64,000 bases of DNA from Sinorhizobium medicae. GTDB lineage: Bacteria > Pseudomonadota > Alphaproteobacteria > Rhizobiales > Rhizobiaceae. Positions 1 through 64,000 of this stretch are shown piece after piece (within the stretch, counting starts at the first letter, position 1; each line of letters begins with the position of its first letter). The stretch lies in the NCBI RefSeq assembly GCF_007827695.1, contig NZ_VITA01000003.1, positions 372,001 to 436,000 of the forward strand, written 5' to 3'. Both the position numbers and the translations under genes were made by a program. The notes under the pieces were generated by a model. That model saw only the letters and a list, made by a program, of their open reading frames with translations, was not told the DNA's origin and searched no databases.

Positions 1-1
1 G

Positions 2-1942
2 GCCGCGGGGGAAAGGCTGCTGGTCTGCATCGGACCGGATCGCTTGTCGGAGAAGGTGGTCAGGACCGCGAGCCGGCTCGCATCGGGCCTGAACGCCGAT
101 TGGATCGTGATTTCTGTAGCGCGCGCAGATGGAGATGCGAGCACCGAGGCCATGCGGCGACTCGACGCGACCATTCGCCTCGCCGAACAACTGGGTGCCG
201 AGACGCGCCGTATAGTCGGCAGTGATTTCGTCGAAGAAATCCTTAAGCTCGCGCGACGCGAGCACGCAACTCAGATCGTCATCGGTGCCAAGCGCCACCG
301 CTTCCCGCTGCTGCCGTTTCGTCGCTCCCTGCCTGATGCGCTGGTAGCTCGCGCATCTGGGATCGGCATTCATCTGATCACCGACAGGAACGAACCGGCG
401 CCAAAGCCGAAGCGAAAGCATAAAAGAGCCTTGCCAGAGGGCTCCGGCCGCGCCTTGGCCATTGCCGCATCCTCTGCCGCAACGGCGACGGCGCTCGGAA
501 TTTTGATCGAGCGCTTCATCGTGCTTCAAAACATCTCGCTGCTCTACCTGCTTGCCGTGCTCGCCTCGGCCGCTTACGCGGGTTATGTCGCCGCGATCGC
601 AGCGGCGCTTATTTCCGTCCTCGCCTATAATTTCTTCTTCATCGAACCAGTTGGAACCGTCACCGTAGCCGAGCCGCACGAAGTGTTTGCGCTCTTCACT
701 TTCCTTGCCGCAGCAATCCTTGCCGGAGGTCTTGCCTCGCGCGTTCGCGAACAGGCGAAGACAGCGAGCAGGCGGGCGGCGGCGACGCAGGCGCTTTACG
801 ACTTCTCCCGCAAGCTTTCCGGCACCGCTAACGCCGAAGACGTGCTCTGGGCCGCCGTGACCCAGATACAGGCAACGCTCCGGCGCAACGCCGTACTTCT
901 GCTTCCGGCCGGCGGGGAGATCGAACCGGCGGCGGCCTGGCCGCCGGATACCGAACTTGGCGTCAGCGACATGACGGCCGCCCGGTGGACCTTCGAGAGG
1001 AACGAGGCGGCCGGCAATGCCACGGGCACGCTGCCGAACAGCCCGTTTCAGTTCAGGCCTCTCAGGAGTCCGCATGGAATTGTCGGCGTCTGCGGCTTCC
1101 TGCAGGACGACAAGCCGCTGGATATAAGCGAGGAACGGGCGCTTGCCGCCATCCTCGACCAGACCGCGGTCGCCGTCGACAGGGCGCGGCTTTCGCGTGA
1201 AAGCCTCGATCAGGCCGCCCGGCTGGAGGGGGAGAAGTTCCGGCAGGCGTTGCTTTCGTCCATTTCTCATGATCTCAGAACGCCGCTGGCGACGATCACC
1301 GGAGCGGTAACGAGCCTTCGCCAATTGGGCGAGCGCATGCCTCCCGAAAGCCGCGACGATCTGCTCAAGTCGATCGAGGAAGAGAGCGGCAGGCTCACGC
1401 GCTTCGTCGCCAACCTGCTCGACATGACCCGGGTCGAGGCCGGCACGATCAATGCCAGGCGCGACTGGGTCGATGTGGCGGATGTCGTGCATTCTGCAGT
1501 GGAACGCGCGCGGACATATTTTACAGGGCGCGTGTTCGAAACCAGCATTGCTGCCGATCTGCCGTTGATTCGGGGCGACAGCGTGCTGTTGGGACAGGTA
1601 CTCTTCAATCTGCTGGACAACGCAAACAGGTTCGGCGGCGACGAGGCGATCAGCATCTATGCGCGCCGGGAGGGGGATGAACTCGTGCTTTCCGTTACCG
1701 ATCTCGGCAAAGGGATTGCGCCTGACGACCTCGATCATGTGTTCGACAAATTCTTCCGGAAGGGAAAGCCGGACGGGCGCTCGCTCGGAACCGGGCTCGG
1801 TCTTTCGATCAGCAAAGGCTTCGTCGAGGCAATGGGCGGGCGGATCAAGGCGGAAAGTCCGGCACTGAAGCGACGCGGCACCCGCATCAGCATGCGGTTT
1901 CCGGTTGCTCGCACCGGAACGGCTGACAAGGGTCGGGAATGA
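2..1942 (+). CDS. kdpD: Sensor histidine kinase KdpD, 5' end outside window
   Basis: Osmosensitive K+-channel histidine kinase that phosphorylates KdpE under potassium limitation; inner-membrane protein. The frame is open from base 2, so the gene enters from outside the window. The visible 646 residues are about two thirds of a typical KdpD (~900 aa); the N-terminal KdpD sensor domain is missing. Seen in order: a USP-like domain, a hydrophobic block of about four membrane helices (DUF4118 type), a GAF-like region, the HisKA box with SSISHDLRTP (phospho-acceptor His), then ATPase boxes LDNANRFG and GTGLGLSISKG. A TTG at base 44 is not the real start because homologous sequence continues upstream of it. 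The stop overlaps the kdpE start by 4 bases, so the two are translationally coupled; kdpABC is expected just upstream. Confidence 0.95.
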   Translation, partial: AAGERLLVCIGPDRLSEKVVRTASRLASGLNADWIVISVARADGDASTEAMRRLDATIRLAEQLGAETRRIVGSDFVEEILKLARREHATQIVIGAKRHRFPLLPFRRSLPDALVARASGIGIHLITDRNEPAPKPKRKHKRALPEGSGRALAIAASSAATATALGILIERFIVLQNISLLYLLAVLASAAYAGYVAAIAAALISVLAYNFFFIEPVGTVTVAEPHEVFALFTFLAAAILAGGLASRVREQAKTASRRAAATQALYDFSRKLSGTANAEDVLWAAVTQIQATLRRNAVLLLPAGGEIEPAAAWPPDTELGVSDMTAARWTFERNEAAGNATGTLPNSPFQFRPLRSPHGIVGVCGFLQDDKPLDISEERALAAILDQTAVAVDRARLSRESLDQAARLEGEKFRQALLSSISHDLRTPLATITGAVTSLRQLGERMPPESRDDLLKSIEEESGRLTRFVANLLDMTRVEAGTINARRDWVDVADVVHSAVERARTYFTGRVFETSIAADLPLIRGDSVLLGQVLFNLLDNANRFGGDEAISIYARREGDELVLSVTDLGKGIAPDDLDHVFDKFFRKGKPDGRSLGTGLGLSISKGFVEAMGGRIKAESPALKRRGTRISMRFPVARTGTADKGRE

Positions 1943-2631
1943 CGGTGGAACGTATACTCGTCGTCGACGACGAACCGCAGATCCAGCGGTTCCTGCGTCC
2001 GGCGCTCATCGCTGCGGGTTACGACGTGGTGGAGGCGGCCGACGGGACCCAGGCGCTTAAGGCGGCCGCGACTGCGGCGCCCGACGTGATCATCCTCGAT
2101 CTCGGGCTTCCTGACATGGACGGCAAGGATGTCGTCGCCAATATTCGCGCCTGGTCGCAGGTGCCGATCATCATCCTTTCCGCACGGGACCGTGAAAGCG
2201 AGAAAATCGCGGCGCTCGATCTCGGCGCCGACGACTATATCGAGAAGCCCTTCGGCATCGGCGAGCTGACGGCGCGCATTCGTGCGGCATTGCGCCATCG
2301 CATTCAGATGGAGGGGGGCCAGGCGCAACTTTCGGCCGACGGTCTCTCTATCGACATGGTCAAACGCGCGGTCACCCGCGACGGCGAACCGCTGCGGCTG
2401 ACGCCCAAGGAATATGATCTGCTCGTCATGCTCGCGCGGCACGCCGGACGGGTGGTCACCCATAAGACGCTCCTCGCATCCGTCTGGGGTGTGGCACATG
2501 GCGAGGATCTACACTATCTGAGGGTCTTCATCGGCCAGTTGCGCGGCAAGATAGAACGCGACCCAGGTCGTCCTAAGGTCATCCGTACCGAGCCGGGCGT
2601 CGGGTACCGTTTCGTCGGTGACGAGAGCTGA
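1939..2631 (+). CDS. kdpE: Response regulator KdpE
   Basis: OmpR-family regulator of the high-affinity potassium ATPase operon. It has 230 residues, the normal family length. The receiver domain starts RILVVDDEPQIQ, and the phospho-acceptor Asp is in ILDLGLPDMDG. A K in the EKPFGIGEL segment matches the conserved Lys of receivers. The C-terminal half is a winged-helix Trans_reg_C domain (LTPKEYDLLVMLARHAGRVV; the end reads GVGYRF). The ATG overlaps the kdpD stop as ATGA. No kdp structural gene lies downstream, so kdpDE closes its operon. Confidence 0.96.
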   Translation: MTVERILVVDDEPQIQRFLRPALIAAGYDVVEAADGTQALKAAATAAPDVIILDLGLPDMDGKDVVANIRAWSQVPIIILSARDRESEKIAALDLGADDYIEKPFGIGELTARIRAALRHRIQMEGGQAQLSADGLSIDMVKRAVTRDGEPLRLTPKEYDLLVMLARHAGRVVTHKTLLASVWGVAHGEDLHYLRVFIGQLRGKIERDPGRPKVIRTEPGVGYRFVGDES

Positions 2632-2837
2632 ATGGACCTGCGTACCTCGTAGGTAGGGCGGGACGAGGAAAAGTCTGTGCGGTTTTCCGTATCCCGCTCT
2701 GATTTGTTCGAATTGATCACGTTCATGTTTTTAGGTCGATCCGGCCTCGAGACTTTGTGATCTGATGATGGGCCAGGTTGCCTCCGTGTGCCACCGCACA
2801 TGTGAGGCCATTTTTTCGAGGCGGCCGGGCCGCCAGC

Positions 2838-3623
2838 ATGGAGCTGTTCATGGAGGAATTTCTGCTGTTTGCGCTGGTCGGCTTTCTCGCCCAGGCGATC
2901 GATGGCGCTCTGGGCATGGCATATGGTGTCATCTCTTCGACGGTGCTTCTCGCCTTGGGCGTGCCGCCCGCTCAGGCATCGGCATCGGCCCATGCGGCGG
3001 AACTGTTCACCACCGCCGCTTCCGGGTCGGCCCATCTTTACCACCGGAATATCGATTGGAAGCTGTTCTGGCGGCTCGTCCCTTTTGGCGTCGTCGGCGG
3101 AATGCTGGGTGCTTTCGTGGTGACCTCGTTCGATGGAGATCAGGTCAAGCCTTTCGTCACAGCCTATCTCGCAGTGATTGGGGCCTGGCTGCTTTATCGC
3201 TCCTTCCACCGCATTCCAACAAAACCGGTCAAGCTGAGAATCGTTGCGCCGCTCGGTGCAGTCGCGGGATTTCTGGATGCCGCCGGCGGCGGCGGCTGGG
3301 GGCCGGTCGCCACCACCGGTCTGCTCGGCGCCGGCGGGCAGCCGCGATTTGTCATCGGTACCGTCAGCGCAAGCGAGTTTCTGATCGCCCTGTCTGTATC
3401 ACTAAGCTTCCTGGCCACAATCTTGACCGGTCATTGGGAGCAGGCCGGCGAGTTCCGCGACTATCTTGCTTCCATTGGCGGGCTCATCATCGGCGGCGTG
3501 ATGGCGGCTCCTCTTGCAGGATGGGCCGTCAAGGCGCTGCGGGAGAAAACGCTCCTGCGTCTCGTCGGATCCATGATCGTGCTTTTGGCCGGCTATCAGA
3601 CGCTGGAGCTCACCGGGTTCTAG
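2838..3623 (+). CDS. TauE/SafE-family membrane permease
   Basis: Member of the sulfite exporter TauE/SafE family (DUF81), inner-membrane proteins that move sulfur anions or organic acids. It has about 261 residues and alternating hydrophobic segments. The typical first helix carries GFLAQAIDGALGMAYG, and a second repeat around DAAGGGGWGPVATTGLL shows the twofold family architecture. The frame is open further upstream, but the hydrophobic core starts at the ATG used here; a second ATG at 2850, with GGAG 7 bases before it, is an equally good start. Its stop overlaps that of the convergent HPP-CBS gene by 4 bases (CTAG). The substrate cannot be told from sequence. Confidence 0.85.
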   Translation: MELFMEEFLLFALVGFLAQAIDGALGMAYGVISSTVLLALGVPPAQASASAHAAELFTTAASGSAHLYHRNIDWKLFWRLVPFGVVGGMLGAFVVTSFDGDQVKPFVTAYLAVIGAWLLYRSFHRIPTKPVKLRIVAPLGAVAGFLDAAGGGGWGPVATTGLLGAGGQPRFVIGTVSASEFLIALSVSLSFLATILTGHWEQAGEFRDYLASIGGLIIGGVMAAPLAGWAVKALREKTLLRLVGSMIVLLAGYQTLELTGF

Positions 3624-4771
3624 ATGCCCTGTCCGTGGCCTCGCATGATCTCGGACGCACCGTTCTGGGAGATGCTTTTGGCCAAAGTCGCGAGCAGGTC
3701 GGTTTGGGATATGATGCCCACGACCTTTTCGTCGTCGTCCAGTATGACGACGGCATGTGTCATGCCGTCCGTCAGGCGGGGGAGCAGGCTGATCGCAGGG
3801 TCGGACGGGTTGGCGGTGGCCGCCACGGCAATCGGCAGTTTGCTGCCGGGTTCCTTGCCGGCCAGCTCTCGCAGGCCGACCGTCCCTTGCAGTTTCCCGT
3901 TTTCGTCGAGCACGGGAAGTGTTCGAATATCATGCTTCAACAAGAGGTATCGTGCATGGTCCGGCGTCGTGTCGGCCGGAACGGTTACGACGTCGCGGGA
4001 CATGATGTCGGCACATGTCAGCTCTCCCCTCTGTCTGATGAGGGCCTGCAGTTCGACTTCCCTCAAGAGAGCATCGATGTCCGCGCGGCTGACGTCGAGT
4101 GTCTCGTTCAAGCGTGCTATTGCGAGATCAATGTCCTCGGAATTGAAGCCGACCCGAAGCGCAGGCGGGGGATCGGCCGTTTCATGCGTGTTCACTGGTG
4201 CAACAGCCGGTCGGTGCGGATATTGGCGCCGCGCCATCCGGTGGAATACGATGCCCAATCCCACAAGGATCAGGGAGTTGATGGCTACCGGTATGAACGG
4301 GAACCAGAAACCCGCGCGCGCGATCGCCGCTCCACCTATCACCGCTGTCAGCGCGGCGGCGCCTCCAGGGGGGTGAAGCGACCGCGTGAGCGACATGGCA
4401 AGGATCGCCAGGGCAACCGCAAGGCCGATGGCGACCATCTGGTCCTTCACGAAATAGCTCACGGTGACGCCGATCAGGGCGGAGATCGTGTTCCCGCCGA
4501 TGATCGACCAGGGCTGCGCAAGCGGACTGGCCGGAACCGCAAAGAGCAAGACCGCAGAAGCGCCGATGGGGGCAACGATCAACGGCAGCTGAGGATCGTC
4601 GCCGAAGATGAACCCGCAGACGAGACCGGTCAAACAGATGCCGATCAGCGCTCCGAGACAGCCGATAAGGCGCTCTTTCAGCGTTGCGCCCGCCAGGATC
4701 GGGGAAAACAGCTTAAACCTGGGCGAAGACCCTGGCTTCTGAACATTATCGGGTGGAGGCGGAACAATCAT
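3620..4771 (-). CDS. HPP-family membrane protein with two CBS domains
   Basis: 383 residues. The first half is a four-helix HPP-family membrane domain; the motif TRSLHPPGGAAALTA is the signature that names the family. The second half (about 240-375) is a CBS pair (CADIMSRDVVTVPADTT and HAVVILDDDEKVVGIIS), a module that binds adenine nucleotides or ions. HPP proteins are proposed anion (nitrite) or CBS-gated transporters; the substrate here is unknown. It is convergent with the TauE-like permease, tail overlapping by 4 bases. The AT-richer stretch 4772-4940 upstream probably carries its promoter. Confidence 0.88.
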   Translation of the reverse strand: MIVPPPPDNVQKPGSSPRFKLFSPILAGATLKERLIGCLGALIGICLTGLVCGFIFGDDPQLPLIVAPIGASAVLLFAVPASPLAQPWSIIGGNTISALIGVTVSYFVKDQMVAIGLAVALAILAMSLTRSLHPPGGAAALTAVIGGAAIARAGFWFPFIPVAINSLILVGLGIVFHRMARRQYPHRPAVAPVNTHETADPPPALRVGFNSEDIDLAIARLNETLDVSRADIDALLREVELQALIRQRGELTCADIMSRDVVTVPADTTPDHARYLLLKHDIRTLPVLDENGKLQGTVGLRELAGKEPGSKLPIAVAATANPSDPAISLLPRLTDGMTHAVVILDDDEKVVGIISQTDLLATLAKSISQNGASEIMRGHGQGI

Positions 4772-4940
4772 TTCGGGGGGCGTCAGATGCAGTTGCTCAT
4801 TTTTCGAAGCTTATGTGCCTATAAAAAGAGCGAAGCAATAGGCCGATCGGATTTCCGTGTCGTTCCGATCGATATTTTGGAGGCCAGAAGTTGGCACGCA
4901 AATTGCTCCTCAAAGGCGAAACAGTTGACACGGGTGCAGC

Positions 4941-5234
4941 TTGGACGTCTTCGACATCTCCTCCGCTCTGATCTGGCTCGCTCTTGGATTGAGCGGCCCC
5001 GCGTTTCTCACGGCTTTTGCCGATCAGCCACGTGGCTGGAAATCCGCCGCCGAAACGACTGTCGGGACCAGTGTTTTCGTCGCAGCATTGGGCCTATGTC
5101 TTTCTGCCGGAGCCTTTGTCGCGACCGCGGTCGCTGCTCCCGTAGCACTCGCCGTCGCCACAATGTTTCGACGAAACTGCCAACGGCTGCCGATGTTGGC
5201 GGTCTCGATTCTCTGCCTGGGTATCTATCTCTAA
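4941..5234 (+). CDS. Small hydrophobic protein, function unknown
   Basis: 97 residues with at least two predicted membrane helices (about 7-25 and 42-72) and a basic tail (MFRRNC). The frame begins with TTG and has no convincing ribosome site, so the start is uncertain. Composition is like that of its neighbours. I do not recognise a family. It lies divergent from the HPP-CBS gene across 170 bases, consistent with either a real small membrane protein or a chance frame. Confidence 0.4.
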   Translation: MDVFDISSALIWLALGLSGPAFLTAFADQPRGWKSAAETTVGTSVFVAALGLCLSAGAFVATAVAAPVALAVATMFRRNCQRLPMLAVSILCLGIYL

Positions 5235-5264
5235 AGCCCCATATAGCCGCCGATTGCAGGCGCT

Positions 5265-5537
5265 TCAGTCAGGCGGATGCCGAGTCGCCTCGTCGCCGGG
5301 TGCCGACGGTTGAATAGTTTCAATTCGACTTGCTTCGGGCTGGCCGTCGGGCTCGATCGGCTCGGAGAGCGTCCCGATCGGCTTCGCCGCCAAAGCTTTC
5401 AGATCTTCTGCGAGCCCGGCAAGCTGCGCGGCAAAGTCCAGAAGGTCCGAAGCGGCGCACTGCGCCGCGGTTTGCAGGAGGTCCGGGGCCGTTGCTGCAT
5501 CGTCGGCGCTAACGTTTTCGCGGTCGCTCATATCCAT
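5265..5537 (-). CDS. Small acidic hypothetical protein
   Basis: 90 residues, Ala/Asp/Glu/Pro rich, no transmembrane segment. The helix-prone middle (residues 20-50, with AAQLAGLAEDLKALAA) could form a short coiled coil; the tail looks disordered. A second ATG two codons in (MDMS) makes the exact start ambiguous. I do not recognise a family. It stands alone between the small membrane protein and the tandem repeat at 5675. Confidence 0.45.
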   Translation of the reverse strand: MDMSDRENVSADDAATAPDLLQTAAQCAASDLLDFAAQLAGLAEDLKALAAKPIGTLSEPIEPDGQPEASRIETIQPSAPGDEATRHPPD

Positions 5538-5674
5538 TTCTCATTGCTGGAGTCGCAACTAAGATAGACCCGCTCCGCCGTGGTGAAAATTGGGACAAAA
5601 GGCCGATGTCCGCACCTCGGCGGGAAGCGGAGGACCGTCGGCCGTCTCGCTCGGATCGGCGGCTGACAGCCATC

Positions 5675-5728
5675 AAACCACGAGCGCCCAGTAAACCACG
5701 GGCGCCCAGTAAACCACGGGCGCTCAGT
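5675..5728. repeat. Three tandem 18-bp repeats
   Basis: Three head-to-tail units of the form AAACCACGRGCGCCCAGT at 5675-5692, 5693-5710 and 5711-5728, differing by one base each. They sit about 30 bases beyond the 3' end of the PBP2-like gene. Read on the minus strand they would encode Leu-Leu-Gly-Ala-Arg-Gly repeats, but no credible gene contains them. Probably slippage-generated. Confidence 0.9.
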
Positions 5729-5760
5729 GCCGGGCCACTCACCAATCTGGCTTAATCCGT

Positions 5761-7494
5761 TTATCTGGGCCGGAGCAGCCAGGTTCGTGCGGCTGCCGTC
5801 CCTCGCGAACCGGGTTCTTCGGTCGCGGCGGGAACCGCTTGGACAGTGCCCGCGGGCGGCGGAAAGGTGGGCGCAACGAGCATTGGGAGGATGCGCTGGA
5901 ATACGGCGCCGCCGAACGGCACCGCATTCCAGCCCGAGGTTCGGTTGCCATATGTCTCGGGCAGTCCGCGGGGCTCGTCCAAAAGGGTGAGCAGCAGGTA
6001 TCTGGGATTGTCCGCCGGTACGATACCCATGAAAGATGTGACGTTGAGCTCCCTGGAATAGCGGCCCCCGACCACTTTCTCGGCTGTGCCGGTCTTGCCG
6101 CCGATTGCGTAACCGGGAACATTGGCTCTCGTTGCAGACCCGACAGCGGTGTTGAGGCGCAAAAGATGGCGAATTGCCTCGCTGGTGTCCGACGACACGA
6201 GATCCTCCGCTATCGTCCGTTCGGAAACGGGGCTGTCCTTTATGAAAGTGGGCCTGATCAGCCTGCCGCCGTTCGCCAGAGCGGCCACCGCAGTGCTGGC
6301 CTGCAGCGGCGTAACGGCAATCCCATGGCCGAATGAGACCGTTGCCGTCGCCACCTCACTCCACGAGGATGGCAGCAGCGGTGCGGCGCTCTCCGGCAGT
6401 TCGGTTGCAAGCGGCGACAGGGCTCCGAAGCGTCCGAGGAATGTCCTCGACGCTTCCGGTCCGAGGGCCAACGCCATTTTCGCCATGACGATATTGGAGG
6501 AGTGCACGAATGCTTCGGGAATGGTCAGCGGTCTGTACTTGCCGCGATAATCATGGATGCGCATCCTCCCGAAATTCAAAGGCTTGCTCGCATCCACCAC
6601 CGATTCGAGATTGAACCGGCCCGATTCCAGAGCCATTGCCGTCGTCAGAGCCTTGAAGGTCGATCCCATCTCGAAGACGCCAGCAGTAACGCGGTTTATT
6701 CGGTCTGGCTTGAATGCATTCTCCGGATTGTTCGGATCGAAGTCCGGATAGGAGGCGAGCGCGAGAACTTCGCCATTGGTGACGTCGAGCAGGAGCCCGG
6801 CACCCGCGGCAGCCCCGAATTTCGTGATGGCCTTGCCGAGCTCCTGCTCCAGTGCGTATTGGACGCGCAGGTCGATCGACAGCTCGACCGGTTGGAGTTC
6901 ACGTCCCTTGAGTTCCATCCCGGCACCGCGCAGGTCCGCGAGCCAGTTTGCATCAATCCACTTTTCAATACCCGCAATGCCCCGATTGTCGATGTCCACG
7001 GCGCCAAGGATATGGGCAGCCAATGAGCCGTTCGGATAGAGCCGTCGGTTTTCGGGGCGAAAGCCGATCGCTGCCAATCCTGAATCGATGACAGCCTGCT
7101 GCTTGTCCGGAGTTATCTGCCGCTTGATCCAGGTGAAGGCGTCTTTGCTATGCAGGCGCGAATGGAGATCCCGGGCATCGAGTTCGGGGAAAAGCCCGGT
7201 GAGTTTTTCAACCGCCTCGTCCAGGTCTGGGATCGACCGCGGCTCGATAAAGAGCGACGCGATGGGTATATCGGTCGCGAGCAGCTCCCCGTTTCTATCG
7301 ACGATTGCGGGCCGGCCACCTGGAGCCCGGTCATAGGTGATGCTGATCCCGAGGCTCGCTTCCTGCTCCATTCCGAGCTGGACGAGTCGCAGAAAAATAC
7401 CGCCGAATATGGCAGCAAACGCCGCCATGATGCAGATGATGCGCACCCGTCTGCTGTGTGCCCTGCTCCGAAGGGTGAAGGCGTGCTTCCTCAT
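5761..7494 (-). CDS. FtsI/PBP2-type penicillin-binding transpeptidase
   Basis: Class B penicillin-binding protein, a peptidoglycan DD-transpeptidase anchored by one N-terminal helix (residues about 18-40) with a periplasmic catalytic domain. 577 residues. The dimerization domain begins APGGRPAIVDRNGELLATD, typical of FtsI. Catalytic motifs are complete: SxxK in EMGSTFKALT (about residue 283), SxN in HSSNIVM, and KTG in GGKTGTAEK. A good GAGG ribosome site precedes the ATG. The start lies 33 bases after the stop of the PBP1A-like gene, so the two form an operon. Chromosomal ftsI sits in the dcw cluster, which is absent here, so this is an accessory paralogue. Confidence 0.93.
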   Translation of the reverse strand: MRKHAFTLRSRAHSRRVRIICIMAAFAAIFGGIFLRLVQLGMEQEASLGISITYDRAPGGRPAIVDRNGELLATDIPIASLFIEPRSIPDLDEAVEKLTGLFPELDARDLHSRLHSKDAFTWIKRQITPDKQQAVIDSGLAAIGFRPENRRLYPNGSLAAHILGAVDIDNRGIAGIEKWIDANWLADLRGAGMELKGRELQPVELSIDLRVQYALEQELGKAITKFGAAAGAGLLLDVTNGEVLALASYPDFDPNNPENAFKPDRINRVTAGVFEMGSTFKALTTAMALESGRFNLESVVDASKPLNFGRMRIHDYRGKYRPLTIPEAFVHSSNIVMAKMALALGPEASRTFLGRFGALSPLATELPESAAPLLPSSWSEVATATVSFGHGIAVTPLQASTAVAALANGGRLIRPTFIKDSPVSERTIAEDLVSSDTSEAIRHLLRLNTAVGSATRANVPGYAIGGKTGTAEKVVGGRYSRELNVTSFMGIVPADNPRYLLLTLLDEPRGLPETYGNRTSGWNAVPFGGAVFQRILPMLVAPTFPPPAGTVQAVPAATEEPGSRGTAAARTWLLRPR

Positions 7495-7527
7495 TTGGGA
7501 TCCTCGGCGAGATAAGAGACGGCAGGC

Positions 7528-9969
7528 TCAATAGAGGCCCTGCGGGGCGGTCAGTAGCTGCTTGCGCAGCGCTGCGGGCTTGTCCTCGTCGCCGTTTGCT
7601 CCGAACCCGTCTATGACGGGACACTCGGTCGAACACGGCGCGGTTCCCGGCTTGAATGCCTCGACGATCCCGCCGGGATCTGCAGAAGCGGCAAGCCTGC
7701 CTGTGCGGCGATCCACGGTTGCGAAGGTCAAGCCCTCTGGAACGGGGAAGTCGATGGCAGCTTTGCCGCGCAGTGCCGTCTTCATGAAATCGATGAAGAT
7801 CGGGGCTGCCAGTCCGCCGCCCGTTTCGCCATAGCCCATCGGCTTCGGCGTGTCGTATCCCATGAAAACGCCGGTCACGAGTGTCGGGGTGTAGCCGACG
7901 AACCAGACGTCCTTCTCGTCGTTCGTGGTGCCGGTCTTGCCGGCGATTGGAACCCCGAGCTGCGCCACCTTGTGCGCCGTCCCATGTTCCACAACACCGC
8001 GCAGCATCGATGTCACCTGATAGGCGGTCATCGGGTCGAGCACCTGCTCGCGGGTATCGCGAAGCACCGGCTCTTCCTGATGCTGCCAACTTGCGGCGTT
8101 GCATTGATCGCAATCGCGCTGGTCGTGACGGAAGATCGTGCGGCCCTGGCGGTCCTGAATGCGATCGATCGCCGACGGCGTCACGGAGCGTCCGCCATTG
8201 GCAAGGACCGCATAGGCCGCTACGAGCCGCATCAGTGTCGTTTCACCGGCTCCGAGCGACATCGGCAGGTAGGGTGCGAGTTTATCGTAGAGGCCGAACG
8301 CCTGGCCGTATTCGGCAACGACGTCCATGCCGAGATGTTGCGCGAGGCGAACGGTCATCAGGTTGCGGCTTTTCTCCAGCCCCGTGCGTAAAGTGGACGG
8401 ACCGCCGAATTTTCCGTCGTAGTTCTTGGGTCTCCATATTCGGCCTGTCCCGTCCGGCTTCGCAATGGGCGCATCCGCGACCAGCGTCGCCGGAGTGTAG
8501 CCGGTATCGAGAGCGGCCGCGTAAACGAACGGCTTGAAGGCTGAACCGGGCTGGCGGGATGCCTGCGTCGCGCGATTGAACCGCGACTGCGCGAAGGAGA
8601 AGCCGCCAACGCTCGCCAGCACGCGCCCCGTATGCGGGTCCATTGCCACGATCGCACCCTGCACTTCCGGTATCTGCCGCAGGAGAAAACCACTTTCCGC
8701 CTCCTCGACATAAATGACATCGCCTGGCGAGAGAACCTGCAAAAGGGAGTCCGCCTGCCTTATTTTGCCCGTGGCGGAAAGTTTCAGTGCCCAGCGCATG
8801 GACCTGCTGTCAATGAAGCCCGTCACAGGACCTGGCGACGATCGCCCTGAACCAGGATCCGCATTTCTAAGCCCGATCCGCACGCCCTCGTCCGAGCAGG
8901 AGAGGACCGTCGCGAGCTGCCACTCCTTCACATCCGCCAAGGTTTCCTGTTTCTCCAAGGCGGCCGCCCAGTCTCCGGTCAGATCGATATGGGCGAGCGG
9001 CCCCCGGAATCCTCGCATCTGATCGTATTCGACGAGGCCGGCCCGCAACGCCTTGAGCGCTGCCGCCTGAAGCGCCGGGTCGAGCGTCGTGCGTACTGAA
9101 AGGCCGGCAGTATAGAGCGCCGCCTCGCCATATTCCGCGGCAACCTGCCGGCGAACTCCCTCGGCGAAGTAGTTAGCCTCTGCCATAAGGGGGATCGCGG
9201 CTCGAGGCTTTACGCCCAGAGGTCTCGCCATCATATCACGTGCTTCCGCGGCGCTGACGAAGCCGTTACGTTGCATCTGGGCGATCACCCAGTTGCGCCG
9301 GCTGATCGCGCGTTCGGCATGTCGATAAGGGTTGTAGTTGTTGGGTCCCTTCGGCAGAGCAGCGAGATACGCTGCCTCGGCAACGGTCAGTTCGCTGACG
9401 GATTTGTCGAAATAGGTTAGCGCACCGGCGGCAATGCCGTAGGCTCCGAGCCCGAGGTAGATGTCGTTCAGGTAAAGTTCCAGGATCCTGTCCTTACCGA
9501 GTGCGTGCTCGATCCGAATGGACAGCACCGCCTCCTTGATCTTGCGTTCGAGGGTGCGGTCCGAAGAAAGCAGGAAGTTTTTGGCGAGCTGCTGCGTGAT
9601 CGTGGAGGCGCCGATCAATCGTTGACCTGATCCGGCATTCATCGCGTTGGACCAGGCAGCCTTGGCGACACCCAGGACATCAATTCCCGAATGCGTATAG
9701 AAGCTCTTGTCTTCCGCCGAGAGAAAGGCGCCCTTCACGCGCTCCGGGATCGCGGCGATGGGCAGGAACAGACGCCTTTCCCTGGCATACTCGGCAAGCG
9801 GCGTTCCGTCATAGGCGTAAAAGCGCGTCATGACCGCCGGCTCCCATTCCGCAAGTTTGCGGTGGTCCGGCAGGCCCCTTGTAAGATCCGAGAGATAAAC
9901 GGCGCCGATACCGAACGCGGCCAGCATCGCGGCCGATATGATGCTGAAGATAAAACCAATGCGCTTCAT
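7528..9969 (-). CDS. Class A penicillin-binding protein (PBP1A-like)
   Basis: Bifunctional glycosyltransferase/transpeptidase that polymerises and cross-links peptidoglycan; inner membrane, periplasmic domains. 813 residues from the ATG at 9969 (MKRIGFIFS), chosen because it leads directly into the single membrane helix; the frame upstream is open but not homologous. The GT51 domain shows SAEDKSFYTHSGID (catalytic Glu) and STITQQLAKN. The transpeptidase motifs are PGSAFKPFVY (SxxK), EKSRNLMTV (SxN) and GKTGTTND (KTG). First gene of a two-gene operon with the PBP2-like gene, divergent from a LysR regulator 198 bases away. Confidence 0.93.
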   Translation of the reverse strand: MKRIGFIFSIISAAMLAAFGIGAVYLSDLTRGLPDHRKLAEWEPAVMTRFYAYDGTPLAEYARERRLFLPIAAIPERVKGAFLSAEDKSFYTHSGIDVLGVAKAAWSNAMNAGSGQRLIGASTITQQLAKNFLLSSDRTLERKIKEAVLSIRIEHALGKDRILELYLNDIYLGLGAYGIAAGALTYFDKSVSELTVAEAAYLAALPKGPNNYNPYRHAERAISRRNWVIAQMQRNGFVSAAEARDMMARPLGVKPRAAIPLMAEANYFAEGVRRQVAAEYGEAALYTAGLSVRTTLDPALQAAALKALRAGLVEYDQMRGFRGPLAHIDLTGDWAAALEKQETLADVKEWQLATVLSCSDEGVRIGLRNADPGSGRSSPGPVTGFIDSRSMRWALKLSATGKIRQADSLLQVLSPGDVIYVEEAESGFLLRQIPEVQGAIVAMDPHTGRVLASVGGFSFAQSRFNRATQASRQPGSAFKPFVYAAALDTGYTPATLVADAPIAKPDGTGRIWRPKNYDGKFGGPSTLRTGLEKSRNLMTVRLAQHLGMDVVAEYGQAFGLYDKLAPYLPMSLGAGETTLMRLVAAYAVLANGGRSVTPSAIDRIQDRQGRTIFRHDQRDCDQCNAASWQHQEEPVLRDTREQVLDPMTAYQVTSMLRGVVEHGTAHKVAQLGVPIAGKTGTTNDEKDVWFVGYTPTLVTGVFMGYDTPKPMGYGETGGGLAAPIFIDFMKTALRGKAAIDFPVPEGLTFATVDRRTGRLAASADPGGIVEAFKPGTAPCSTECPVIDGFGANGDEDKPAALRKQLLTAPQGLY

Positions 9970-10135
9970 GCCGATCCCGACAGCTTCATGCCAGACAAAA
10001 ACTTGGCACAGGAATAGGCGCCGCCGTCGCGGAAGCGGCGAAAGCGGTGACTGAAAGCCCTGTGGCGACTTGAACTGCGGCGAAGATGACAGAAGCGTCG
10101 GCACTCGACAAACGAGCAATATTGCGGGTAGGCAT

Positions 10136-10166
10136 GAATCAGATTTGGCCTTAGCGAAACTGATTC
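10136..10166. promoter_or_regulatory. Inverted repeat GAATCAG-N17-CTGATTC before the LysR gene
   Basis: Perfect 7-base arms at 10136-10142 and 10160-10166, ending one base before the LysR ATG, in the intergenic region shared with the divergent PBP operon. LysR-type regulators commonly bind dyads in such divergent promoters; assignment as the site of this regulator is inference. The position over the start codon would suit autorepression. Confidence 0.5.
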
Positions 10167-10167
10167 C

Positions 10168-11052
10168 ATGGAACTCCCCAAGCTGCCCCTCAATGCACTA
10201 CGTGCCTTCGAAGCATCGGCGCGCCACTGCAGCTTCACGCGTGCCGGGCTGGAGCTACGGGTTTCGCAGACGGCAATCAGCCATCAGGTGAAGGCGCTCG
10301 AGGATCTGCTCGGCGTCAAGTTGTTCCGGCGATTGCCCAGGGGCCTTGCCCTTACCGATGAAGGCTCAGCCCTTGCCCCGGTTATGAGCGACGTGTTCAA
10401 GCGCATGTGTGCAACCGTCAGCCGCTTCGAGGAAGGGAACTTTCAGGAGGTTGTCACCGTAGGCGTTGTCGGCACCTTCGCAGTCGGATGGCTGATGGAG
10501 CGGCTATCGGACTTTCATGATGCACATCCGAACCTCGACCTCCGCATTCTGAGCAACAACAACCGCGTCGATCTGGCTGGCGACGGCCTGGATTTCGCGA
10601 TCCGGTTCGGGGACGGCTCATGGCACGGCACGGAGGCGATGCACCTGATCGCCGCGCCGCTATCGCCGGTCTGCTCGCCTTTGATTGCCGCCCGGCTGGT
10701 TGAACCGGCCGACCTTGCCCGAATCGAGCTGCTGCGTTCGTATCGGTCCGATGAGTGGGCGCAATGGTTTCAAGCGGCGGGCAGCCAGTCTCCCGTTCTG
10801 CGCGGCATGATGTTCGATACCTCGCTGGCACTGGCGGAAGCGGCCGCGCGAGGCTTCGGTGCGGCCCTCCTGCCGGTCACCATGTTCGAGCACTATATCG
10901 AGACGGGGCGTCTGGTGCAGCCTTTCGAGGTCACCGTAGCGGCGGGTGACTACTGGCTCACATGGCTGAAGTCACGCCAGTTCACCAGAGGCATGCTGGC
11001 ATTCAAGAGATGGCTGAAGGAGCAGTTCTCCGGTCCTTCCGCCGACCTGTAG
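10168..11052 (+). CDS. LysR-family regulator, AmpR/GcvA-like
   Basis: 294 residues. N-terminal winged HTH with the opening LPLNALRAFEASARHCSFTR, which is the characteristic start of the AmpR/GcvA subgroup, and the recognition helix around VSQTAISHQVKALE. The rest is the periplasmic-binding-like effector domain. AmpR proteins sense cell-wall fragments and control beta-lactamase genes; here the divergent neighbours are two penicillin-binding proteins, so control of cell-wall enzymes is a reasonable inference. GcvA-like roles cannot be excluded from sequence. Start ATG at 10168 immediately follows the inverted repeat. Confidence 0.88.
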   Translation: MELPKLPLNALRAFEASARHCSFTRAGLELRVSQTAISHQVKALEDLLGVKLFRRLPRGLALTDEGSALAPVMSDVFKRMCATVSRFEEGNFQEVVTVGVVGTFAVGWLMERLSDFHDAHPNLDLRILSNNNRVDLAGDGLDFAIRFGDGSWHGTEAMHLIAAPLSPVCSPLIAARLVEPADLARIELLRSYRSDEWAQWFQAAGSQSPVLRGMMFDTSLALAEAAARGFGAALLPVTMFEHYIETGRLVQPFEVTVAAGDYWLTWLKSRQFTRGMLAFKRWLKEQFSGPSADL

Positions 11053-11280
11053 AAGCCGGGTGGCCGGAGATCGTCTTGGCGCAAAAGCCAAGGCACCTTT
11101 TTGTGTATCGATTACCTGCCGCAGACTGATGGGACCAGGGACCATTGCACGCGGTGCATGGGTGGCGTGATGCAATGGCGCTACCGCTGCGTCGGTAGGA
11201 AACCTATATTCGCCTTATCGAACGACGCCGGAGCCGAACAAGGTTGCTGACGTCCACAGACCTCAGGAAAGGGGATCATC

Positions 11281-11427
11281 ATGAACGTAGCACGCTCCTT
11301 GAACAACTGGCGCAAGTACCGTCAGACAGTGAACGAACTTGGCCGCATGACCAACCGCGAACTGGACGACCTCGGTATCAACCGGGCCGACATCCGCAGC
11401 GTCGCCCGCGCTTCGCTCGCTGGCTGA
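11281..11427 (+). CDS. DUF1127 small protein
   Basis: 48 residues, beginning MNVARSLNNWRKYRQTVNEL and continuing with the family signature MTNRELDDLGINRADI (YjiS-like DUF1127). AGGAAAGGGGATC precedes the ATG and serves as ribosome site. Short Arg-rich DUF1127 proteins are reported to bind RNA and to influence RNA turnover in alphaproteobacteria. In Rhodobacter sphaeroides such a gene is co-transcribed with the CcsR small RNAs; here too it is followed by an array of CCTCCTCCC hairpins, so the same arrangement is inferred. Confidence 0.9.
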   Translation: MNVARSLNNWRKYRQTVNELGRMTNRELDDLGINRADIRSVARASLAG

Positions 11428-11454
11428 CAGCGCAATAAACCATCGCTTCGCAAG

Positions 11455-11482
11455 CGCCCGCCCGATGAGGCGGGCGTCTTTG
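11455..11482 (+). terminator. Intrinsic terminator after the DUF1127 gene
   Basis: Perfect 8-base-pair GC stem: CGCCCGCC (11455-11462) and GGCGGGCG (11469-11476) around a 6-base loop, followed by TCTTTG. A leaky version would allow read-through into the small RNA array 100 bases on. Confidence 0.75.
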
Positions 11483-11580
11483 CGTTCGGGCATCTGCTAT
11501 TAAGCCTTGCACTTCGTGCATTGCTGCATTGCAGCAAAATACATAGAAACTGACCGCAACCATTGTATGATTGTTTTCAA

Positions 11581-11735
11581 CGAAGCGATGCACCTCCTCC
11601 CGCAGAGCTTCGTGATTCAGGCGGCCCACTCCTCCTCCCAGGGACGTCTGAAGGACCAGCGGCACTCCTCCTCCCTGTCGCTGATCGGTTCTTTTAGGAA
11701 AGCCTGCCGCACCTCCTCCCGCGGCAGGCTTTTTC
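11581..11735 (+). ncRNA. Array of four anti-Shine-Dalgarno hairpins (cuckoo/CcsR-type sRNA)
   Basis: Four consecutive stem-loops, each presenting the nonamer CCTCCTCCC. Motif positions are 11593-11601, 11631-11639, 11667-11675 and 11712-11720. Stems: CGAAGC/GCTTCG (11581-11586 with 11607-11612); TTCAG/CTGAA (11616-11620 with 11648-11652); CAGCG/CGCTG (11657-11661 with 11679-11683); and a perfect 10-bp stem AGCCTGCCGC/GCGGCAGGCT (11701-11710 with 11721-11730) followed by TTTTTCGTTT, which also acts as terminator. The motif is complementary to the Shine-Dalgarno sequence. CcsR1-4 of Rhodobacter and rhizobial alpha-r14 RNAs are known families displaying this motif in loops; membership here is by motif, structure and the upstream DUF1127 gene. 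The strand is set by the U-tract and the motif. Confidence 0.82.
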
Positions 11736-11762
11736 GTTTCTGGCGTCCACGTCAACGGTAGG

Positions 11763-11971
11763 TCATGGAATTCGCTCGGCAAGGGGAGCGTGTTCGAGTT
11801 GCTTGAGCAGTTGCTGCCGGTCAGCGAACGGTCGCACATCAGGTCGAGGATCTTCACAGCGACGGCGACACCCTCCCTGCTGGTAGGCGAGATGTGATGA
11901 ATTGCACACCAATCGTCCAGCGCCGACCGCATGACGGCAACGTCGTCCGGCCTATAAGTCCCCTGGGCCAT
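11763..11971 (-). pseudogene. Frameshifted small rhizobial protein gene
   Basis: From a well-placed ATG at 11971 (GAGGATAAC before it) the frame reads MAQGTYRPDDVAVMRSALDD and stays protein-like to about residue 47 (DLMCDRS). It then continues as low-quality sequence antisense to the hairpin array. In the frame shifted by one base from about 11828 the sequence reads DRQQLLKQLEHAPLAERIP and stops at 11763, a plausible helical C-terminus. The span is 209 bases, one short of 70 codons, so a single lost base is the simplest explanation. The family is not recognised; the intact ancestral protein would have about 69 residues. Confidence 0.5.
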
Positions 11972-12029
11972 GTTATCCTCCCTCGAACGCAACGAAGTAA
12001 GCGTTTCTTGATCACCCAACGTGTGCAAA

Positions 12030-12755
12030 TCACCGCGTGGCGCTGTAACCATCAGTGGTAGAGTCGGTTACCACGACGTCCATTCGAACGTCGTGGTTCT
12101 GTGGGTATATCGTTCTTATTCTTGCCTGCGCGAAGCCAACGCCCATCACCCGCCGCTTCGCTGTCATTCCGGCCAGCGTCCGGTCGTAATAGCCCCCGCC
12201 ATAACCGAGGCGATAGCCCGATGCGTCGAAGCCCACGACCGGTGCGATGACGATATCCGGCGTGCATGAATGAGGCGTGGCCGGAACGGGTATGTTCCAG
12301 ATGCCACGGGTCAGCTTGTCCCCCGGCCGCCAGAGGTGGAATTCCAGAGGCTGCTCCTTCTGAACAACCACGGGAAGCGCACATTCGCCGCCTTGGTCGG
12401 ATATTTGCCGCATCAACGGTCTGAGGTCGGGTTCACCCCGAAAAGGCCAGTACAAACTGACTACAAGGCCGCGCATATCTCCGATTTCGGCAAGTATGCG
12501 ATTGACGATCTGCGCTTCGCACATTGCCCGATGGTCGGGAGCCATTGCCAGGCGTTCAGCGATTAGGCGAGCACGTTCGCTTTTCCGCCACCGCCTGACA
12601 TCGACATTGTTCGTCCGGTCGGATGACAGGCCGGCATAGGCCGGGTCGAGTTCGTGCATCAGGCATGGCGGCGAGGCGAAAGCCGGGGGAATATCGTCGT
12701 CCTCGATGTCCATGCTTGTCGCTTCCTTTTCAATCTCGCTCAAGGCCATGTTCAA
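12030..12755 (-). CDS. 5-formyltetrahydrofolate cyclo-ligase family protein
   Basis: ATP-dependent conversion of 5-formyl-THF to 5,10-methenyl-THF in the cytoplasm is the family reaction. 241 residues. The ATP/folate signature GYRLGYGGGYYDRTLAG lies near residue 185, and the N-terminal basic helix of the fold (WRKSERARLIAERL) near residue 55. The first ~50 residues (acidic, with DIEDDDIPPAF) are an extension not found in the minimal E. coli-size enzyme (~180-200 aa). A short GCCCTAAAAGGGC hairpin lies directly upstream. Probably a plasmid paralogue. Confidence 0.85.
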   Translation of the reverse strand: MNMALSEIEKEATSMDIEDDDIPPAFASPPCLMHELDPAYAGLSSDRTNNVDVRRWRKSERARLIAERLAMAPDHRAMCEAQIVNRILAEIGDMRGLVVSLYWPFRGEPDLRPLMRQISDQGGECALPVVVQKEQPLEFHLWRPGDKLTRGIWNIPVPATPHSCTPDIVIAPVVGFDASGYRLGYGGGYYDRTLAGMTAKRRVMGVGFAQARIRTIYPQNHDVRMDVVVTDSTTDGYSATR

Positions 12756-13115
12756 GCCCTTTTAGGGCGGCACCACGGAACCGAATGCCGTGTCGGACGC
12801 GCGCTCTAGGCTGCGGCCGTGACCTCAGCGCTGGCAGATTTGGACCTTCGTTCGTGCATCGCCGCTTCCATTCAGTCTACGCAACATTGCCGGTCAAGCT
12901 CAGCCTTGCACGCACCTCGAGGGAATTGATGAACCGCCTCTCTTCATCGAAAAGTCGGTGGTTTGGCCCGATCTGAATAATACAGGGTTCTCTCGTACCA
13001 AGATGCCAAGGCCGTTCCCCGCTGACAAACGAATTGAATTGCTGTTTGACCGCAAATTTTTTGCTCTTATTTTGACCGGCGTAGCGTAACGGAAAGCTGC
13101 CTACGTGCGCCTGGA
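12756..13115. other. Intergenic region, no gene seen
   Basis: 360 bases between the cyclo-ligase and the LysR remnant. Open frames here are short and lack protein-like sequence. It includes the small palindrome GCCCTAAAAGGGC (about 12757-12769) ahead of the cyclo-ligase. Bacterial 6S RNA genes often neighbour this enzyme family, but I cannot demonstrate a 6S fold here. Confidence 0.4.
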
Positions 13116-13957
13116 TCACACGTTGCCTTCGGAGATTGCCCGTAATCCCGCAAGTGCCGGCCCCAAGACACCCTCATCGGCGTTCGCGGATCTAACCATA
13201 TACACCGGATAGGAGTATTGCGGCATTCCAGGCACCAGGTGAAGCTGGCCCGCCGCCAGATGCGGCTTCACTGCACTCATTCTGAAATAGCCACAGCCGC
13301 CGCTCGCAAGAACATAGCTGAGCGCCAGGGGGCCGAAATCGAACGAGAGGTCAGGTTCGACATCCGGAAAGTTCATGTCGCGATGCAGCGCGAAGTCAGG
13401 CCCCCAATCTGTGTGAACATAGCTTGTCTTCTTCAGGCCCATTGCGGGATCGCTTGTCGCAAGCACAAGCTTTTCTTCCATCAGCAGATCGATTTCGAGG
13501 CCCGGGCGATGTTGAGGTGCATACATGATCGCCGCATCGACCATTCCCGAAGCCACCTGGTTGATCAGATCCCGTGGCACGTCCACATGTACGCGAAGCG
13601 CGATATCCGGAAGAGACTGCCGGATCCATCTGACCCAATCTAGCAGCAGTGGTTGCGCAAGCGTGAGTTCGCTGCCGACCGTCAGCACCGCTCGGTGTCC
13701 GGCCGGCACCGCGACCTGTTGACGCGTGCGCTGCCAGAGTTGAACGAACATTGGCGCGTGGCGAAGGAACTGCTCGCCAGCCGCGGTGAGAGACGCTCCG
13801 CCCTTATTCCGAACGAATAGTGGCCGGCCGAGCAGTTGTTCGAGGGTGCGAACCCGCGCGCTCACTGTCGTCTGAGCAACATTCAAGCGCTCGGCGGCGC
13901 GAATAAAACTGCCCGTCGAGACGATCTCCAAGAAAGTGCGGCGAGTTCAATATCCAT
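13116..13957 (-). pseudogene. LysR-family regulator with N-terminal frameshift
   Basis: The main frame reads EIVSTGSFIRAAERLNVAQT, a LysR winged HTH, then a full effector domain to residue ~270, but it has no ATG/GTG: the only start at its head is a TTG at 13931, which leaves out the first helix. An ATG at 13957 opens MDIELA in another frame. Adding one base after that codon run would give MDIELARTFLEIVSTGSF, the expected family N-terminus. The distance 13957 to 13931 is 26, one short of nine codons. So a one-base deletion (or an assembly error) has disabled translation. Ligand and target unknown. Confidence 0.65.
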
Positions 13958-14214
13958 TGAAAGACAGCATAAATACTGCTCTTAAGCGCCGATCAAATTC
14001 CTTTGCTCAATACTAACGAGGCCGTGAGCTCAGGTAAATCCATCAATGCGCACAGTGTCAGTCCACCAGGGCTTGGCCGGGGCAGCTTGCTGTTGTCAGC
14101 CAAGTGTGAGAATGCCGTTTCAGCCGGGCTCGGCATCTTTTGATGAGCAGCCGGCTTCTCAAATCGGCTGCCTCTGCGAGGCATCTTGATCTGCGGATTG
14201 GCGATTGGTCCTGA
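13958..14214. other. Gene-free junction between LysR remnant and transporter remnant
   Basis: About 260 bases without a supportable gene. Base composition is mixed and no repeats were recognised. It marks the edge of the conjugation module and looks like decayed sequence. Confidence 0.4.
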
Positions 14215-14585
14215 TCATTGTTCTGGCTCGCAGCATTTTGAGCATCTCGAAGCCATTATACCTGCGTAGAGGGTGGCGCGGCTGGTGCAGCACCCGCTCG
14301 GCGGGTCTGGCCTCGATTGGACGCCCGGCACACAGAATGAAACCCGGTCGGTAGCTTCCGCTATCATGCCCATGTGGTGCATGGCAACTATGACGCTGGT
14401 CGTCAACTCCTCGTACAGTTTGTGCAAAGCGAAATGCTCCGCGGCGGATCTCAGATCGGGCGCCATGGTCGGTTCGTCCGCCATGACAAGTTTCGGCGAT
14501 ACCGCGAAGCGCAAGTGCTCCCCACGACACTCTGGCGCATGCCGCCCGAGAACTTGTGCTACCGCCATCGTCCTTTTGGCGGCTA
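14215..14585 (-). pseudogene. Remnant of an oligopeptide ABC transporter ATPase (OppD/DppD type)
   Basis: Pieces of one ATPase lie in different minus-strand frames. FSGGMRQSVVGSTCAS (ABC signature, about 14490-14550) is in one frame. SPKLVMADEPTMAPDL (Walker B and D-loop) and HHMGMIAEATDRV (H-loop) are in a second. AGRPIEARPAERVLHQPRHP, matching the region after the H-loop, is in a third. At least two frameshifts separate them, and the Walker A half is missing. It directly precedes traI on the opposite strand, suggesting that the conjugation module joined the replicon beside, or inside, an old transporter operon. Confidence 0.75.
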
Positions 14586-14673
14586 CCTCAAGCTACCTTG
14601 TCGGATTCAACAACTGCAAAGCGATTCTGATCCGTGCTCATCTTTGCGTCGAATCGAAACGACGGAGAAAAGC

Positions 14674-15294
14674 ATGCAGGTAATTGCAATTTCCGCGCAG
14701 CCGGATCTTCGCGCGAAGCAACTTCTCGAACAGCATCACAGGCTCCGAGCGCGGGTCTTTTCCGATCGGTTGGGCTGGGCGGTCTGCGTTCTCGACGGAC
14801 TGGAATCGGACGCTTTTGATGATCTCGAGCCAACCTACATCATCGCTGTCTCGGACAGCGGCCGGGTCGCAGGATGCGCCAGGCTCCTTCCGGCAATCGG
14901 CCCAACAATGGTGGCTGAGGTCTTCTCCTCACTTCTCCCGGACGGACGGCTGAAAGCTCACCCCCAGATGATCGAAAGCTCCCGCTTCTGTGTCGAAACG
15001 GCTCTAGCGGAGGGAAGGGCAGGCGGCTTGGTCCATGAGGCGACGCTGACTATGTTTGCGGGCATCATCGAATGGTGCATGGCGAATGGTTACACCGAGA
15101 TTGTCGCGGTGACCGATCTCCGATTTGAGCGGATCCTCGCCCGCGTCGGATGGCCATTGCAGCGTTTGAGTAAGCCCAAGACGATCGGTCCCACGATAGC
15201 CGTGGCCGGCACGCTGCCGGTCACAGCGGACAACTTTCTCAGGCTTCGCCCTTCCAACTATCGCTCTGAACTTGCCCCTCCCTGCCGATTTTAA
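14674..15294 (+). CDS. traI: Acyl-homoserine-lactone synthase TraI
   Basis: LuxI-family enzyme that makes the N-acyl-homoserine-lactone signal from SAM and acyl-ACP; first gene of the traI-trb operon as on Ti plasmids. 206 residues, the family length. The conserved R-x3-F-x5-W pattern is seen at R25, F29 and W35 (LRARVFSDRLGW), and the later motif MIESSRFCVE holds the conserved Glu/Arg. GGAG lies 8 bases before the ATG. I could not find a clear Ti-type tra box (18-bp dyad) in the 90 bases upstream. Production should be positively controlled by TraR encoded at the other end of the trb operon. Confidence 0.95.
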   Translation: MQVIAISAQPDLRAKQLLEQHHRLRARVFSDRLGWAVCVLDGLESDAFDDLEPTYIIAVSDSGRVAGCARLLPAIGPTMVAEVFSSLLPDGRLKAHPQMIESSRFCVETALAEGRAGGLVHEATLTMFAGIIEWCMANGYTEIVAVTDLRFERILARVGWPLQRLSKPKTIGPTIAVAGTLPVTADNFLRLRPSNYRSELAPPCRF

Positions 15295-15304
15295 GGAGAG
15301 ATCC

Positions 15305-16282
15305 GTGACCCAGCTTCGTTCTCACCCCCGACTCGTCCGCAAGCTTCAGGAGGCACTCGGCGATCAGCTCTGCGTCGCCCTGGATGACGCGAGTGTCGTT
15401 GAGATCATGCTCAATCCAGACGGAAAGTTGTTCATCGACCGGTTGGGCGACGGTGTTGCGCTTGCCGGGGAAATGTCATCAGCTGCTGCTGAAATTGTTG
15501 TCGGTACAGTGGCGCATGCGCTCCAATCCGAGGTCGACAGGGAACAGCCGATCATCTCCGGTGAGTTGCCGATCGGTGGTCACCGTTTCGAGGGGCTCCT
15601 TCCCCCGGTCGTGGCAAGGCCTGCCTTTGCGATTCGGCGCCGCGCCTCACGCCTCATCCCCCTCGAAGACTATGTCCGCACCGGGGTGATGACCGAAGAT
15701 CAAGTCTCGACTATCCGAAGTGCAATTTCCTCGAGGCTCAACATCATCATCTCCGGAGGGACCGGTTCCGGCAAGACGACGCTTGCAAATGCTGTCATCG
15801 ACGAGATCGTCAAAACCAGGCCGGATGATCGCCTCGTGATTCTTGAAGATACCGCGGAAATTCAGTGCGCGGCCCAGAACGCCGTTCTTCTACATACCAG
15901 TGATAAGGTCGACATGGCGCGGCTCCTTAAGAGCACCCTGCGCTTGCGTCCCGACAGGATCGTCGTGGGCGAAGTGCGCGACGGCGCGGCCCTAACGCTA
16001 CTCAAGGCCTGGAACACCGGTCATCCCGGTGGGGCGGCTACGATTCACTCCAACACCGCCATGTCGGCGCTCCGCCGTCTTGAACAGCTGACGGCCGAGG
16101 TAAGCCAGCAGCCAATGCACGAGGTTATTGGAGAAGCCGTCGATCTGATTGTTTCGATCGAGCGCACGCCCCGCGGGCGACGCGTTCGCGACGTCATCCG
16201 CGTCGAGCGTTTCGCCGGCGGCGAGTATGAGATCGAATCCGATCAGCTCACGGAAGAACAGGAGGCGCGCCATGTTGCATAA
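15305..16282 (+). CDS. trbB: Conjugal transfer ATPase TrbB
   Basis: VirB11/PulE-family secretion ATPase energising mating-pair formation; cytoplasmic face of the type IV secretion system. 325 residues from GTG at 15305, preceded by AAGGAG with a 7-base spacer; the frame extends 11 codons upstream into traI but without a ribosome site. Walker A is [14 protein letters not shown] (about residue 155), the Asp box reads [12 protein letters not shown], the Walker B region is [17 protein letters not shown], and the His box is [12 protein letters not shown]. Ten bases separate it from traI, and its 3' end overlaps trbC. Confidence 0.95.
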
Positions 16283-16652
16283 GCAAGCACTCATCAGCTT
16301 TGTTGCAGCCGCCAGCCTTCTCATAGCTGTGGTGCCGGCGCTTGCGAGTTCAGGTGGGGGCGGTCTTCCGTGGGAAGGGCCGCTAGAGCAGATCCAGGAG
16401 TCGATCACGGGCCCGGTCGCTGGATATATTGCCCTTGCGGCCGTCGCCATCGCTGGCGGAATGCTCATTTTCGGCGGCGAGCTGAACGATTTCGCGCGGC
16501 GACTTGTGTACGTCGTTCTCGTGGCTGGCATCCTGCTCGGCGCCACTGCCATCGTTGGTCTGTTCGGCGCGACTGGCGCCTCGATCGGGACTCCAGACGA
16601 GCAGATCGCCAAGCTTGGGTCGAACGGAGGAGGGGAGAAAGCTCATGTCTAA
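16272..16652 (+). CDS. trbC: Conjugal pilin TrbC
   Basis: Major pilin subunit (VirB2-like) of the Trb system. 126 residues with a signal/membrane segment (about residues 8-24), then [20 protein letters not shown] and two more hydrophobic helices, the pilin layout; the mature pilin of this family is cyclised. AGGAGG lies just upstream of the ATG. It overlaps trbB by 11 and trbD by 8 bases. Confidence 0.93.
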
Positions 16653-16941
16653 TTCCCTCGGTCTGCAACGCAACCGCGTTCATCGCGCGCTTTCGCGCCC
16701 GAACCTCCTGATGGGCGCGGACCGGGAGCTGGTTTTGATCACCGGGCTTGCGGCCGTGATCCTGATCTTCGTCGTGCTTACGATTTATTCGGCGCTCTTC
16801 GGTGTCGCAGTCTGGATCGTGATCGTGGGCTTTCTCAGGATGATGGCGAAGTCCGATCCACTGATGCGACAGGTCTATTTACGGCACATTTCCTACAAAC
16901 CCTACTATGGGGCGACTAGTTCGCCGTGGCGCCGATCCTGA
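16645..16941 (+). CDS. trbD: Conjugal transfer protein TrbD
   Basis: VirB3-like inner-membrane protein, 98 residues. N-terminal cytoplasmic stretch [20 protein letters not shown], then a pair of membrane helices (about residues 30-72) and the C-terminal [19 protein letters not shown] typical of the family. Starts inside trbC and ends 10 bases before trbE, with which it functions. Confidence 0.93.
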
Positions 16942-16951
16942 GGTGTCGGCA

Positions 16952-19405
16952 ATGGTAGCCCTCAAACGTTTCCGTGCGACCGGTCCGTCCTTCGCCGATC
17001 TGGTCCCTTATGCCGGCCTGGTCGATAACGGCGTTCTCCTCCTGAAGGACGGAAGCCTGATGGCCGGCTGGTACTTTGCTGGACCGGACTGCGAAAGCGC
17101 CACTGACCTCGAACGCAATGAATTATCGAGGCAGATCAATTCGGTCCTGTCGCGCCTTGGAAGTGGGTGGATGATTCAGGTCGAGGCGATCCGCATTCCG
17201 ACAGTCGACTATCCATCTGACGACCACTGCCATTTCCCTGACCCGGTAACGCGTGCGATCGATGCCGAGCGCCGCGCGCACTTCGCACACACGCAGGGGC
17301 ACTTCGAGAGCAAGCACGCGCTAATACTGACCTATAGACCGCTTGAGTCGAGGAAGGCTGCTCTTAGCAAATACATCTACTCGGATGAGGAGAGCCGCAA
17401 GAAGTCCTACGCGGACACGGTACTATTTGTCTTCAAGAACGCCGTCCGCGAGATCGAGCAGTATTTCGCGAACACGCTTTCGATCAAGCGAATGGAAACG
17501 CGCGAAACGGTTAAGAGGGGCGGGGAGCGGGTTGCCCGGTATGACGAGTTGCTCCAGTTCGTGCGGTTCTGCATAACAGGCGAGAGTCACCCCGTCCGCT
17601 TGCCGGATATTCCGATGTATCTAGACTGGCTTGCGACCGCCGAGCTTGAACACGGGCTGACGCCGAAGGTTGAGAACCGCTTCCTTGGCGTCGTTGCTAT
17701 AGACGGCCTGCCGGCGGAAAGCTGGCCAGGGATCCTGAACAGTCTTGACCTGATGCCGCTCACCTACCGATGGTCATCGCGCTTCATCTTTCTCGATGCC
17801 GAAGAAGCCCGGGCGAAGCTCGAACGCACACGCAAGAAATGGCAGCAGAAGGTGCGGCCGTTTTTCGACCAGCTGTTTCAGACGCAAAGCCGCTCGGTGG
17901 ATCAGGACGCCATGCTGATGGTGGCCGAGACTGAGGATGCCATCGCCCAAGCCTCGTCGCAGCTGGTCGCCTATGGCTACTACACGCCTGTGGTCGTGCT
18001 GTTCGATGACGATCGGAACACGCTGCAGGAGAAGGCCGAATCTGTGCGCCGACTGGTTCAGGCCGAAGGATTTGGTGCGAGAATTGAGACACTCAACGCG
18101 ACCGACGCTTATCTCGGCAGCCTGCCGGGCAACTGGTACTGCAACATCCGTGAACCGCTGATCAACACCAGTAACTTAGCTGATCTCATTCCTCTCAATT
18201 CGGTCTGGTCCGGCAACGCCGTTGCACCATGCCCCTACTATCCGCCGAACTCGCCCCCACTGATGCAGGTCGCCAGCGGTTCCACGCCATTTCGGCTGAA
18301 CCTGCACGTCGATGATGTCGGCCATACGCTGGTCTTCGGCCCGACGGGGTCAGGCAAATCTACGCTGCTGGCGCTGATAGCGGCGCAGTTTCGCCGTTAT
18401 GACCGCGCCCAGATCTTTGCTTTTGACAAAGGGAATTCGCTGCTTTCTCTAACGCTTGCAGCGGGTGGCTATCACTATGATCTCTGCGGCGACGATGCGG
18501 AAGAGAGGAACGCTCTGGCCTTCTGCCCTCTATCCGAACTGAAAAGTGACGCTGATCGGGCGTGGGCGACGGAATGGATCGAGATGCTGATCGCCCTGCA
18601 GGGCGTCATCATCACCCCCGACCATCGCAATGCCATTTCCCATCAAGTCTCACTTATGGCCAGCGCGACGGGGCGCTCGCTGTCGGATTTCGTTAGCGGC
18701 GTTCAGATGCGCGAGATTAAGGACGCACTTCATCACTACACCGTCGACGGTCCGATGGGCCAGTTACTTGATGCTGAAGAGGATGGGCTGACGCTTGGCG
18801 CCTTGCAAACTTTCGAAATCGAGCAGCTCATGAACATGGGTGAGCGCAACCTGGTGCCTGTGCTCACCTATATCTTCCGCCGGATCGAGAAACGCCTGGA
18901 TGGCTCGCCAAGCCTGATCATTTTGGATGAAGCATGGCTCATGCTCGGCCATCCGATTTTCCGTAGCAAGATCCGCGAGTGGCTGAAAGTGCTTCGCAAG
19001 GCGAATTGCGCCGTGGTGCTTGCTACGCAGTCGATCTCGGACGCTGAGCGCTCCGGCATCATTGATGTGCTCAAGGAATCCTGCCCCACAAAGATCTGCC
19101 TTCCAAACGGCGCTGCTCGGGAGCCGGGGACGCGCGAGTTCTACGAACGGATCGGCTTCAACGAAAGACAGATTGAGATCGTTTCGATCGCCATTCCGAA
19201 GCGAGAGTACTACGTCGCCACTCCGGAAGGCCGACGGCTTTTCGAAATGGCTCTTGGTCCCGTGGCACTCAGTTTCGTGGGGGCATCGGGGAAAGAGGAT
19301 TTGAAGCGCATCCGCGCACTCAAATCCGAGCATGGCCGCGATTGGCCAATCCACTGGCTTGAAACGAGAGGAGTTCAAGATGCCGCAGCGATACTCAAAA
19401 AATAG
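16952..19405 (+). CDS. trbE: Type IV secretion ATPase TrbE
   Basis: VirB4-family ATPase, the largest energising subunit of the channel. 817 residues. Start ATG at 16952 (MVALKRFRATGPSF) follows TGAGGTG; an in-frame ATG at 16907 lies inside trbD without a ribosome site. Walker A is GPTGSGKSTLLALIA (about residue 465), and Walker B is SLIILDEAWLMLGHP (about 655). The N-terminal CagE/TrbE/VirB domain precedes them. It overlaps trbJ by 26 bases. Confidence 0.95.
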   Translation: MVALKRFRATGPSFADLVPYAGLVDNGVLLLKDGSLMAGWYFAGPDCESATDLERNELSRQINSVLSRLGSGWMIQVEAIRIPTVDYPSDDHCHFPDPVTRAIDAERRAHFAHTQGHFESKHALILTYRPLESRKAALSKYIYSDEESRKKSYADTVLFVFKNAVREIEQYFANTLSIKRMETRETVKRGGERVARYDELLQFVRFCITGESHPVRLPDIPMYLDWLATAELEHGLTPKVENRFLGVVAIDGLPAESWPGILNSLDLMPLTYRWSSRFIFLDAEEARAKLERTRKKWQQKVRPFFDQLFQTQSRSVDQDAMLMVAETEDAIAQASSQLVAYGYYTPVVVLFDDDRNTLQEKAESVRRLVQAEGFGARIETLNATDAYLGSLPGNWYCNIREPLINTSNLADLIPLNSVWSGNAVAPCPYYPPNSPPLMQVASGSTPFRLNLHVDDVGHTLVFGPTGSGKSTLLALIAAQFRRYDRAQIFAFDKGNSLLSLTLAAGGYHYDLCGDDAEERNALAFCPLSELKSDADRAWATEWIEMLIALQGVIITPDHRNAISHQVSLMASATGRSLSDFVSGVQMREIKDALHHYTVDGPMGQLLDAEEDGLTLGALQTFEIEQLMNMGERNLVPVLTYIFRRIEKRLDGSPSLIILDEAWLMLGHPIFRSKIREWLKVLRKANCAVVLATQSISDAERSGIIDVLKESCPTKICLPNGAAREPGTREFYERIGFNERQIEIVSIAIPKREYYVATPEGRRLFEMALGPVALSFVGASGKEDLKRIRALKSEHGRDWPIHWLETRGVQDAAAILKK

Positions 19406-20180
19406 TTGGTTCGCTGGTTCCATGGTCGCTTCGATGACAATCGTCGCTGCCCTGCCGGTTCACGCCGGCACGGCTACCGGTGCGGCAACGGAGTGGACGC
19501 AAGTACTCAACAACGCAGAACTGGTGTCCCTTGTAGGTCAATCTGGTGAGCAAATTCAGAACCAACTCACCCAGATTAGCCAGCTATCCCAACAGATCGA
19601 AACACAGCTGAACATCTATCGGAATCTGCTGCAGAACACGGCCGCCCTGCCATCGCACATGTGGGGGCAGGTCGAGAACGATCTCAATCGGCTCCGTAGC
19701 ATCGTCGACCAAGGGCAGAGCATAGCCTTCTCGATGGGCAATGCTGACGATGTGCTGCAGCAGCGGTTTGCAAGCTATGCCGACCTAAGAACAAACCTGC
19801 CGGCCAATGAGACGTTCTCCGCGACCTATCAAACCTGGTCGGACACCAACCGCGACACGATCGCCAGCACGTTAAAGGCGGCAAGTCTCACGGCCGATCA
19901 GTTCGAGAGCGAGGAAAGCGCAATGTCCTCCCTTCGGTCAATGTCCGAAACGGCGGATGGCCAGATGAAGGCGCTGCAGATCGGACACCAGATCGCCGCT
20001 CAGCAGGTGGCGCAGATGCAGAAGCTTCGCGGTCTCGTCTCACAACAGATGACGCTAATGGGAACCTGGCTACAGACCGAGCAGACCGATAAGGATCTGG
20101 CTCAGGCGAGGCGGGAAAAGTTCTTCAGAGCCGAGGTGAAGAGTATTCCGGAGGGGCAGAAGATGGAGCCCCGCTGGTGA
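19380..20180 (+). CDS. trbJ: Conjugal transfer protein TrbJ (VirB5-like)
   Basis: Secreted minor component of the pilus. 266 residues. N-terminal signal peptide ending near PVHAGTA (residue ~30), then long Gln/Leu-rich helices (IQNQLTQISQLSQQIETQLN) as in VirB5/TrbJ. GAGGAG precedes the ATG. The stop overlaps the trbK GTG start as GTGA. Confidence 0.93.
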   Translation: MPQRYSKNSWFAGSMVASMTIVAALPVHAGTATGAATEWTQVLNNAELVSLVGQSGEQIQNQLTQISQLSQQIETQLNIYRNLLQNTAALPSHMWGQVENDLNRLRSIVDQGQSIAFSMGNADDVLQQRFASYADLRTNLPANETFSATYQTWSDTNRDTIASTLKAASLTADQFESEESAMSSLRSMSETADGQMKALQIGHQIAAQQVAQMQKLRGLVSQQMTLMGTWLQTEQTDKDLAQARREKFFRAEVKSIPEGQKMEPRW

Positions 20181-20377
20181 GCCGCGCCGTCCTTGTTGCC
20201 TTGTTGTTGGCTGTCGCCGTAGCATCGTCGGCAGCGACAGTGCTGATAATCAACCCCAGAGACACGCTCAAATCTTCCCTCACTGAGCAGCAACGCAGTG
20301 CTCGGGAGAGATTCTTCGGCACCGGAAAGGAGCTGCCGCCGATCAAAGATGGTCAGGAGATGCGTCCGAGATGGTGA
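20177..20377 (+). CDS. trbK: Entry-exclusion protein TrbK
   Basis: 66 residues. Short N-terminal hydrophobic segment (about 4-25) followed by a small soluble tail ending [10 protein letters not shown], at the place trbK occupies in Ti-type operons (between trbJ and trbL). TrbK of plasmid RP4 is a lipoprotein that blocks entry of related plasmids; this copy has no cysteine, so it cannot be lipid-modified, and the tail would be held by the helix alone. It starts with GTG overlapping the trbJ stop. The tail resembles the last residues of TrbJ (KMEPRW). Confidence 0.82.
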   Translation: MSRAVLVALLLAVAVASSAATVLIINPRDTLKSSLTEQQRSARERFFGTGKELPPIKDGQEMRPRW

Positions 20378-21579
20378 AGGTAACTCGTCCGTTCCTGATT
20401 GCCGGACTTTTATGCATAGCCTATTCAGCACCCGCTTTCGCACAAGAGGGACACGTCCTCACGGAACTGGAAAACCAAGTCTCGTCCGCTGCGAAGGGGT
20501 GGGAGACCACCATTATGAATGCCGCACGATCCCTATTTTGGATTCTGGCGGCAATCGAGATTGGTATAGCGGCCGTCTGGCTCGCCACTCAGGCCGCGTC
20601 GCTGGACAGCTGGTTCGCCGAGCTGGTGCGGCGTATTATGTTCGTCGGCTTCTTCGCATTTATTCTGGAGCAAGGTCCAACTTTTGCGAGAGCCGTCGTC
20701 GACAGTCTTTTCCAGATTGGTGCGGACAGCGATTCAGCTTCACCTGCTGAAGTATTCGACGCCGGTATCCGCGTAGCCTCGCAAATGTCGCAACAGGTAC
20801 AGTTTGGCGTCTTTGAGGATAATGCCTTGGCGATCGCGGCGGTATTGGCGATGGGCGTCGTCGTCATTTGCTTCTCGCTTGTCGCAGCCATTTTCGTGTC
20901 GGTCATGGTCGAGATGTATGTTGGCCTCCTCGCCGGTATGATCATGCTCGGACTGGGCGGCTCGTCCTTCACCAAGGACTTTGCTGTTCGGTACCTGATC
21001 TATGCTTTCGGCGTCGGCATGAAGCTCATGGCCCTGGTGATGATCGCCAAGATAGGATCGAGCGTCCTGCTTGGCCTCGCGCAAGCCCCCACCGCATCAT
21101 CCGATAAATTCGTAACTGCCTTAGCGATCGCCGGTATTTCCGTCGTGGTCTTCATCATCGCAATGTATGTGCCGACCATTCTTCAGGGTGTCGTCCAGGG
21201 CGCGTCCGTCAGCGGAGGAATGGAAGCGATCCGCCATGGCGGACAGGCGGCATCGTTCGCCGCCGGTGCGGGCTTCCTCGCCGCCGGTGCGGCCGGCGCT
21301 GGCTTTGAAGCGGGAAAGTTCGCACGAGCAGCGGGTTCATCCGTCGCAGGTGCGGCTCTTCGAAGTGTGGGTGCCGGAATCGGGTCGGCAGGACGCGCTG
21401 TGGGGTCCGCTGCCAAGGAAAAGGCAATCGGCGCTCCCGGTGCCTATGCCGGATCCATTCTCGGACTAGCCAACGCAAAGCTCGACGAGCAACGCAGTGG
21501 GCTTAGCGAATCCCTCCCGAGCGCAACGAAATCCCGTAATCAGGAAGCGAAGGAAGATGGCAGTAAACCGCACGCCTGA
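20371..21579 (+). CDS. trbL: Conjugal transfer membrane protein TrbL
   Basis: VirB6-like polytopic inner-membrane channel protein. 402 residues with a signal-like N-terminus ([10 protein letters not shown]), about six membrane helices between residues 50 and 270, and an Ala/Gly-rich cytoplasmic tail ([19 protein letters not shown]) typical of TrbL. Overlaps trbK by 7 and trbF by 23 bases. Confidence 0.94.
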
Positions 21580-22219
21580 AAATCCCTATCTTGCCGCTCG
21601 CCAGGAATGGACCGAGCGATATGGCTCCTATGTGAAGGCCGCAGCCGCATGGCGCGTTGTCGGCATACTCAGTCTTGCCTTGGCCCTCGTAGGTTTCAGC
21701 TACGCTTTGTACCTCAGCACTCAGGTCAGGCTGGTGCCCTATATCGTGGAAGTCGATAGGCTTGGAACTTCGGTTGCGTCTGGCTTCCCCGAGCAGATCG
21801 AATATGCCGACGCCCGCGTAGTACGCGCCACTCTAGGCAACTTCGTCACGAGCTTTCGCAGCGTCACCCCGGATGCCGTGGTGCAGAAGCAATACATCGA
21901 CCGCACCTATGCGCTTCTACGCACCTCCGATCCGTCCACTCAAAAAATCAACGATTGGTTCCGAAGCAACTCCCCGTTCGAGAAGGCCAGATCTTCAACA
22001 GTTGCCATCGAGGTCAACAATATTGTGGCCCTCTCGAACCAGACCTATCAGATCGACTGGACGGAATACGAGCGGGACCGGAAGGGCAAGGAAACCGGGA
22101 CGCGCCGCTTTCGGGGCATTGCAACGGTCGCGCTTACCGCACCGCAGGATGAGGCGACGATCCGTCTTAATCCGATCGGCCTCTATGTCACAGATTTCGA
22201 CTGGACGGCGCAGCTATAA
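21557..22219 (+). CDS. trbF: Conjugal transfer protein TrbF (VirB8-like)
   Basis: Bitopic assembly-nucleating protein: 220 residues with one membrane helix (about 33-52, [20 protein letters not shown]) and a periplasmic VirB8 domain. The ATG at 21557 ([20 protein letters not shown]) follows GAAGGAAG and matches the family N-terminus; an in-frame ATG 60 bases upstream lies in trbL. Confidence 0.94.
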
Positions 22220-22235
22220 GGCAGGGGACTTCTCA

Positions 22236-23048
22236 ATGCAAAAAACTCGATTGCTCACGGTCGCCGGCTGCCTAGCCGGACTCGTCTTTGTCAGTGGCGC
22301 GCAGGCACAAAATATGACAACCAACGAGGTGAAGGGAACGAAGATTTCGAGCAAGTGGCGTGGCACGCCAGGGCTGGTCACGAAAGGACCGGACGGAAAA
22401 GTGATTTTCCTGTTCGGGGAAACCCAGCCTTCTGTGGTTTGCTCGCCCCTACAGGTCTGCGACATAGAGCTCCAAGGTGGGGAGATCGTTCGCGATGTTC
22501 TCGTCGGTGACACGGTGCGCTGGAAGGTGGAGCCTGCGATTTCGGGAGCAACAGGGGGACAGGCGATTCATCTGGTCGTCAAACCTTCGGAGCCCAACCT
22601 TCTCACCTCGATGGTGGTCACGACCTCCCGGCGAACCTATCACATCCAGCTCAAGTCCCATCCCAGCCAGTACATGGCGCGCATTGGCTTCGAATATCCC
22701 GAAGACGTATCGACCAAGCTCTCGGACATCAATGCTCGCCTCGAGGCCGGCGGCATTCCAGGTGCCGCGCCCGACAAGCTAGACTTTTCCTATTCAATCA
22801 GCGGCCAAGCGTCATGGAAGCCGAAGCGGGTCTATTCGGATGGGGTGAAGACATACATCCATTTTCCAAGGTCGATTTTCGGTCAGGACGCGCCGGTCCT
22901 CTTCGTCGTTTCCGGCGGTCAAAATCGCATTGTCAACTATAGAATGAAGAACGACATGATGATCGTGGACTATGCAGTCGACAAGGCGATCCTCGTTTCC
23001 GGGGTCGGTTGGAGGCAGCAGAAGATCATCATTCGGCGGGGAAGCTGA
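22236..23048 (+). CDS. trbG: Conjugal transfer protein TrbG (VirB9-like)
   Basis: Periplasmic/outer-membrane core component of the channel. 270 residues. Signal peptide with cleavage near SGAQAQNM, then the VirB9 beta-domain with the C-terminal region [17 protein letters not shown] that contacts TrbI. AGGGGA lies upstream of the ATG; gap of 16 bases to trbF. Confidence 0.94.
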
Positions 23049-23051
23049 ACG

Positions 23052-23492
23052 ATGCAGAATCTTCTTTCGACTGTGATTGCCGCCGCGCTTTTGTCTGGTT
23101 GTCAAACGGCGGATCAGGGCTTGCGTCCCAGCTCAGATGCGGGAGCAGTCACCGGACCGGCCGCGAGCGCCATCGCCGGCGACATGGTGAGCCGTCTTGC
23201 CGAGCAAATCGGCCCTGCCACAGCTACGACAACAATCAGAATGGACAAGGATACCTCCGAGTTCGCGATAGCCCTCGAAGCAGCCTTAAAGGGGTGGGGC
23301 TACACGGTCGTCACCGACAAGAAATTGGTCAGGGGCATCAAGCCCGTCGAGCTTGCATATGCAGCCGAGAGCTTCGACGGACAGATTCTGGCTCGACTCT
23401 CGACGCCTTCCATTGCGTTCGGGCGAGCTTACACGCCGACTGGGGCCGGCGCCATGCCCGCTAGTCCGCTGTCGATCTTGCAGCGCAACTGA
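23052..23492 (+). CDS. trbH: Conjugal transfer lipoprotein TrbH
   Basis: 146 residues with a short signal peptide and a clear lipobox (LLSGC, Cys17), so an outer-membrane lipoprotein, consistent with a VirB7-like stabilising role. Placed between trbG and trbI as in Ti plasmids; gaps of 3 and 6 bases. Confidence 0.9.
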   Translation: MQNLLSTVIAAALLSGCQTADQGLRPSSDAGAVTGPAASAIAGDMVSRLAEQIGPATATTTIRMDKDTSEFAIALEAALKGWGYTVVTDKKLVRGIKPVELAYAAESFDGQILARLSTPSIAFGRAYTPTGAGAMPASPLSILQRN

Positions 23493-23498
23493 CGGAGA

Positions 23499-25759
<2,261 letters not shown>

Positions 25760-25762
25760 GCT

Positions 25763-26086
25763 TCATTGCTCGCCCTCCAAGGAAAGATCAGGGACGTAGC
25801 CAAGCGCGTCGATGATTTTCGAAAGTTCATCCTGCTGGGCTTCGGATTTCTTCTGACGCGCGACATACTCATCCTGCAAGCTCTTGAGTACGGCTGCCGG
25901 AACAGAAGGGTCGGTGGTTGCGCGAGCCCATTCCTCATAAACACCTTCGTCGGCCGCGATTAAGCGGCGGTGCTCACGAATTGCAGAAACTGCGAGCACC
26001 TCTAGATCCGACTTTTGCAATGAAACGAAGCAGGGAGCGGTCGGCTCTTCTTCGTCGTTCGTCTCGGATGAGTTCCCTGTATGCAT
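25763..26086 (-). CDS. traM: TraR anti-activator TraM
   Basis: Small helical protein that binds TraR and blocks DNA binding until signal accumulates. 107 residues. The core LEVLAVSAIREHRRLIAADE followed by a C-terminal helix ending IIDALGYVPDL resembles TraM of Ti plasmids (LETLTIDAIRTHRRL and ILGYIP). The first 25 residues are acidic and less conserved. Its position opposite and next to traR supports the call. Confidence 0.9.
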   Translation of the reverse strand: MHTGNSSETNDEEEPTAPCFVSLQKSDLEVLAVSAIREHRRLIAADEGVYEEWARATTDPSVPAAVLKSLQDEYVARQKKSEAQQDELSKIIDALGYVPDLSLEGEQ

Positions 26087-26255
26087 TCGCTTCTCCCCAA
26101 CCTGAGCATTCGCCGCTCAAAAACACAGTCGTCGTGAGCATTAGACCGACATGGTCATGAGTGCTCGACCTGTCGTGCAGACCATCATGCTACCCCCAAA
26201 ACCCAACTAGCAGGTGACAGGATGGACATCGCAATATCACATGTGACAAAAAATA

Positions 26256-26284
26256 GGAACTATCGTTCCTGGAACGATCGTTCC
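26256..26284. promoter_or_regulatory. Twin 14-bp palindromic operators before an XRE gene
   Basis: GGAACTATCGTTCC (26256-26269) and the perfect palindrome GGAACGATCGTTCC (26271-26284) stand in tandem, one base apart, directly upstream of the small XRE regulator. A further palindrome TCACATGTGA lies at 26237-26246. Tandem dyads at this position are typical autoregulatory sites of lambda-repressor-like proteins; occupancy by this protein is inference. Confidence 0.7.
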
Positions 26285-26304
26285 TTTTGGGTTTGGATCA
26301 GGCG

Positions 26305-26517
26305 GTGGAACTCAACGAAGTCATGGCGATCAATCTGCGTCGGATTCGTCATGTCAAACAACTGACGCAGGAGGAACTGGCGGTTCAATCGGGACTGAGC
26401 GCGCGCTATATCGGGTCGATCGAGCGCGCCGATGTCTCGGCCACCGTGACCGTCCTCGGGCAGATCGCCGCCGCTTTGGGTGTCGAGCCAGCCGAACTTG
26501 TGACGAAATCTCGCTAA
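26305..26517 (+). CDS. Small XRE-family regulator within the tra region
   Basis: A single HTH_3 domain, about 70 residues: NLRRIRHVKQLTQEELAVQS, then GLSARYIGSIERADVSATV. Start uncertain: TTG 26287, GTG 26305 or ATG 26323 are in frame; GTG 26305 gives VELNEVMAINLRRIR, which fits the usual family N-terminus. It lies between traM and traH with twin palindromes upstream. Not part of the standard Ti tra set; probably an autorepressor and possibly a regulator of transfer or maintenance. Confidence 0.8.
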   Translation: MELNEVMAINLRRIRHVKQLTQEELAVQSGLSARYIGSIERADVSATVTVLGQIAAALGVEPAELVTKSR

Positions 26518-26694
26518 TTGGCTCATCCCAGCCCGCGTTGGGCTCAGTATGACTTGCGGTGGCGCTCTTCCCGAAACGCGCCTGGTCGCTTGTCAGAGAT
26601 CATGAACGGGCGATCTTTAAAGGTGGGCGTCATCTGTATGCCGCTAAAGGAGCGGAATTATTCACTGATGTCCCCTACACTACCAGAGCGAAGG

Positions 26695-27291
26695 TCAATT
26701 TCCGCCGATGCGGGACAGATCGATTCGAATGCCCGAGCGCTCAACCGCCTGTGTTTCCTCTGCCCGATCGTTGATTGATGTCGCTGCGGGCCCCTCGACT
26801 GGACGTACTCCGCTCTGCTGCGGAAGCTCGATAGGTTCTCCCGGATCAGGAGCTTGAAACACGCTCACGCCCTCGAATTCACCGGTCTTCCACGCGTGGA
26901 CCGCGTCATCGAAGATCTGAGGGAAAGCATCTTCGCTTGCGGGGCTACCGTACCACTTGGCGACGATCCTCAGGATCCTGGCGAACGTCGCCGTGCCTTT
27001 GCGAAGATTTTCGCAGGCGTCGAACAGGTCAGGGTTCAGATCGGCGGGTTCTCCAACGCGGACCGGAAACTGGGTTAGCCCGACGCGGACTACTGCCCTG
27101 TCAGAATACTCCCGAACGATCGCCATTGCCTCATCGGCCGATGTTATCTTCGGCAACAGTATCAACCGGCCGCCGGATTTGACGGTGATGGAGAGAGGAT
27201 CAACGGAGCCTGCGGCCACCACAAACTGCTCGACTATCGCGGGCTTAAGTGAGGGATCCGCGCATTCTTCAACCAGGACAGCTTCTAGCAT
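26695..27291 (-). CDS. traH: Conjugal transfer protein TraH
   Basis: 198 residues, soluble. Starts MLEAVLVEECADPSLKPAIV after AAGGAG; an in-frame codon further upstream lacks a ribosome site. Last gene of the traAFBH operon as on Ti-type plasmids. The biochemical role of TraH is poorly defined. Pro-rich region near residues 155-170 and a charged end. 16 bases separate it from traB. Confidence 0.8.
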   Translation of the reverse strand: MLEAVLVEECADPSLKPAIVEQFVVAAGSVDPLSITVKSGGRLILLPKITSADEAMAIVREYSDRAVVRVGLTQFPVRVGEPADLNPDLFDACENLRKGTATFARILRIVAKWYGSPASEDAFPQIFDDAVHAWKTGEFEGVSVFQAPDPGEPIELPQQSGVRPVEGPAATSINDRAEETQAVERSGIRIDLSRIGGN

Positions 27292-27307
27292 GACGTCTCC
27301 TTGGCGA

Positions 27308-28471
27308 TCAGGTGTTGAAGGAAAGAACAAGCGGTTTTGCGAAGAGCTTGGCCCAGGCGACGGCGCTGGCTCGTTGGACTGCTACGATGGATGTCCCTTT
27401 GGCCCACCATCCGTTCCCAACCGCGACGATTAGATCCGGGTCGTAGAGCATCGATTGCAGTAACGGCCACACAATGAGCTGCTCGTAGCAGATAAGTGAT
27501 GCCGCGCGGCTGGGTCCGATAGTGACGATCGGATTGGCAAAGAAATGCGCCCGCGCACCGCCGGTCTCACCGAGCAACGACCGCCAAGGTTGCCACATCG
27601 ACCCTGGTACAGGCATCCGCTCGCGATAGGTGATCCTGCCGCCGTCGGCAGACAGAGTGACGAGCACATTGTCGTATCCGTTAGCGTCGACGGTGGCGGC
27701 GCCGGCAATCACCGCGATATTCGTGCCCCGCAGAGCCCTTAGCCAGAGCCGTTTGGTGGTCGCCGTCCAAAAACCCAATGCGCTTTCGGGCAGAACGACA
27801 TTCCGAATGCCACCAGATGCGTGGTTCTTCACTATTGCAATCAGATCAAGGTGCCGCTGAATGCTGGCGTCGCGCCCGAGCGACCGCCCGAGTTCAAGGT
27901 CGACGCCCTGCCAACCATCGGGCAGTTTTGGGTCGGTCCAGTTTGTGGCGGACCAAAGCCAAAAACTTGCGAAGGTGATCGCGATAGGCGGCCACATCCG
28001 GGTTGCAAGGCCCATGAGACCGATTGTCGTTGCAGCCAGTCCCCACCAGCCCCATTCGGGAAACAGAATGCCGGCGGCCGTTACAGGATGCGCCCAACCG
28101 GTGATGCCAAAGGGTGGAACCGACATAAGGGCGATCGCCGCCAGTTGGCGAAGCGGACGGACGCCCGAGCGCTTCGTCCAGAGCACGGCATGAACAGCAA
28201 CAAAGCTCGCGGATGCCAACAGCCAGAGCAGCAAGCCCGGCCAGAGATCAGCCGAGTAGAAGGCCATCACTCCCTGCGGCAGGCCACTTGATGCCGCCAA
28301 AAAGTATCCTCCCGCGACAAGAGCCGCCGCAAGTCTCGTGCGAGCCTGCGACCAAAGGGTCGGGAACGCCAGCGCCACCGGCAGGAGCGCGGGGTGGCCG
28401 CTCCAACCGCCCGCCCCGGCGGCAGTTGCGGTGATGATCAGCAAAACCGGTTGGAGGCGGTTACGGCGCAT
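27308..28471 (-). CDS. traB: Conjugal transfer protein TraB (nitrilase-fold membrane protein)
   Basis: 387 residues: five or six N-terminal membrane helices (to about residue 170) followed by a carbon-nitrogen hydrolase fold related to apolipoprotein N-acyltransferase. The catalytic-type Glu is seen in [10 protein letters not shown] and Cys in ASLICYEQ; the position of the usual Lys ([10 protein letters not shown]) appears to be Arg. In Ti plasmids TraB raises transfer efficiency but is not essential. Overlaps traF by 11 bases. Confidence 0.9.
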
Positions 28472-29027
28472 AGGTCAGGACTTCTTGCGCCAGGCCGAGG
28501 ATGCCGGAAGCCGGGACGGGGCCGAAGTAGCGAGAGTCATAGGAGCTGGCGAACCGCGAGTGCAGGAAGACGTAGTTTGCCGGCACAATTCCGCCGGGGA
28601 ACTCGGTCATAGGTCGCCCCTGTCCGTCTCGTTGCGCTAGACCGGAGGAGGGAATCGGATGGCCGTTCACCGAGACGCCGACGCAGACGTCGACCCGTTG
28701 TCCCGCAACGGCGATGACTGTCTTGATGAGCGGCGCGACGTCGCCAGGACACAACCCGGCGCGAAGGTAACCGCGCCTTCGCGCCTCTTGCATGGCCGCG
28801 GTTTGAGGCGGGCAAACCAAGACGAGATCGCCAACGGCGGCTGGCCGATCCAGTTTGACAAAGCGCCAGAGACCGAGCGGCTCGCTCGGCGTGAGATTGA
28901 TGCGATAGCCACCGAACCAGGCGACCGAGATTGCACCAAGAAAAAGTAAAGGGGCCATCGCCAAGCCAAGGAGGAATGGCGTACGGCGTCGTCTCGTCGG
29001 CGCTGTTTGAAGGAGTGGAATGCTCAT
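28461..29027 (-). CDS. traF: Conjugal transfer signal-peptidase-like TraF
   Basis: S26-family serine protease, 188 residues, that matures and cyclises the TrbC pilin in related plasmids. One membrane helix (about 19-40). Catalytic Ser is in [10 protein letters not shown] and the Lys in [13 protein letters not shown]. Overlaps the traA start of the upstream gene by 4 bases and traB downstream, so translationally coupled. Confidence 0.93.
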
Positions 29028-32000
29028 CTCAGCGAGAGCCCCTGGCCCTTGCTCAGGCGCAATGTTTCTGAAAGCTTCAAGGCCTCGGTCGTGCGCTCAT
29101 GGGCACTGAGTTGCTGCACCGTGCGCATTGCTTTCCATGCCGATTCGACTTCCAGCCTCTGGCCCGGATTCATGCCTGCCGTGACCGACGTGAAGGTGTC
29201 TCCGTTTGTGTCCCTGGCGCTCAGTGGAAGGAAGGTGCGTTTGCCGAAGCGCGCGTCGACCGCATTTGCGAATCCGTCGAGTTCAGCTTTCACATGCCGG
29301 TCGGCGCGTGCGAACTCGAGCGCAGCGGAAAGATCATTGCGGTCAATGGCATCACGCACGCGCTCCAGTATTTGCCGGGCGCCTGGAGAGAGCGCCGGGA
29401 TGTCGATCGCTACCTTGCGGCGGGCTTCCAATTCCTCGGCCCGGTAGCGTCGTTCGGCGCTGCCGCGCTGACGCATGTAACCATCGAGGCTCTGGACCAG
29501 AGCCGGAACGTTGCGTTCCGCCCTCTCGCGGTCCTGCCTGTCGGCGCGGCTTGCGAGCAAACCAGTCTTGCCTTTAAGTGCACCGTAGCTGTCCGGCTGC
29601 GTGGCGATTTTAGAGAGCGTCGCTTTGGCGACGGTCTCGTCCTTCAGCATGACGTCGATGTTCACCGCCTTGAACGCGGCTGCCGGATGCGCATAGACCA
29701 GATGGAAGCGGGTCGACACATCGTCCCACTGCTTCTTCAAGCCGGGGTCTGCTGCGAGCTTGTCGGCGACTGCTTGCTCCACCGATTCCGGATGTGTCGC
29801 GATACCGGCAACCATGGGCCTGGTCTCCTTGCTCCTTTGCGAGTTGATTGGATTGGTGCCGGCGGCGAGCCCGAGCTTGCGGCCGATCCGAACGAGACGG
29901 TGAGCCAGATCGGCAAGCCTGGAGCTCTGCCGGGCCGTCCAGGCGAGCCGGTCGCGAGCGATCGTACGGGCGACATTGAGGAGGTGCAGGCCGCGGGCTT
30001 CGGCGAAGCGTAGCGCCTGCCGATAAAAGGTGGCCTTCTCGTAATCGAGCGTGGTTTCCTTCGAATTCTTCCGTGACAGAACCTGGATCAGTCCGCCGGC
30101 CCTGGCAAAGGATCGGGCGCCGTAATAGACGTCGAGATTGTCGCGGTGACGGGTCATGGCGACATAGACCAGATGCCTGTCGAGGGAAAGCGACGCGAGC
30201 ACCTTCACCCGGTCCACCGTTGCGCCCTGGCTCTTGTGAATTGTGGTGGCATAGCCGTGGTCAAGATTGTTGTAGAAGCGCTGTTCGATGATCACCTGGC
30301 GGTGGTGCTCGCCTTCACCGATTTCCGCGACAACGCGGTTCGGCGAAGCTTCGACGATCTTTCCGAGCATGCCGTTTTTGACGCCGAGCGAGCCTTCGTT
30401 CTTAAGGAAAACGATCTGGTCACCGGCCGCAAAGTTGCGGTTTCCATCCGCGGTTCGGAAAGCAAAGCCTTCGCCAACGATGCCACGCTCGACGAGTTTG
30501 GACCGGGCCATCTCATTGAGCATGCGTACGTCGCGGCGAAGATGAGCGAGGATCAAAGTGGTCTTCGTCGGATCGTAGTCCCGGTTCCAGTCGACGATAA
30601 GGTTCCGCACAGCTTCAGCCTTTAGCTCAGCTCCGATCATCCTGCCGTTGGCACGGTAAGCCTCAACAGCCTTGCCGACATTGCCCCGGGCGAGATCGAG
30701 GGACGCATCGCGCATCCACTGTTCACGCTGACGATAGATGGTTTCGAGCTCGGCATAGCCGATGCGATCGGCGATTGCGCGGAACGCCGCGCCCGCTTCG
30801 ATCGGCTGAAGCTGTTCCGGATCGCCAACAAGGACGAGTTTTGCCCCCGTCCTCGTCGCGGCCTCAATGAAGCATGCCATCTGTCTGGACGCGACCATGC
30901 CCGCCTCGTCGAGAATGAAGACCGTCCCGGCGTCAAGCTGGTTGCGACCTTGGCTCCAACGCAGCTCCCACGCCGACAGCGTGCGGGAGATGATGCCCGC
31001 TTCCTTCTCCAGACCCTCCGCCGCCTTGCCTGCAAGCGCGCCGCCGACCACCCGGTAGCCGGCCGCTTCCCACGCCTCCCGCGCCGCTTTCATCATGGTC
31101 GTCTTGCCCGCACCGGCGCGACCGATTACAGCGGCGATCCGACCGGCTTTCGCAACATGCTCGATCGCCGTTTTCTGTTCGTCCGACAGGCGCGAATGGC
31201 GCGCCAACGTCGTCTCCAGCACCGCTTCCCGAAGCCGATGCGAGGATCGCCTTGAGAGCCAGATCGCACGGTTTGCCATCTCCGCTTCGAGCCGGATCAG
31301 CGCGCGCGTCGTGTATTTTGCCGGAGCCCGGATGCCGGTGGCAAAAGCGGTTCGTTCGCGTTCGAGTTGGAGTGTCTCGGGGCTCTGCAGGATGCGCGCC
31401 ATCAGGCTCCGGAAAACCGCGGGATCGTCAACATAGCGATGCAGGATCTTTGCCACGTCGCGTTCATCGAACACGCTCCTTTCTCGCGTGATCAGGTCGA
31501 GCACGATCTCCGGTCGACGCTGAAGGCGCCGGGCATTCGCGCACCGCAGGTCCTCTTGTAGCTGCAGACGCTCGAGCGAAAGCGTCTTCGCCTCTGCCGT
31601 CGCTTTCCGCTCGATCGCCTTCGTGCCGGCGCCGAGGTGGAGGGTCGGAGCGAGCTCGATACCCTGCTTCTCGAAAGAACGGCCATCGATGCGAATGTCG
31701 AGGCCGGCAAGCGTCAGATGGCGGTTTTGGCAGGCGAACCACCCGTCGCGCAAGGCGTTGAAGTCGTCGAGACTTCCGGCCCAAAGCTCGTAAACAATCT
31801 TGCCGGCGTCATTGCGGATTGGATAGCCGTCCGGCCCAAGGACGGCGACCTTCTTGGCGCCGAAACCCTGTTGCGTCAGGGGCCGCAGCGTCGTCATCAA
31901 GTGGACATGCGGATTGCCCGGCGCGTCGTGATAAACCCAGTCCGCCACCATTCCCTTGGCGCTGATGTGCTGCTCCACGAAGTCACGGACGAGAGCAATG

Positions 32001-32332
32001 TTTTGTGCAGACGTCAGCTCGATCGGCAGCGCGATTGTGACCTCCTTGGCAAGCTGGGCGTCGGAGCGCTTCTCGAAATCCTCGACCTTGTTCCAGAATG
32101 CTTCCGCTGCGTCGGAGACCGAGCGATCGGTGATCATCGACTGCAACCATTCTGGTGCGTTGTCCGGGATGACGAACTCCTCGTGAAGAAGTCCAGTCTT
32201 GCGGGTGTAGTCAATCGTTCGGGCTTCCCGTTGGTACGCCATCTTCGCGCAATGCCGATATGCCGCAGACAGCACTGCGCTGCGGCCGGAGCCACGGGTG
32301 ATGAGGCTGACGGAGAAGTGAGGAACGGCCAC
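29024..32332 (-). CDS. traA: Relaxase/helicase TraA (MOBQ family)
   Basis: 1102 residues. N-terminal MobA/MobL relaxase (1-220): [40 protein letters not shown], and the metal-binding His motif [16 protein letters not shown]. The middle (about 370-740) is a RecD-like helicase with Walker [15 protein letters not shown] and Walker [10 protein letters not shown]. The C-terminal ~350 residues are the charged TraA extension. Nicks oriT, which lies just upstream between traA and traC, and unwinds the plasmid. Starts with GTG. Complete and uninterrupted. Confidence 0.95.
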
Positions 32333-32404
32333 CTCGCTCTGAGCTCCCGATTGCCAACGAGTTCAACGGGTTCGTCGAGAGCGGAGGCGCCGCCACGGCT
32401 GAGA

Positions 32405-32450
32405 GCAAGAACGTCGCCCTGGCGACGTATAATTGCGCCCTTGGATACCG
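32405..32450. other. Origin of transfer (oriT), Q/Ti type
   Basis: In the 255-base gap between divergent traA and traC lies a perfect inverted repeat ACGTCGCC-CT-GGCGACGT (32411-32428) followed by ATAATTGCGCCCTTGGA. The ATTGCGCCCTTG core resembles the nic region of RSF1010 and Ti-plasmid oriTs, where the relaxase cuts next to a GCGCCCT core beside such a dyad. Location and sequence agree; the exact nick has not been shown. Confidence 0.85.
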
Positions 32451-32587
32451 CTCCTTCGGAACGGCCGGGATGATCCACCAAACCATCGCAGTTGGCGATT
32501 GTCGGATTTACAGTAGTGCCTTGCGCCCTCTGATCCGAAAAATGGCTTGCAGAAAGACAAGCTATGTCAGCCAGGGAGACAGACGGA

Positions 32588-32884
32588 ATGAAGAAACCCT
32601 CCTCGAAAATTCGCGAAGAGATCGGCAAGCTCCAGGAGCAGTTGAAACAGGCGGAAACCCGCGAAGCCGAGCGCATCGGCCGCATTGCGCTGAAGGCAGG
32701 ACTGGGCGAAATCGAGATCGACGAGACAGAGCTTCAGGATGCGTTTGAGCATCTCGCAAGACGCTTTCGGGGAGAGCTTGCGGCTTCGATCGGAGGCAGG
32801 AAGCGGGTTGAAGACGGCATACCCAGCACGGCAACAGCGACGGTCGCGTCTGGCGCGGCTCAGGGCGGCCATGGCGAGGTTTGA
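32588..32884 (+). CDS. traC: Conjugal transfer protein TraC
   Basis: 98 residues beginning [20 protein letters not shown], a charged coiled coil, as in Ti TraC; a relaxosome accessory protein. The ATG at 32588 gives the family N-terminus. The last ~30 residues ([20 protein letters not shown]) extend beyond the conserved core. First gene of traCDG, leading away from oriT. Confidence 0.9.
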
Positions 32885-32888
32885 TCGG

Positions 32889-33104
32889 ATGGCGAGAGCG
32901 ATGACATCTGATGCCCGCAAGAAGGACACGCGGGAGAAGATCGAGTTAGGCGGCCTGATCGTCAAGGCGGGTTTGCGATATGAGAAACGCGCGCTCTTGC
33001 TCGGGGCGTTGGTCGAACTCAGCCGCCGGCTGAAGTCCGACGAAGGTGAGCGGGCGCGGTTAATCGCGATCGGCGCGGAAGCTTTTGGCAATGATAGCGA
33101 ATAG
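32889..33104 (+). CDS. traD: Conjugal transfer protein TraD (71 aa)
   Basis: Small basic helical protein, [18 protein letters not shown] then [19 protein letters not shown], matching TraD of Ti plasmids (not the F-plasmid coupling protein). The ATG at 32889 gives 71 residues; ATGs at 32871 and 32901 are alternatives. Overlaps the traG start by 14 bases. Confidence 0.88.
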
Positions 33105-35010
33105 GATCGGCCTTGCAGTGGCTCCGGTCGTGCTTATGGCATTTCCTGTTATTGGAATGACCGGGTTTGAGCAATGGCTGTCAGCCTTAGGCAAGACGGA
33201 TGCCGCAAGGCTGACCCTCGGCCAGGCCGGTATCGCCGTGCCTTACGTCAGCGCCGCAGCGATCGGCGTAATTTTTCTATTCGCAAGCGCCGGTTCCGCG
33301 AGCATCAGGTTCGCGGGGTGGGGCGCTCTAACCGGAAGCACGGCAACGGTTCTGGTCGCGGCGATACGCGAGACGACACGTCTTGCCGCATTGGCCGCAG
33401 AGGTGCCTGGGGGCAAGTCCGCGGCCTCCTACATCGATCCTGCAACGATGATCGGTGCGGCGGCGGTGCTGATGGCGGGTTGTTTCGCGCTTCGCGTCGC
33501 AATGATCGGCAATGCAGCCTTCGCACCCGCCGAACCGAAACGGGTCCGTGGAAAACGCGCGCTGCATGGGCAGGCCGACTGGATGAGAATGCACGAGGCG
33601 TCAAAGCTCTTTCCCGCTACGGGCGGTGTCATCATTGGCGAGCGTTACCGAGTCGATAAGGACAGCACGGCAGCGCAGCCGTTTCGAGCTGATGATCCGG
33701 AGACCTGGGGCACCGGCGGCAAGTCTCCGCTCCTGTGCTTCGATGGATCGTTCGGATCCTCGCATGGAATCGTGTTCGCCGGATCTGGCGGCTTCAAGAC
33801 AACGTCGGTGACAGTCCCAACTGCGCTCAAATGGGGTGGGGCGCTCGTCGTCCTCGACCCCTCGAGCGAAGTGGCGCCGATGGTCTGTAAGCACCGCAGA
33901 GATGCAGGTCGTTTTATCCGTATCCTCGACCCCAAGGTACCGGAGACAGGCTTCAACGCACTCGACTGGCTTGGTCGCTACGGCGGGACGAAAGAGGAAG
34001 ATATCTCTTCCGTCGCGTCGTGGATCATGAGTGACAGCGGCGGCATGCGCGCCATGCGTGACGACTTCTTCCGTGCATCGGCTTTGCAACTATTGACGGC
34101 GTTGATTGCCGACGTCTGCCTGTCCGGCCATACGGACAGGGAGAACCAGACATTGCGGCAGGTTCGAGCCAATCTCTCGGAGCCGGAGCCAAAACTGCGA
34201 GAGCGGCTGCAGTCAATCTACGACAATTCGGGCTCTGATTTCGTAAGGGAGAACGTCGCCGCATTCGTCAATATGACGCCGGAAACCTTCTCGGGGGTTT
34301 ATGCAAATGCCGTGAAGGAGACCCACTGGCTGTCCTACCCAAATTATGCCGCACTCGTTTCGGGGTCCACCTTCACGACCGACGCAGTCGCAGCCGGCGA
34401 GACGGATGTGTTCATCAATATCGGCCTGAAGACGTTGGAGACGCATTCCGGCCTTGCGCGCGTCATCATCGGCTCGTTCCTTAACGCTCTTTACAATCGC
34501 GATGGCGCGGCACAGGGCAGGGCACTTTTCCTCCTCGATGAGGTCGCGCGTTTAGGCTACATGCGCATTCTCGAAACCGCGCGTGATGCCGGCCGCAAAT
34601 ACGGCATCACCCTCACGATGATTTACCAGTCGATCGGCCAAATGCGCGAGACCTACGGTGGCCGTGATGCGGCGAGCAAATGGTTCGAGAGCGCGAGCTG
34701 GATCTCTTTCGCTGCCATTAACGATCCGGAGACTGCTGAGTACATCTCGAAGCGCTGCGGCATGACGACCGTCGAGATTGACCAGATCAGTCGCAGTTCC
34801 CAGTCGAACGGATCGTCGCGGACCCGTTCAAAGCAGCTTGCTGCAAGACCACTGATTCAGGCGCATGAGGTGCTGCGAATGCGCGCCGACGAGCAGATCG
34901 TATTCACCGTCGGGAATGCGCCGCTTCGATGCGGCCGCGCCATCTGGTTCCGACGCGACGACATGAAGGCATGCGTGGGAACGAATCGCTTTCAAGGACC
35001 CCTTGGATGA
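33091..35010 (+). CDS. traG: Coupling protein TraG (VirD4-like)
   Basis: Hexameric inner-membrane ATPase that links the TraA relaxosome to the Trb channel. 639 residues. Four N-terminal membrane segments (to about residue 155). Nucleotide-binding loop [17 protein letters not shown] and Walker [15 protein letters not shown]; the C-terminal region has [13 protein letters not shown]. Start at the ATG giving [10 protein letters not shown]; an earlier in-frame ATG is 6 bases upstream. Ends as ATGA with a short open frame. Confidence 0.95.
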
Positions 35011-35147
35011 TCAAGCTGGTAACGTATCCTTCTTCTGCTGCGGGCGATTTCGGTCGTGTGACGGCGTTGGCGATGGACAATCTCCGCCTCTTTGAAGGCA
35101 TCCCATATTGCCGCGCACGTTCGCCGGACCCTTGGCTGGACTCGTGA
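35007..35147 (+). CDS. Short frame coupled to traG, doubtful
   Basis: 46 codons starting at an ATG that overlaps the traG stop (ATGA): [20 protein letters not shown] then ALAMDNLRLFEGIPYC. The coupling is suggestive, but the protein is short, ends abruptly and is not recognised. It may be the truncated head of a longer ancestral gene whose body has been lost; the next 250 bases hold nothing convincing. Confidence 0.3.
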   Translation: MIKLVTYPSSAAGDFGRVTALAMDNLRLFEGIPYCRARSPDPWLDS

Positions 35148-35398
35148 GGTGAAACGGCCGTGAGAGGTGGGGCGCTAAAGACCGATCATAAACAATTTGG
35201 TCTCGGTACTTTCCGCCGAATTCCTCGACCCTGCTCACGGGGCAGAGCGCTGGTTGCGCCCGCCTCGTAAAAGTTTTTTGGCAGAGTGGCGATGCTGAGG
35301 ATGCGTAATCAGGTGGTTCTAGCTTGACCACCTGCATTGATGAAGTTGCCGAGTCAGGACCAGAGGCGGCAACACCCGACGTCAATGGTGGGAGCATC

Positions 35399-36310
35399 CT
35401 ATCGGGAAATGCACGCCGAAAATAGCGTTGCCGGGACTTCGCGGCTGTCGGCATCGGTCACGAGCAGAAGCTCCAGGACCTCACCTTGGAGCCGCGCGTG
35501 AATGCCCTCTACCTTGTGTGTCCCTTCGATCCGGTCAAAAGAAAGGAGACGACCACGGTCATCGATGATACCGATGCCAGCGCCGACACAGGGGCCGTCA
35601 TGAAATGCATCCTCTGTGTCCTCCGCCACCGCGCTGAAGACCATGTCTCCATTGGATAATGCCGCGGCATCCGTGAACCCGAACGGAGTTCCTCGGATGG
35701 TACCGAGATCGAACCGCTCGATCGCAATCGGCGTCATGGAATTGGCTCGCTCGCTATCAAGACCGTCCAAAACCGCCGAAAGCGAGTAACGAATGACGGC
35801 ATTGTCGATATGCCGCTTGTTGCCACGCTGAAACAACCGCAGCTCCTGTCCAGCCACGACCGCACCTTCAATATTGACCTGAGGAAATTCCGCCGCGAGC
35901 GGATCAAGAATGAATGAGAGGTCGACAATTCTTGGAGCGGTGCATACGGTGCCGCACGCGTCGAGCCCGAGCAAGACACCCCTTTTTCGATTGGACCTTG
36001 ATCCTGAACCAATGGCGAGGAGAGCGCCAAAAGAAAGATCACTGTAAGGGGGAATGAGGGTAAGTGCTTCCAGGTCGGGCTTCTGTTCCTTCCGCTCGTC
36101 ATGCGACTGGGGCAAGACGCCGTCAAACAAGCGGATCAATCCACCTGGTCCGGAACTACGAACGGGAAAGACACCAAGGTGCAGGTCGTCATCCGTAATC
36201 ACATACATTGCCGCTTCGTGGCAAACGAGCCCGCTAGCGGCGCTTAAGTGTACGGGGCGAGGGGAGTCCGCCTCTACGTCGAGATCGCGTATCTTCTCGA
36301 GCTTGATCAT
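35399..36310 (-). CDS. Hypothetical protein, DUF6929-like (SdiA-regulated/beta-propeller type)
   Basis: 303 residues, no signal peptide or membrane helix. Repeating short beta-rich stretches with GLVCHEAAMYVITDDDLHLG, GFTDAAALSNGDMVFSAVAE and GTHKVEGIHARLQGEVLELL suggest a beta-propeller-like protein; the pattern fits the DUF6929 family. Enzymatic role unknown. Stands alone between traG and a decayed zone. No clear ribosome site before the ATG. Intact. Confidence 0.65.
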   Translation of the reverse strand: MIKLEKIRDLDVEADSPRPVHLSAASGLVCHEAAMYVITDDDLHLGVFPVRSSGPGGLIRLFDGVLPQSHDERKEQKPDLEALTLIPPYSDLSFGALLAIGSGSRSNRKRGVLLGLDACGTVCTAPRIVDLSFILDPLAAEFPQVNIEGAVVAGQELRLFQRGNKRHIDNAVIRYSLSAVLDGLDSERANSMTPIAIERFDLGTIRGTPFGFTDAAALSNGDMVFSAVAEDTEDAFHDGPCVGAGIGIIDDRGRLLSFDRIEGTHKVEGIHARLQGEVLELLLVTDADSREVPATLFSACISR

Positions 36311-36504
36311 GGAAAGCTGATGCGTCCTCTTAAATACCGGTCGATGGTGAGCGTTCTTCGACGAAGCTTGGCAGTGCGCCAGCGTACCTCGTGCTCGTGC
36401 AATTCTTCAAAAGTATGAATCGATCCATGCTGATTGATTCATAAGTGTCGTGGACGTAACCGCCGGGATCAACGATTCTCATCGCATGATGTCAAACCGA
36501 TTAC

Positions 36505-36725
36505 CTCAATTGAACGCCTAGATGCTACCAAGAATATTGCACGCTACTATGCATTTCGCTTGAACCAAACCTGTTCGGCGACTCTTGCGGAATTGGGCAG
36601 GATTGGAGCGAAGGGACAGATGATGGTTCATCACTTCGGCCGAGAGGAGGAAGCGGTTCGATTGTTTCTGGATCCCCGCCGAAAGAAGCGGCGGCCCGGC
36701 TTTCGTCCTCCGACCATGAAATTGG
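36505..36725 (+). pseudogene. Remnant of a WGR-domain protein gene
   Basis: The frame ERLDATKNIARYYAF switches, in the next frame, to ISLEPNLFGDSC, then to NW, then back to GRIGAKGQMMVHHFGREEEA followed by VRLFLDPRRKKRRPGF. Joined, this is a WGR domain (Trp-Gly-Arg motif from TGG|GGC|AGG, missing one G here). At least two frameshifts break a single small gene of about 80-90 residues, common in rhizobia. Confidence 0.7.
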
Positions 36726-37187
36726 ATTGGGGGAGAACCTGCAAGTCCCCTCCCACACCCCCGTATGTACACTTTCGTTCCAGGCGTCCTAAGAGGTGGC
36801 CTGCCCTGCCCTCTTGGAAGAAGGGTTCGCGCTCGATCCTGCCCTTCTGTTCGGCCATGGTGATAATCAGCTCGGCCGGGGCCAGTTCAAACCAGACTTG
36901 ATCTCGCCCGATCAGCCCCGCAGCCGTGGCACTCGGTAGCTTGATGCGAGACTCGTGAGGAGGCAGGTTCATGCATCGTCTACGGGACCGCCGGCGGGCT
37001 GGGAGCCGAGTGGGCCAGCATCTTGGGAGGAACCACTCGCACTTGAGGCGGGCCATCGCCAATGCGACGGCCCGGTCTGAGAACGCGCTTTGCTTCGCTG
37101 CGCATCTAAAAGAGCCGAAAACCGGCCGGATGCCTTTACCTTCTTAGAAGGAGGATAGGCCCCGCCTTGCGGCGGAGCCTGTTCTCC
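36726..37187. other. Gene-poor stretch
   Basis: About 460 bases with only shadow-quality frames. A minus-strand frame around 36960-36790 (MNLPPHESRIKLPSATAAGL) could be the relic of a gene, but I do not recognise it. Confidence 0.35.
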
Positions 37188-37499
37188 TCAATCCCGGTTC
37201 GGGCGGGACCAGATGAGTTGGAGGCCTTCTTCTCCATCGACTTCGGCGAGCGTCGCGTAGATCGGAGCCGGGAAGCTAGGGTCATCGAGCTTGACCGAGA
37301 GGTAGTCGCGATCGCTCTCGCTGGAGCGCTTCTGCCAGGCGGCGCCAAGTTCAACGGAACCTGCGTAGATGCGGAAGTGCGGGCCCTTGTCCGAAGGAGT
37401 TTCGACGCGAACGATGCGAGCCTTGACGTTGAGCGCGAGGGTGCGGATCGAGCCGGTGAAGCCGCTTTCGGTGGATGTGAAGGTGCCGATGGTTGCCAT
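37188..37499 (-). CDS. DUF736 family protein
   Basis: 103 residues starting [20 protein letters not shown], the hallmark of DUF736, a compact beta-rich cytoplasmic protein frequent on rhizobial plasmids and next to ardC-like and conjugation genes. Ends [17 protein letters not shown] lies upstream; a second ATG two codons earlier is possible. Function unknown. It is the only intact gene between the DUF6929 gene and the XRE gene at 38685. Confidence 0.88.
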
Positions 37500-37899
37500 T
37501 GTCATGTTCCTTTCGCTGTTTCGGGCCACGCCCTTCGCGGCCTCGATGGCTGTCGAAGGACCGGGGACGATCGGACCGCACCCCGAAGGGGCCAGAACGA
37601 AGTGGAGGGCGGCGGCGAGCGGCTTTCTTTAATCGCGAGGAATGCGAACTAGTTCGCAGGGGAAGAAAGTTGCGGAACGCCGTTGCGGGAGAACGATCGA
37701 GGCTTGAGCCGTTCTCCGGTCAGACATGCCTCATCGAGCCCGCAGGAGGAGCGCCGGCAACAGTGAAGAGGATGAGCATGCCAATGGCGATGCCCGCCCT
37801 TCAATTGCATCGTGGGATACGGCTCTCAATGGCCGAACAGTTGCTGCTACTAACATCGAGGGCATAGTACGGCTGTGCCAACTTTGCCGAACGACGGGC
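37500..37899. other. Intergenic/decayed stretch
   Basis: 400 bases between DUF736 and the nucleotidyltransferase remnant. Contains the DUF736 promoter region; no gene supported. Confidence 0.35.
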
Positions 37900-38370
37900 C
37901 GAAAGCATCGGCGCCAATTTGGAGTGCCCCAACTAAGATGCCGCCGCGCACATCAAACGGACAGGGCAAAGCTCGTCGCGTTCGTGAACTCCAAGAACTA
38001 CCCGTGTGGACTTCCTGACGAAGAATAAGGGATCGGATGAACATACGAGCAAACCGTCGCCCTTGCCTGCACTCGGTGGTGCGTCGGCGGAAAACCTGCA
38101 ATTCGTCGATTACCTGATCTACGAGCCTGTGAGAACTGTCCTGCTGCACAGGGAAGGCGTGAGCGTGCTTGTCCCCGCGCCCGAACGGTATGCCGTTCAC
38201 AAACTTATTGTCGCCAGCAGGAGGCTCGCAGACGCGCTCGGACGGGCGAAGACCCGGCAAGGCGAGATTTTGACTAACGTATACGAGGAGGCATGGGAGA
38301 GGGGTCATCGTGGCAGGAGGCCATCCGACAAGGGATTGCGATGTTGCCTAAAGCGGGAACTGCCATGATC
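37900..38370 (+). pseudogene. Remnant of a GSU2403-family nucleotidyltransferase-fold gene
   Basis: Frame A: HQTDRAKLVAFVNSKNY; then shifted frame B: VDFLTKNKGSDEHTSKPSPL, LPALGGASAENLQFVDYLIY, EPVRTVLLHREGVSVLVPAP, ERYAVHKLIVASRR and EEAWERG; then frame C: WQEAIRQGIAMLPKAG. These consecutive pieces match the C-terminal half of GSU2403-family nucleotidyltransferase-fold proteins as I know them. Two frameshifts and a missing N-terminal half make it non-functional. Confidence 0.7.
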
Positions 38371-38641
38371 GTCAACAGGCTTCCGAACCCATACGCCCCT
38401 GACGGCCCCCTCGCCAGCGTCGTTGGCAGGCGCCGATGATCCTCCTGAAAATAGGGGAGCTGTCGTAAAGGGTACGCGGTAACGTGAGGCGGACCGGACG
38501 CGGAGGACGGCGAGCCGCTGCGCCTATCGGCGCGCTTCTCAGACCGAAGGCCGTTGCGGGATGACGGTGGCCACATGTCGGCATGACCGCAACAGTTCAA
38601 AGAGAGGTTTCGAGAACGCGCTGCAACGTCATCTGCAGAAC

Positions 38642-38658
38642 ATACTCTGTAGAGGAAT
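38642..38658 (+). promoter_or_regulatory. Shared promoter/operator element, copy 1
   Basis: ATACTCTGTAGAGGAAT, 16 of 17 bases identical to the element at 57193, each ending 27-28 bases before the ATG of an XRE gene. CATACT could serve as a -10 box. Likely bound by the XRE protein(s), by analogy with controller proteins. Confidence 0.6.
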
Positions 38659-38684
38659 GCTCTGCGATCAGCGCTCATCCTTTT

Positions 38685-38909
38685 ATGAATATTCGGGACA
38701 TTTTCGCGCTCAACCTGCGCACGTTGCGACACGCCCGAGGCTATTCGCAAGAAGAATTGGCGGACCGCGCCAACATTCATCGAACCTATGTCAGCGCACT
38801 GGAGCGATGCCAATACAGCGCAACCATCGATATGGTTGCCAGTCTGGCAAAGGTTCTCGGCGTCGACGCCGCCGCCCTTCTGAGATCTAGCCGCGATGGT
38901 ACCGATTAG
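38685..38909 (+). CDS. XRE-family regulator (controller-protein-like)
   Basis: 74 residues, one HTH_3 domain: MNIRDIFALNLRTLRHARGY, then SQEELADRANIHRTYVSALE. Same architecture and spacing as the XRE gene at 57237 (shared motifs SQEEL and HRTY). No Shine-Dalgarno sequence is evident; translation from an upstream codon in the same frame (38583) is not supported by homology. Lies downstream of the shared 17-bp element. No partner gene follows on the same strand. Confidence 0.85.
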   Translation: MNIRDIFALNLRTLRHARGYSQEELADRANIHRTYVSALERCQYSATIDMVASLAKVLGVDAAALLRSSRDGTD

Positions 38910-39327
38910 AGTTCGTTCGACACCGTAAATCGAAACACAGCCTGCGCAGGCTGGGGAGAACGGCCGACAAATTGCCGGCCATTTGGCGGATCAAACCTGG
39001 TTCAAAAAGGCCGAACCCGCCTGATCCATTTGAGGGCCGGACGGGACATGTAAACGATCATTCTTCGACAATTGAAGGCCGTGAAGGTAATCGGCCGCGG
39101 ATTGCGCCTTGGCGGCCGCTGTGATGATCGCGCGCTTGTCGTTCTTCAAAACGGCCAACCAGCTCGCCACATACGCTGCGGTATTGTCACGCGGATCATG
39201 GTCCACTCCGAGATCAGCGCAAAGAAATGATGCCGCAAGCTCGGCGACCAGTTCGTCGGCTGCGTAGGATGCGCTGCCGAATCTTCCGGTGAGATCGCGG
39301 TCGAGTCGGTGCTTTGCACCCGTCCAA

Positions 39328-39333
39328 TGGCCA
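39328..39333. repeat. Target-site duplication TGGCCA (left copy)
   Basis: Second copy at 45043-45048. One copy belongs to the ardC codons for Gly-His; both touch the element ends. The sequence is its own reverse complement. Confidence 0.75.
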
Positions 39334-39449
39334 TTATGCCGATATCGGCATAAGTCGCATTATGCCGTACGCCGGATTATGCCGCATGGCCAAGTTTGGC
39401 GGCTGTTGTGCCTGCTTCTGGCCATGTGGCAGTTCGGCATAATCAGAGC
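39334..39449 (+). repeat. RIT left terminal inverted repeat region
   Basis: Contains the palindrome TTATGCCGATATCGGCATAA (39334-39353), then ATTATGCCG (39359-39367), ATTATGCCGCATGGCC (39376-39391) and CGGCATAATCAGAGC (39435-39449). The last two are exactly matched, inverted and with the same 74-base span, at the right end. The outermost ~25 bases (palindrome) have no counterpart on the right. Confidence 0.85.
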
Positions 39450-39490
39450 TTTTCGAGGAAGGCGAGCAGTTCGTAGAGAGGGGGTTCTGA

Positions 39491-41236
39491 TCATGCTGCT
39501 TGTGTTGGTCCTGCCCTCAAGGTTGTACGCGCGCGTTGCAAAGCTGATATGGCAGCTTCGACTGTGGCCGCGTAACGTACCAGTGGCCTCTTTATTTCAT
39601 GCTTCAGCAAGACACGCCGGATATCGCGAGTGGTTCCGGTGAGCCACAGGGTCACACCATGCTTGTGAGCCTTGTGCGCTAGGCCCTCGATCATGTTGGC
39701 GCCGGTCGAGTCCAGAAACGGCACCGCGGAGAAATCGACGACCAGTGCCTTTTGGTTGTCCTGAATGCGGTCGAGAACAGAGCCGATTGATGCTGTCGCG
39801 CCGAAGAAGAGAGCACCGGTTATCCGGTAGACGACAACATCGGGGTTCGCAGCAGCAGATTCATTGTAGGCTTTGCGTGGATGGGCGTCATCGGCTTCGT
39901 CGCGCGCCACGAACGGTACATGGGTGGTGACTGCGGTTGTTCGGCTCATACGGTGAATAAAGAGCACTGAGCCAAGAGCGAACCCAACGACAATCGCCTC
40001 ACTCAAATCCCGGAATACTGTCAGGAAGAATGTCGCCCCCAATACGGTTGCTTCGCCCCAACCCGAGCGCAGCAAGATCGCGATTGCAGGCTTTTCGATC
40101 ATGTTCCAGGCAACGACTGCCAGCACGCCCGCCAGAGCTGCTAATGGGATATATGCAGCGAGCGGTGCCGCGATCACCATGAAAATAAGAAGAAATGCTG
40201 AATGCAACATTCCGGCGACTGGCCCGTGCGCTCCAGCGCGTATGTTGGTAGCGGTACGGGCAATGGTGCCCGTCACACAGAAGCCGCCGAACAGCGAGGC
40301 ACCGATATTTGCCGCACCCTGAGCAACAAGCTCGCAGTTGGAACGGTGTCGTCGACCAGTCATGCCATCCGCAACTACGGCTGATAGCAGCGATTCTATG
40401 GACCCTAGCAAGGTGAAGGACAGTGCGGCTGGCAGAACCGCTACAATCCTGTCCATCGAGAGATCAGGCAGTTGCGGGAAAGGCAGTGCAGAGGGGATTC
40501 CGCCAAACTTGGTTCCAATCGTCTCGACAGGCAGGGCAAGCAATGCTGTTGCGGTTGAGCTCAGGGCAACAGCGATCAGCATCCCCGGCCAGCGCGGTCG
40601 CCAGCGGCGTAATCCGAGAATGACCGCAATGGTAGTGATAGAGATCCCGACCGCGCCAGACGCAACGCTGTCCTTTGCTCCCCACAGCACTGGGAGCTTC
40701 TGAAGGAGCTCTCCTGGTTCATGGTCCAAAGTCAGACCGAAAAGGTCCTTGATCTGGCTGGCAAAGATGATCACGGCAATCCCTGCCGTAAAGCCCACCG
40801 TTACCGGGAAGGGAATGAACTTTATGAATGTTCCGAACCGCAGGAGGCCAACTGCGGTGAGCATCAAACCTGAAAGGAAGGTTGCCAGGATTAAGCCATC
40901 CATGCCGTGTTGAGCGACTGTTGCGGCGACCAACACGATAAAGGCCCCGGCCGGGCCGCCTATCTGAAATCGCGATCCTCCGAACAATGAGACGAAGAAC
41001 CCACCGACGATTGCCGAATATAGCCCCTGCGCGGGCGTTGCGCCCGAGGCAATGGCGATGGCCATCGACAGTGGCAACGCTACGATGGCGACGGTAAGTC
41101 CCGCTATTGCATCGGCGCGCAAGTGGGGCAATCCGTAGCCTTCGCGCAGGATTGTAAGAAATTTTGGAGTGTAGAGTTCAGCAAAGCCCGGCGCTTCGCT
41201 CTGTCTGTCTGTCGATACTTTCACTTGTTGCCGCAC
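39491..41236 (-). CDS. SulP-family anion transporter with STAS domain
   Basis: 581 residues: 10-12 membrane helices carrying the SulP signature (LPLSMAIAIASGATPAQGLY) and a C-terminal STAS domain (about 440-560; ALVVDFSAVPFLDSTGANMI). SulP proteins import sulfate, bicarbonate or other anions; substrate undefined here. Starts with GTG at 41236; GTG at 41221 is possible. Located 60 bases downstream of an HTH gene on the same strand, a likely operon, and wholly inside the RIT inverted repeats. Confidence 0.92.
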   Translation of the reverse strand: MRQQVKVSTDRQSEAPGFAELYTPKFLTILREGYGLPHLRADAIAGLTVAIVALPLSMAIAIASGATPAQGLYSAIVGGFFVSLFGGSRFQIGGPAGAFIVLVAATVAQHGMDGLILATFLSGLMLTAVGLLRFGTFIKFIPFPVTVGFTAGIAVIIFASQIKDLFGLTLDHEPGELLQKLPVLWGAKDSVASGAVGISITTIAVILGLRRWRPRWPGMLIAVALSSTATALLALPVETIGTKFGGIPSALPFPQLPDLSMDRIVAVLPAALSFTLLGSIESLLSAVVADGMTGRRHRSNCELVAQGAANIGASLFGGFCVTGTIARTATNIRAGAHGPVAGMLHSAFLLIFMVIAAPLAAYIPLAALAGVLAVVAWNMIEKPAIAILLRSGWGEATVLGATFFLTVFRDLSEAIVVGFALGSVLFIHRMSRTTAVTTHVPFVARDEADDAHPRKAYNESAAANPDVVVYRITGALFFGATASIGSVLDRIQDNQKALVVDFSAVPFLDSTGANMIEGLAHKAHKHGVTLWLTGTTRDIRRVLLKHEIKRPLVRYAATVEAAISALQRARTTLRAGPTQAA

Positions 41237-41296
41237 CTTGAGTAGGAAGCGGCGGGATCGTCGGCTTATCGTCGGCGGTCGCCGTCGCGGATTGAT

Positions 41297-41557
41297 TCAG
41301 GATGTCGTGGATGAGGACTTCAATCGAACGCCGCGACCTCCCGCCGGACTGGCAGCCCCCTCACCGATCAGTTCGATGCCCGCGAGTTCAAGTGCCGTGA
41401 TTACCCTGGTCAAGCTCTCTACCACGCCCCGAACATTGCCACTGCTCGATTCCATCCGTTGGATCGTCGGAATGGAAAGTCCGGACAGCTCGGCCAGGGT
41501 CTTTTGGTCGATGCCGAGAAGCGCACGTGCGGCACGCATTTGGGCGGCGGTAATCAT
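41297..41557 (-). CDS. HTH regulator adjoining the SulP gene
   Basis: 86 residues, beginning MITAAQMRAARALLGIDQKT then LAELSGLSIPTIQRMESSSG; a single XRE-like HTH with the C-terminal region ALELAGIELIGEG seen in short alphaproteobacterial regulators. The gene at 58219 is of the same type. Probably autoregulates and controls the downstream SulP gene. Divergent from ritA across 257 bases. Confidence 0.85.
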   Translation of the reverse strand: MITAAQMRAARALLGIDQKTLAELSGLSIPTIQRMESSSGNVRGVVESLTRVITALELAGIELIGEGAASPAGGRGVRLKSSSTTS

Positions 41558-41814
41558 CGATCTATCCTACGCGTGATAAATCCATATTTGAAATAGCAAT
41601 AATGATCTGTCAAACATCAACTTCCTCAACATCGAAATTCTCGACAGGCACCAAAAGCTATCGCGCACTGCGCGCGCCCATTGAAGTGTAAGGTTCGATG
41701 ACCAAATAGGTGGTCTTTGGCTAGTTTGTACGGTCACCAAGGCGGGAGCCGACCAGTAGTTACATAGAGACGGAAACAATGAAGCTTCGTGCTCCGACAA
41801 CAAGGAGCACTGAA

Positions 41815-43035
41815 ATGAGAATATTCGACAAAGCCACCTGCCTTGACCCGTACTTAGCGTCATTCGAGCAAAGTTTTTCCGCGAGGAAATATAAGCCCGC
41901 GACGCTGGAGAATTATCGCTATCACCTCCGGTGCTTTGGCCGATTGCTGGATGTGGAAGGCATCGCGCCTTCGGCACTGACGGCAGATATTGCCGTCGAA
42001 TTAGGACGGCGATTGCCAACGACACCCAAAGCCCAGATCAAGGTTGCCAATCTTGCCGGGCTGTTCGTCGAGCATCTGATTGAAATAGGCGTGGCGACAC
42101 GCCCGTCGCTCACTGCTGCTCAAGCCGAACGCCAAGAGCTCCTGGGCGACCTCGAAACCTACCTCGAGCGGCAACGCGGCCTCAGCCCACGGTCCGTCAA
42201 ACATGTGCTGGGATTCGCGGCTCGCTTCCTCGCTCACCGCTTCGGGGACCAGATGCTCGATCTCGCGATCTTGAACGCTCGCGATGTCGTGGCGTTCATG
42301 GAGCATGTTATCGGACGCAAGACGCCCTACCGAGACAAGACGTTATCCTCGCACTTGCGCAGCTTCTTCCAGTATCTGTTCGCTCAGGGGCTCATCACCA
42401 CGAACCTCTCACTCTGCGTACCTAGGGTACACAAGCCCTGGGGGGCGAGGCTTCCGCGATATCTGTCGCCCGATGAAGTGGAGGCTGTGCTGGCATCTGT
42501 CGCAACCAATCCGCGGCGAGGCGCCCGCGACTACGCCATGTTGCTGTTGATGGCGAGGCTCGGCATGCGCGCGCCCGAGGTCATGGCGGTCCAACTCGAT
42601 GACATCGACTGGCGGGCCGGCGAGCTTCTGGTTCGCGGAAAGGGAAAACGTCATGACCGGCTGCCAATCCCGTCGGACGTCGGCGAAGCCATCAGCAGGT
42701 ATTTGCGCGAGGAGCGGACTTCAACGACAACCCGCACGCTGTTCGTGAGCCATCGGGCGCCGAACCGTCCGTTCAAGGATAGCCAAATCATCAACTCGAT
42801 TTTGCGGGAAGCGTTCGCGGCGACCGGAGTGAAGCCGCCGACACCCTATGTCGGATCGCATGTTCTGCGTCACAGCCTTGCGACAAATCTGGTTCGGTCC
42901 GGTGCTTCGCTGGAGGAGATCGGGGATCTGCTGCGGCATCGATCGCGTGCAACAACGATGATCTATGCGAAACTCGATACGGATGGATTGCGCTCCATCG
43001 CCCAGCCTTGGCCGATCGCGGAGGTAGCACGATGA
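41815..43035 (+). CDS. RIT tyrosine recombinase A
   Basis: 406 residues, phage-integrase/XerD family, first of the trio. SAM-like N-terminal domain, then catalytic residues: Arg in ARLGMRAPEV, HVLRHS (His-x-x-Arg box), the second His region LRHRSRATT, and nucleophile Tyr in TMIYAKLDTDG. The ATG at 41815 follows AAGGAG; an in-frame ATG at 41779 is not supported. The stop overlaps the next ATG by 4 bases. Confidence 0.92.
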   Translation: MRIFDKATCLDPYLASFEQSFSARKYKPATLENYRYHLRCFGRLLDVEGIAPSALTADIAVELGRRLPTTPKAQIKVANLAGLFVEHLIEIGVATRPSLTAAQAERQELLGDLETYLERQRGLSPRSVKHVLGFAARFLAHRFGDQMLDLAILNARDVVAFMEHVIGRKTPYRDKTLSSHLRSFFQYLFAQGLITTNLSLCVPRVHKPWGARLPRYLSPDEVEAVLASVATNPRRGARDYAMLLLMARLGMRAPEVMAVQLDDIDWRAGELLVRGKGKRHDRLPIPSDVGEAISRYLREERTSTTTRTLFVSHRAPNRPFKDSQIINSILREAFAATGVKPPTPYVGSHVLRHSLATNLVRSGASLEEIGDLLRHRSRATTMIYAKLDTDGLRSIAQPWPIAEVAR

Positions 43036-43970
43036 GCCTCCTTGCCGAACAGGACCGCTACCTGAGCATCAGAAGACGGCTGGGCGCCGATCTGAGTACG
43101 GACGAACGCATTTTGCGTCGCTTCGCCGCCTTTGTCGACAACGATGGCGCGGAGTACATCGACACCAGATTGATCATGCGTTGGCTGGAGAGCCTCCCCT
43201 CCGCCAGTGCCGGAACACGGGGCGCTCGCTTCCGGGTGGCTCGTCAATTTGCCGCCTGGCTGCACGGGACGGATCCGCGGCACGAGGTGCCGCCCCAAGG
43301 GTTGGTGCCTGGTCATGTTCAACGGGTACATCCACACATTTACAGCGACGCCGAAATCATTGCGATTATCGAGCATGCCCGATCGTTGCCATCGGTTTAC
43401 GGCATGCGCGGCTTGACCTGCTCGACGCTCTTCGGCCTGATCGCCGTGACGGGACTTCGGATCAATGAAGCCCTGCGTCTCGACCAGACCGATCTTGATA
43501 TTGAAACCGGCGTCCTTCGTGTTCGCTTCGGAAAACTCGGCAAGGAACGACTATTGCCGCTGGATCCAACTGTAGCGCAAAAACTGGAAAGCTATGGGCG
43601 TGAGCGGGACCGGCTATTGGGGCGCAGATCGGAGGCCCTATTTGTCGCGTGTAAGGGCCATCGTCTCGGCGATTGCGGCGCACGCTACAACTTCGCGCTG
43701 GTCTGCCAGCAGATCGGTTTGAGGCCCAGGCAGGATTACAAGCGCCATGGACGCGGGCCGCGCATCCACGACCTTCGCCACACCTTCGCGGTTCGGACGA
43801 TGCTAAACTGGTATCGATCCGGCCACGATGTGGGCCGCGAGATGATCAAACTCACGACCTGGCTCGGTCACGCGAGCCCGACCGATACCTATTGGTACCT
43901 GGAAGCGGTCCCGGAATTGCTGGAATTAGCTGCCGCTCGGATAACGAGCGCGGCGGAGGGGGAGCAATGA
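43032..43970 (+). CDS. RIT tyrosine recombinase B
   Basis: 312 residues, middle member. Integrase catalytic domain with Arg in AVTGLRINEALRLD, HDLRHTFAVRT, His of WLGHASPTDTYWYLEA and Tyr nearby. Overlaps both neighbours as ATGA, so the three are translated as a coupled unit, as is typical of RIT elements. Confidence 0.92.
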   Translation: MSLLAEQDRYLSIRRRLGADLSTDERILRRFAAFVDNDGAEYIDTRLIMRWLESLPSASAGTRGARFRVARQFAAWLHGTDPRHEVPPQGLVPGHVQRVHPHIYSDAEIIAIIEHARSLPSVYGMRGLTCSTLFGLIAVTGLRINEALRLDQTDLDIETGVLRVRFGKLGKERLLPLDPTVAQKLESYGRERDRLLGRRSEALFVACKGHRLGDCGARYNFALVCQQIGLRPRQDYKRHGRGPRIHDLRHTFAVRTMLNWYRSGHDVGREMIKLTTWLGHASPTDTYWYLEAVPELLELAAARITSAAEGEQ

Positions 43971-44959
43971 AGGCGACCAACTTCCCTGCGCTAATCCAGC
44001 GCTTCTTCACTGACCGGCTCTGCACACAAATGGAGGCAAGCCAGCACACCATCGCCGGCTACCGGGACACATTCCGGTTGTTGATCCGTTACGCTGGTTC
44101 ACGGTGTGGGAAGCCGCCCACGAAGCTTACGATCGAAGATCTCGACGCCGATCTTGTCGCCGACTTCCTGAGCCACGTTGAAACGACGCGTGGTAACACG
44201 GCTCGAACTCGCAATGCGCGCCTTGCTGCGATCCGTTCATTCTTCCGATACGTCGCGATGACCGATCCGACCTGGCTTCTCCATTGCCAGCGCATTCTCT
44301 CGATGCCAAGCAAGCGATACGTGAAGCGTAGCGTGATGTTCCTCGACGCACAGGAGATAGCCGCGCTGCTGGTCGCGCCGGATCGAACAACGTGGGTGGG
44401 ACGGCGTGATCACGCCCTGCTCTTGCTTGCGCTTCAGACCGGATTGCGGGCATCCGAGCTGATCAGTCTGCGCTGCAAGGACGTGGTCCTTGGCGCAGGC
44501 GCCCACATCCGTTGCGTCGGCAAGGGGCGAAAAGAACGCAGCACTCCACTTCGCCGCGATACGGCAAAACTGATCCAGGGCTGGATTGGGGAGCGACGTG
44601 ACAGCGATAGTCCCCTGTTCCCCTCGATCCGGGGCGAGCGGCTCAGTCGTGATGCGCTTGAACATCTGGTGCGCAAGCACTGCCTCACGGCATCCCGAAC
44701 GTGTCCAAGCCTCGCAAGCAAACGTGTTACGCCGCATACTTTGCGGCACAGCACGGCGATGGAACTGCTTCATCACGGAGTAGACCAATCCGTGATCGCG
44801 CTCTGGCTTGGGCATGAATCCGTGGAGACGACCCAGATCTATATCCACGCCGACATGCGGCTCAAGGAAAAGGCGCTCTCTCAGGTCGCCAGACCAGAAG
44901 CCCATCCTGGGCGGTATCGTCCCAACGACGAACTGCTTGTGTTCCTTGAATCGCTCTGA
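43967..44959 (+). CDS. RIT tyrosine recombinase C
   Basis: 330 residues, third member. Catalytic pattern: Arg in LQTGLRASELISLR, HTLRHSTAMELL, LGHESVETTQIYIHAD with the nucleophile Tyr. Starts in the stop of the B gene. Its stop lies inside the right inverted repeat, so it closes the element. Confidence 0.93.
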   Translation: MKATNFPALIQRFFTDRLCTQMEASQHTIAGYRDTFRLLIRYAGSRCGKPPTKLTIEDLDADLVADFLSHVETTRGNTARTRNARLAAIRSFFRYVAMTDPTWLLHCQRILSMPSKRYVKRSVMFLDAQEIAALLVAPDRTTWVGRRDHALLLLALQTGLRASELISLRCKDVVLGAGAHIRCVGKGRKERSTPLRRDTAKLIQGWIGERRDSDSPLFPSIRGERLSRDALEHLVRKHCLTASRTCPSLASKRVTPHTLRHSTAMELLHHGVDQSVIALWLGHESVETTQIYIHADMRLKEKALSQVARPEAHPGRYRPNDELLVFLESL

Positions 44960-45042
44960 TTATGCCGAACCGCCGCATGGCCGAATGGAGGCGCCGCCGC
45001 CTTGATAATCGGCCATGCGGCATAATCCGGCTTACGGCATAA
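44953..45042 (-). repeat. RIT right terminal inverted repeat region
   Basis: GCTCTGATTATGCCG (44953-44967), GGCCATGCGGCATAAT (45011-45026), and terminal CGGCATAA (45035-45042). The stop codon of ritC (44957-44959) lies inside the first block, so the repeat overlaps the gene end. Confidence 0.85.
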
Positions 45043-45301
45043 TGGCCAATTTCGTGGAGCAAGGTCGAATATAGATGGACCTGGCTGTCGAACCGGTGCC
45101 GGTCCGGCATCAGAATGTCGTCGCAGTTCGGCCGGTAGCATGCTTTGGTGCCGCCGTAGGTGACACTGGCGCCGGTGTTTTTGACGAATGTTTCAACGGT
45201 CTCAATGTGCGGGACCGGAGCCCTCGGTAACTCATCGGCCGGGCTGAAAAACCGGGCAGGCAGGTTCTCGATCTGCTCGAGTAGGGTAGGCTGGCGGCGC
45301 C

Positions 45302-47208
45302 TCAATGAGGACGCGGCTCAGCCCCCCTCCGAACCGGACTTGCACCTTTCAGCGCATCCGGCTCTCCACGACTACGTGTTCCGTCACGTCGTTGGTCAAC
45401 TTGGCCACCAGCATGGACGGAGCGATGACAGGGCTGGCAAAGCACAATGCGCTTGCGTAATCGTGCCGCCGGCATGTACCGGGCAAGCCCTGCTTTCTCC
45501 ATTTCCGCGATCTTTCTGACATGATGGATTTCACATGGAAGATCTGTTCGACCGCATCTGGCGCATTTCTGCGCATTGAGGCGTTCGACCATTTCTGTCC
45601 TGCTGAACACAAACTTTGATGATTGTGGGCGATCAATGTCGCCCCATTTTCGCGGTTCGCACTTCAGGTCCTTCAGTTGCCAGATTTTGATCTCTCGGGG
45701 TTCCTCTCCGACTTGGAAGCGAACGAAGAAGTCTTGCCCTCGGCGCATCTTGGAGAAGATTTCCCTCGCAGACGTTTTGTGCTTTGCCGCGATGGTTTTG
45801 ACGCAGCTCATCAGGGCAAAGTACCCGCCCTTATTGAGTTTGCGTTTCACATCATCGGCAAGCGCATAGTAATTTGCGAAGCCTCTCCATTCAGCGTTGT
45901 AGGCCATGACAATTTCGACGTCACTCGCCAAAGTCAAAGCAGGACGGTGGCGAGGACGAAAGGCATCGTAATCGCCCCATCCTTTGCCATTGACAAACCG
46001 GACCACCTTTTCCCTTGGGACATTCAGCTTCAAACGATCTGCCAACCCTCGCCGCAGTGCGGGACGACCATAAAAGGTCGCCTTGTGCGGATTGCGGTTG
46101 GTCGATGTCCTGACATCGTATCCAAGGAAACGCGCTCCGTCCGAAGCCTTGCGGATGCCGCTTTTCTCATCCGACACGCTTAGTTTCAGGTTTTTGGAGA
46201 GGAATGTCCTCACCTCCTCCATGATCTGCCGCGCGTCATCTTTGCTACCAATTATGCCGATCAAGAAGTCATCGGCATAACGGCAGTAGCGGAGCCGCTT
46301 GTATTTCGGATCGAATGCGTCGGTGGCGGGCACGGTCAACCGTTCCGCCTTCAGCCGACTGATCTCCTCCAGTTTGGATTTGATCTCTGCATCATCCTCG
46401 CCTCGATCAAGACGAAGCTGATCCACTTGCTTACGAAGCCGCGTCAGACGATTCATGATCCGTCGGCCTTCGACCGATGGAACACGTTTATCGCCCCTAT
46501 GGTAGGCTGTAATCTTTGTTTCCATGTACTCGTCGAGTTCATGGAGGTAGATGTTTGCCAGTATAGGGGAGACGATACCGCCCTGTGGGGTGCCGCTGTA
46601 GGTTCGGTGATAAACCCAATCCTCCAGATAACCAGCTTTCAACATTCCACGGATCAAGCCGATAAAACGGCTGTCGTGGATACGTTTTTCAAGCAAGCCA
46701 ATGAGGATGTCGTGATCAATGTTGTCGAAGTATCCGACCACATCGACATCGACCAGCCATTTCACCCCTGTCCAAACTGCTCGGATGTTTTCCAGCGCAG
46801 TATGACAGGATCGATTCGGTCTAAACCCATGAGAGTGCTGCGAGAACAGCGGCTCATAGATTTGCTCCAGAAGAATTCGAACGACCTCCTGGACCAAGCG
46901 GTCTTCCGTCGTCGGCACGCCAAGCGGCCTTTTCTTGCCGTTGGCTTTGGGAATGTACACCCGACGTACTGGTTGCGGACGATAGGTCCCATTCGCCAGC
47001 CGTTCGATGATCGAACGTATCTTTTCTGACGTGGGGTCTGTCCGTCAACTCCCGGTGTCATCGCACCCTTGTTCTGTGCGATTTTATGGTAGGCTCGCTC
47101 CCAAAGGAGCGGAGCCTTCATAAGGCGGTAGAGCCCATTGACCCGCCGACCCGACCTAACAATGATCGGGAGCGATCCAACAGCCCTTTTGATAGTATCT
47201 GGCAGCAT
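45302..47208 (-). pseudogene. Group II intron-encoded reverse transcriptase/maturase, frameshifted
   Basis: Starts [20 protein letters not shown] at 47208 after GAGGTG. About residue 58 (TPGVDGQT, near 47035) the frame breaks; the family continues one frame over as [20 protein letters not shown], then [22 protein letters not shown] domain with catalytic YADD ([12 protein letters not shown]), then the maturase domain and an HNH endonuclease ([25 protein letters not shown]). A one-base loss near the N-terminus disables the protein unless it is a sequence error. The frame runs through domain V to a stop at 45302, which is unusual; most such proteins end before domain V. Confidence 0.88.
45331..45364 (-). 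ncRNA. Group II intron domain V
   Basis: 34-nt hairpin starting GAGCCGGATGCGCTGAAA and ending AGTCCGGTTC on the minus strand, matching the conserved domain V helix with its tetraloop region. Domain VI follows, leading to the 3' splice site at 45281. Confidence 0.85.
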
Positions 47209-48196
47209 TAGCACACCTCTTCGTAAGGTTTTGGATCGTAGTCGCTGCCGTCCTTCCCCTGATCCGCAGAATTTTCGCTCAAGTTGCCCTGAGCTTATAT
47301 TCTCGACCATCCGATGATTTCGGCTGTCCCGGTCATTACTCCGGGCATTTGAGTACTATGACGGCTCCGTACCCATACAGGTCATCGGCAGAACCGATGC
47401 CTGCTTAGGGCATCCCGTAATTACGAAAGCGGGAGATACGATGTGGTTAGGTGCCCCGTTCGTTCACTTACCCCTCCGATGGAGGATGCGCCGAATGGGC
47501 TGGCTTTCCCGATATCGGGGTTGGAGGACCTCAACATCCTGTCCTCTGTCCATTCGGTGTGCCGTGTCAGTCGTTCTACGACACCGCTCCGGTTGTAGGC
47601 CGCTGCAAACTAGGGTTCAGGCAATACAGCTTTCACCATACACATCTTGCCCTGACCCGCCGCATCGCAAACGACTTTGATGCTTTGGGCCTTTTCCGAA
47701 CATGCTATTGTTCCCCGCTCCTTTCGGAGTCACAATCGTTGCCGATCGAGGTGAGTTCGGCAGGCATGAGCTATTCCAGCAAGCTCATTCACTCATCGTG
47801 ACACTCCCTATGCTTTCGCCGTTACGGCGCACCATTGAAGACGGTGTATCCTTTGAGATAAGGGATTGAACAATCCTCGTCGTCTTCGCGCTCCTTCGGC
47901 GTGAAGGTTCCGTACTTGACGACGAGCGTTCCTTTCTCACCCTTTCGGACTTTCGCGCCGAGATCCTGGGCCTGCCGATAGGTCATCCAGGTGTTTTCCT
48001 CGTAGCCGAAAATCTGGCTGGAGATCCACAGCATCAGGACGTTGATGCCCCGATAGGCTTCGCCGGTGGCGCGGCGCGGGGTGAGTGAGCAGCGGATGTC
48101 GTTGCGCCAGGGACGGATCCACGGTTTTGTGCCGGCTTCAAGCTGCTTTACGATGGTATCAGTGATGCGTTGGTAAGTGTCGTTGATGCTCTGCAT

Positions 48197-49227
48197 GAGC
48201 GTCTCCATTCCGTTGGTTGACGGCAAAAAACGGAGATAGCCGAAGCGAACCCATGCACCCGTAGGGCCGAAACGACAGAGGAGGACCGCGCAAGCGGTTG
48301 CATCGGGGAGGGGCTATCGTAGCTTGTCCGTCACATCAGCCAACGGAACGGAGACAGCGCCGGAGCATTGGGAACACCAGCCGCGCGAAGAGAACGTAAG
48401 CAGCTGGCAGCGTTTGAAGGGGATCAAGCGAGACCCGTCCTAATCGCGCTCACGCGCGCTCATGCTCACACCACGACGCGCCTTTCCGGCCGCACGATTA
48501 AGCCCGGTGATAGACTCTTGTTGTGTGCCCGTTCAGGCTGCGTTTGCTCCTCGGAGCCTCCAGCTCGCATCGCCTGCGGCACAACTCAGATCGGAGTGAG
48601 TGAGATCTCCGCATCGTCGTCCGGCAAGCGTTCAGGCAATCGGCGCGATTGACAGCAAGGGTTGGCTCGATCGTCAGGATATTCGTGGTAAGATCGTGAT
48701 GACCGAGAACCTAGCGATTTCCGCCAGGACGTGCCGTGCGGATATTGTGTTCAAACGCGTCTCGCCGTTCCAGATCGGCAAAGAGCGGCGCGAAGCGCCT
48801 CACTGCAGTTCGGATTGGTTGCGTCCTCCACAACATGCTTGATGGACGGACGGGGCGTGAGTGGTCTCGATCGAAGGCTCTATCATGCGCGGCTTGCTGA
48901 GGACGGTGGCTCGATGCCGAGGCCATAGTGGTGGCCTAGCTCCGCAACGAACGCTTGCTCCGAGCGGCTCTTGCTTTCCCAAAGGATGCGCGTGCCTGGG
49001 TAAGGTGATGGGCCGGCTGTCACGCTCTGCGAATTGTTCGTAGGTGGCACCGCGAAGAACGGGTTGCAGTTTTTGAAGACGTGGATCAGCCCCGAAGAAT
49101 GGTCGCCGCGTCGATCGTTAAACAAGATTCGCAGGCGTCCATCTGGGTCCCACAGAAGGATTATGGATTGGCATCCTGTGGCGCTTCTGGGCAATTCCAT
49201 AACGAGCCGTCACGGGCGCGCGTTCTG
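48197..49227. other. 1 kb without a recognisable gene
   Basis: Between ardC and pepT. It holds the ardC promoter region (48197-48300). The frames present (e.g. minus strand 49200-48883, MELPRSATGCQSIILLWDPD) lack recognisable domains and ribosome sites. Possibly decayed mobile DNA. Confidence 0.4.
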
Positions 49228-50472
49228 TTAGCGGTCGGCCAACGCCTCGTCCTGGGCCGCCAGTTTGCAAAGCATGCCTGCAACCTCGAACGACTTTTCG
49301 AAAGCTGAGACCGGCAGGAATTCAAATCGGGAATGGAAGTTGTAGGCGCCGGTGAAGAAGTTTGGCGTCGGTATTCCCCGTGCCGAGAGGACGGCGCCAT
49401 CGGTGCCGCCGCGCATCGGAATGCGCTTTCGTTCAATCCCGAGTGCGTCGAAAGCCTGGAACAACAGCGTTCCCGGGCGGCTGTCGTCGCGCAGGCGGCG
49501 GCCGATATTGTGGTAGGTGTCGGTCAACCGGCACTCGACGCGGCCGGAGGGATAGTGCGCGTTGACCAGCGCCGTTATGGCAAGGAGCTGCTGCTTGCGC
49601 CGTTCGAATTCTGCCGCATCGAAGTCGCGAATGAGCACGTTGAGTGTTGCCTTGCTGTCATGGGCAACAAGCTCTTTGAACCAGAAGAACCCTTGCCGAT
49701 CCTGCGTGCATTCAGGTGTATCCTTGCGATCAAAGTGCGAGACGAAGTCCAGCGCCAACAAAAGGGGGTTCACGAGGGTGCCCTTTGCGGCCATCGGGTG
49801 TGCGCTGACGCCGGTAAAGACGATTTCAGCCGATGCGGCGTTGAAGGTCTCGAGCACGACTTCGCCGAGCTCGCAACAATCGATCGTGTAGGCGAAGTCA
49901 CATGCAAAGCGCGCCAGATCGAGCGCCTTGGCGCCGCGCAGACCGATTTCCTCGTCCGGCACGAAGGCGACGAAGACGTCGCCATGGGCGCCTTGCCCAT
50001 CGAGCCGGGCGAGAAGTGTCATGATGACCGCGATCGCCGCTTTGTTGTCCGCGCCGAGCACGCTGGTGCCGTCGCTGACGATGATGTCTTCCCCCGACCA
50101 GGCGAGGAGTTCCGGGTGTTCGGCGACGCGCAGCCAGATGTCCTCCTGAGGGTTGAGGCAAAGGTCCGTGCCTTCGAACCGGAGGATTTGCGGCCGGATA
50201 ATGGCAGAGAGACCGACATCGACCGTATCGAGATGCGCGATGAACCCGATCTTTGGCGCGTTGGGCCTGGTGCCACGCTTCACGCCGGTCACAATCGCCT
50301 GCTCGTCGAGCACGACGTCCTCGACCCCGAGCATCCGCAACTCCTCGGCCAGCAAGGAGGCAAGCTCGAACTGGCCGGGGGAGGAGGGCAGGGACGCAGA
50401 GTGACCGTTACTCTGGCTCTCAATGGCCACGTACCGGAAAAACCGGCTGACCAGCTCGTCGCGCGTTCTCAT
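49228..50472 (-). CDS. pepT: Peptidase T (tripeptide aminopeptidase)
   Basis: M20B zinc aminopeptidase releasing the N-terminal residue from tripeptides in the cytoplasm. 414 residues. Metal and catalytic motifs: IGFIAHLDTVD (His, Asp), SVLGADNKAAIAVIM (Asp), VAFVPDEEIGLRGAKALD (Glu pair), YTIDCCELGEV (Asp) and RGGTDGAVLSARG near the end (last His in YNFHSRFEFLP). The ATG at 50472 follows GAGGAAAATA; the frame is open far upstream without homology. Last gene of the peptide operon, 116 bases after the CapA-like gene. Confidence 0.93.
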   Translation of the reverse strand: MRTRDELVSRFFRYVAIESQSNGHSASLPSSPGQFELASLLAEELRMLGVEDVVLDEQAIVTGVKRGTRPNAPKIGFIAHLDTVDVGLSAIIRPQILRFEGTDLCLNPQEDIWLRVAEHPELLAWSGEDIIVSDGTSVLGADNKAAIAVIMTLLARLDGQGAHGDVFVAFVPDEEIGLRGAKALDLARFACDFAYTIDCCELGEVVLETFNAASAEIVFTGVSAHPMAAKGTLVNPLLLALDFVSHFDRKDTPECTQDRQGFFWFKELVAHDSKATLNVLIRDFDAAEFERRKQQLLAITALVNAHYPSGRVECRLTDTYHNIGRRLRDDSRPGTLLFQAFDALGIERKRIPMRGGTDGAVLSARGIPTPNFFTGAYNFHSRFEFLPVSAFEKSFEVAGMLCKLAAQDEALADR

Positions 50473-50588
50473 TATTTTCCTCGTTTGCAACGGTTGCCGT
50501 GCTCGCCACACGGAGGTGGCCGCCGGTCCTCGGCCGTGGCCGGAACAACCCACAAGAATGGCGGCGCCAGACCCGACCCGCCGGTCCA

Positions 50589-51827
50589 CTATCGCGCTTG
50601 CAGCCTGCCGACATTGCCGGAGATTTCTATATGCGCGCCCAGTCGCGCAGATTGCTCCTGAAGCCGGCCAAGGATCCTGACCGCGCTGTCTCCGGTTACA
50701 AGCTGTGGAACCAGCCGACGTTCCAACACCCCGTCCTCCAATCCATCGTCGCCCCCGATGACGACGGGATGGAAGCTGATGTCGATGAGGCTGTTGTCGC
50801 TGGCAAAGGAGCAAACCCCGACGACACTTTCCCAGACTTCCGCTGCGGTCCAGGTCGACTTCTCCGATCGGACATGGAAGATGAAATTACCCAGGCTGTA
50901 GAAGATTGGCCGGCCTCGATAGATTTCGACCGGTTGCAGCACCGGCGCGCCGTGACTGACAAACATGGACGCGCCTGCGTCGATGCATCGTTTGGCCACA
51001 CCGCTCACCCATTCGGGCAGCTGATACCAGTCGGAAGCCCAGTGATGATGATGGAGATAGGCGATCACCAGTGCCTCGTCCCTGGCTGCAGAGGCGATCG
51101 CGGCAAGGTTTCTTGCCATGTCGACCTCATCTATCCTTACACCGCGTCCGTACCGGTCGGACCGTTTGAAGACACAGCGGGCGATAGCGACTTCGGCCTG
51201 CGGGTCGAGGCGCGGCGGATCGTCCGGCTGGCTGTCATTGGCGAGGTCGATGGCAGTGTAGCCGATCTTGTCGCGAACCGCTCGGATCTGCTCAAACGCG
51301 AGATCGTCGACCTCAAGCACCTGTGAAAGACGAAGCCGGTTCACACCGGGGCGTTCGGGGCGATTTTCGTCCGCGTCGGCGGCATACATGAAATCGGGTC
51401 CGGGGCCCCCGTCCATCGCAACGAGGGCAATACGGCGTTGGTTGATCGTGGCGATGCTGGCACGCGAGACTTCCTGCGCGTTGCGGCCGAGACCGGCATG
51501 GAAAAAGCCTCGTTTCTCCACCTCCTCCAGCGTCGAAAGCACCCCGGATGGTCCGAGGTCGAAGGCATGATTGTTCGAAAGCGACAGTGCCCGAAAGCCG
51601 ATGGCGCCAAGTGCATCGAGAACGACCGGGTCGCTGCACCCGAAGAACGATCCCTTGAGGGGCCAACCCCCGTGCGTACCGAGGATCGTTCCCTCGAAGT
51701 TGGTGAAAGAAAGATCCGCCTGCCGAAGCAGCGATTGAACGTCCTGAAAGGCGGGCGTGCGGATATCGCGGATATCGTGCTTTATCAGCGATTGGCCCGT
51801 GAGCGCCAAAGTGAACCTGTCATTCAT
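50589..51827 (-). CDS. CapA-family metallophosphatase-like protein
   Basis: 412 residues. CapA/PgsA fold (calcineurin-like) motifs: LSFTNFEGTI, LSNNHAFDLGPSG, AYLHHHHWASDWYQLPEW, and SHGAPVLQPVEIYRGRPIF followed by SLGNFIF. The family box usually written GHHPH is SHGAP here. No signal peptide, so probably cytoplasmic, unlike capsule CapA. The family includes proteins linked to poly-gamma-glutamate. It sits between the peptide ABC transporter and peptidase T, which suggests action on a peptide or gamma-glutamyl compound; substrate unknown. Confidence 0.85.
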   Translation of the reverse strand: MNDRFTLALTGQSLIKHDIRDIRTPAFQDVQSLLRQADLSFTNFEGTILGTHGGWPLKGSFFGCSDPVVLDALGAIGFRALSLSNNHAFDLGPSGVLSTLEEVEKRGFFHAGLGRNAQEVSRASIATINQRRIALVAMDGGPGPDFMYAADADENRPERPGVNRLRLSQVLEVDDLAFEQIRAVRDKIGYTAIDLANDSQPDDPPRLDPQAEVAIARCVFKRSDRYGRGVRIDEVDMARNLAAIASAARDEALVIAYLHHHHWASDWYQLPEWVSGVAKRCIDAGASMFVSHGAPVLQPVEIYRGRPIFYSLGNFIFHVRSEKSTWTAAEVWESVVGVCSFASDNSLIDISFHPVVIGGDDGLEDGVLERRLVPQLVTGDSAVRILGRLQEQSARLGAHIEISGNVGRLQAR

Positions 51828-51919
51828 ATGTCGTCACCTTTTGATGGCAGTGCGTGCCTAAAATTCCAAGAAAGGGGCGTTGACGCTTGCGCGTCGGTGT
51901 CCCGACCAGGCAATCGCGC

Positions 51920-53593
51920 TCAACACGTGAAGCGGCGGGGCCGGGCATCGATGAGGCTGCGCGTGTAGGGATTGCGCGATTGTGAGAAGATGAAGTCGGA
52001 CGGCCCGAAGTCTTCGACGCGGCCATCCTTGAAGATGTAGAGGGAACTGCAAAGCTGCTGGACGACGGCGAGATCATGGGAAATGAAGATCATCGTCAGG
52101 TCGCGCTCGGCGACGGTATCTTTCAGAAGGTCGACGATTTCCGCCTGTACCGACACGTCCAGGGCCGAGGTCGGCTCGTCTGCGACAATGATCTGGGGCC
52201 GGGCCAGCAATGTCCGCGCGATGCAGACGCGTTGCTTCTGGCCGCCCGACAATTGATGCGGGTGGCGGGTGAGCAAGCTTCGGGGGAGGCCGAGCCGATC
52301 CATCATTGAAGCCAGATCCGCTGGCGCGTCATTGCGACCTGTCGCGGCCGCAAACCGGATGGTTTCGCGCAGCGTCTCGCCGATGGTCATCCTGGGATTG
52401 AGCGACACGGCGGGATCCTGGAAGATCATCTGCACGCGGCCGAGAAGACCGCTGCGGCGGCCGCTCTTTGCAACGTCGAATTGCCTCCCGCCGATCGTGA
52501 TCCTGCCCGACGGCGCGCTGTCCAACCCCGCGATGATGCGGCCAAGCGTCGTCTTTCCGCTTCCACTCTCGCCGACGATCCCGGTGATCGTGCCGCGCCG
52601 CAGGTGAATGGTCACGTCGCGCAAGGCGAACTTTGCCTTGCTGCCGGCACGGCTCCAGGGGAAAACGCGCTGGGAGAAATGTTTCGAAACACCCTTGGCG
52701 ATGAGAAGCATGGTTTCGCGGTCGCCTTCCTCGGTGGCACCGGTTCGGCTCTGCCTGTCATCCGGGTTTGCGGCGGTTGCCGGGATGCGCAGCCTTGGAA
52801 CCGCGGCAAGCAGCTTTCGCGTGTAGTCGTGGCAAGGATTGTCGAGAATGGCGGCGGTGCGCTCCTGTTCGACCACCTGGCCCTTTCTCATGACCAGGAC
52901 CCGGTCGGTGATTTCCGAGACGACGCCCATGTCGTGGGTGACGAGGATGATCGACACGCCCGTTTCGTCGACGAGGGTTCGAAGGAGCCCGAGAATCTGC
53001 TTTTGAACCGTGGCATCGAGCGCCGATGTCGGCTCATCGGCAATGACGACGTCTGGCGATCCGGCCAGCGCGATGGCGATGACCACCCTTTGCCTTTGAC
53101 CTCCGGAGAACTGATGCGGGTATTGGCGGTATCGCCGCTGCGGGTCCGGTATTCCAACGCGGGTCAGGAGGTCGAGAGCACGGTGACGCGCCTGGCGTCG
53201 CGAAAGAGAACCGTCGATCGCCAGAACCGTTTCCTCCACCTGCATCCCAACGCTCATCAGCGGGTCCAGCGAGGCGGTATGATCCTGAAAGATCGCCGAT
53301 ATCCGCCGCCCCCGGATTGCCTCCCGCGCGCTTGCCGTCATCGCTTCGGTCGACATGCCGTCGAACTCGATCGTTCCGGATGTCCGTTGGAATTCCGGCG
53401 CCAGCAAGCCGAGGACGACATTGCCCAGCGTCGACTTTCCGGCGCCCGACTCGCCGATGATGCCGAGGATCTCGCCACGCCCGAGGTCGAAACTGACATC
53501 GGCCAGGATTGTCACCGGTCCGGACGCCGAGAGATGGCGAAGTCCGAGGTTCTTCACCCGAAGCAGGGGTGTCTTCAAGGGTTCTTCAATCAT
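51920..53593 (-). CDS. Double ATP-binding protein of a dipeptide/oligopeptide ABC transporter
   Basis: 557 residues, two complete ATPase domains fused (DppD-DppF type). First: Walker A GESGAGKSTLG (about 45), signature FSGGQRQRVVIA, Walker B DVVIADEPTSALD. Second: GESGSGKTTLGRI (about 335), LSGGQKQRVCIA, IIVADEPTSALD. The ATG at 53593 overlaps the permease stop by 4 bases. Confidence 0.95.
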   Translation of the reverse strand: MIEEPLKTPLLRVKNLGLRHLSASGPVTILADVSFDLGRGEILGIIGESGAGKSTLGNVVLGLLAPEFQRTSGTIEFDGMSTEAMTASAREAIRGRRISAIFQDHTASLDPLMSVGMQVEETVLAIDGSLSRRQARHRALDLLTRVGIPDPQRRYRQYPHQFSGGQRQRVVIAIALAGSPDVVIADEPTSALDATVQKQILGLLRTLVDETGVSIILVTHDMGVVSEITDRVLVMRKGQVVEQERTAAILDNPCHDYTRKLLAAVPRLRIPATAANPDDRQSRTGATEEGDRETMLLIAKGVSKHFSQRVFPWSRAGSKAKFALRDVTIHLRRGTITGIVGESGSGKTTLGRIIAGLDSAPSGRITIGGRQFDVAKSGRRSGLLGRVQMIFQDPAVSLNPRMTIGETLRETIRFAAATGRNDAPADLASMMDRLGLPRSLLTRHPHQLSGGQKQRVCIARTLLARPQIIVADEPTSALDVSVQAEIVDLLKDTVAERDLTMIFISHDLAVVQQLCSSLYIFKDGRVEDFGPSDFIFSQSRNPYTRSLIDARPRRFTC

Positions 53594-54477
53594 GCCGGAT
53601 GGTTCCTTGGATCGAGACTGCGCCGGACGTCTTCGCCGACGAGATTGATGCTTGCGATCAGGCCGAACAGAGCGAGGCCAGGAAAAAGGCTGATCCAGTA
53701 CTGGCCGGTCAGCAGATACTGAAAGCCGTTTGCAACCGCGGAGCCGAGCGACGGCTTGTCGATCGGCACGCCAAGCCCGAGAAAGGACAAGGTCGCTTCG
53801 AGTGCGACGGCATGACCGACTTCGATCGGAATCAAGGTCACGGCCGGTGCGATGCTGTTTGGCAGCAGGTGGCGAAAGATGATGCGTGCGGTTGGCAGCC
53901 GCATCAGTCGGGCGGCGTCGATATAGGACTTGTTCGTCTCGCTTAGCGCCACGCTGCGCGCGATCCGCGCATAGGTTGCCCATTGCGCGATGATCAGGGC
54001 CAGAATGATCCGGTCGATACCCGGCCCAAGCGTCACAATGGCGATCAGGGCGATGAGTATGGTCGGCAGGCTGAGCTGAAGGTCGACGAGCCGCATGATC
54101 GCGGCGTCGACCCACTTGCCGAAATAGGCGGCACTGACACCGGCGGTAAGCCCGATCAGGGCGGCGATCGCGGCGCTCGTGACCGACACCATGAGGCTGA
54201 TCCGCAGGCCGTAAAGAATGGTGCTGACGATATCTCTGCCGAGCCCGTCGGTGCCGAGCAGGTAGCGAAAACCGCCGCCGCCCATGGTTCCCGGCGGGGA
54301 GGATGCTTCCCATCCATATATCTGCAAGGGATCGTAGGGATTTTGCGGAGCGATCGCCGGTGCCGCAATGGCGAGCAGTATATAGCTGGCCAGCAGGATC
54401 TTGGACGCGGTCAAAACCGGTCCAAGAGGAGGCTTTTTCAGCCCCTTTAGAATGTCAGCTTTCATGGCAGGTTTCAT
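53590..54477 (-). CDS. Peptide ABC permease, DppC type
   Basis: 295 residues with an N-terminal membrane segment, then the periplasmic LLGTDGLGRDI typical of DppC/OppC and the binding-protein-dependent permease loop (SETNKSYIDAARLMRLPTAR, EAA-like). About six helices. Starts 14 bases after the DppB-type gene. Confidence 0.94.
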   Translation of the reverse strand: MKPAMKADILKGLKKPPLGPVLTASKILLASYILLAIAAPAIAPQNPYDPLQIYGWEASSPPGTMGGGGFRYLLGTDGLGRDIVSTILYGLRISLMVSVTSAAIAALIGLTAGVSAAYFGKWVDAAIMRLVDLQLSLPTILIALIAIVTLGPGIDRIILALIIAQWATYARIARSVALSETNKSYIDAARLMRLPTARIIFRHLLPNSIAPAVTLIPIEVGHAVALEATLSFLGLGVPIDKPSLGSAVANGFQYLLTGQYWISLFPGLALFGLIASINLVGEDVRRSLDPRNHPA

Positions 54478-54491
54478 GGCAGGTCACCTTA

Positions 54492-55466
54492 TCAAGACAG
54501 GCGCACGCGCGGGTCGAGCACGGCGTAGAAGAGGTCGACCAGGGCGTTGAGCGCGACGAATGCGACCGAGATGAAGGTCAGCGTCGCCATCACCACGGGC
54601 CGGTCGAGCAGCTGGATGGAATCGATCAACAGCTTGCCGACGCCCGGCCATGCGAAAATCGATTCCACGACCACGGCAAAAGCGAGCATGCCGCCAAATT
54701 GCAGGCCGATGATTGTCACGATCGGCACGCTGATGTTTGGAAGCGTGTGGCGAAGCAGGATCCTTCGGGAGGACAGCCCTTTCGCGCGACAAAACCGCGT
54801 GAAGTCCAGGTTCTCGACTTCGATCGTGCCCGATCGCGAAAGCCGCGCGATCAAGGCGACGTTCGGTATCGCCAGCGCCAGGGCAGGAAGGACCATGTGC
54901 CAGAGCCCGTTCCCGGTCAGAAAACTCCACTCCTGGCCAAGGAACCGCGCCGTCGTGCCGCGGCCGCCGGATGGAAACCAGCCTGTCAGGATGGCGCCGA
55001 GCAGGATGAGCATCATGCTCAGCCAGAATGACGGGATACTCAGCGCGAAGACGCTCGATCTGAGGACCGTCCGGTCGAAGATCGTGCCGCTCCGCCGGCC
55101 GGCGAGCAGCCCGAGGCCGGTTCCAACCGGCGCCGCGATAAGCATGGCGACGCATGCGAGCTCCAGGGTCGCCGGCAGCTTGCTCATGACCAGCGCGAAG
55201 GCCGGCAGATGATAGATATATGAGGTGCCGAAGTTTCCGCGCACGACATTGTTGATGAAAAGCAGGTACTGGCGCCAGATCGGCTGATCGAGGCCGAGCG
55301 CGATCGTGGCCTGGCGGATATCCTCCGGCGTGGCGGTTTCGATGTTGACGACATTGAAAACCGGATTGCCGACGCTGTGGACGCCAATGAAGCCGATCAG
55401 CGACATGGCGATGAGGAGCAGGAAGGCTTGCGACAGCCTGCCGAGGACAACAGAAATCAGGGGCAT
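54492..55466 (-). CDS. Peptide ABC permease, DppB type
   Basis: 324 residues. N-terminal helix with AFLLLIAMSLIGFIGVHSVG, the loop LGLDQPIWRQYLLFINNVVR and the C-terminal EAA-like region LDFTRFCRAKGLSSRRILLR, all features of DppB/OppB. Gap of 6 bases to the binding-protein gene. Confidence 0.94.
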   Translation of the reverse strand: MPLISVVLGRLSQAFLLLIAMSLIGFIGVHSVGNPVFNVVNIETATPEDIRQATIALGLDQPIWRQYLLFINNVVRGNFGTSYIYHLPAFALVMSKLPATLELACVAMLIAAPVGTGLGLLAGRRSGTIFDRTVLRSSVFALSIPSFWLSMMLILLGAILTGWFPSGGRGTTARFLGQEWSFLTGNGLWHMVLPALALAIPNVALIARLSRSGTIEVENLDFTRFCRAKGLSSRRILLRHTLPNISVPIVTIIGLQFGGMLAFAVVVESIFAWPGVGKLLIDSIQLLDRPVVMATLTFISVAFVALNALVDLFYAVLDPRVRLS

Positions 55467-55472
55467 GATCGC

Positions 55473-57077
55473 TTACTCCGTCGCGGCAAGCGTCTGCATC
55501 GCCGTGGTCCAGCCGCGGGGATGCATCGCATAGGAGGCAACGCGCGGGCCGTAGCCGACGATGTGATGGAAGTGGTAAAGCGGTATGATCGGCTGATCGG
55601 CCATCACGAACTCGGTCGCTTCGGCGAGCGCCTTGTTGCGCTCAGGGCCCTCCTGGATGCTTTCCGCCCTTGCGAGCATCGCGTCGAAAGCCTGGTTGCG
55701 ATAATGCCCGAAGTTCAAGGCGCCGTTCCCGCTTTCAGGGTCCGGTGAGGCCAGCAGAGCGTGGAGGATGATGTCCACCGCTTCGCCGGAAGCGCCGCCG
55801 TACCAGACGGCATAGTCGCCGGCGGCACGCTTTGTATTGAAAACCGAAAACGGCGCCGCCGCCGGCTGCGCCTTTACTCCGATGCGGGCCCAGCTTTGCG
55901 CAATCGCCTGAAGGCTCTCGCCGTCGCCGGGATAACGCCCGGCAGGTCCGGCGAGAATGAGGTTGAAACCGTCAGGGAAACCAGCCTTTGCGAGAAGCGC
56001 CTTGGCTTCGTCATACTTCGGAGCCTCCGGCTGCAAGGTTTCCGAGGTACCCGGCAAGCCGCCGGGAAAGAGCTGGGCTGCGGCCGTGCCATAGCCCGAG
56101 AGGATCTTGTCGACCAGAATTCCGCGATCGGTGGCCATGGCGAGCGCACGACGGACCAAGGCGTCCTTGAACGGATTGGCGATCGGCTCGCCGGACTTAT
56201 CGGTCACGCCGGGAAGCCTGTCTCGCTCCACGTCGAACTGCAGGAAGTTGATCCGCGCCGCGCCGACGCTGGCTATCCTGGCGCCGCGCTGCTTCAAAGA
56301 GGCAACGTCGCGTGCGGGAATAGCATCCGCCAGGTCGACTTCGCCGGTGCTGAGTGCCGCCACGCGGGCAGCCGGGCTTTCGATGACCCGAAACGTTACC
56401 TGCGGCCAGCCAGGCCTGCCGCCCCAGTAATCATCGTTCCTGGCGAGCTTCAGCACCTCGCCGGAACTCCAGCTTTCGAATGTATACGGCCCTGTGCCGA
56501 CCGGAGGGTGGCCGGCCCTGCCGGCATTGAGCTCTTCGGTGGTCTGGAACCCCTGTGCCGGCCGGTTCATCACAAAGATCGACGAGAACGACAGCGGCAG
56601 GTTGGGGATATTGCCCTTGGTGTCGATGACGACGGTGAGAGGATCGGGTGCCGAGACCGATTCGATGCCGGTCACATAGGACCGGAAGCCGCCGCTCGGG
56701 GATTTGAGGAAATCCCGTATGCGCTCGATCGTGTAGACGACGTCGTCCGCCGTCAAGGGCGAGCCGTCATGGAAGCGGACATTCTCGCGAAGCTTGAACT
56801 CCCACTGCCTGTCCGACACCGCGCGCCAGGAGACGGCCAGACCCGGTTTCAGATCGAGACGGTCATCCTGGTAGACGAGACGCTCGTAGATATGGGAGAG
56901 CAGCGAGGTGTTTTCGTTGAGATTTGCGTAATGCGGATCGAGCGTCATCAGCTTGTACGATGTCGCGATCCGAAGCTCCTCCTGCGCATGACCAGACCCT
57001 GGAAGACCGCTCCAGAAGGTGAGCGAGATCAGCAATGCGGCAAGCCGATGTGAACAAAACCTGCTTTGAATTTGCAT
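55473..57077 (-). CDS. Peptide-binding periplasmic protein (SBP_bac_5)
   Basis: 534 residues. Signal peptide with cleavage near GSGHAQEEL, then family-5 features: SYKLMTLDPHYANLNENTSL, NVRFHDGSPLTADDVVYTIE and VGTGPYTFESW. The ATG at 57077 follows GAGGGAAC. First gene of the operon; it is divergent from an XRE regulator, sharing a 159-base promoter region. Ligand expected to be a dipeptide, oligopeptide or similar amide. Confidence 0.94.
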   Translation of the reverse strand: MQIQSRFCSHRLAALLISLTFWSGLPGSGHAQEELRIATSYKLMTLDPHYANLNENTSLLSHIYERLVYQDDRLDLKPGLAVSWRAVSDRQWEFKLRENVRFHDGSPLTADDVVYTIERIRDFLKSPSGGFRSYVTGIESVSAPDPLTVVIDTKGNIPNLPLSFSSIFVMNRPAQGFQTTEELNAGRAGHPPVGTGPYTFESWSSGEVLKLARNDDYWGGRPGWPQVTFRVIESPAARVAALSTGEVDLADAIPARDVASLKQRGARIASVGAARINFLQFDVERDRLPGVTDKSGEPIANPFKDALVRRALAMATDRGILVDKILSGYGTAAAQLFPGGLPGTSETLQPEAPKYDEAKALLAKAGFPDGFNLILAGPAGRYPGDGESLQAIAQSWARIGVKAQPAAAPFSVFNTKRAAGDYAVWYGGASGEAVDIILHALLASPDPESGNGALNFGHYRNQAFDAMLARAESIQEGPERNKALAEATEFVMADQPIIPLYHFHHIVGYGPRVASYAMHPRGWTTAMQTLAATE

Positions 57078-57192
57078 TTTGAAGTTCCCTCTTTTTTGAG
57101 TTTTTGCCGCAGCCGGCATTGCCGCGGTGGGGCGCGCCCCATTTCGCGTTCAGCCGTCGGCCACAAAGATCCGGATTTCACTTTTGTAGAGT

Positions 57193-57209
57193 ATACTCTG
57201 TAGATGAAT
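57193..57209 (+). promoter_or_regulatory. Shared promoter/operator element, copy 2
   Basis: ATACTCTGTAGATGAAT, preceded by the palindrome AGAGTATACTCT (57188-57199), which includes a TATACT -10 like box. GTAGA is repeated on both sides (57086-type spacing: 57086 is not meant; the copies are at 57086+100, i.e. 57186-57190 and 57200-57204). Same spacing to the XRE ATG as copy 1. Confidence 0.6.
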
Positions 57210-57236
57210 ACGCTACATGGCAGGACCACTCTGGTT

Positions 57237-57455
57237 ATGAAAGTCCGAGAAACCGTTGCACGAAATCTGAGAATTGCCAGGAACGACCGCCAGCTGAGCC
57301 AGGAGGAACTGGGGCTGCGGGCGAATGTTCACCGCACCTACATCGGCATGCTGGAGCGTGAAGAATACAATCCCACGATCGAGATGCTGGAGAAGCTTGC
57401 GACCGCCCTCAATCTTAAAGTGGTGGATTTCTTCAAAACCGATGCGAACCAATGA
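57237..57455 (+). CDS. XRE-family regulator next to peptide operon
   Basis: 72 residues from ATG 57237: MKVRETVARNLRIARNDRQL, then SQEELGLRANVHRTYIGMLE and the end DFFKTDANQ. An in-frame ATG at 57204 lies in the probable transcription start and lacks homology. Divergent from the peptide operon, so it is the first candidate for its regulator; resembles the gene at 38685. Confidence 0.87.
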   Translation: MKVRETVARNLRIARNDRQLSQEELGLRANVHRTYIGMLEREEYNPTIEMLEKLATALNLKVVDFFKTDANQ

Positions 57456-57512
57456 ACAATCCGGCACCGAAGAACTCTGGCAATCGTCTCCACGCTGTCT
57501 TGCGCCATATCC

Positions 57513-58091
57513 TCAGCCCCCTCGAGATGCTCCGCGCGTTTCGGGCACCGCCGGTCGGTGAAGCCCGCTTCGGTGAAACGACATCTCCGCATCGATCTTC
57601 AGCAGGTCGGCGATGACGGCGCGCAGTTGTGGCCACGGATACTCGTCGCTGGTGACGGATGGCTGCCATTTGCTGACGATGGCATGGAGCTTGGCGGTTG
57701 CGCCGGCGAGCGAATGTGCCGGCGTCTTCCACAAGGTGTCCGCCACGATGCCCTCGGCGCTCGCCGCACGTCCCTCCGCCTCCACGGCCTCGCTATATCC
57801 GATTTCCTTATCGGCGGCCTTCCAGGCTTCGGGTGCGGTGAGCCGCGAGCCGACCGTTGCAAAGAGCTTTGTCTCGAGCCGCTGTTGTTTCACGCATGAT
57901 TGGACCAGCCGCTCCCGTGCGACGCACCACTCACGCCAGACTTCCAATGCCGGATCGTCATCGCACGCGTCCGGCAGCGCGTCCAACAATCGGGAAGGCT
58001 CCGGATCTGAGGTTAAAGAAGCAGCGACAAAGGAATGGAAGTCTCCCCGGGTGACCGCGGGCAAAGTTCTGCTATTGTCGGAATCAGCCAT
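57513..58091 (-). CDS. Hypothetical protein, 192 aa
   Basis: Soluble, helical, Ala/Glu-rich protein from MADSDNSRTLPAVTRGDFHS at 58091 (GGGAG upstream). Conserved-looking pieces: DDPALEVWREWCVARERLVQ, LWKTPAHSLAGATAKLHAIV, WPQLRAVIADL. Pattern common to uncharacterised alphaproteobacterial plasmid proteins that tally amino-acid counts; no domain recognised. Stands alone, convergent with the XRE gene. Confidence 0.7.
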   Translation of the reverse strand: MADSDNSRTLPAVTRGDFHSFVAASLTSDPEPSRLLDALPDACDDDPALEVWREWCVARERLVQSCVKQQRLETKLFATVGSRLTAPEAWKAADKEIGYSEAVEAEGRAASAEGIVADTLWKTPAHSLAGATAKLHAIVSKWQPSVTSDEYPWPQLRAVIADLLKIDAEMSFHRSGLHRPAVPETRGASRGG

Positions 58092-58218
58092 GATCCGAGC
58101 TCCCGTAAGCTTGGTTGTGGTTAGGCTGTGTTCGGTGTTGCGAGCACCGGGCACAGCCAATCTGAGTGTTTAACTGCCATATGAACGAAAAAAGTTCAAT
58201 GAGAAAACTAAAAATCTT

Positions 58219-58467
58219 ATGAGCGAAATAACGGGGGCTCAAATCCGGGCGGCGAGGGCGCTAATTAGATGGACCGCTGAGGACCTAGCAAAGTCTGCTA
58301 GCGTAGGTGTGTCGACTATACGACGCGCAGAAGCGGAGGATGGATCTCCATCAATTACGGCTGCAAATCTCAAACTGATCCGGATCGCTCTTGAAGCCGC
58401 AGGAATAGAGTTCGTTCGGGACAACGGCGTCGGCGTCGGTGTTTGCTTCAAGAAGCCGGTGCCCTGA
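58219..58467 (+). CDS. Small HTH regulator
   Basis: 82 residues: MSEITGAQIRAARALIRWTA, then EDLAKSASVGVSTIRRAEAE, with LEAAGIEFVRDNGVGVGV, a very common short rhizobial XRE-like regulator. Similar to the gene at 41297. AT-rich leader (58170-58218) supports a promoter here. Confidence 0.85.
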   Translation: MSEITGAQIRAARALIRWTAEDLAKSASVGVSTIRRAEAEDGSPSITAANLKLIRIALEAAGIEFVRDNGVGVGVCFKKPVP

Positions 58468-58676
58468 GCGGCGGGAAGGGCATTGGCGGAGACACTGCAC
58501 GCACCGAATTTCCGAGGAGCCGCGCGCGGTTGCTGAGAACGGCGTATCTTGCGGTGGAAACTTGCCAAACCGCCCGGCACACGGTTCCGTTGATTTGAGA
58601 GCGGCTTTCGTACCCGCATCATCTTTCTTCGCCGGTGCTGCCTTCCGGCTCTGCCGTTGCCGCTACCGATTGCGTG

Positions 58677-58870
58677 ACTTAACTGCCAGCCTCAGCGCGC
58701 CTCAGAGAACGCGCGCTGAAAGCGCCAGTAAGACCGCGCCAGCGGGTGAGGACCGACCGCGAGGTCAGCCGCGGCCGCACGTGCCGGGGGGCGTAGGAAC
58801 TGGAGGCGATGCGCGACACGCAGTCCGGCCTCGACATCGGCAGGCATTCCATGGACAGGCTCCTCGGACC
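58677..58870 (-). pseudogene. Remnant of tyrosine integrase, related to the copy at 63.2 kb
   Basis: The minus-strand frame LTRWRGLTGAFSARSLR matches LTRWRGLTGAFGAPPLKGAL in the 63.2-kb remnant, and the flanking ~190 bases are clearly similar (e.g. ACTGCCAGCCTCAGCGC). Only this N-terminal portion is left. Confidence 0.55.
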
Positions 58871-59133
58871 GTGAGACGGCACCATGGATTCGACGGACGC
58901 GGACAGCTTCGCCGATCTTTAGAACCTCCGAAAGCTCAGCGATCTTATTCGCAAGACAAACCAGTTCGAACTCCAACAAGCCGAAGGACGACCTCAGCAT
59001 TCGCCTGAAGCAAAAGCCAAGCAGGGAAGCGATTGCGAGCATGGGCTATTCGACCTAAATTCACCAGCAGCAGCATGAATCAGGCTTCACAGCCGCCCGC
59101 CATCATTTCCCACCTCAACAAGGAGCGTTTGCC

Positions 59134-59448
59134 ATGAAGCCGGACGACGAAGAACTGATCAGGAACCGAGCTTATGAGCTGTGGGAGAGAGCAGGGCGAC
59201 CGCAGGGCGACGGTCTCAAGTACTGGTTTCAGGCCGCGGAGGAAGTTCAGTCGACATTTGATTGCGTCGGGGTGCTGGAGAATGCTGCAGTTCTTGGCGA
59301 AACCGATGAAGCTGGAGGCATCGGCGATGCGAAAAGAACGCCGAAACCGAGGGGGAGGGGGCAGCCAGACAGCGCCGCGCCGCTGAAGAGACGCACGGCT
59401 TCCAAATCCAGTGGCGAAAAGAAAGGCAAACCGACTGAGGGCCGTTAG
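59134..59448 (+). CDS. DUF2934 protein
   Basis: 104 residues, beginning MKPDDEELIRNRAYELWERA followed by GRPQGDGLKYWFQAAEEV, the DUF2934 motif, then a basic disordered tail (KRRTASKSSGEKKGKP). AAGGAG precedes the ATG. Function unknown; common in rhizobia, often several copies. Confidence 0.9.
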   Translation: MKPDDEELIRNRAYELWERAGRPQGDGLKYWFQAAEEVQSTFDCVGVLENAAVLGETDEAGGIGDAKRTPKPRGRGQPDSAAPLKRRTASKSSGEKKGKPTEGR

Positions 59449-59597
59449 CCGCAAGATGATGAGCCCACCGCCCGTCCCAACTTCCGTTCCGTTAACAATT
59501 CAGCTTTCGGTCAAATCCAGAACAATCTATCTCTGCTGAAGCTTAAAGCGAGCCTAGCGGGCAATAGGTCCGCCGGCCGAGATCAAGGGAAGAGACA

Positions 59598-59804
59598 ATG
59601 GCGACGGGTACGGTAAAATGGTTCAACGCAACAAAGGGCTTTGGCTTCATTCAGCCGGACGACGGCAGCCCCGATGTTTTCGTACACATCTCTGCAGTGG
59701 AGCGCGCCGGCCTGCAGGATCTGAAGGATGGTCAGAAGATTACCTATGAGCTGGTAAAGGATCGTAAGTCCGGCAAGATGTCGGCTGATAATTTACAGGC
59801 CTAG
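59598..59804 (+). CDS. cspA: Cold-shock protein
   Basis: 68 residues, CSD fold with RNP1 [10 protein letters not shown] and RNP2 DVFVHIS; RNA chaperone. Starts [18 protein letters not shown]. The stop TAG (59802-59804) is formed by the target TA plus the first base of the IS element; the uninterrupted target (TA followed by GAC) would give the same stop, so the protein is unchanged, though its terminator has been displaced. Confidence 0.95.
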
Positions 59805-60663
59805 GCTGTAGTGACATTTTAACGGTCTGGGGATTCCCATCAGGCGCCAAATCAGATTCAAAGCTGGCTTTTGGAGGTCAGCTTTGGAAGGTGAAGTTCT
59901 TCGTGACGATCAGTGGGAGCACATCAGACCGTTCGTGCCGGGCGGGCGCAAGGGTAAGCGCGGCCCGCGCAGCGATGGCCGGCGCTTCGTCGACGCGCTG
60001 TTATGGATGGCGCGCTCGGGTGCGCGCTGGCGCGACCTGCCGGAACGGTTCGGTCCCCACCAGACGGCAAAGCGGCGTTATTACCGCTGGATTGAGGCGG
60101 GCGTGTTCGACCGACTGTTCGAAGCGGTCGCCGGCGATCCAGACCTGGAATGGATGATGCTTGATGCGACCGTCATTCGCGCGCAAGCGCAAGCGGCCGG
60201 GGCACGGCGCAAAAGGGGGGACCTGAAGCCCAGGCTCTCGGTCGCTCCCGCGGCGGCTTCGGCACCAAGCTCCACGCCGTCGTAGACGCGCTCGGCCTGC
60301 CGGTCCGTTTCGAGGTCGGGCCCGGTCAGCAGAACGACATGGCGCCAGCTTGTGATCTGGTCGAGGGCCTGCCGGCCGCCCAAGTGATCGCCGATCGCGC
60401 CTACGACGCCGATCGCTTGCACGACATCATCCTCGATCAAGGCGGTGAACCCGTCATCCCGCCGCGTCGCCATCGCAAATACCAGCACGGCTACGACAAG
60501 GTCGCTTACAAAAACCGCTGGGGCATCGAGGGCTTCTTCGCCAAGCTCAAGCAATGGCGGCGCATCGCCACCCGCTACGACAAACTCGCCGCCCACTTCC
60601 TCGGCTTTGTCAAACTCGCAAGCATCATGCTCTGGCTTAAATCATTAAATTGTCACTACAGCC
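59804..60663 (+). mobile_element. IS5-family insertion sequence (IS427-like)
   Basis: 860 bases with terminal inverted repeats GGCTGTAGTGACA (59804 on) and TGTCACTACAGCC (ending 60663), and a TA duplication (59802-59803, 60664-60665). Carries a two-frame transposase. Inserted at the cspA stop codon. Confidence 0.9.
59884..60660 (+). CDS. IS5-family transposase, two frames (-1 frameshift)
   Basis: Frame 1 (59884-60285): WEHIRPFVPGGRKGKRG, then DGRRFVDALLWMARSGARWR and LDATVIRAQ (first DDE Asp). The second frame begins after AAAAGGGGGG (about 60214): GRSRGGFGTKLHAVVDALG, VIADRAYDADRL (second Asp), KNRWGIEGFFAKLKQWRRIA (Glu). The A4G6 run is a good -1 slip site, and IS427-group elements are known to use such shifts. 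The second frame has no stop before the IS end and runs on past it to 61058. Confidence 0.85.
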
Positions 60664-61061
60664 TAGACCTGCTCCCTCGCACGCGACGTTTTGCAATAGC
60701 CGAGATTGCTCGGACGTTTTCCATTTGGAAGGATGCCGCGACTGGGAACAGCGCTCGAACGAAAGACCGATGCCATTTGCGGCCGCCACGTGGCGGCCGT
60801 TCATGCATCTGGTGGTCGGCAGTGTCGCACCGCGACAGATCGGGAGCGGCGATGGCGATCCCGGTAAACCAGCCGCACAGGTCATCCTCGGGCGGCCGGC
60901 GCGGCGATCGGGGAAGCTTCTCGGGCACCGGCCGGGCAAAACCACCCGGCGGACGATTTCTTGCGACGGAGAAGCCTCGGTTGCCGAAACGCGTATGGGA
61001 TTGCTCTTGCGCAATGCCTCATGTGCGACTATATTTCGCCTCAGGTGAACGGAGATGACCA
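60664..61061. other. No gene recognised
   Basis: The former downstream region of cspA, now to the right of the IS. Frames here are shadow-like, including the run-on of the transposase frame. The promoter of the toxin-antitoxin pair must lie near 61000. Confidence 0.4.
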
Positions 61062-61493
61062 ATGCTAGCTTTTGAGAATGTTGCCGATGTGTTAGGGTTG
61101 CCGGCACAGGAAGTGGCAGCGCGTTCTCCGCTGGGACTGATTACGCGCATAGAGGGTGGGTTGCCCGTTGCGGCATTGGAGCGCGTGGTCCACCTTCTGG
61201 CTCCAAATGACAGCCAATTCAAGTACCGCCTGGTGCCGAAGGCGACCTATGAACGCCGAAAGGCGACGCTTCGGCTCTCACCGGACGAGGGGATGCGCGT
61301 CGCGCGTGTCGCCCGTGTCTGGAATCTGGCACTGGATGTTTGGCAAAGCGAGGAGGAGGCCCGTGACTTCCTGTTTCGGCACCACCCCATGCTCGAGGAC
61401 AAACGTCCGATTGATGTGGTCATTCAGAGCGAGATCGGCGCCGAACTCGTCCTGGAAACACTCGCAAGCCTGAAATACGGCAGCGCTGCGTGA
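61062..61493 (+). CDS. Xre/MbcA/ParS-type antitoxin
   Basis: 143 residues. N-terminal Xre-like half and C-terminal toxin-binding half (DUF2384: VWNLALDVWQSEEEARDFLF and RPIDVVIQSEIGAELVLETL, a classic end of the family). GGAG is 8 bases upstream. Neutralises the RES toxin and represses the operon. Its stop overlaps the toxin start by 4 bases. Confidence 0.9.
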   Translation: MLAFENVADVLGLPAQEVAARSPLGLITRIEGGLPVAALERVVHLLAPNDSQFKYRLVPKATYERRKATLRLSPDEGMRVARVARVWNLALDVWQSEEEARDFLFRHHPMLEDKRPIDVVIQSEIGAELVLETLASLKYGSAA

Positions 61494-61972
61494 GCGCTCA
61501 GATTCTTGATCGCACGCTGTCCGCATTTCGAATAGGCGACCCAAAAGGGACCTATCCCATATTCAATGCAACCGGCTCAACCATAGCCCCTGGGCGGTGG
61601 AACACGCCGGCAAGCCCAATCATCTACAGCAGCGAGCACTACTCAACGGCGGTACTCGAAAAACTGGTGCATGGTAGCGGTCGATTGCCGCCAAACCAGC
61701 ACTACGTTGAAATCACAATACCGCGCGGCTTAACCTATGAGGTCTTTTCGCCGCCGAGCCTCCTAGGCTGGGACACGATGCCGGCAATAGTGAGTAAGGG
61801 ATTTGGCGAGCAATGGTGCCTCGAAAGGAGGAGCGCAATCTTGCTGGTCCCCAGTGTTGTCGCCCGGCTCGACCGCAATATTTTGATAAATCCAGCGCAT
61901 CCGGAGTTCCCTGAAATACAGGTCAGCCTGCATCAGCCGGTTTACTGGGATCGGCGCCTCTTCGGACCGTAA
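61490..61972 (+). CDS. RES-domain toxin
   Basis: 160 residues, GTG start. RES family toxins degrade NAD+. Seen: the conserved N-terminal Arg in FRIGDPKGTYPIFN, GRWNTPASPIIYSSEHYSTA, VLEKLVHG, WCLERRSAILLVPSVV, and the C-terminal NILINPAHPEFPEI typical of the fold. Complete. Confidence 0.9.
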   Translation: MSAQILDRTLSAFRIGDPKGTYPIFNATGSTIAPGRWNTPASPIIYSSEHYSTAVLEKLVHGSGRLPPNQHYVEITIPRGLTYEVFSPPSLLGWDTMPAIVSKGFGEQWCLERRSAILLVPSVVARLDRNILINPAHPEFPEIQVSLHQPVYWDRRLFGP

Positions 61973-62000
61973 CTGTGCGGGCGCGTAGCGGCTGCCCGGC

Positions 62001-63300
62001 TCAGATGATCATACTAGCCGCTCTACCCTGCTTACGATCGGCGTCGTTGTGGTAGCTCGCCGCCTGCGTACCGACTTGCTTTTGTCGTTTCCGCAGGAAC
62101 TCTATCCCGATTTTGCCATTCTTATCGATCAGTTCCCTCAAAGAGGAATTCAAGGAGAAGGAATCGTGGAAGCCAGCGACAGGGACCGCGAGCTCATAGC
62201 GGTGATGAGACAGTATTTTGCGATGAAGGCCGAGCTCGAGAGCTTGAAGGAACAATTGGAGGCGGCAAGAGAGGCCGCCGGCGAGGCGATCGGCGTCTTC
62301 TACGATCCTCGTCAGAACGCCGAGCACGCGGCCGACCTGCAGCGATCTCATCGCCTGAGGGGAGAGATGGCGTGGCTGATGCAGCGTGCTGAAGCCTGGG
62401 GCAGGGCAGCATCGGGTACTGACGAGCACGATAGATCGGAGGGGGAACCGGAACCGGAAGAATGGCAGTCGTTCGAGAAGCGAGCCGATGCCCTCTTCCG
62501 TGCTTAGTCACGCCTAGACCCAGCCGGACCGCGCGTCCATTCTATCGCTCCGCGTCACCGATTTGTGCAGCGACTGCTGCATTGCCTCTGGCAGCGGGAT
62601 GCCGCGGTTGGCAGCCTCGGTCAGATACCCCGACCTCAAGCCATGGGCCGAAAACAGCGCAGCATCGAGCCCCGCCTGCTGGCAGCGGCGCTTCAGGATC
62701 AGGTTGGCCGATTGCGGCGTCAGCGCCAGCCGGTCGACGTTGCCCACTGATCGATGCGCCGGAACACTGGGCCTTCCTTGATTTGCGCCTCCGCTAGACT
62801 AGCCAATGCTTCAGTCACAGGCCGGCCGATCAACAGCACATGTTTGTCGTCGTCGTTCGGATCGACAGACTGGGCAGGCAAGGGAAGGGGAGTCCTTGTC
62901 GGACGAATCCGCACGGACCGGCTCCTCGTCGGCGAGATCACCGACGAGGAGCGCCGGCACTTCCGAACGGGGCCGGCCGCCGGAAGCGAAGGCAGTTAAG
63001 AGCAGGGCCGGGTCGCGCATCGACCGGCCGAACGCCAGCGCAAGCCTGCAGGAGCTCTCGAAGGATCTCGGCTGTCACTGCGGCGTATACTCTTCCGTAG
63101 CCGCGGCCGATTGCTTGCCTTGACTGCCAGCCTCAGCGCACCTTTCAGTGGCGGCGCGCCGAAGGCGCCGGTGAGACCACGCCAGCGGGTCAGGATCGAC
63201 CAGGAGGTCAGCCGCCGCTGGGCCGTGCCCGGCGTGCGGTCCGTCGGCCCTCAGCAGGCCCTCGGCACGTAATCCGACCTCGACCCCCGCCGGCAAGCCA
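62001..63300 (-). pseudogene. Tyrosine integrase, broken and interrupted
   Basis: In order along the minus strand: LTRWRGLTGAFGAPPLKGAL then RLAVKA (63.2 kb); AVTAEILRELLQACAG; the frame DPALLLTAFASGGRPRSEVP; DDDKHVLLIGRPVTEALASL; then one frame over LTPQSANLILKRRCQQAGLD and SAHGLRSGYLTEAANRG (His-x-x-Arg) up to QSLHKSVT (62553). The end QAASYHNDADRKQGRAASMI (Tyr) resumes at 62069. At least two frameshifts plus a ~480-base insertion separate the parts. Confidence 0.75.
62166..62507 (+). CDS. Hypothetical coiled-coil protein inside integrase remnant
   Basis: 113 residues from GTG 62166 (GAAGGAATC before it): DRDRELIAVMRQYFAMKAEL, then ESLKEQLEAAREAAGEAIGV. A Glu/Ala-rich helix to residue ~40, then GVFYDPRQNAEHAADLQRSH, and an acidic tail. 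Not recognised. It lies within the segment that interrupts the integrase gene. Confidence 0.6.
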   Translation: MEASDRDRELIAVMRQYFAMKAELESLKEQLEAAREAAGEAIGVFYDPRQNAEHAADLQRSHRLRGEMAWLMQRAEAWGRAASGTDEHDRSEGEPEPEEWQSFEKRADALFRA

Positions 63301-63535
63301 TGGGCCGAATCCTCGGCGCGCGATGCACACACGATCAAACCTGCAATCATTGTTTCCTCATCAGTTCAAGATTGTGCGCGCCTCTTCAATAAGACTGTGT
63401 TACTATTATCTGCCTCTAAACTGGATGGCTCCTGTCGCGATCAGTCCTGATCCTGTCATTGTTGCAGTTTGCAAGCGTAAGTCCACACACGCGTAGGCAC
63501 CTTGCCATGGCCAGGGGCGAGGCTCCTTGGAAGGC

Positions 63536-63829
63536 ATGATACGTCTTGTTTCAATCGCACTCGCAGTTGCTGGTATCGGCTTAGCGTGCCAAGCGCTGGC
63601 CGCAGACGTGGACATGTCCAAGCCCACTTGCAAGGAGGTTGGCGACATGCCTGCAGCCAAGACCATTGGCGTGGCCATGTGGGTCAACCGTTATGTCCAT
63701 GGTAAAGCCGGCAATCCAATGGTGGACGGTGATATGGCGCATGCCAATGCAGAAAAGATAACTGCCTATTGCAAGAGTAACGCTACTACCACGTTGGCGG
63801 ACGCGATAGAAGCGGTCGCCAAATCGTAG
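63536..63829 (+). CDS. HdeA/HdeB-like periplasmic protein
   Basis: 97 residues. Signal peptide MIRLVSIALAVAGIGLACQA with cleavage after ALA (residue ~23), mature protein with two Cys (PTCKEV and TAYCKS) that probably form a disulfide, and the middle GVAMWVNRYVHGKAGNPMV. The layout fits acid-stress chaperones HdeA/HdeB. The ATG at 63536 is preferred to TTG at 63527. Confidence 0.8.
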   Translation: MIRLVSIALAVAGIGLACQALAADVDMSKPTCKEVGDMPAAKTIGVAMWVNRYVHGKAGNPMVDGDMAHANAEKITAYCKSNATTTLADAIEAVAKS

Positions 63830-64000
63830 CAGAAGCTGCGAACTTGGCGGTGTAGAGCGACAATCTGGCTGAGATCACGTATTGCCGCACCTAACGATGC
63901 TCCCCGATGTTACCACGGTGCCTCATTCATTTTGCTCCCGGGTTAGGGCGAAGGAGGCCGGGCGCGGAGATGGCAGGGTTTCGCAGCGCCTGGCCTCCTT
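63830..64000. other. Window end, no gene
   Basis: 170 bases after the HdeA-like gene with no frame worth calling; the window closes here. Confidence 0.5.

Follow-up and report, generated by a model that had tools for sequence, protein, structure and literature searches.

RIT elements of the Cupriavidus CH34 and pHG1 type are presented, in those parts of the two source papers that describe them, in terms of size, about 3.5 kb, or of content, three coding regions with inverted repeats of 28-34 bp (PMC3414803, PMC2864759), and one of these descriptions speaks of 'a 28-9 bp inverted repeat and overlapping palindromic sequence' (PMC3414803). For the recombinases of the family, the relevant passage of PMC8138268 gives two core-binding domains for RitA and an extra C-terminal helix for RitC, and the RIT passage of PMC10214605 states that transposition has not been reproduced experimentally.

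Here we describe a related locus in a 64,000-nt stretch of Sinorhizobium medicae DNA (GCF_007827695.1, NZ_VITA01000003.1, positions 372,001 to 436,000, forward strand), referred to as a whole as the window. Like the CH34 and pHG1 elements, as far as those descriptions go, it has inverted ends, an intragenic position and three recombinase genes that overlap and follow one another in the same order; unlike them, it is 5,687 bp long and contains two cargo genes inside its ends rather than recombinases only.

Results

The unit consists of the recombinase trio, an HTH-SulP operon and two inverted ends of about 100 bp, and occupies positions 39358-45044, inside ardC (Table 1). A 34-bp end sequence, with one position left open, occurs only twice in the 64 kb, at 39358-39391 (+) and 45011-45044 (-); the two ends differ at one position, and 100 shuffles gave 0 matches. 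Over 100 bp TIR_L and TIR_R align with 80% identity (E 8e-21). The preliminary description had proposed that inverted repeats bound the unit and that the left one lies beyond the HTH-SulP operon, and both points stand: a nearer left repeat beside ritA is absent, as the interval 39442-44960 has no exact TTATGCCG arm. Its placing of the ends at 39334 and 45042 needs correction, as the inverted ends proper are at 39358 and 45044, and 39334 is the first base of a palindrome, P, which together with 4 bp lies outside the left end; the TGGCCA that it noted on both flanks is present (39328-39333 and 45043-45048). Because a 4-bp repeat (GCCA on the + strand) is found at both sides, the net gain relative to an empty allele comes, by coordinate arithmetic, to 5,715 bp.

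Table 1. Features of the element and its surroundings, in window coordinates.
Feature	Position	Strand	Basis or remark
ardC 3' part, GHWTGAKHRLDRD... to stop	38991..39333	-	open frame
TGGCCA core between P and ardC 3'	39328..39333	.	N4 = TGGC on - strand, then CA
P, perfect 20-bp palindrome	39334..39353	.	two outward recombinase arms around GATATC; outside left end
GTCGCA, second 6-bp core, P to left end	39354..39359	.	sequence, orientation table
TIR_L	39358..39457	+	arms at 39360, 39377, plus 39435 inverted
SulP-family anion transporter with STAS domain, 581 aa	39491..41236	-	PF00916 (Sulfate_transp) 9e-77, PF01740 3e-16
XRE-like HTH protein, 86 aa	41297..41557	-	PF01381 (HTH_3) 8e-6
Short inverted repeat in ritA leader, GCTCC-loop-GGAGC	41789..41810	+	clade alignment; cargo slot ends before it
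ritA, tyrosine recombinase, 406 aa	41815..43035	+	35-37% to two pHG1 RitA copies
ritB, tyrosine recombinase, 312 aa	43032..43970	+	36-43% to two pHG1 RitB copies
ritC, tyrosine recombinase, 330 aa	43967..44959	+	54% to pHG1 RitC
TIR_R	44945..45044	-	arms at 45035, 45018, plus 44960 inverted
ardC middle part, HEIG just ahead of junction	45045..45280	-	99.2% over 236 bp to L142
Group II intron, same ardC, outside the element	45281..47832	-	RT/maturase; alignment gap in L142

The three overlapping genes previously read as tyrosine recombinases lie in the order A-B-C, both overlaps are ATGA (4-8 bp being expected in RIT elements), and the Phage_integrase profile (Pfam) matches all three products. 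A catalytic R..HxxR..Y pattern can be recognised in each, with HVLRH, HDLRH and HTLRH respectively and a C-terminal Tyr, the Arg box having been assigned by eye. Pfam marks one SAM-like region in RitA (112-192). Among the pHG1 RIT proteins the best match of RitA, RitB and RitC was in each case its own counterpart, which points to three distinct RIT families; we took the pHG1 genes compared to be the published RITs because the paper names pHG1, the two sets having no tags in common. The trio gave a single match in its genome, and a second copy there was therefore rejected; a class-wide search with RitC gave 5 of 385 genomes at E <= 1e-100, this genome included, the four others at 54-60%.

The target could be defined from natural empty alleles. 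These, L142 (in S. medicae ml29) and L143, read GAAATTGGC and GAAATGTCG, respectively, up to the insertion point and CATTGG after it, which places the insertion immediately upstream of the second His codon of HExxH. The flank with the ardC 3' part is 97.3% identical to L142 over 3,363 bp; the window's group II intron is missing from the corresponding place in L142, which has a different one elsewhere in ardC. The earlier proposal that removal of the element restores the ardC frame was borne out, since GHWTGAKHRLDRD... stays open past the left end to the stop and an allele uninterrupted here reads HEIGHWTGAKHRLDRD. Thirteen S. medicae plasmids match the adjoining ardC piece at >=99% identity; eight of them are among the 10 records covering >=80% of the element query and five are not, and in the one of these five that was examined ardC was empty. 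A literature search on ardC insertion gave no lead.

Copies with the same ends and different flanks, which the preliminary description had suggested looking for, were found on two other plasmids. Over the 5,687 bp the element is 99.89% identical in L040 and 99.82% in L032, and the ardC pieces beside it (5'/3') are only 73.8%/74.4% and 72.4%/75.6% identical to the window's, so that the whole unit, SulP included, occupies three ardC alleles. In L032 its orientation in ardC is opposite to the window's. The laboratory strain S. medicae WSM419 also has the element. Rhizobium anhuiense T24 likewise has one element on two plasmids (L033 and L035), in opposite orientation relative to ardC, with identical trio proteins and identical cargo (100% over 2,857 bp). 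Comparison of the three alleles shows that the HTH-SulP operon passed between ardC alleles in one block with the recombinase genes and both TIRs, identity dropping from 99.8-99.9% in the whole-unit copies to 72-76% in the adjoining ardC pieces. A SulP gene in ardC without the trio, a test named beforehand, was not seen among the loci examined, and an ardC-resident SulP operon independent of the trio was rejected on that basis.

RITs of several phyla have exact copies of the palindrome P. Such copies occur in 50 of the 141 sequences compared (the window plus 140 loci, with duplicates counted) and in 8 of 297 genomes of the family, this one included; a reversed-pattern control gave 0. It was present at all 39 classified 3' junctions of the interrupted gene and at none of the 49 classified 5' junctions, whichever way the element points, in a test in which 32 of 120 junctions were unclassified (12 of these with P), the motifs were chosen after viewing the flanks, and the rows are phylogenetically non-independent; the unclassified junctions may therefore hide more exceptions to this side rule. 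At least one 3' junction outside the classification lacks P: the ardC junction at L034, which has a shifted frame and fell into the class 'other', and for which a deletion between GGCATAA repeats would account. Within ardC the two orientations were seen 10 and 14 times (duplicate row L007r removed).

One explanation for this one-sidedness is that P is a scar or a separate mini-element already in the target, which acts as a docking site and lies outside any circle. It would account for P being on the target's 3' side regardless of the element's direction, and L137 has one P with no RIT end adjoining; yet P is missing at the insertion point in both empty alleles, exact copies occur in RITs of distant hosts, and P co-varies with the RIT's own TIR arms (ATGCC/ATGCC 43, ATTCC/ATTCC 3, one unscored). 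Moreover, the 4-bp sequences that flank P on either side are identical in the window and L032. We consider a pre-existing P improbable. These two copies, which are oppositely oriented, would derive from one and the same circle joint, TIR_L-CGAC-P-TGGC-TIR_R, with two core sites sharing P. The sole case informative about the origin of the 4 bp is L040. Its ardC pieces match L143 at 94% and 90% identity, its 5' junction shows the GTCG of L143, and TGGC follows beyond P. Since t5 = o holds for 17 of the 41 distinct rows, strict duplication is not a general rule, nor is strict replacement.

Cargo was assessed in trios with both ends mapped (67 of 106 rows, or 66 after removal of the duplicate L007r), a sample tilted to DNA neighbours of the window, with 20 out of 307 plasmid records included, and to the 80 best RitC matches among those listed. 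The 39 rows outside the counts comprise contig ends, truncated genes and unrecognised ends, and include L004, L037, L044 and L054, in which RitC is 87-94% identical to the window's. Cargo was present in 25 of the 66 trios. In the window's clade it was present in 14 of 14 mapped members, in eight types that include transport, chromate-resistance and redox genes, always between TIR_L and the ritA leader; trio DNA is 78-95% identical among these relatives and cargoes of different types have no alignable DNA, except 57 bp between L039 and L043. This space is a slot whose gene content differs from relative to relative. The cargo-bearing class suggested in the preliminary description is upheld by these counts; its restriction to anion transport genes is not, as the SulP operon is one of several types. 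A trio alone with close repeats, which it had regarded as telling against such a class, occurs in more distant RITs (left end <=193 bp from ritA in 38 of 66) and in 0 of 14 members of the window's clade. Since cargo-carrying and cargo-less trios are intermingled in the tree, we regard 'recombinases only, about 3.5 kb' as typical of RITs and not as defining. Cargo on the ritC side was rejected: in all 66 trios the distance between the ritC stop and the right end is 83-115 bp, the mapping having extended 200 bp beyond ritC; L044, L110 and L131 lie outside this judgement.

The same data bear on whether an ordinary RIT (trio and ends, about 3.4 kb) was hit once by an HTH-SulP segment, with no cargo class involved. 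In keeping with this, 41 of the 66 mapped RITs lack cargo, a SulP-HTH pair is also annotated without a RIT at L051, amid ABC and TRAP transporter genes (the one such locus examined), L061 holds only a transposase-like gene, and L042 and L043 include nested IS genes. Against it stand the uniform presence of cargo in one slot of the window's clade, the whole unit in three ardC alleles and the pair of plasmids in a single strain that carry a different cargo type, and we give this idea little credence.

It is very improbable that homologous recombination between ardC copies, or plasmid exchange, spread the unit in place of its own recombinases: ardC is common on Sinorhizobium plasmids (82 matching records for the ardC piece, 58 of them Sinorhizobium), and L040 shares the window's group II intron (99.6% over 988 bp) and so may share other plasmid parts, but identity falls from 99.8% to 72-76% at the element ends, L032 is reversed, the same codon is hit in many ardC genes, and other RITs lie in tyrosine-recombinase genes.

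Discussion

We conclude, with a probability of roughly four in five, that the unit is a cargo-bearing RIT transposon that moves via a circle joined through P, a reading drawn from sequence comparison. RitA, RitB and RitC would form a circle with the 20-bp P as the link between its two ends. P would then be common to two core sites, both of the form GGCATAA-NNNN-CA-TTATGCC with a 6-bp crossover region. Recombination of one or other core with an NNNN-CAY target in ardC would lead to integration in one or other orientation. In either case P would end up 3' of the target, the target's own 4 bp would stay at the 5' junction, and the circle's 4 bp would come to lie at the 3' junction, on the far side of P. 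For the host, the outcome would be the gain of a predicted SulP transporter and a small HTH protein, and the loss of ArdC.

In the RIT descriptions of PMC3414803 and PMC2864759, neither the side rule for P nor an ardC target is mentioned in the parts concerned. No exact P was found beside the pHG1 RITs in the 49 kb searched, and a P-like palindrome lies beside one copy only, in an annotated IS66 transposase gene. Several other systems have features in common with the element, as judged from the portions of the literature that describe them. SEs also combine several recombinase genes, cargo and target specificity, and their circle carries a short host sequence that is left at one junction (6 bp), a possible likeness for which L040 is here the single informative case; however, they use IntA, Tfp, IntB and Srap, in contrast to the RIT-type trio, long inverted ends, P and both orientations seen here. 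The Tn554 family shares multiple recombinases, a specific target, a 6-bp footprint, imperfect terminal inverted repeats and cargo, but has a TnpA/TnpB/TnpC set, and P is absent from its description in the corresponding part of PMC10214605. The constant partner protein of these two systems (TnpC, or Srap and Tfp) is unmatched here: by gene layout only the trio is constant, with <=193 bp left of ritA in 38 of 66 trios and <=115 bp right of ritC in 66 of 66. GInts are likewise islands with three integrase-like genes and cargo (PMC10214605), but are described as having a four-gene set, GinA-D, and as large, with a median of 34.9 kb (PMC10214605).

A more general suggestion, which we offer tentatively and hold to be doubtful, is that alphaproteobacterial RITs are a cassette-swapping class. 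The P-based dual core would admit one circle in either orientation at the conserved catalytic-His codon, and the recombinases would exchange cargo modules, together with the interior of TIR_L, at the outer left arms, so that the target is fixed and the load changes.

RITs span many phyla and are described, in the accounts cited here, as three genes between inverted repeats; in the present case a clade appears to bring cargo to one exact plasmid codon. Annotation of the trio only would miss this cargo and its boundaries. As the comparison predicts how the circle joint should read and which two core sites and which target would recombine, the question of how three recombinases would move a RIT becomes testable.

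Element structure and relation to known RITs

The trio of the 5,687-bp element gave its best matches on plasmid pHG1, which carries published Cupriavidus-type RITs (recombinase-in-trio elements), to its own counterparts, with identities of 35-37% for RitA, 36-43% for RitB and 54% for RitC. RITs are abundant on pHG1 according to PMC3414803, which puts their length at about 3.5 kb and refers to an inverted repeat with an overlapping palindrome; in PMC10214605 a RIT consists of three coding regions flanked by 34-bp repeats, and transposition is stated to have been reproduced for none of them. In contrast, the element of 5,687 bp has genes for a SulP transporter and an HTH protein inside its ends. 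Since its trio matches the pHG1 RITs while those described there consist of three genes and repeats, the element is classed as a new, cargo-bearing RIT variant relative to these two descriptions.

Features of the element (window positions)
Feature	Position	Strand	Remarks
Recombinase trio (three overlapping tyrosine recombinase genes)	41815-44959	+	each pair overlaps as ATGA
Cargo HTH gene		opposite to trio	86 aa; Pfam
Cargo SulP transporter gene		opposite to trio	581 aa, with STAS domain; Pfam
Inverted ends, ~100 bp each	39358-39457 and 44945-45044		80% identical to each other (alignment)

A search of the window found the outer 34 bp of the ends twice, at both element ends (0 in 100 shuffles), and the exact end arm was not found in the interior between them. 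An inverted repeat, GCTCC-loop-GGAGC (41789-41810), lies directly 5' of ritA and covers the likely ribosome-binding site. This repeat was present in the 12 cargo-bearing members aligned and in most of the 10 cargo-less ones; at loci L056 and L066 its arms were altered in the alignment, with pairing kept.

Insertion into ardC and movement of the whole unit

Comparison with alleles lacking it identifies the element as an insertion into ardC. The flanks in the window are 97-99% identical to those of S. medicae ml29 pSymA (L142), whose copy of this ardC lacks the element and reads GAAATTGGC/CATTGG; the window's element sits exactly at the slash. The motif split is HEIG/HWTG, the ArdC zinc site. 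The site occupied in S. meliloti LMB1 pC (L032) likewise has an empty counterpart, L143, reading GAAATGTCG/CATTGG, with flanks 88-94% identical. Among 13 plasmid records at least 99% identical to the adjacent ardC piece, 8 belonged to the 10 records in which 80% or more of the element query was covered, and 5 did not; L142 is one of these 5, and the one whose sequence was read. The window's ardC is also split, upstream of the element, by a group II intron (reverse transcriptase/maturase; 45281-47832). L142 lacks this intron there and carries a different one at another point of its ardC, likewise of group II.

As judged from its near-identical copies, the element has moved together with its cargo. 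L032 and S. meliloti ml59 pMl3 (L040) carry the whole 5,687-bp unit at 99.82% and 99.89% identity to the window's copy, while their adjacent ardC pieces match the window's at 72.4% (5') and 75.6% (3') in L032 and at 73.8% and 74.4% in L040. Further upstream in L032 an ardC stretch is 83% identical to the window's, and in L040 a group II intron adjoining the ardC piece is 99.6% identical over 988 bp. The element of L032 has the orientation opposite to the window's, and Rhizobium anhuiense T24 carries one element on two plasmids (L033 and L035; trio proteins identical, cargo 100% identical) in opposite orientations relative to ardC. Near-identical units in divergent ardC genes and in opposite orientations, including those of strain T24, exclude simple inheritance, and the same copies make plain homologous exchange of the element unlikely.

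The palindrome and the target sites

Directly outside one end lies P, a perfect 20-bp palindrome; each half is identical to that end's own arm. Exact P was present in 50 of 141 sequences examined (duplicates included). Its hosts range from Alphaproteobacteria as far as Bacteroidota (finished genome L078), and metagenome bins of Actinomycetota (L083) and Chloroflexota (L095) have it too. It occurred in 8/297 family genomes, that of the window included (reversed-pattern control, 0/297), and eight of its nine places there were beside RIT-end sequence; the ninth, L137 (1501-1520), has exact P with no RIT end within 140 bases either side. Where the arm reads ATTCC instead of ATGCC, so does P (concordant in 43 cases with ATGCC and 3 with ATTCC, 1 unscored). 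The 49 kb of pHG1 searched held no exact P and one P-like palindrome, beside a RIT copy and inside an annotated IS66 transposase gene.

Many of the more distant RITs interrupt tyrosine recombinase genes at an LR/H box; for some others the flanks, judged by eye, suggest a transposase gene, IS66-like or of another kind, as the target. ArdC and tyrosine recombinase insertions lie directly 5' of a CAY codon; the histidines at these points are metal-binding or catalytic. Junctions were classed according to which part of the target gene they adjoin, 5' or 3', using ArdC HExx/H or tyrosine recombinase LR/H, motifs picked after the flanks had been viewed. P was found at 39/39 classified 3' junctions and 0/49 classified 5' junctions, the rows being related rather than independent, so that the Fisher test exaggerates the strength of the association; 32 of 120 junctions were unclassified, 12 of these with P. 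Element orientation in ardC was 10 versus 14. Five elements between two 5' target parts had no P (L062, L074, L089, L098 and L122) and two between two 3' parts had two Ps (L046 and L092), an arrangement that recombination between two insertions, or their inversion, might have produced; L073 has two Ps and unclassified flanks. One exception, L034, has a 3' junction without P. It was scored as 'other' and could be explained by a deletion between GGCATAA repeats.

A proposed insertion mechanism

Reading along the target gene, the ardC 5' part is followed by 4 bp (t5), the element with an end on either side, 4 bp (m), P, 4 bp (o) and the ardC 3' part. The t5, m and o sequences are TGGC, CGAC and TGGC in the window and GTCG, GCCA and GTCG in L032; closed as circles, both read alike, TIR_L-CGAC-P-TGGC-TIR_R (TIR, terminal inverted repeat). 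A tyrosine recombinase core site usually consists of a 6-bp spacer flanked by inverted arms, and here each 4 bp with the end's CA would form such a spacer. P would then be the inner half of two cores, and the choice of core would set the resulting orientation. The ardC pieces of L040 match L143 at 94% and 90%. The 4 bp of L143, GTCG, occupy the 5' junction of L040, and TGGC lies on the far side of P; this one informative case suggests that the target's own 4 bp stay at the 5' junction and the circle's 4 bp land beyond P. L040 agrees in this with SE, another multi-recombinase element, for which PMC10214605 describes 6 bp of target kept at one junction and the circle's 6 bp at the other. Because t5 equals o in only 17/41 distinct rows, exact 4-bp matching is not required. 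L040 also has a 2,558-bp insert (4155-6712), annotated with an IS91 transposase and a tyrosine recombinase, exactly between P and the GTCG core; S. medicae plasmids H1 and H4-H8 gave a match in two pieces with a similar overall length.

A cargo slot between the left end and ritA

Both ends were mapped in 66 distinct trios (67 of 106 rows, one duplicate). In 38 of them the left end lay within 193 bp of ritA; the distance was 260-399 bp in 3 (L116, L123 and L090) and 992-4,456 bp in 25. When the trio proteins were joined for a tree, a well-supported branch (41 rows) had all 25 cargo-bearing trios on the same side. The distribution of cargo called for 9 changes, 8 or more of them on branches with good support. 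Within the window's clade all 14 trios had cargo. Trio DNA there is 78-95% identical, and between cargoes of different type no DNA was alignable except 57 bp between L039 and L043.

Cargo types, from annotations and Pfam
Cargo	Loci
Window's clade	
SulP-HTH	window, L032, L040
Alkene reductase, TetR, small protein, methyladenine glycosylase	L033, L036, L042; L035 via identity to L033
Alpha/beta hydrolase	L034
Chromate ChrA + ChrB/sulfurtransferase protein	L041, L052
Carbon-nitrogen hydrolase	L038
NlpC/P60	L039
177-aa protein, no Pfam match	L053
Several genes with nested IS110	L043
Outside clade	
MerR + pyridine-nucleotide (disulphide) oxidoreductase	L086, L087
Histidine kinase + response regulator	L050
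Class V aminotransferase	L081
Proteins without Pfam match	L047, L055, L058 and others
Transposase-like gene only	L061

The oxidoreductase of L086/L087 is presumably mercuric-reductase-like, and the L061 cargo may be a nested IS, as its sole gene is transposase-like. The ChrA-ChrB-type genes of L041 and L052, in RITs of Novosphingobium and Paracoccus, share 85% DNA identity. On other alphaproteobacterial plasmids (L051, H48-H50), DNA matching SulP and HTH is about 73% identical; in L051, the only one of these read, the 10 kb inspected contained no RIT.

In the clade alignment the slot extends from the inner arm of the left end to the short inverted repeat before ritA, and the left-end interior tracks cargo type in L033/L036/L042 and in L041/L052. 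The trios of L033 and L034 are 91.6% identical and their cargo is unrelated. Those of L033 and L036 are slightly less alike, at 90.0%, yet here the cargo is 92.5% identical. Since the closer trios differ in cargo, the cargo module has probably been swapped among these relatives.
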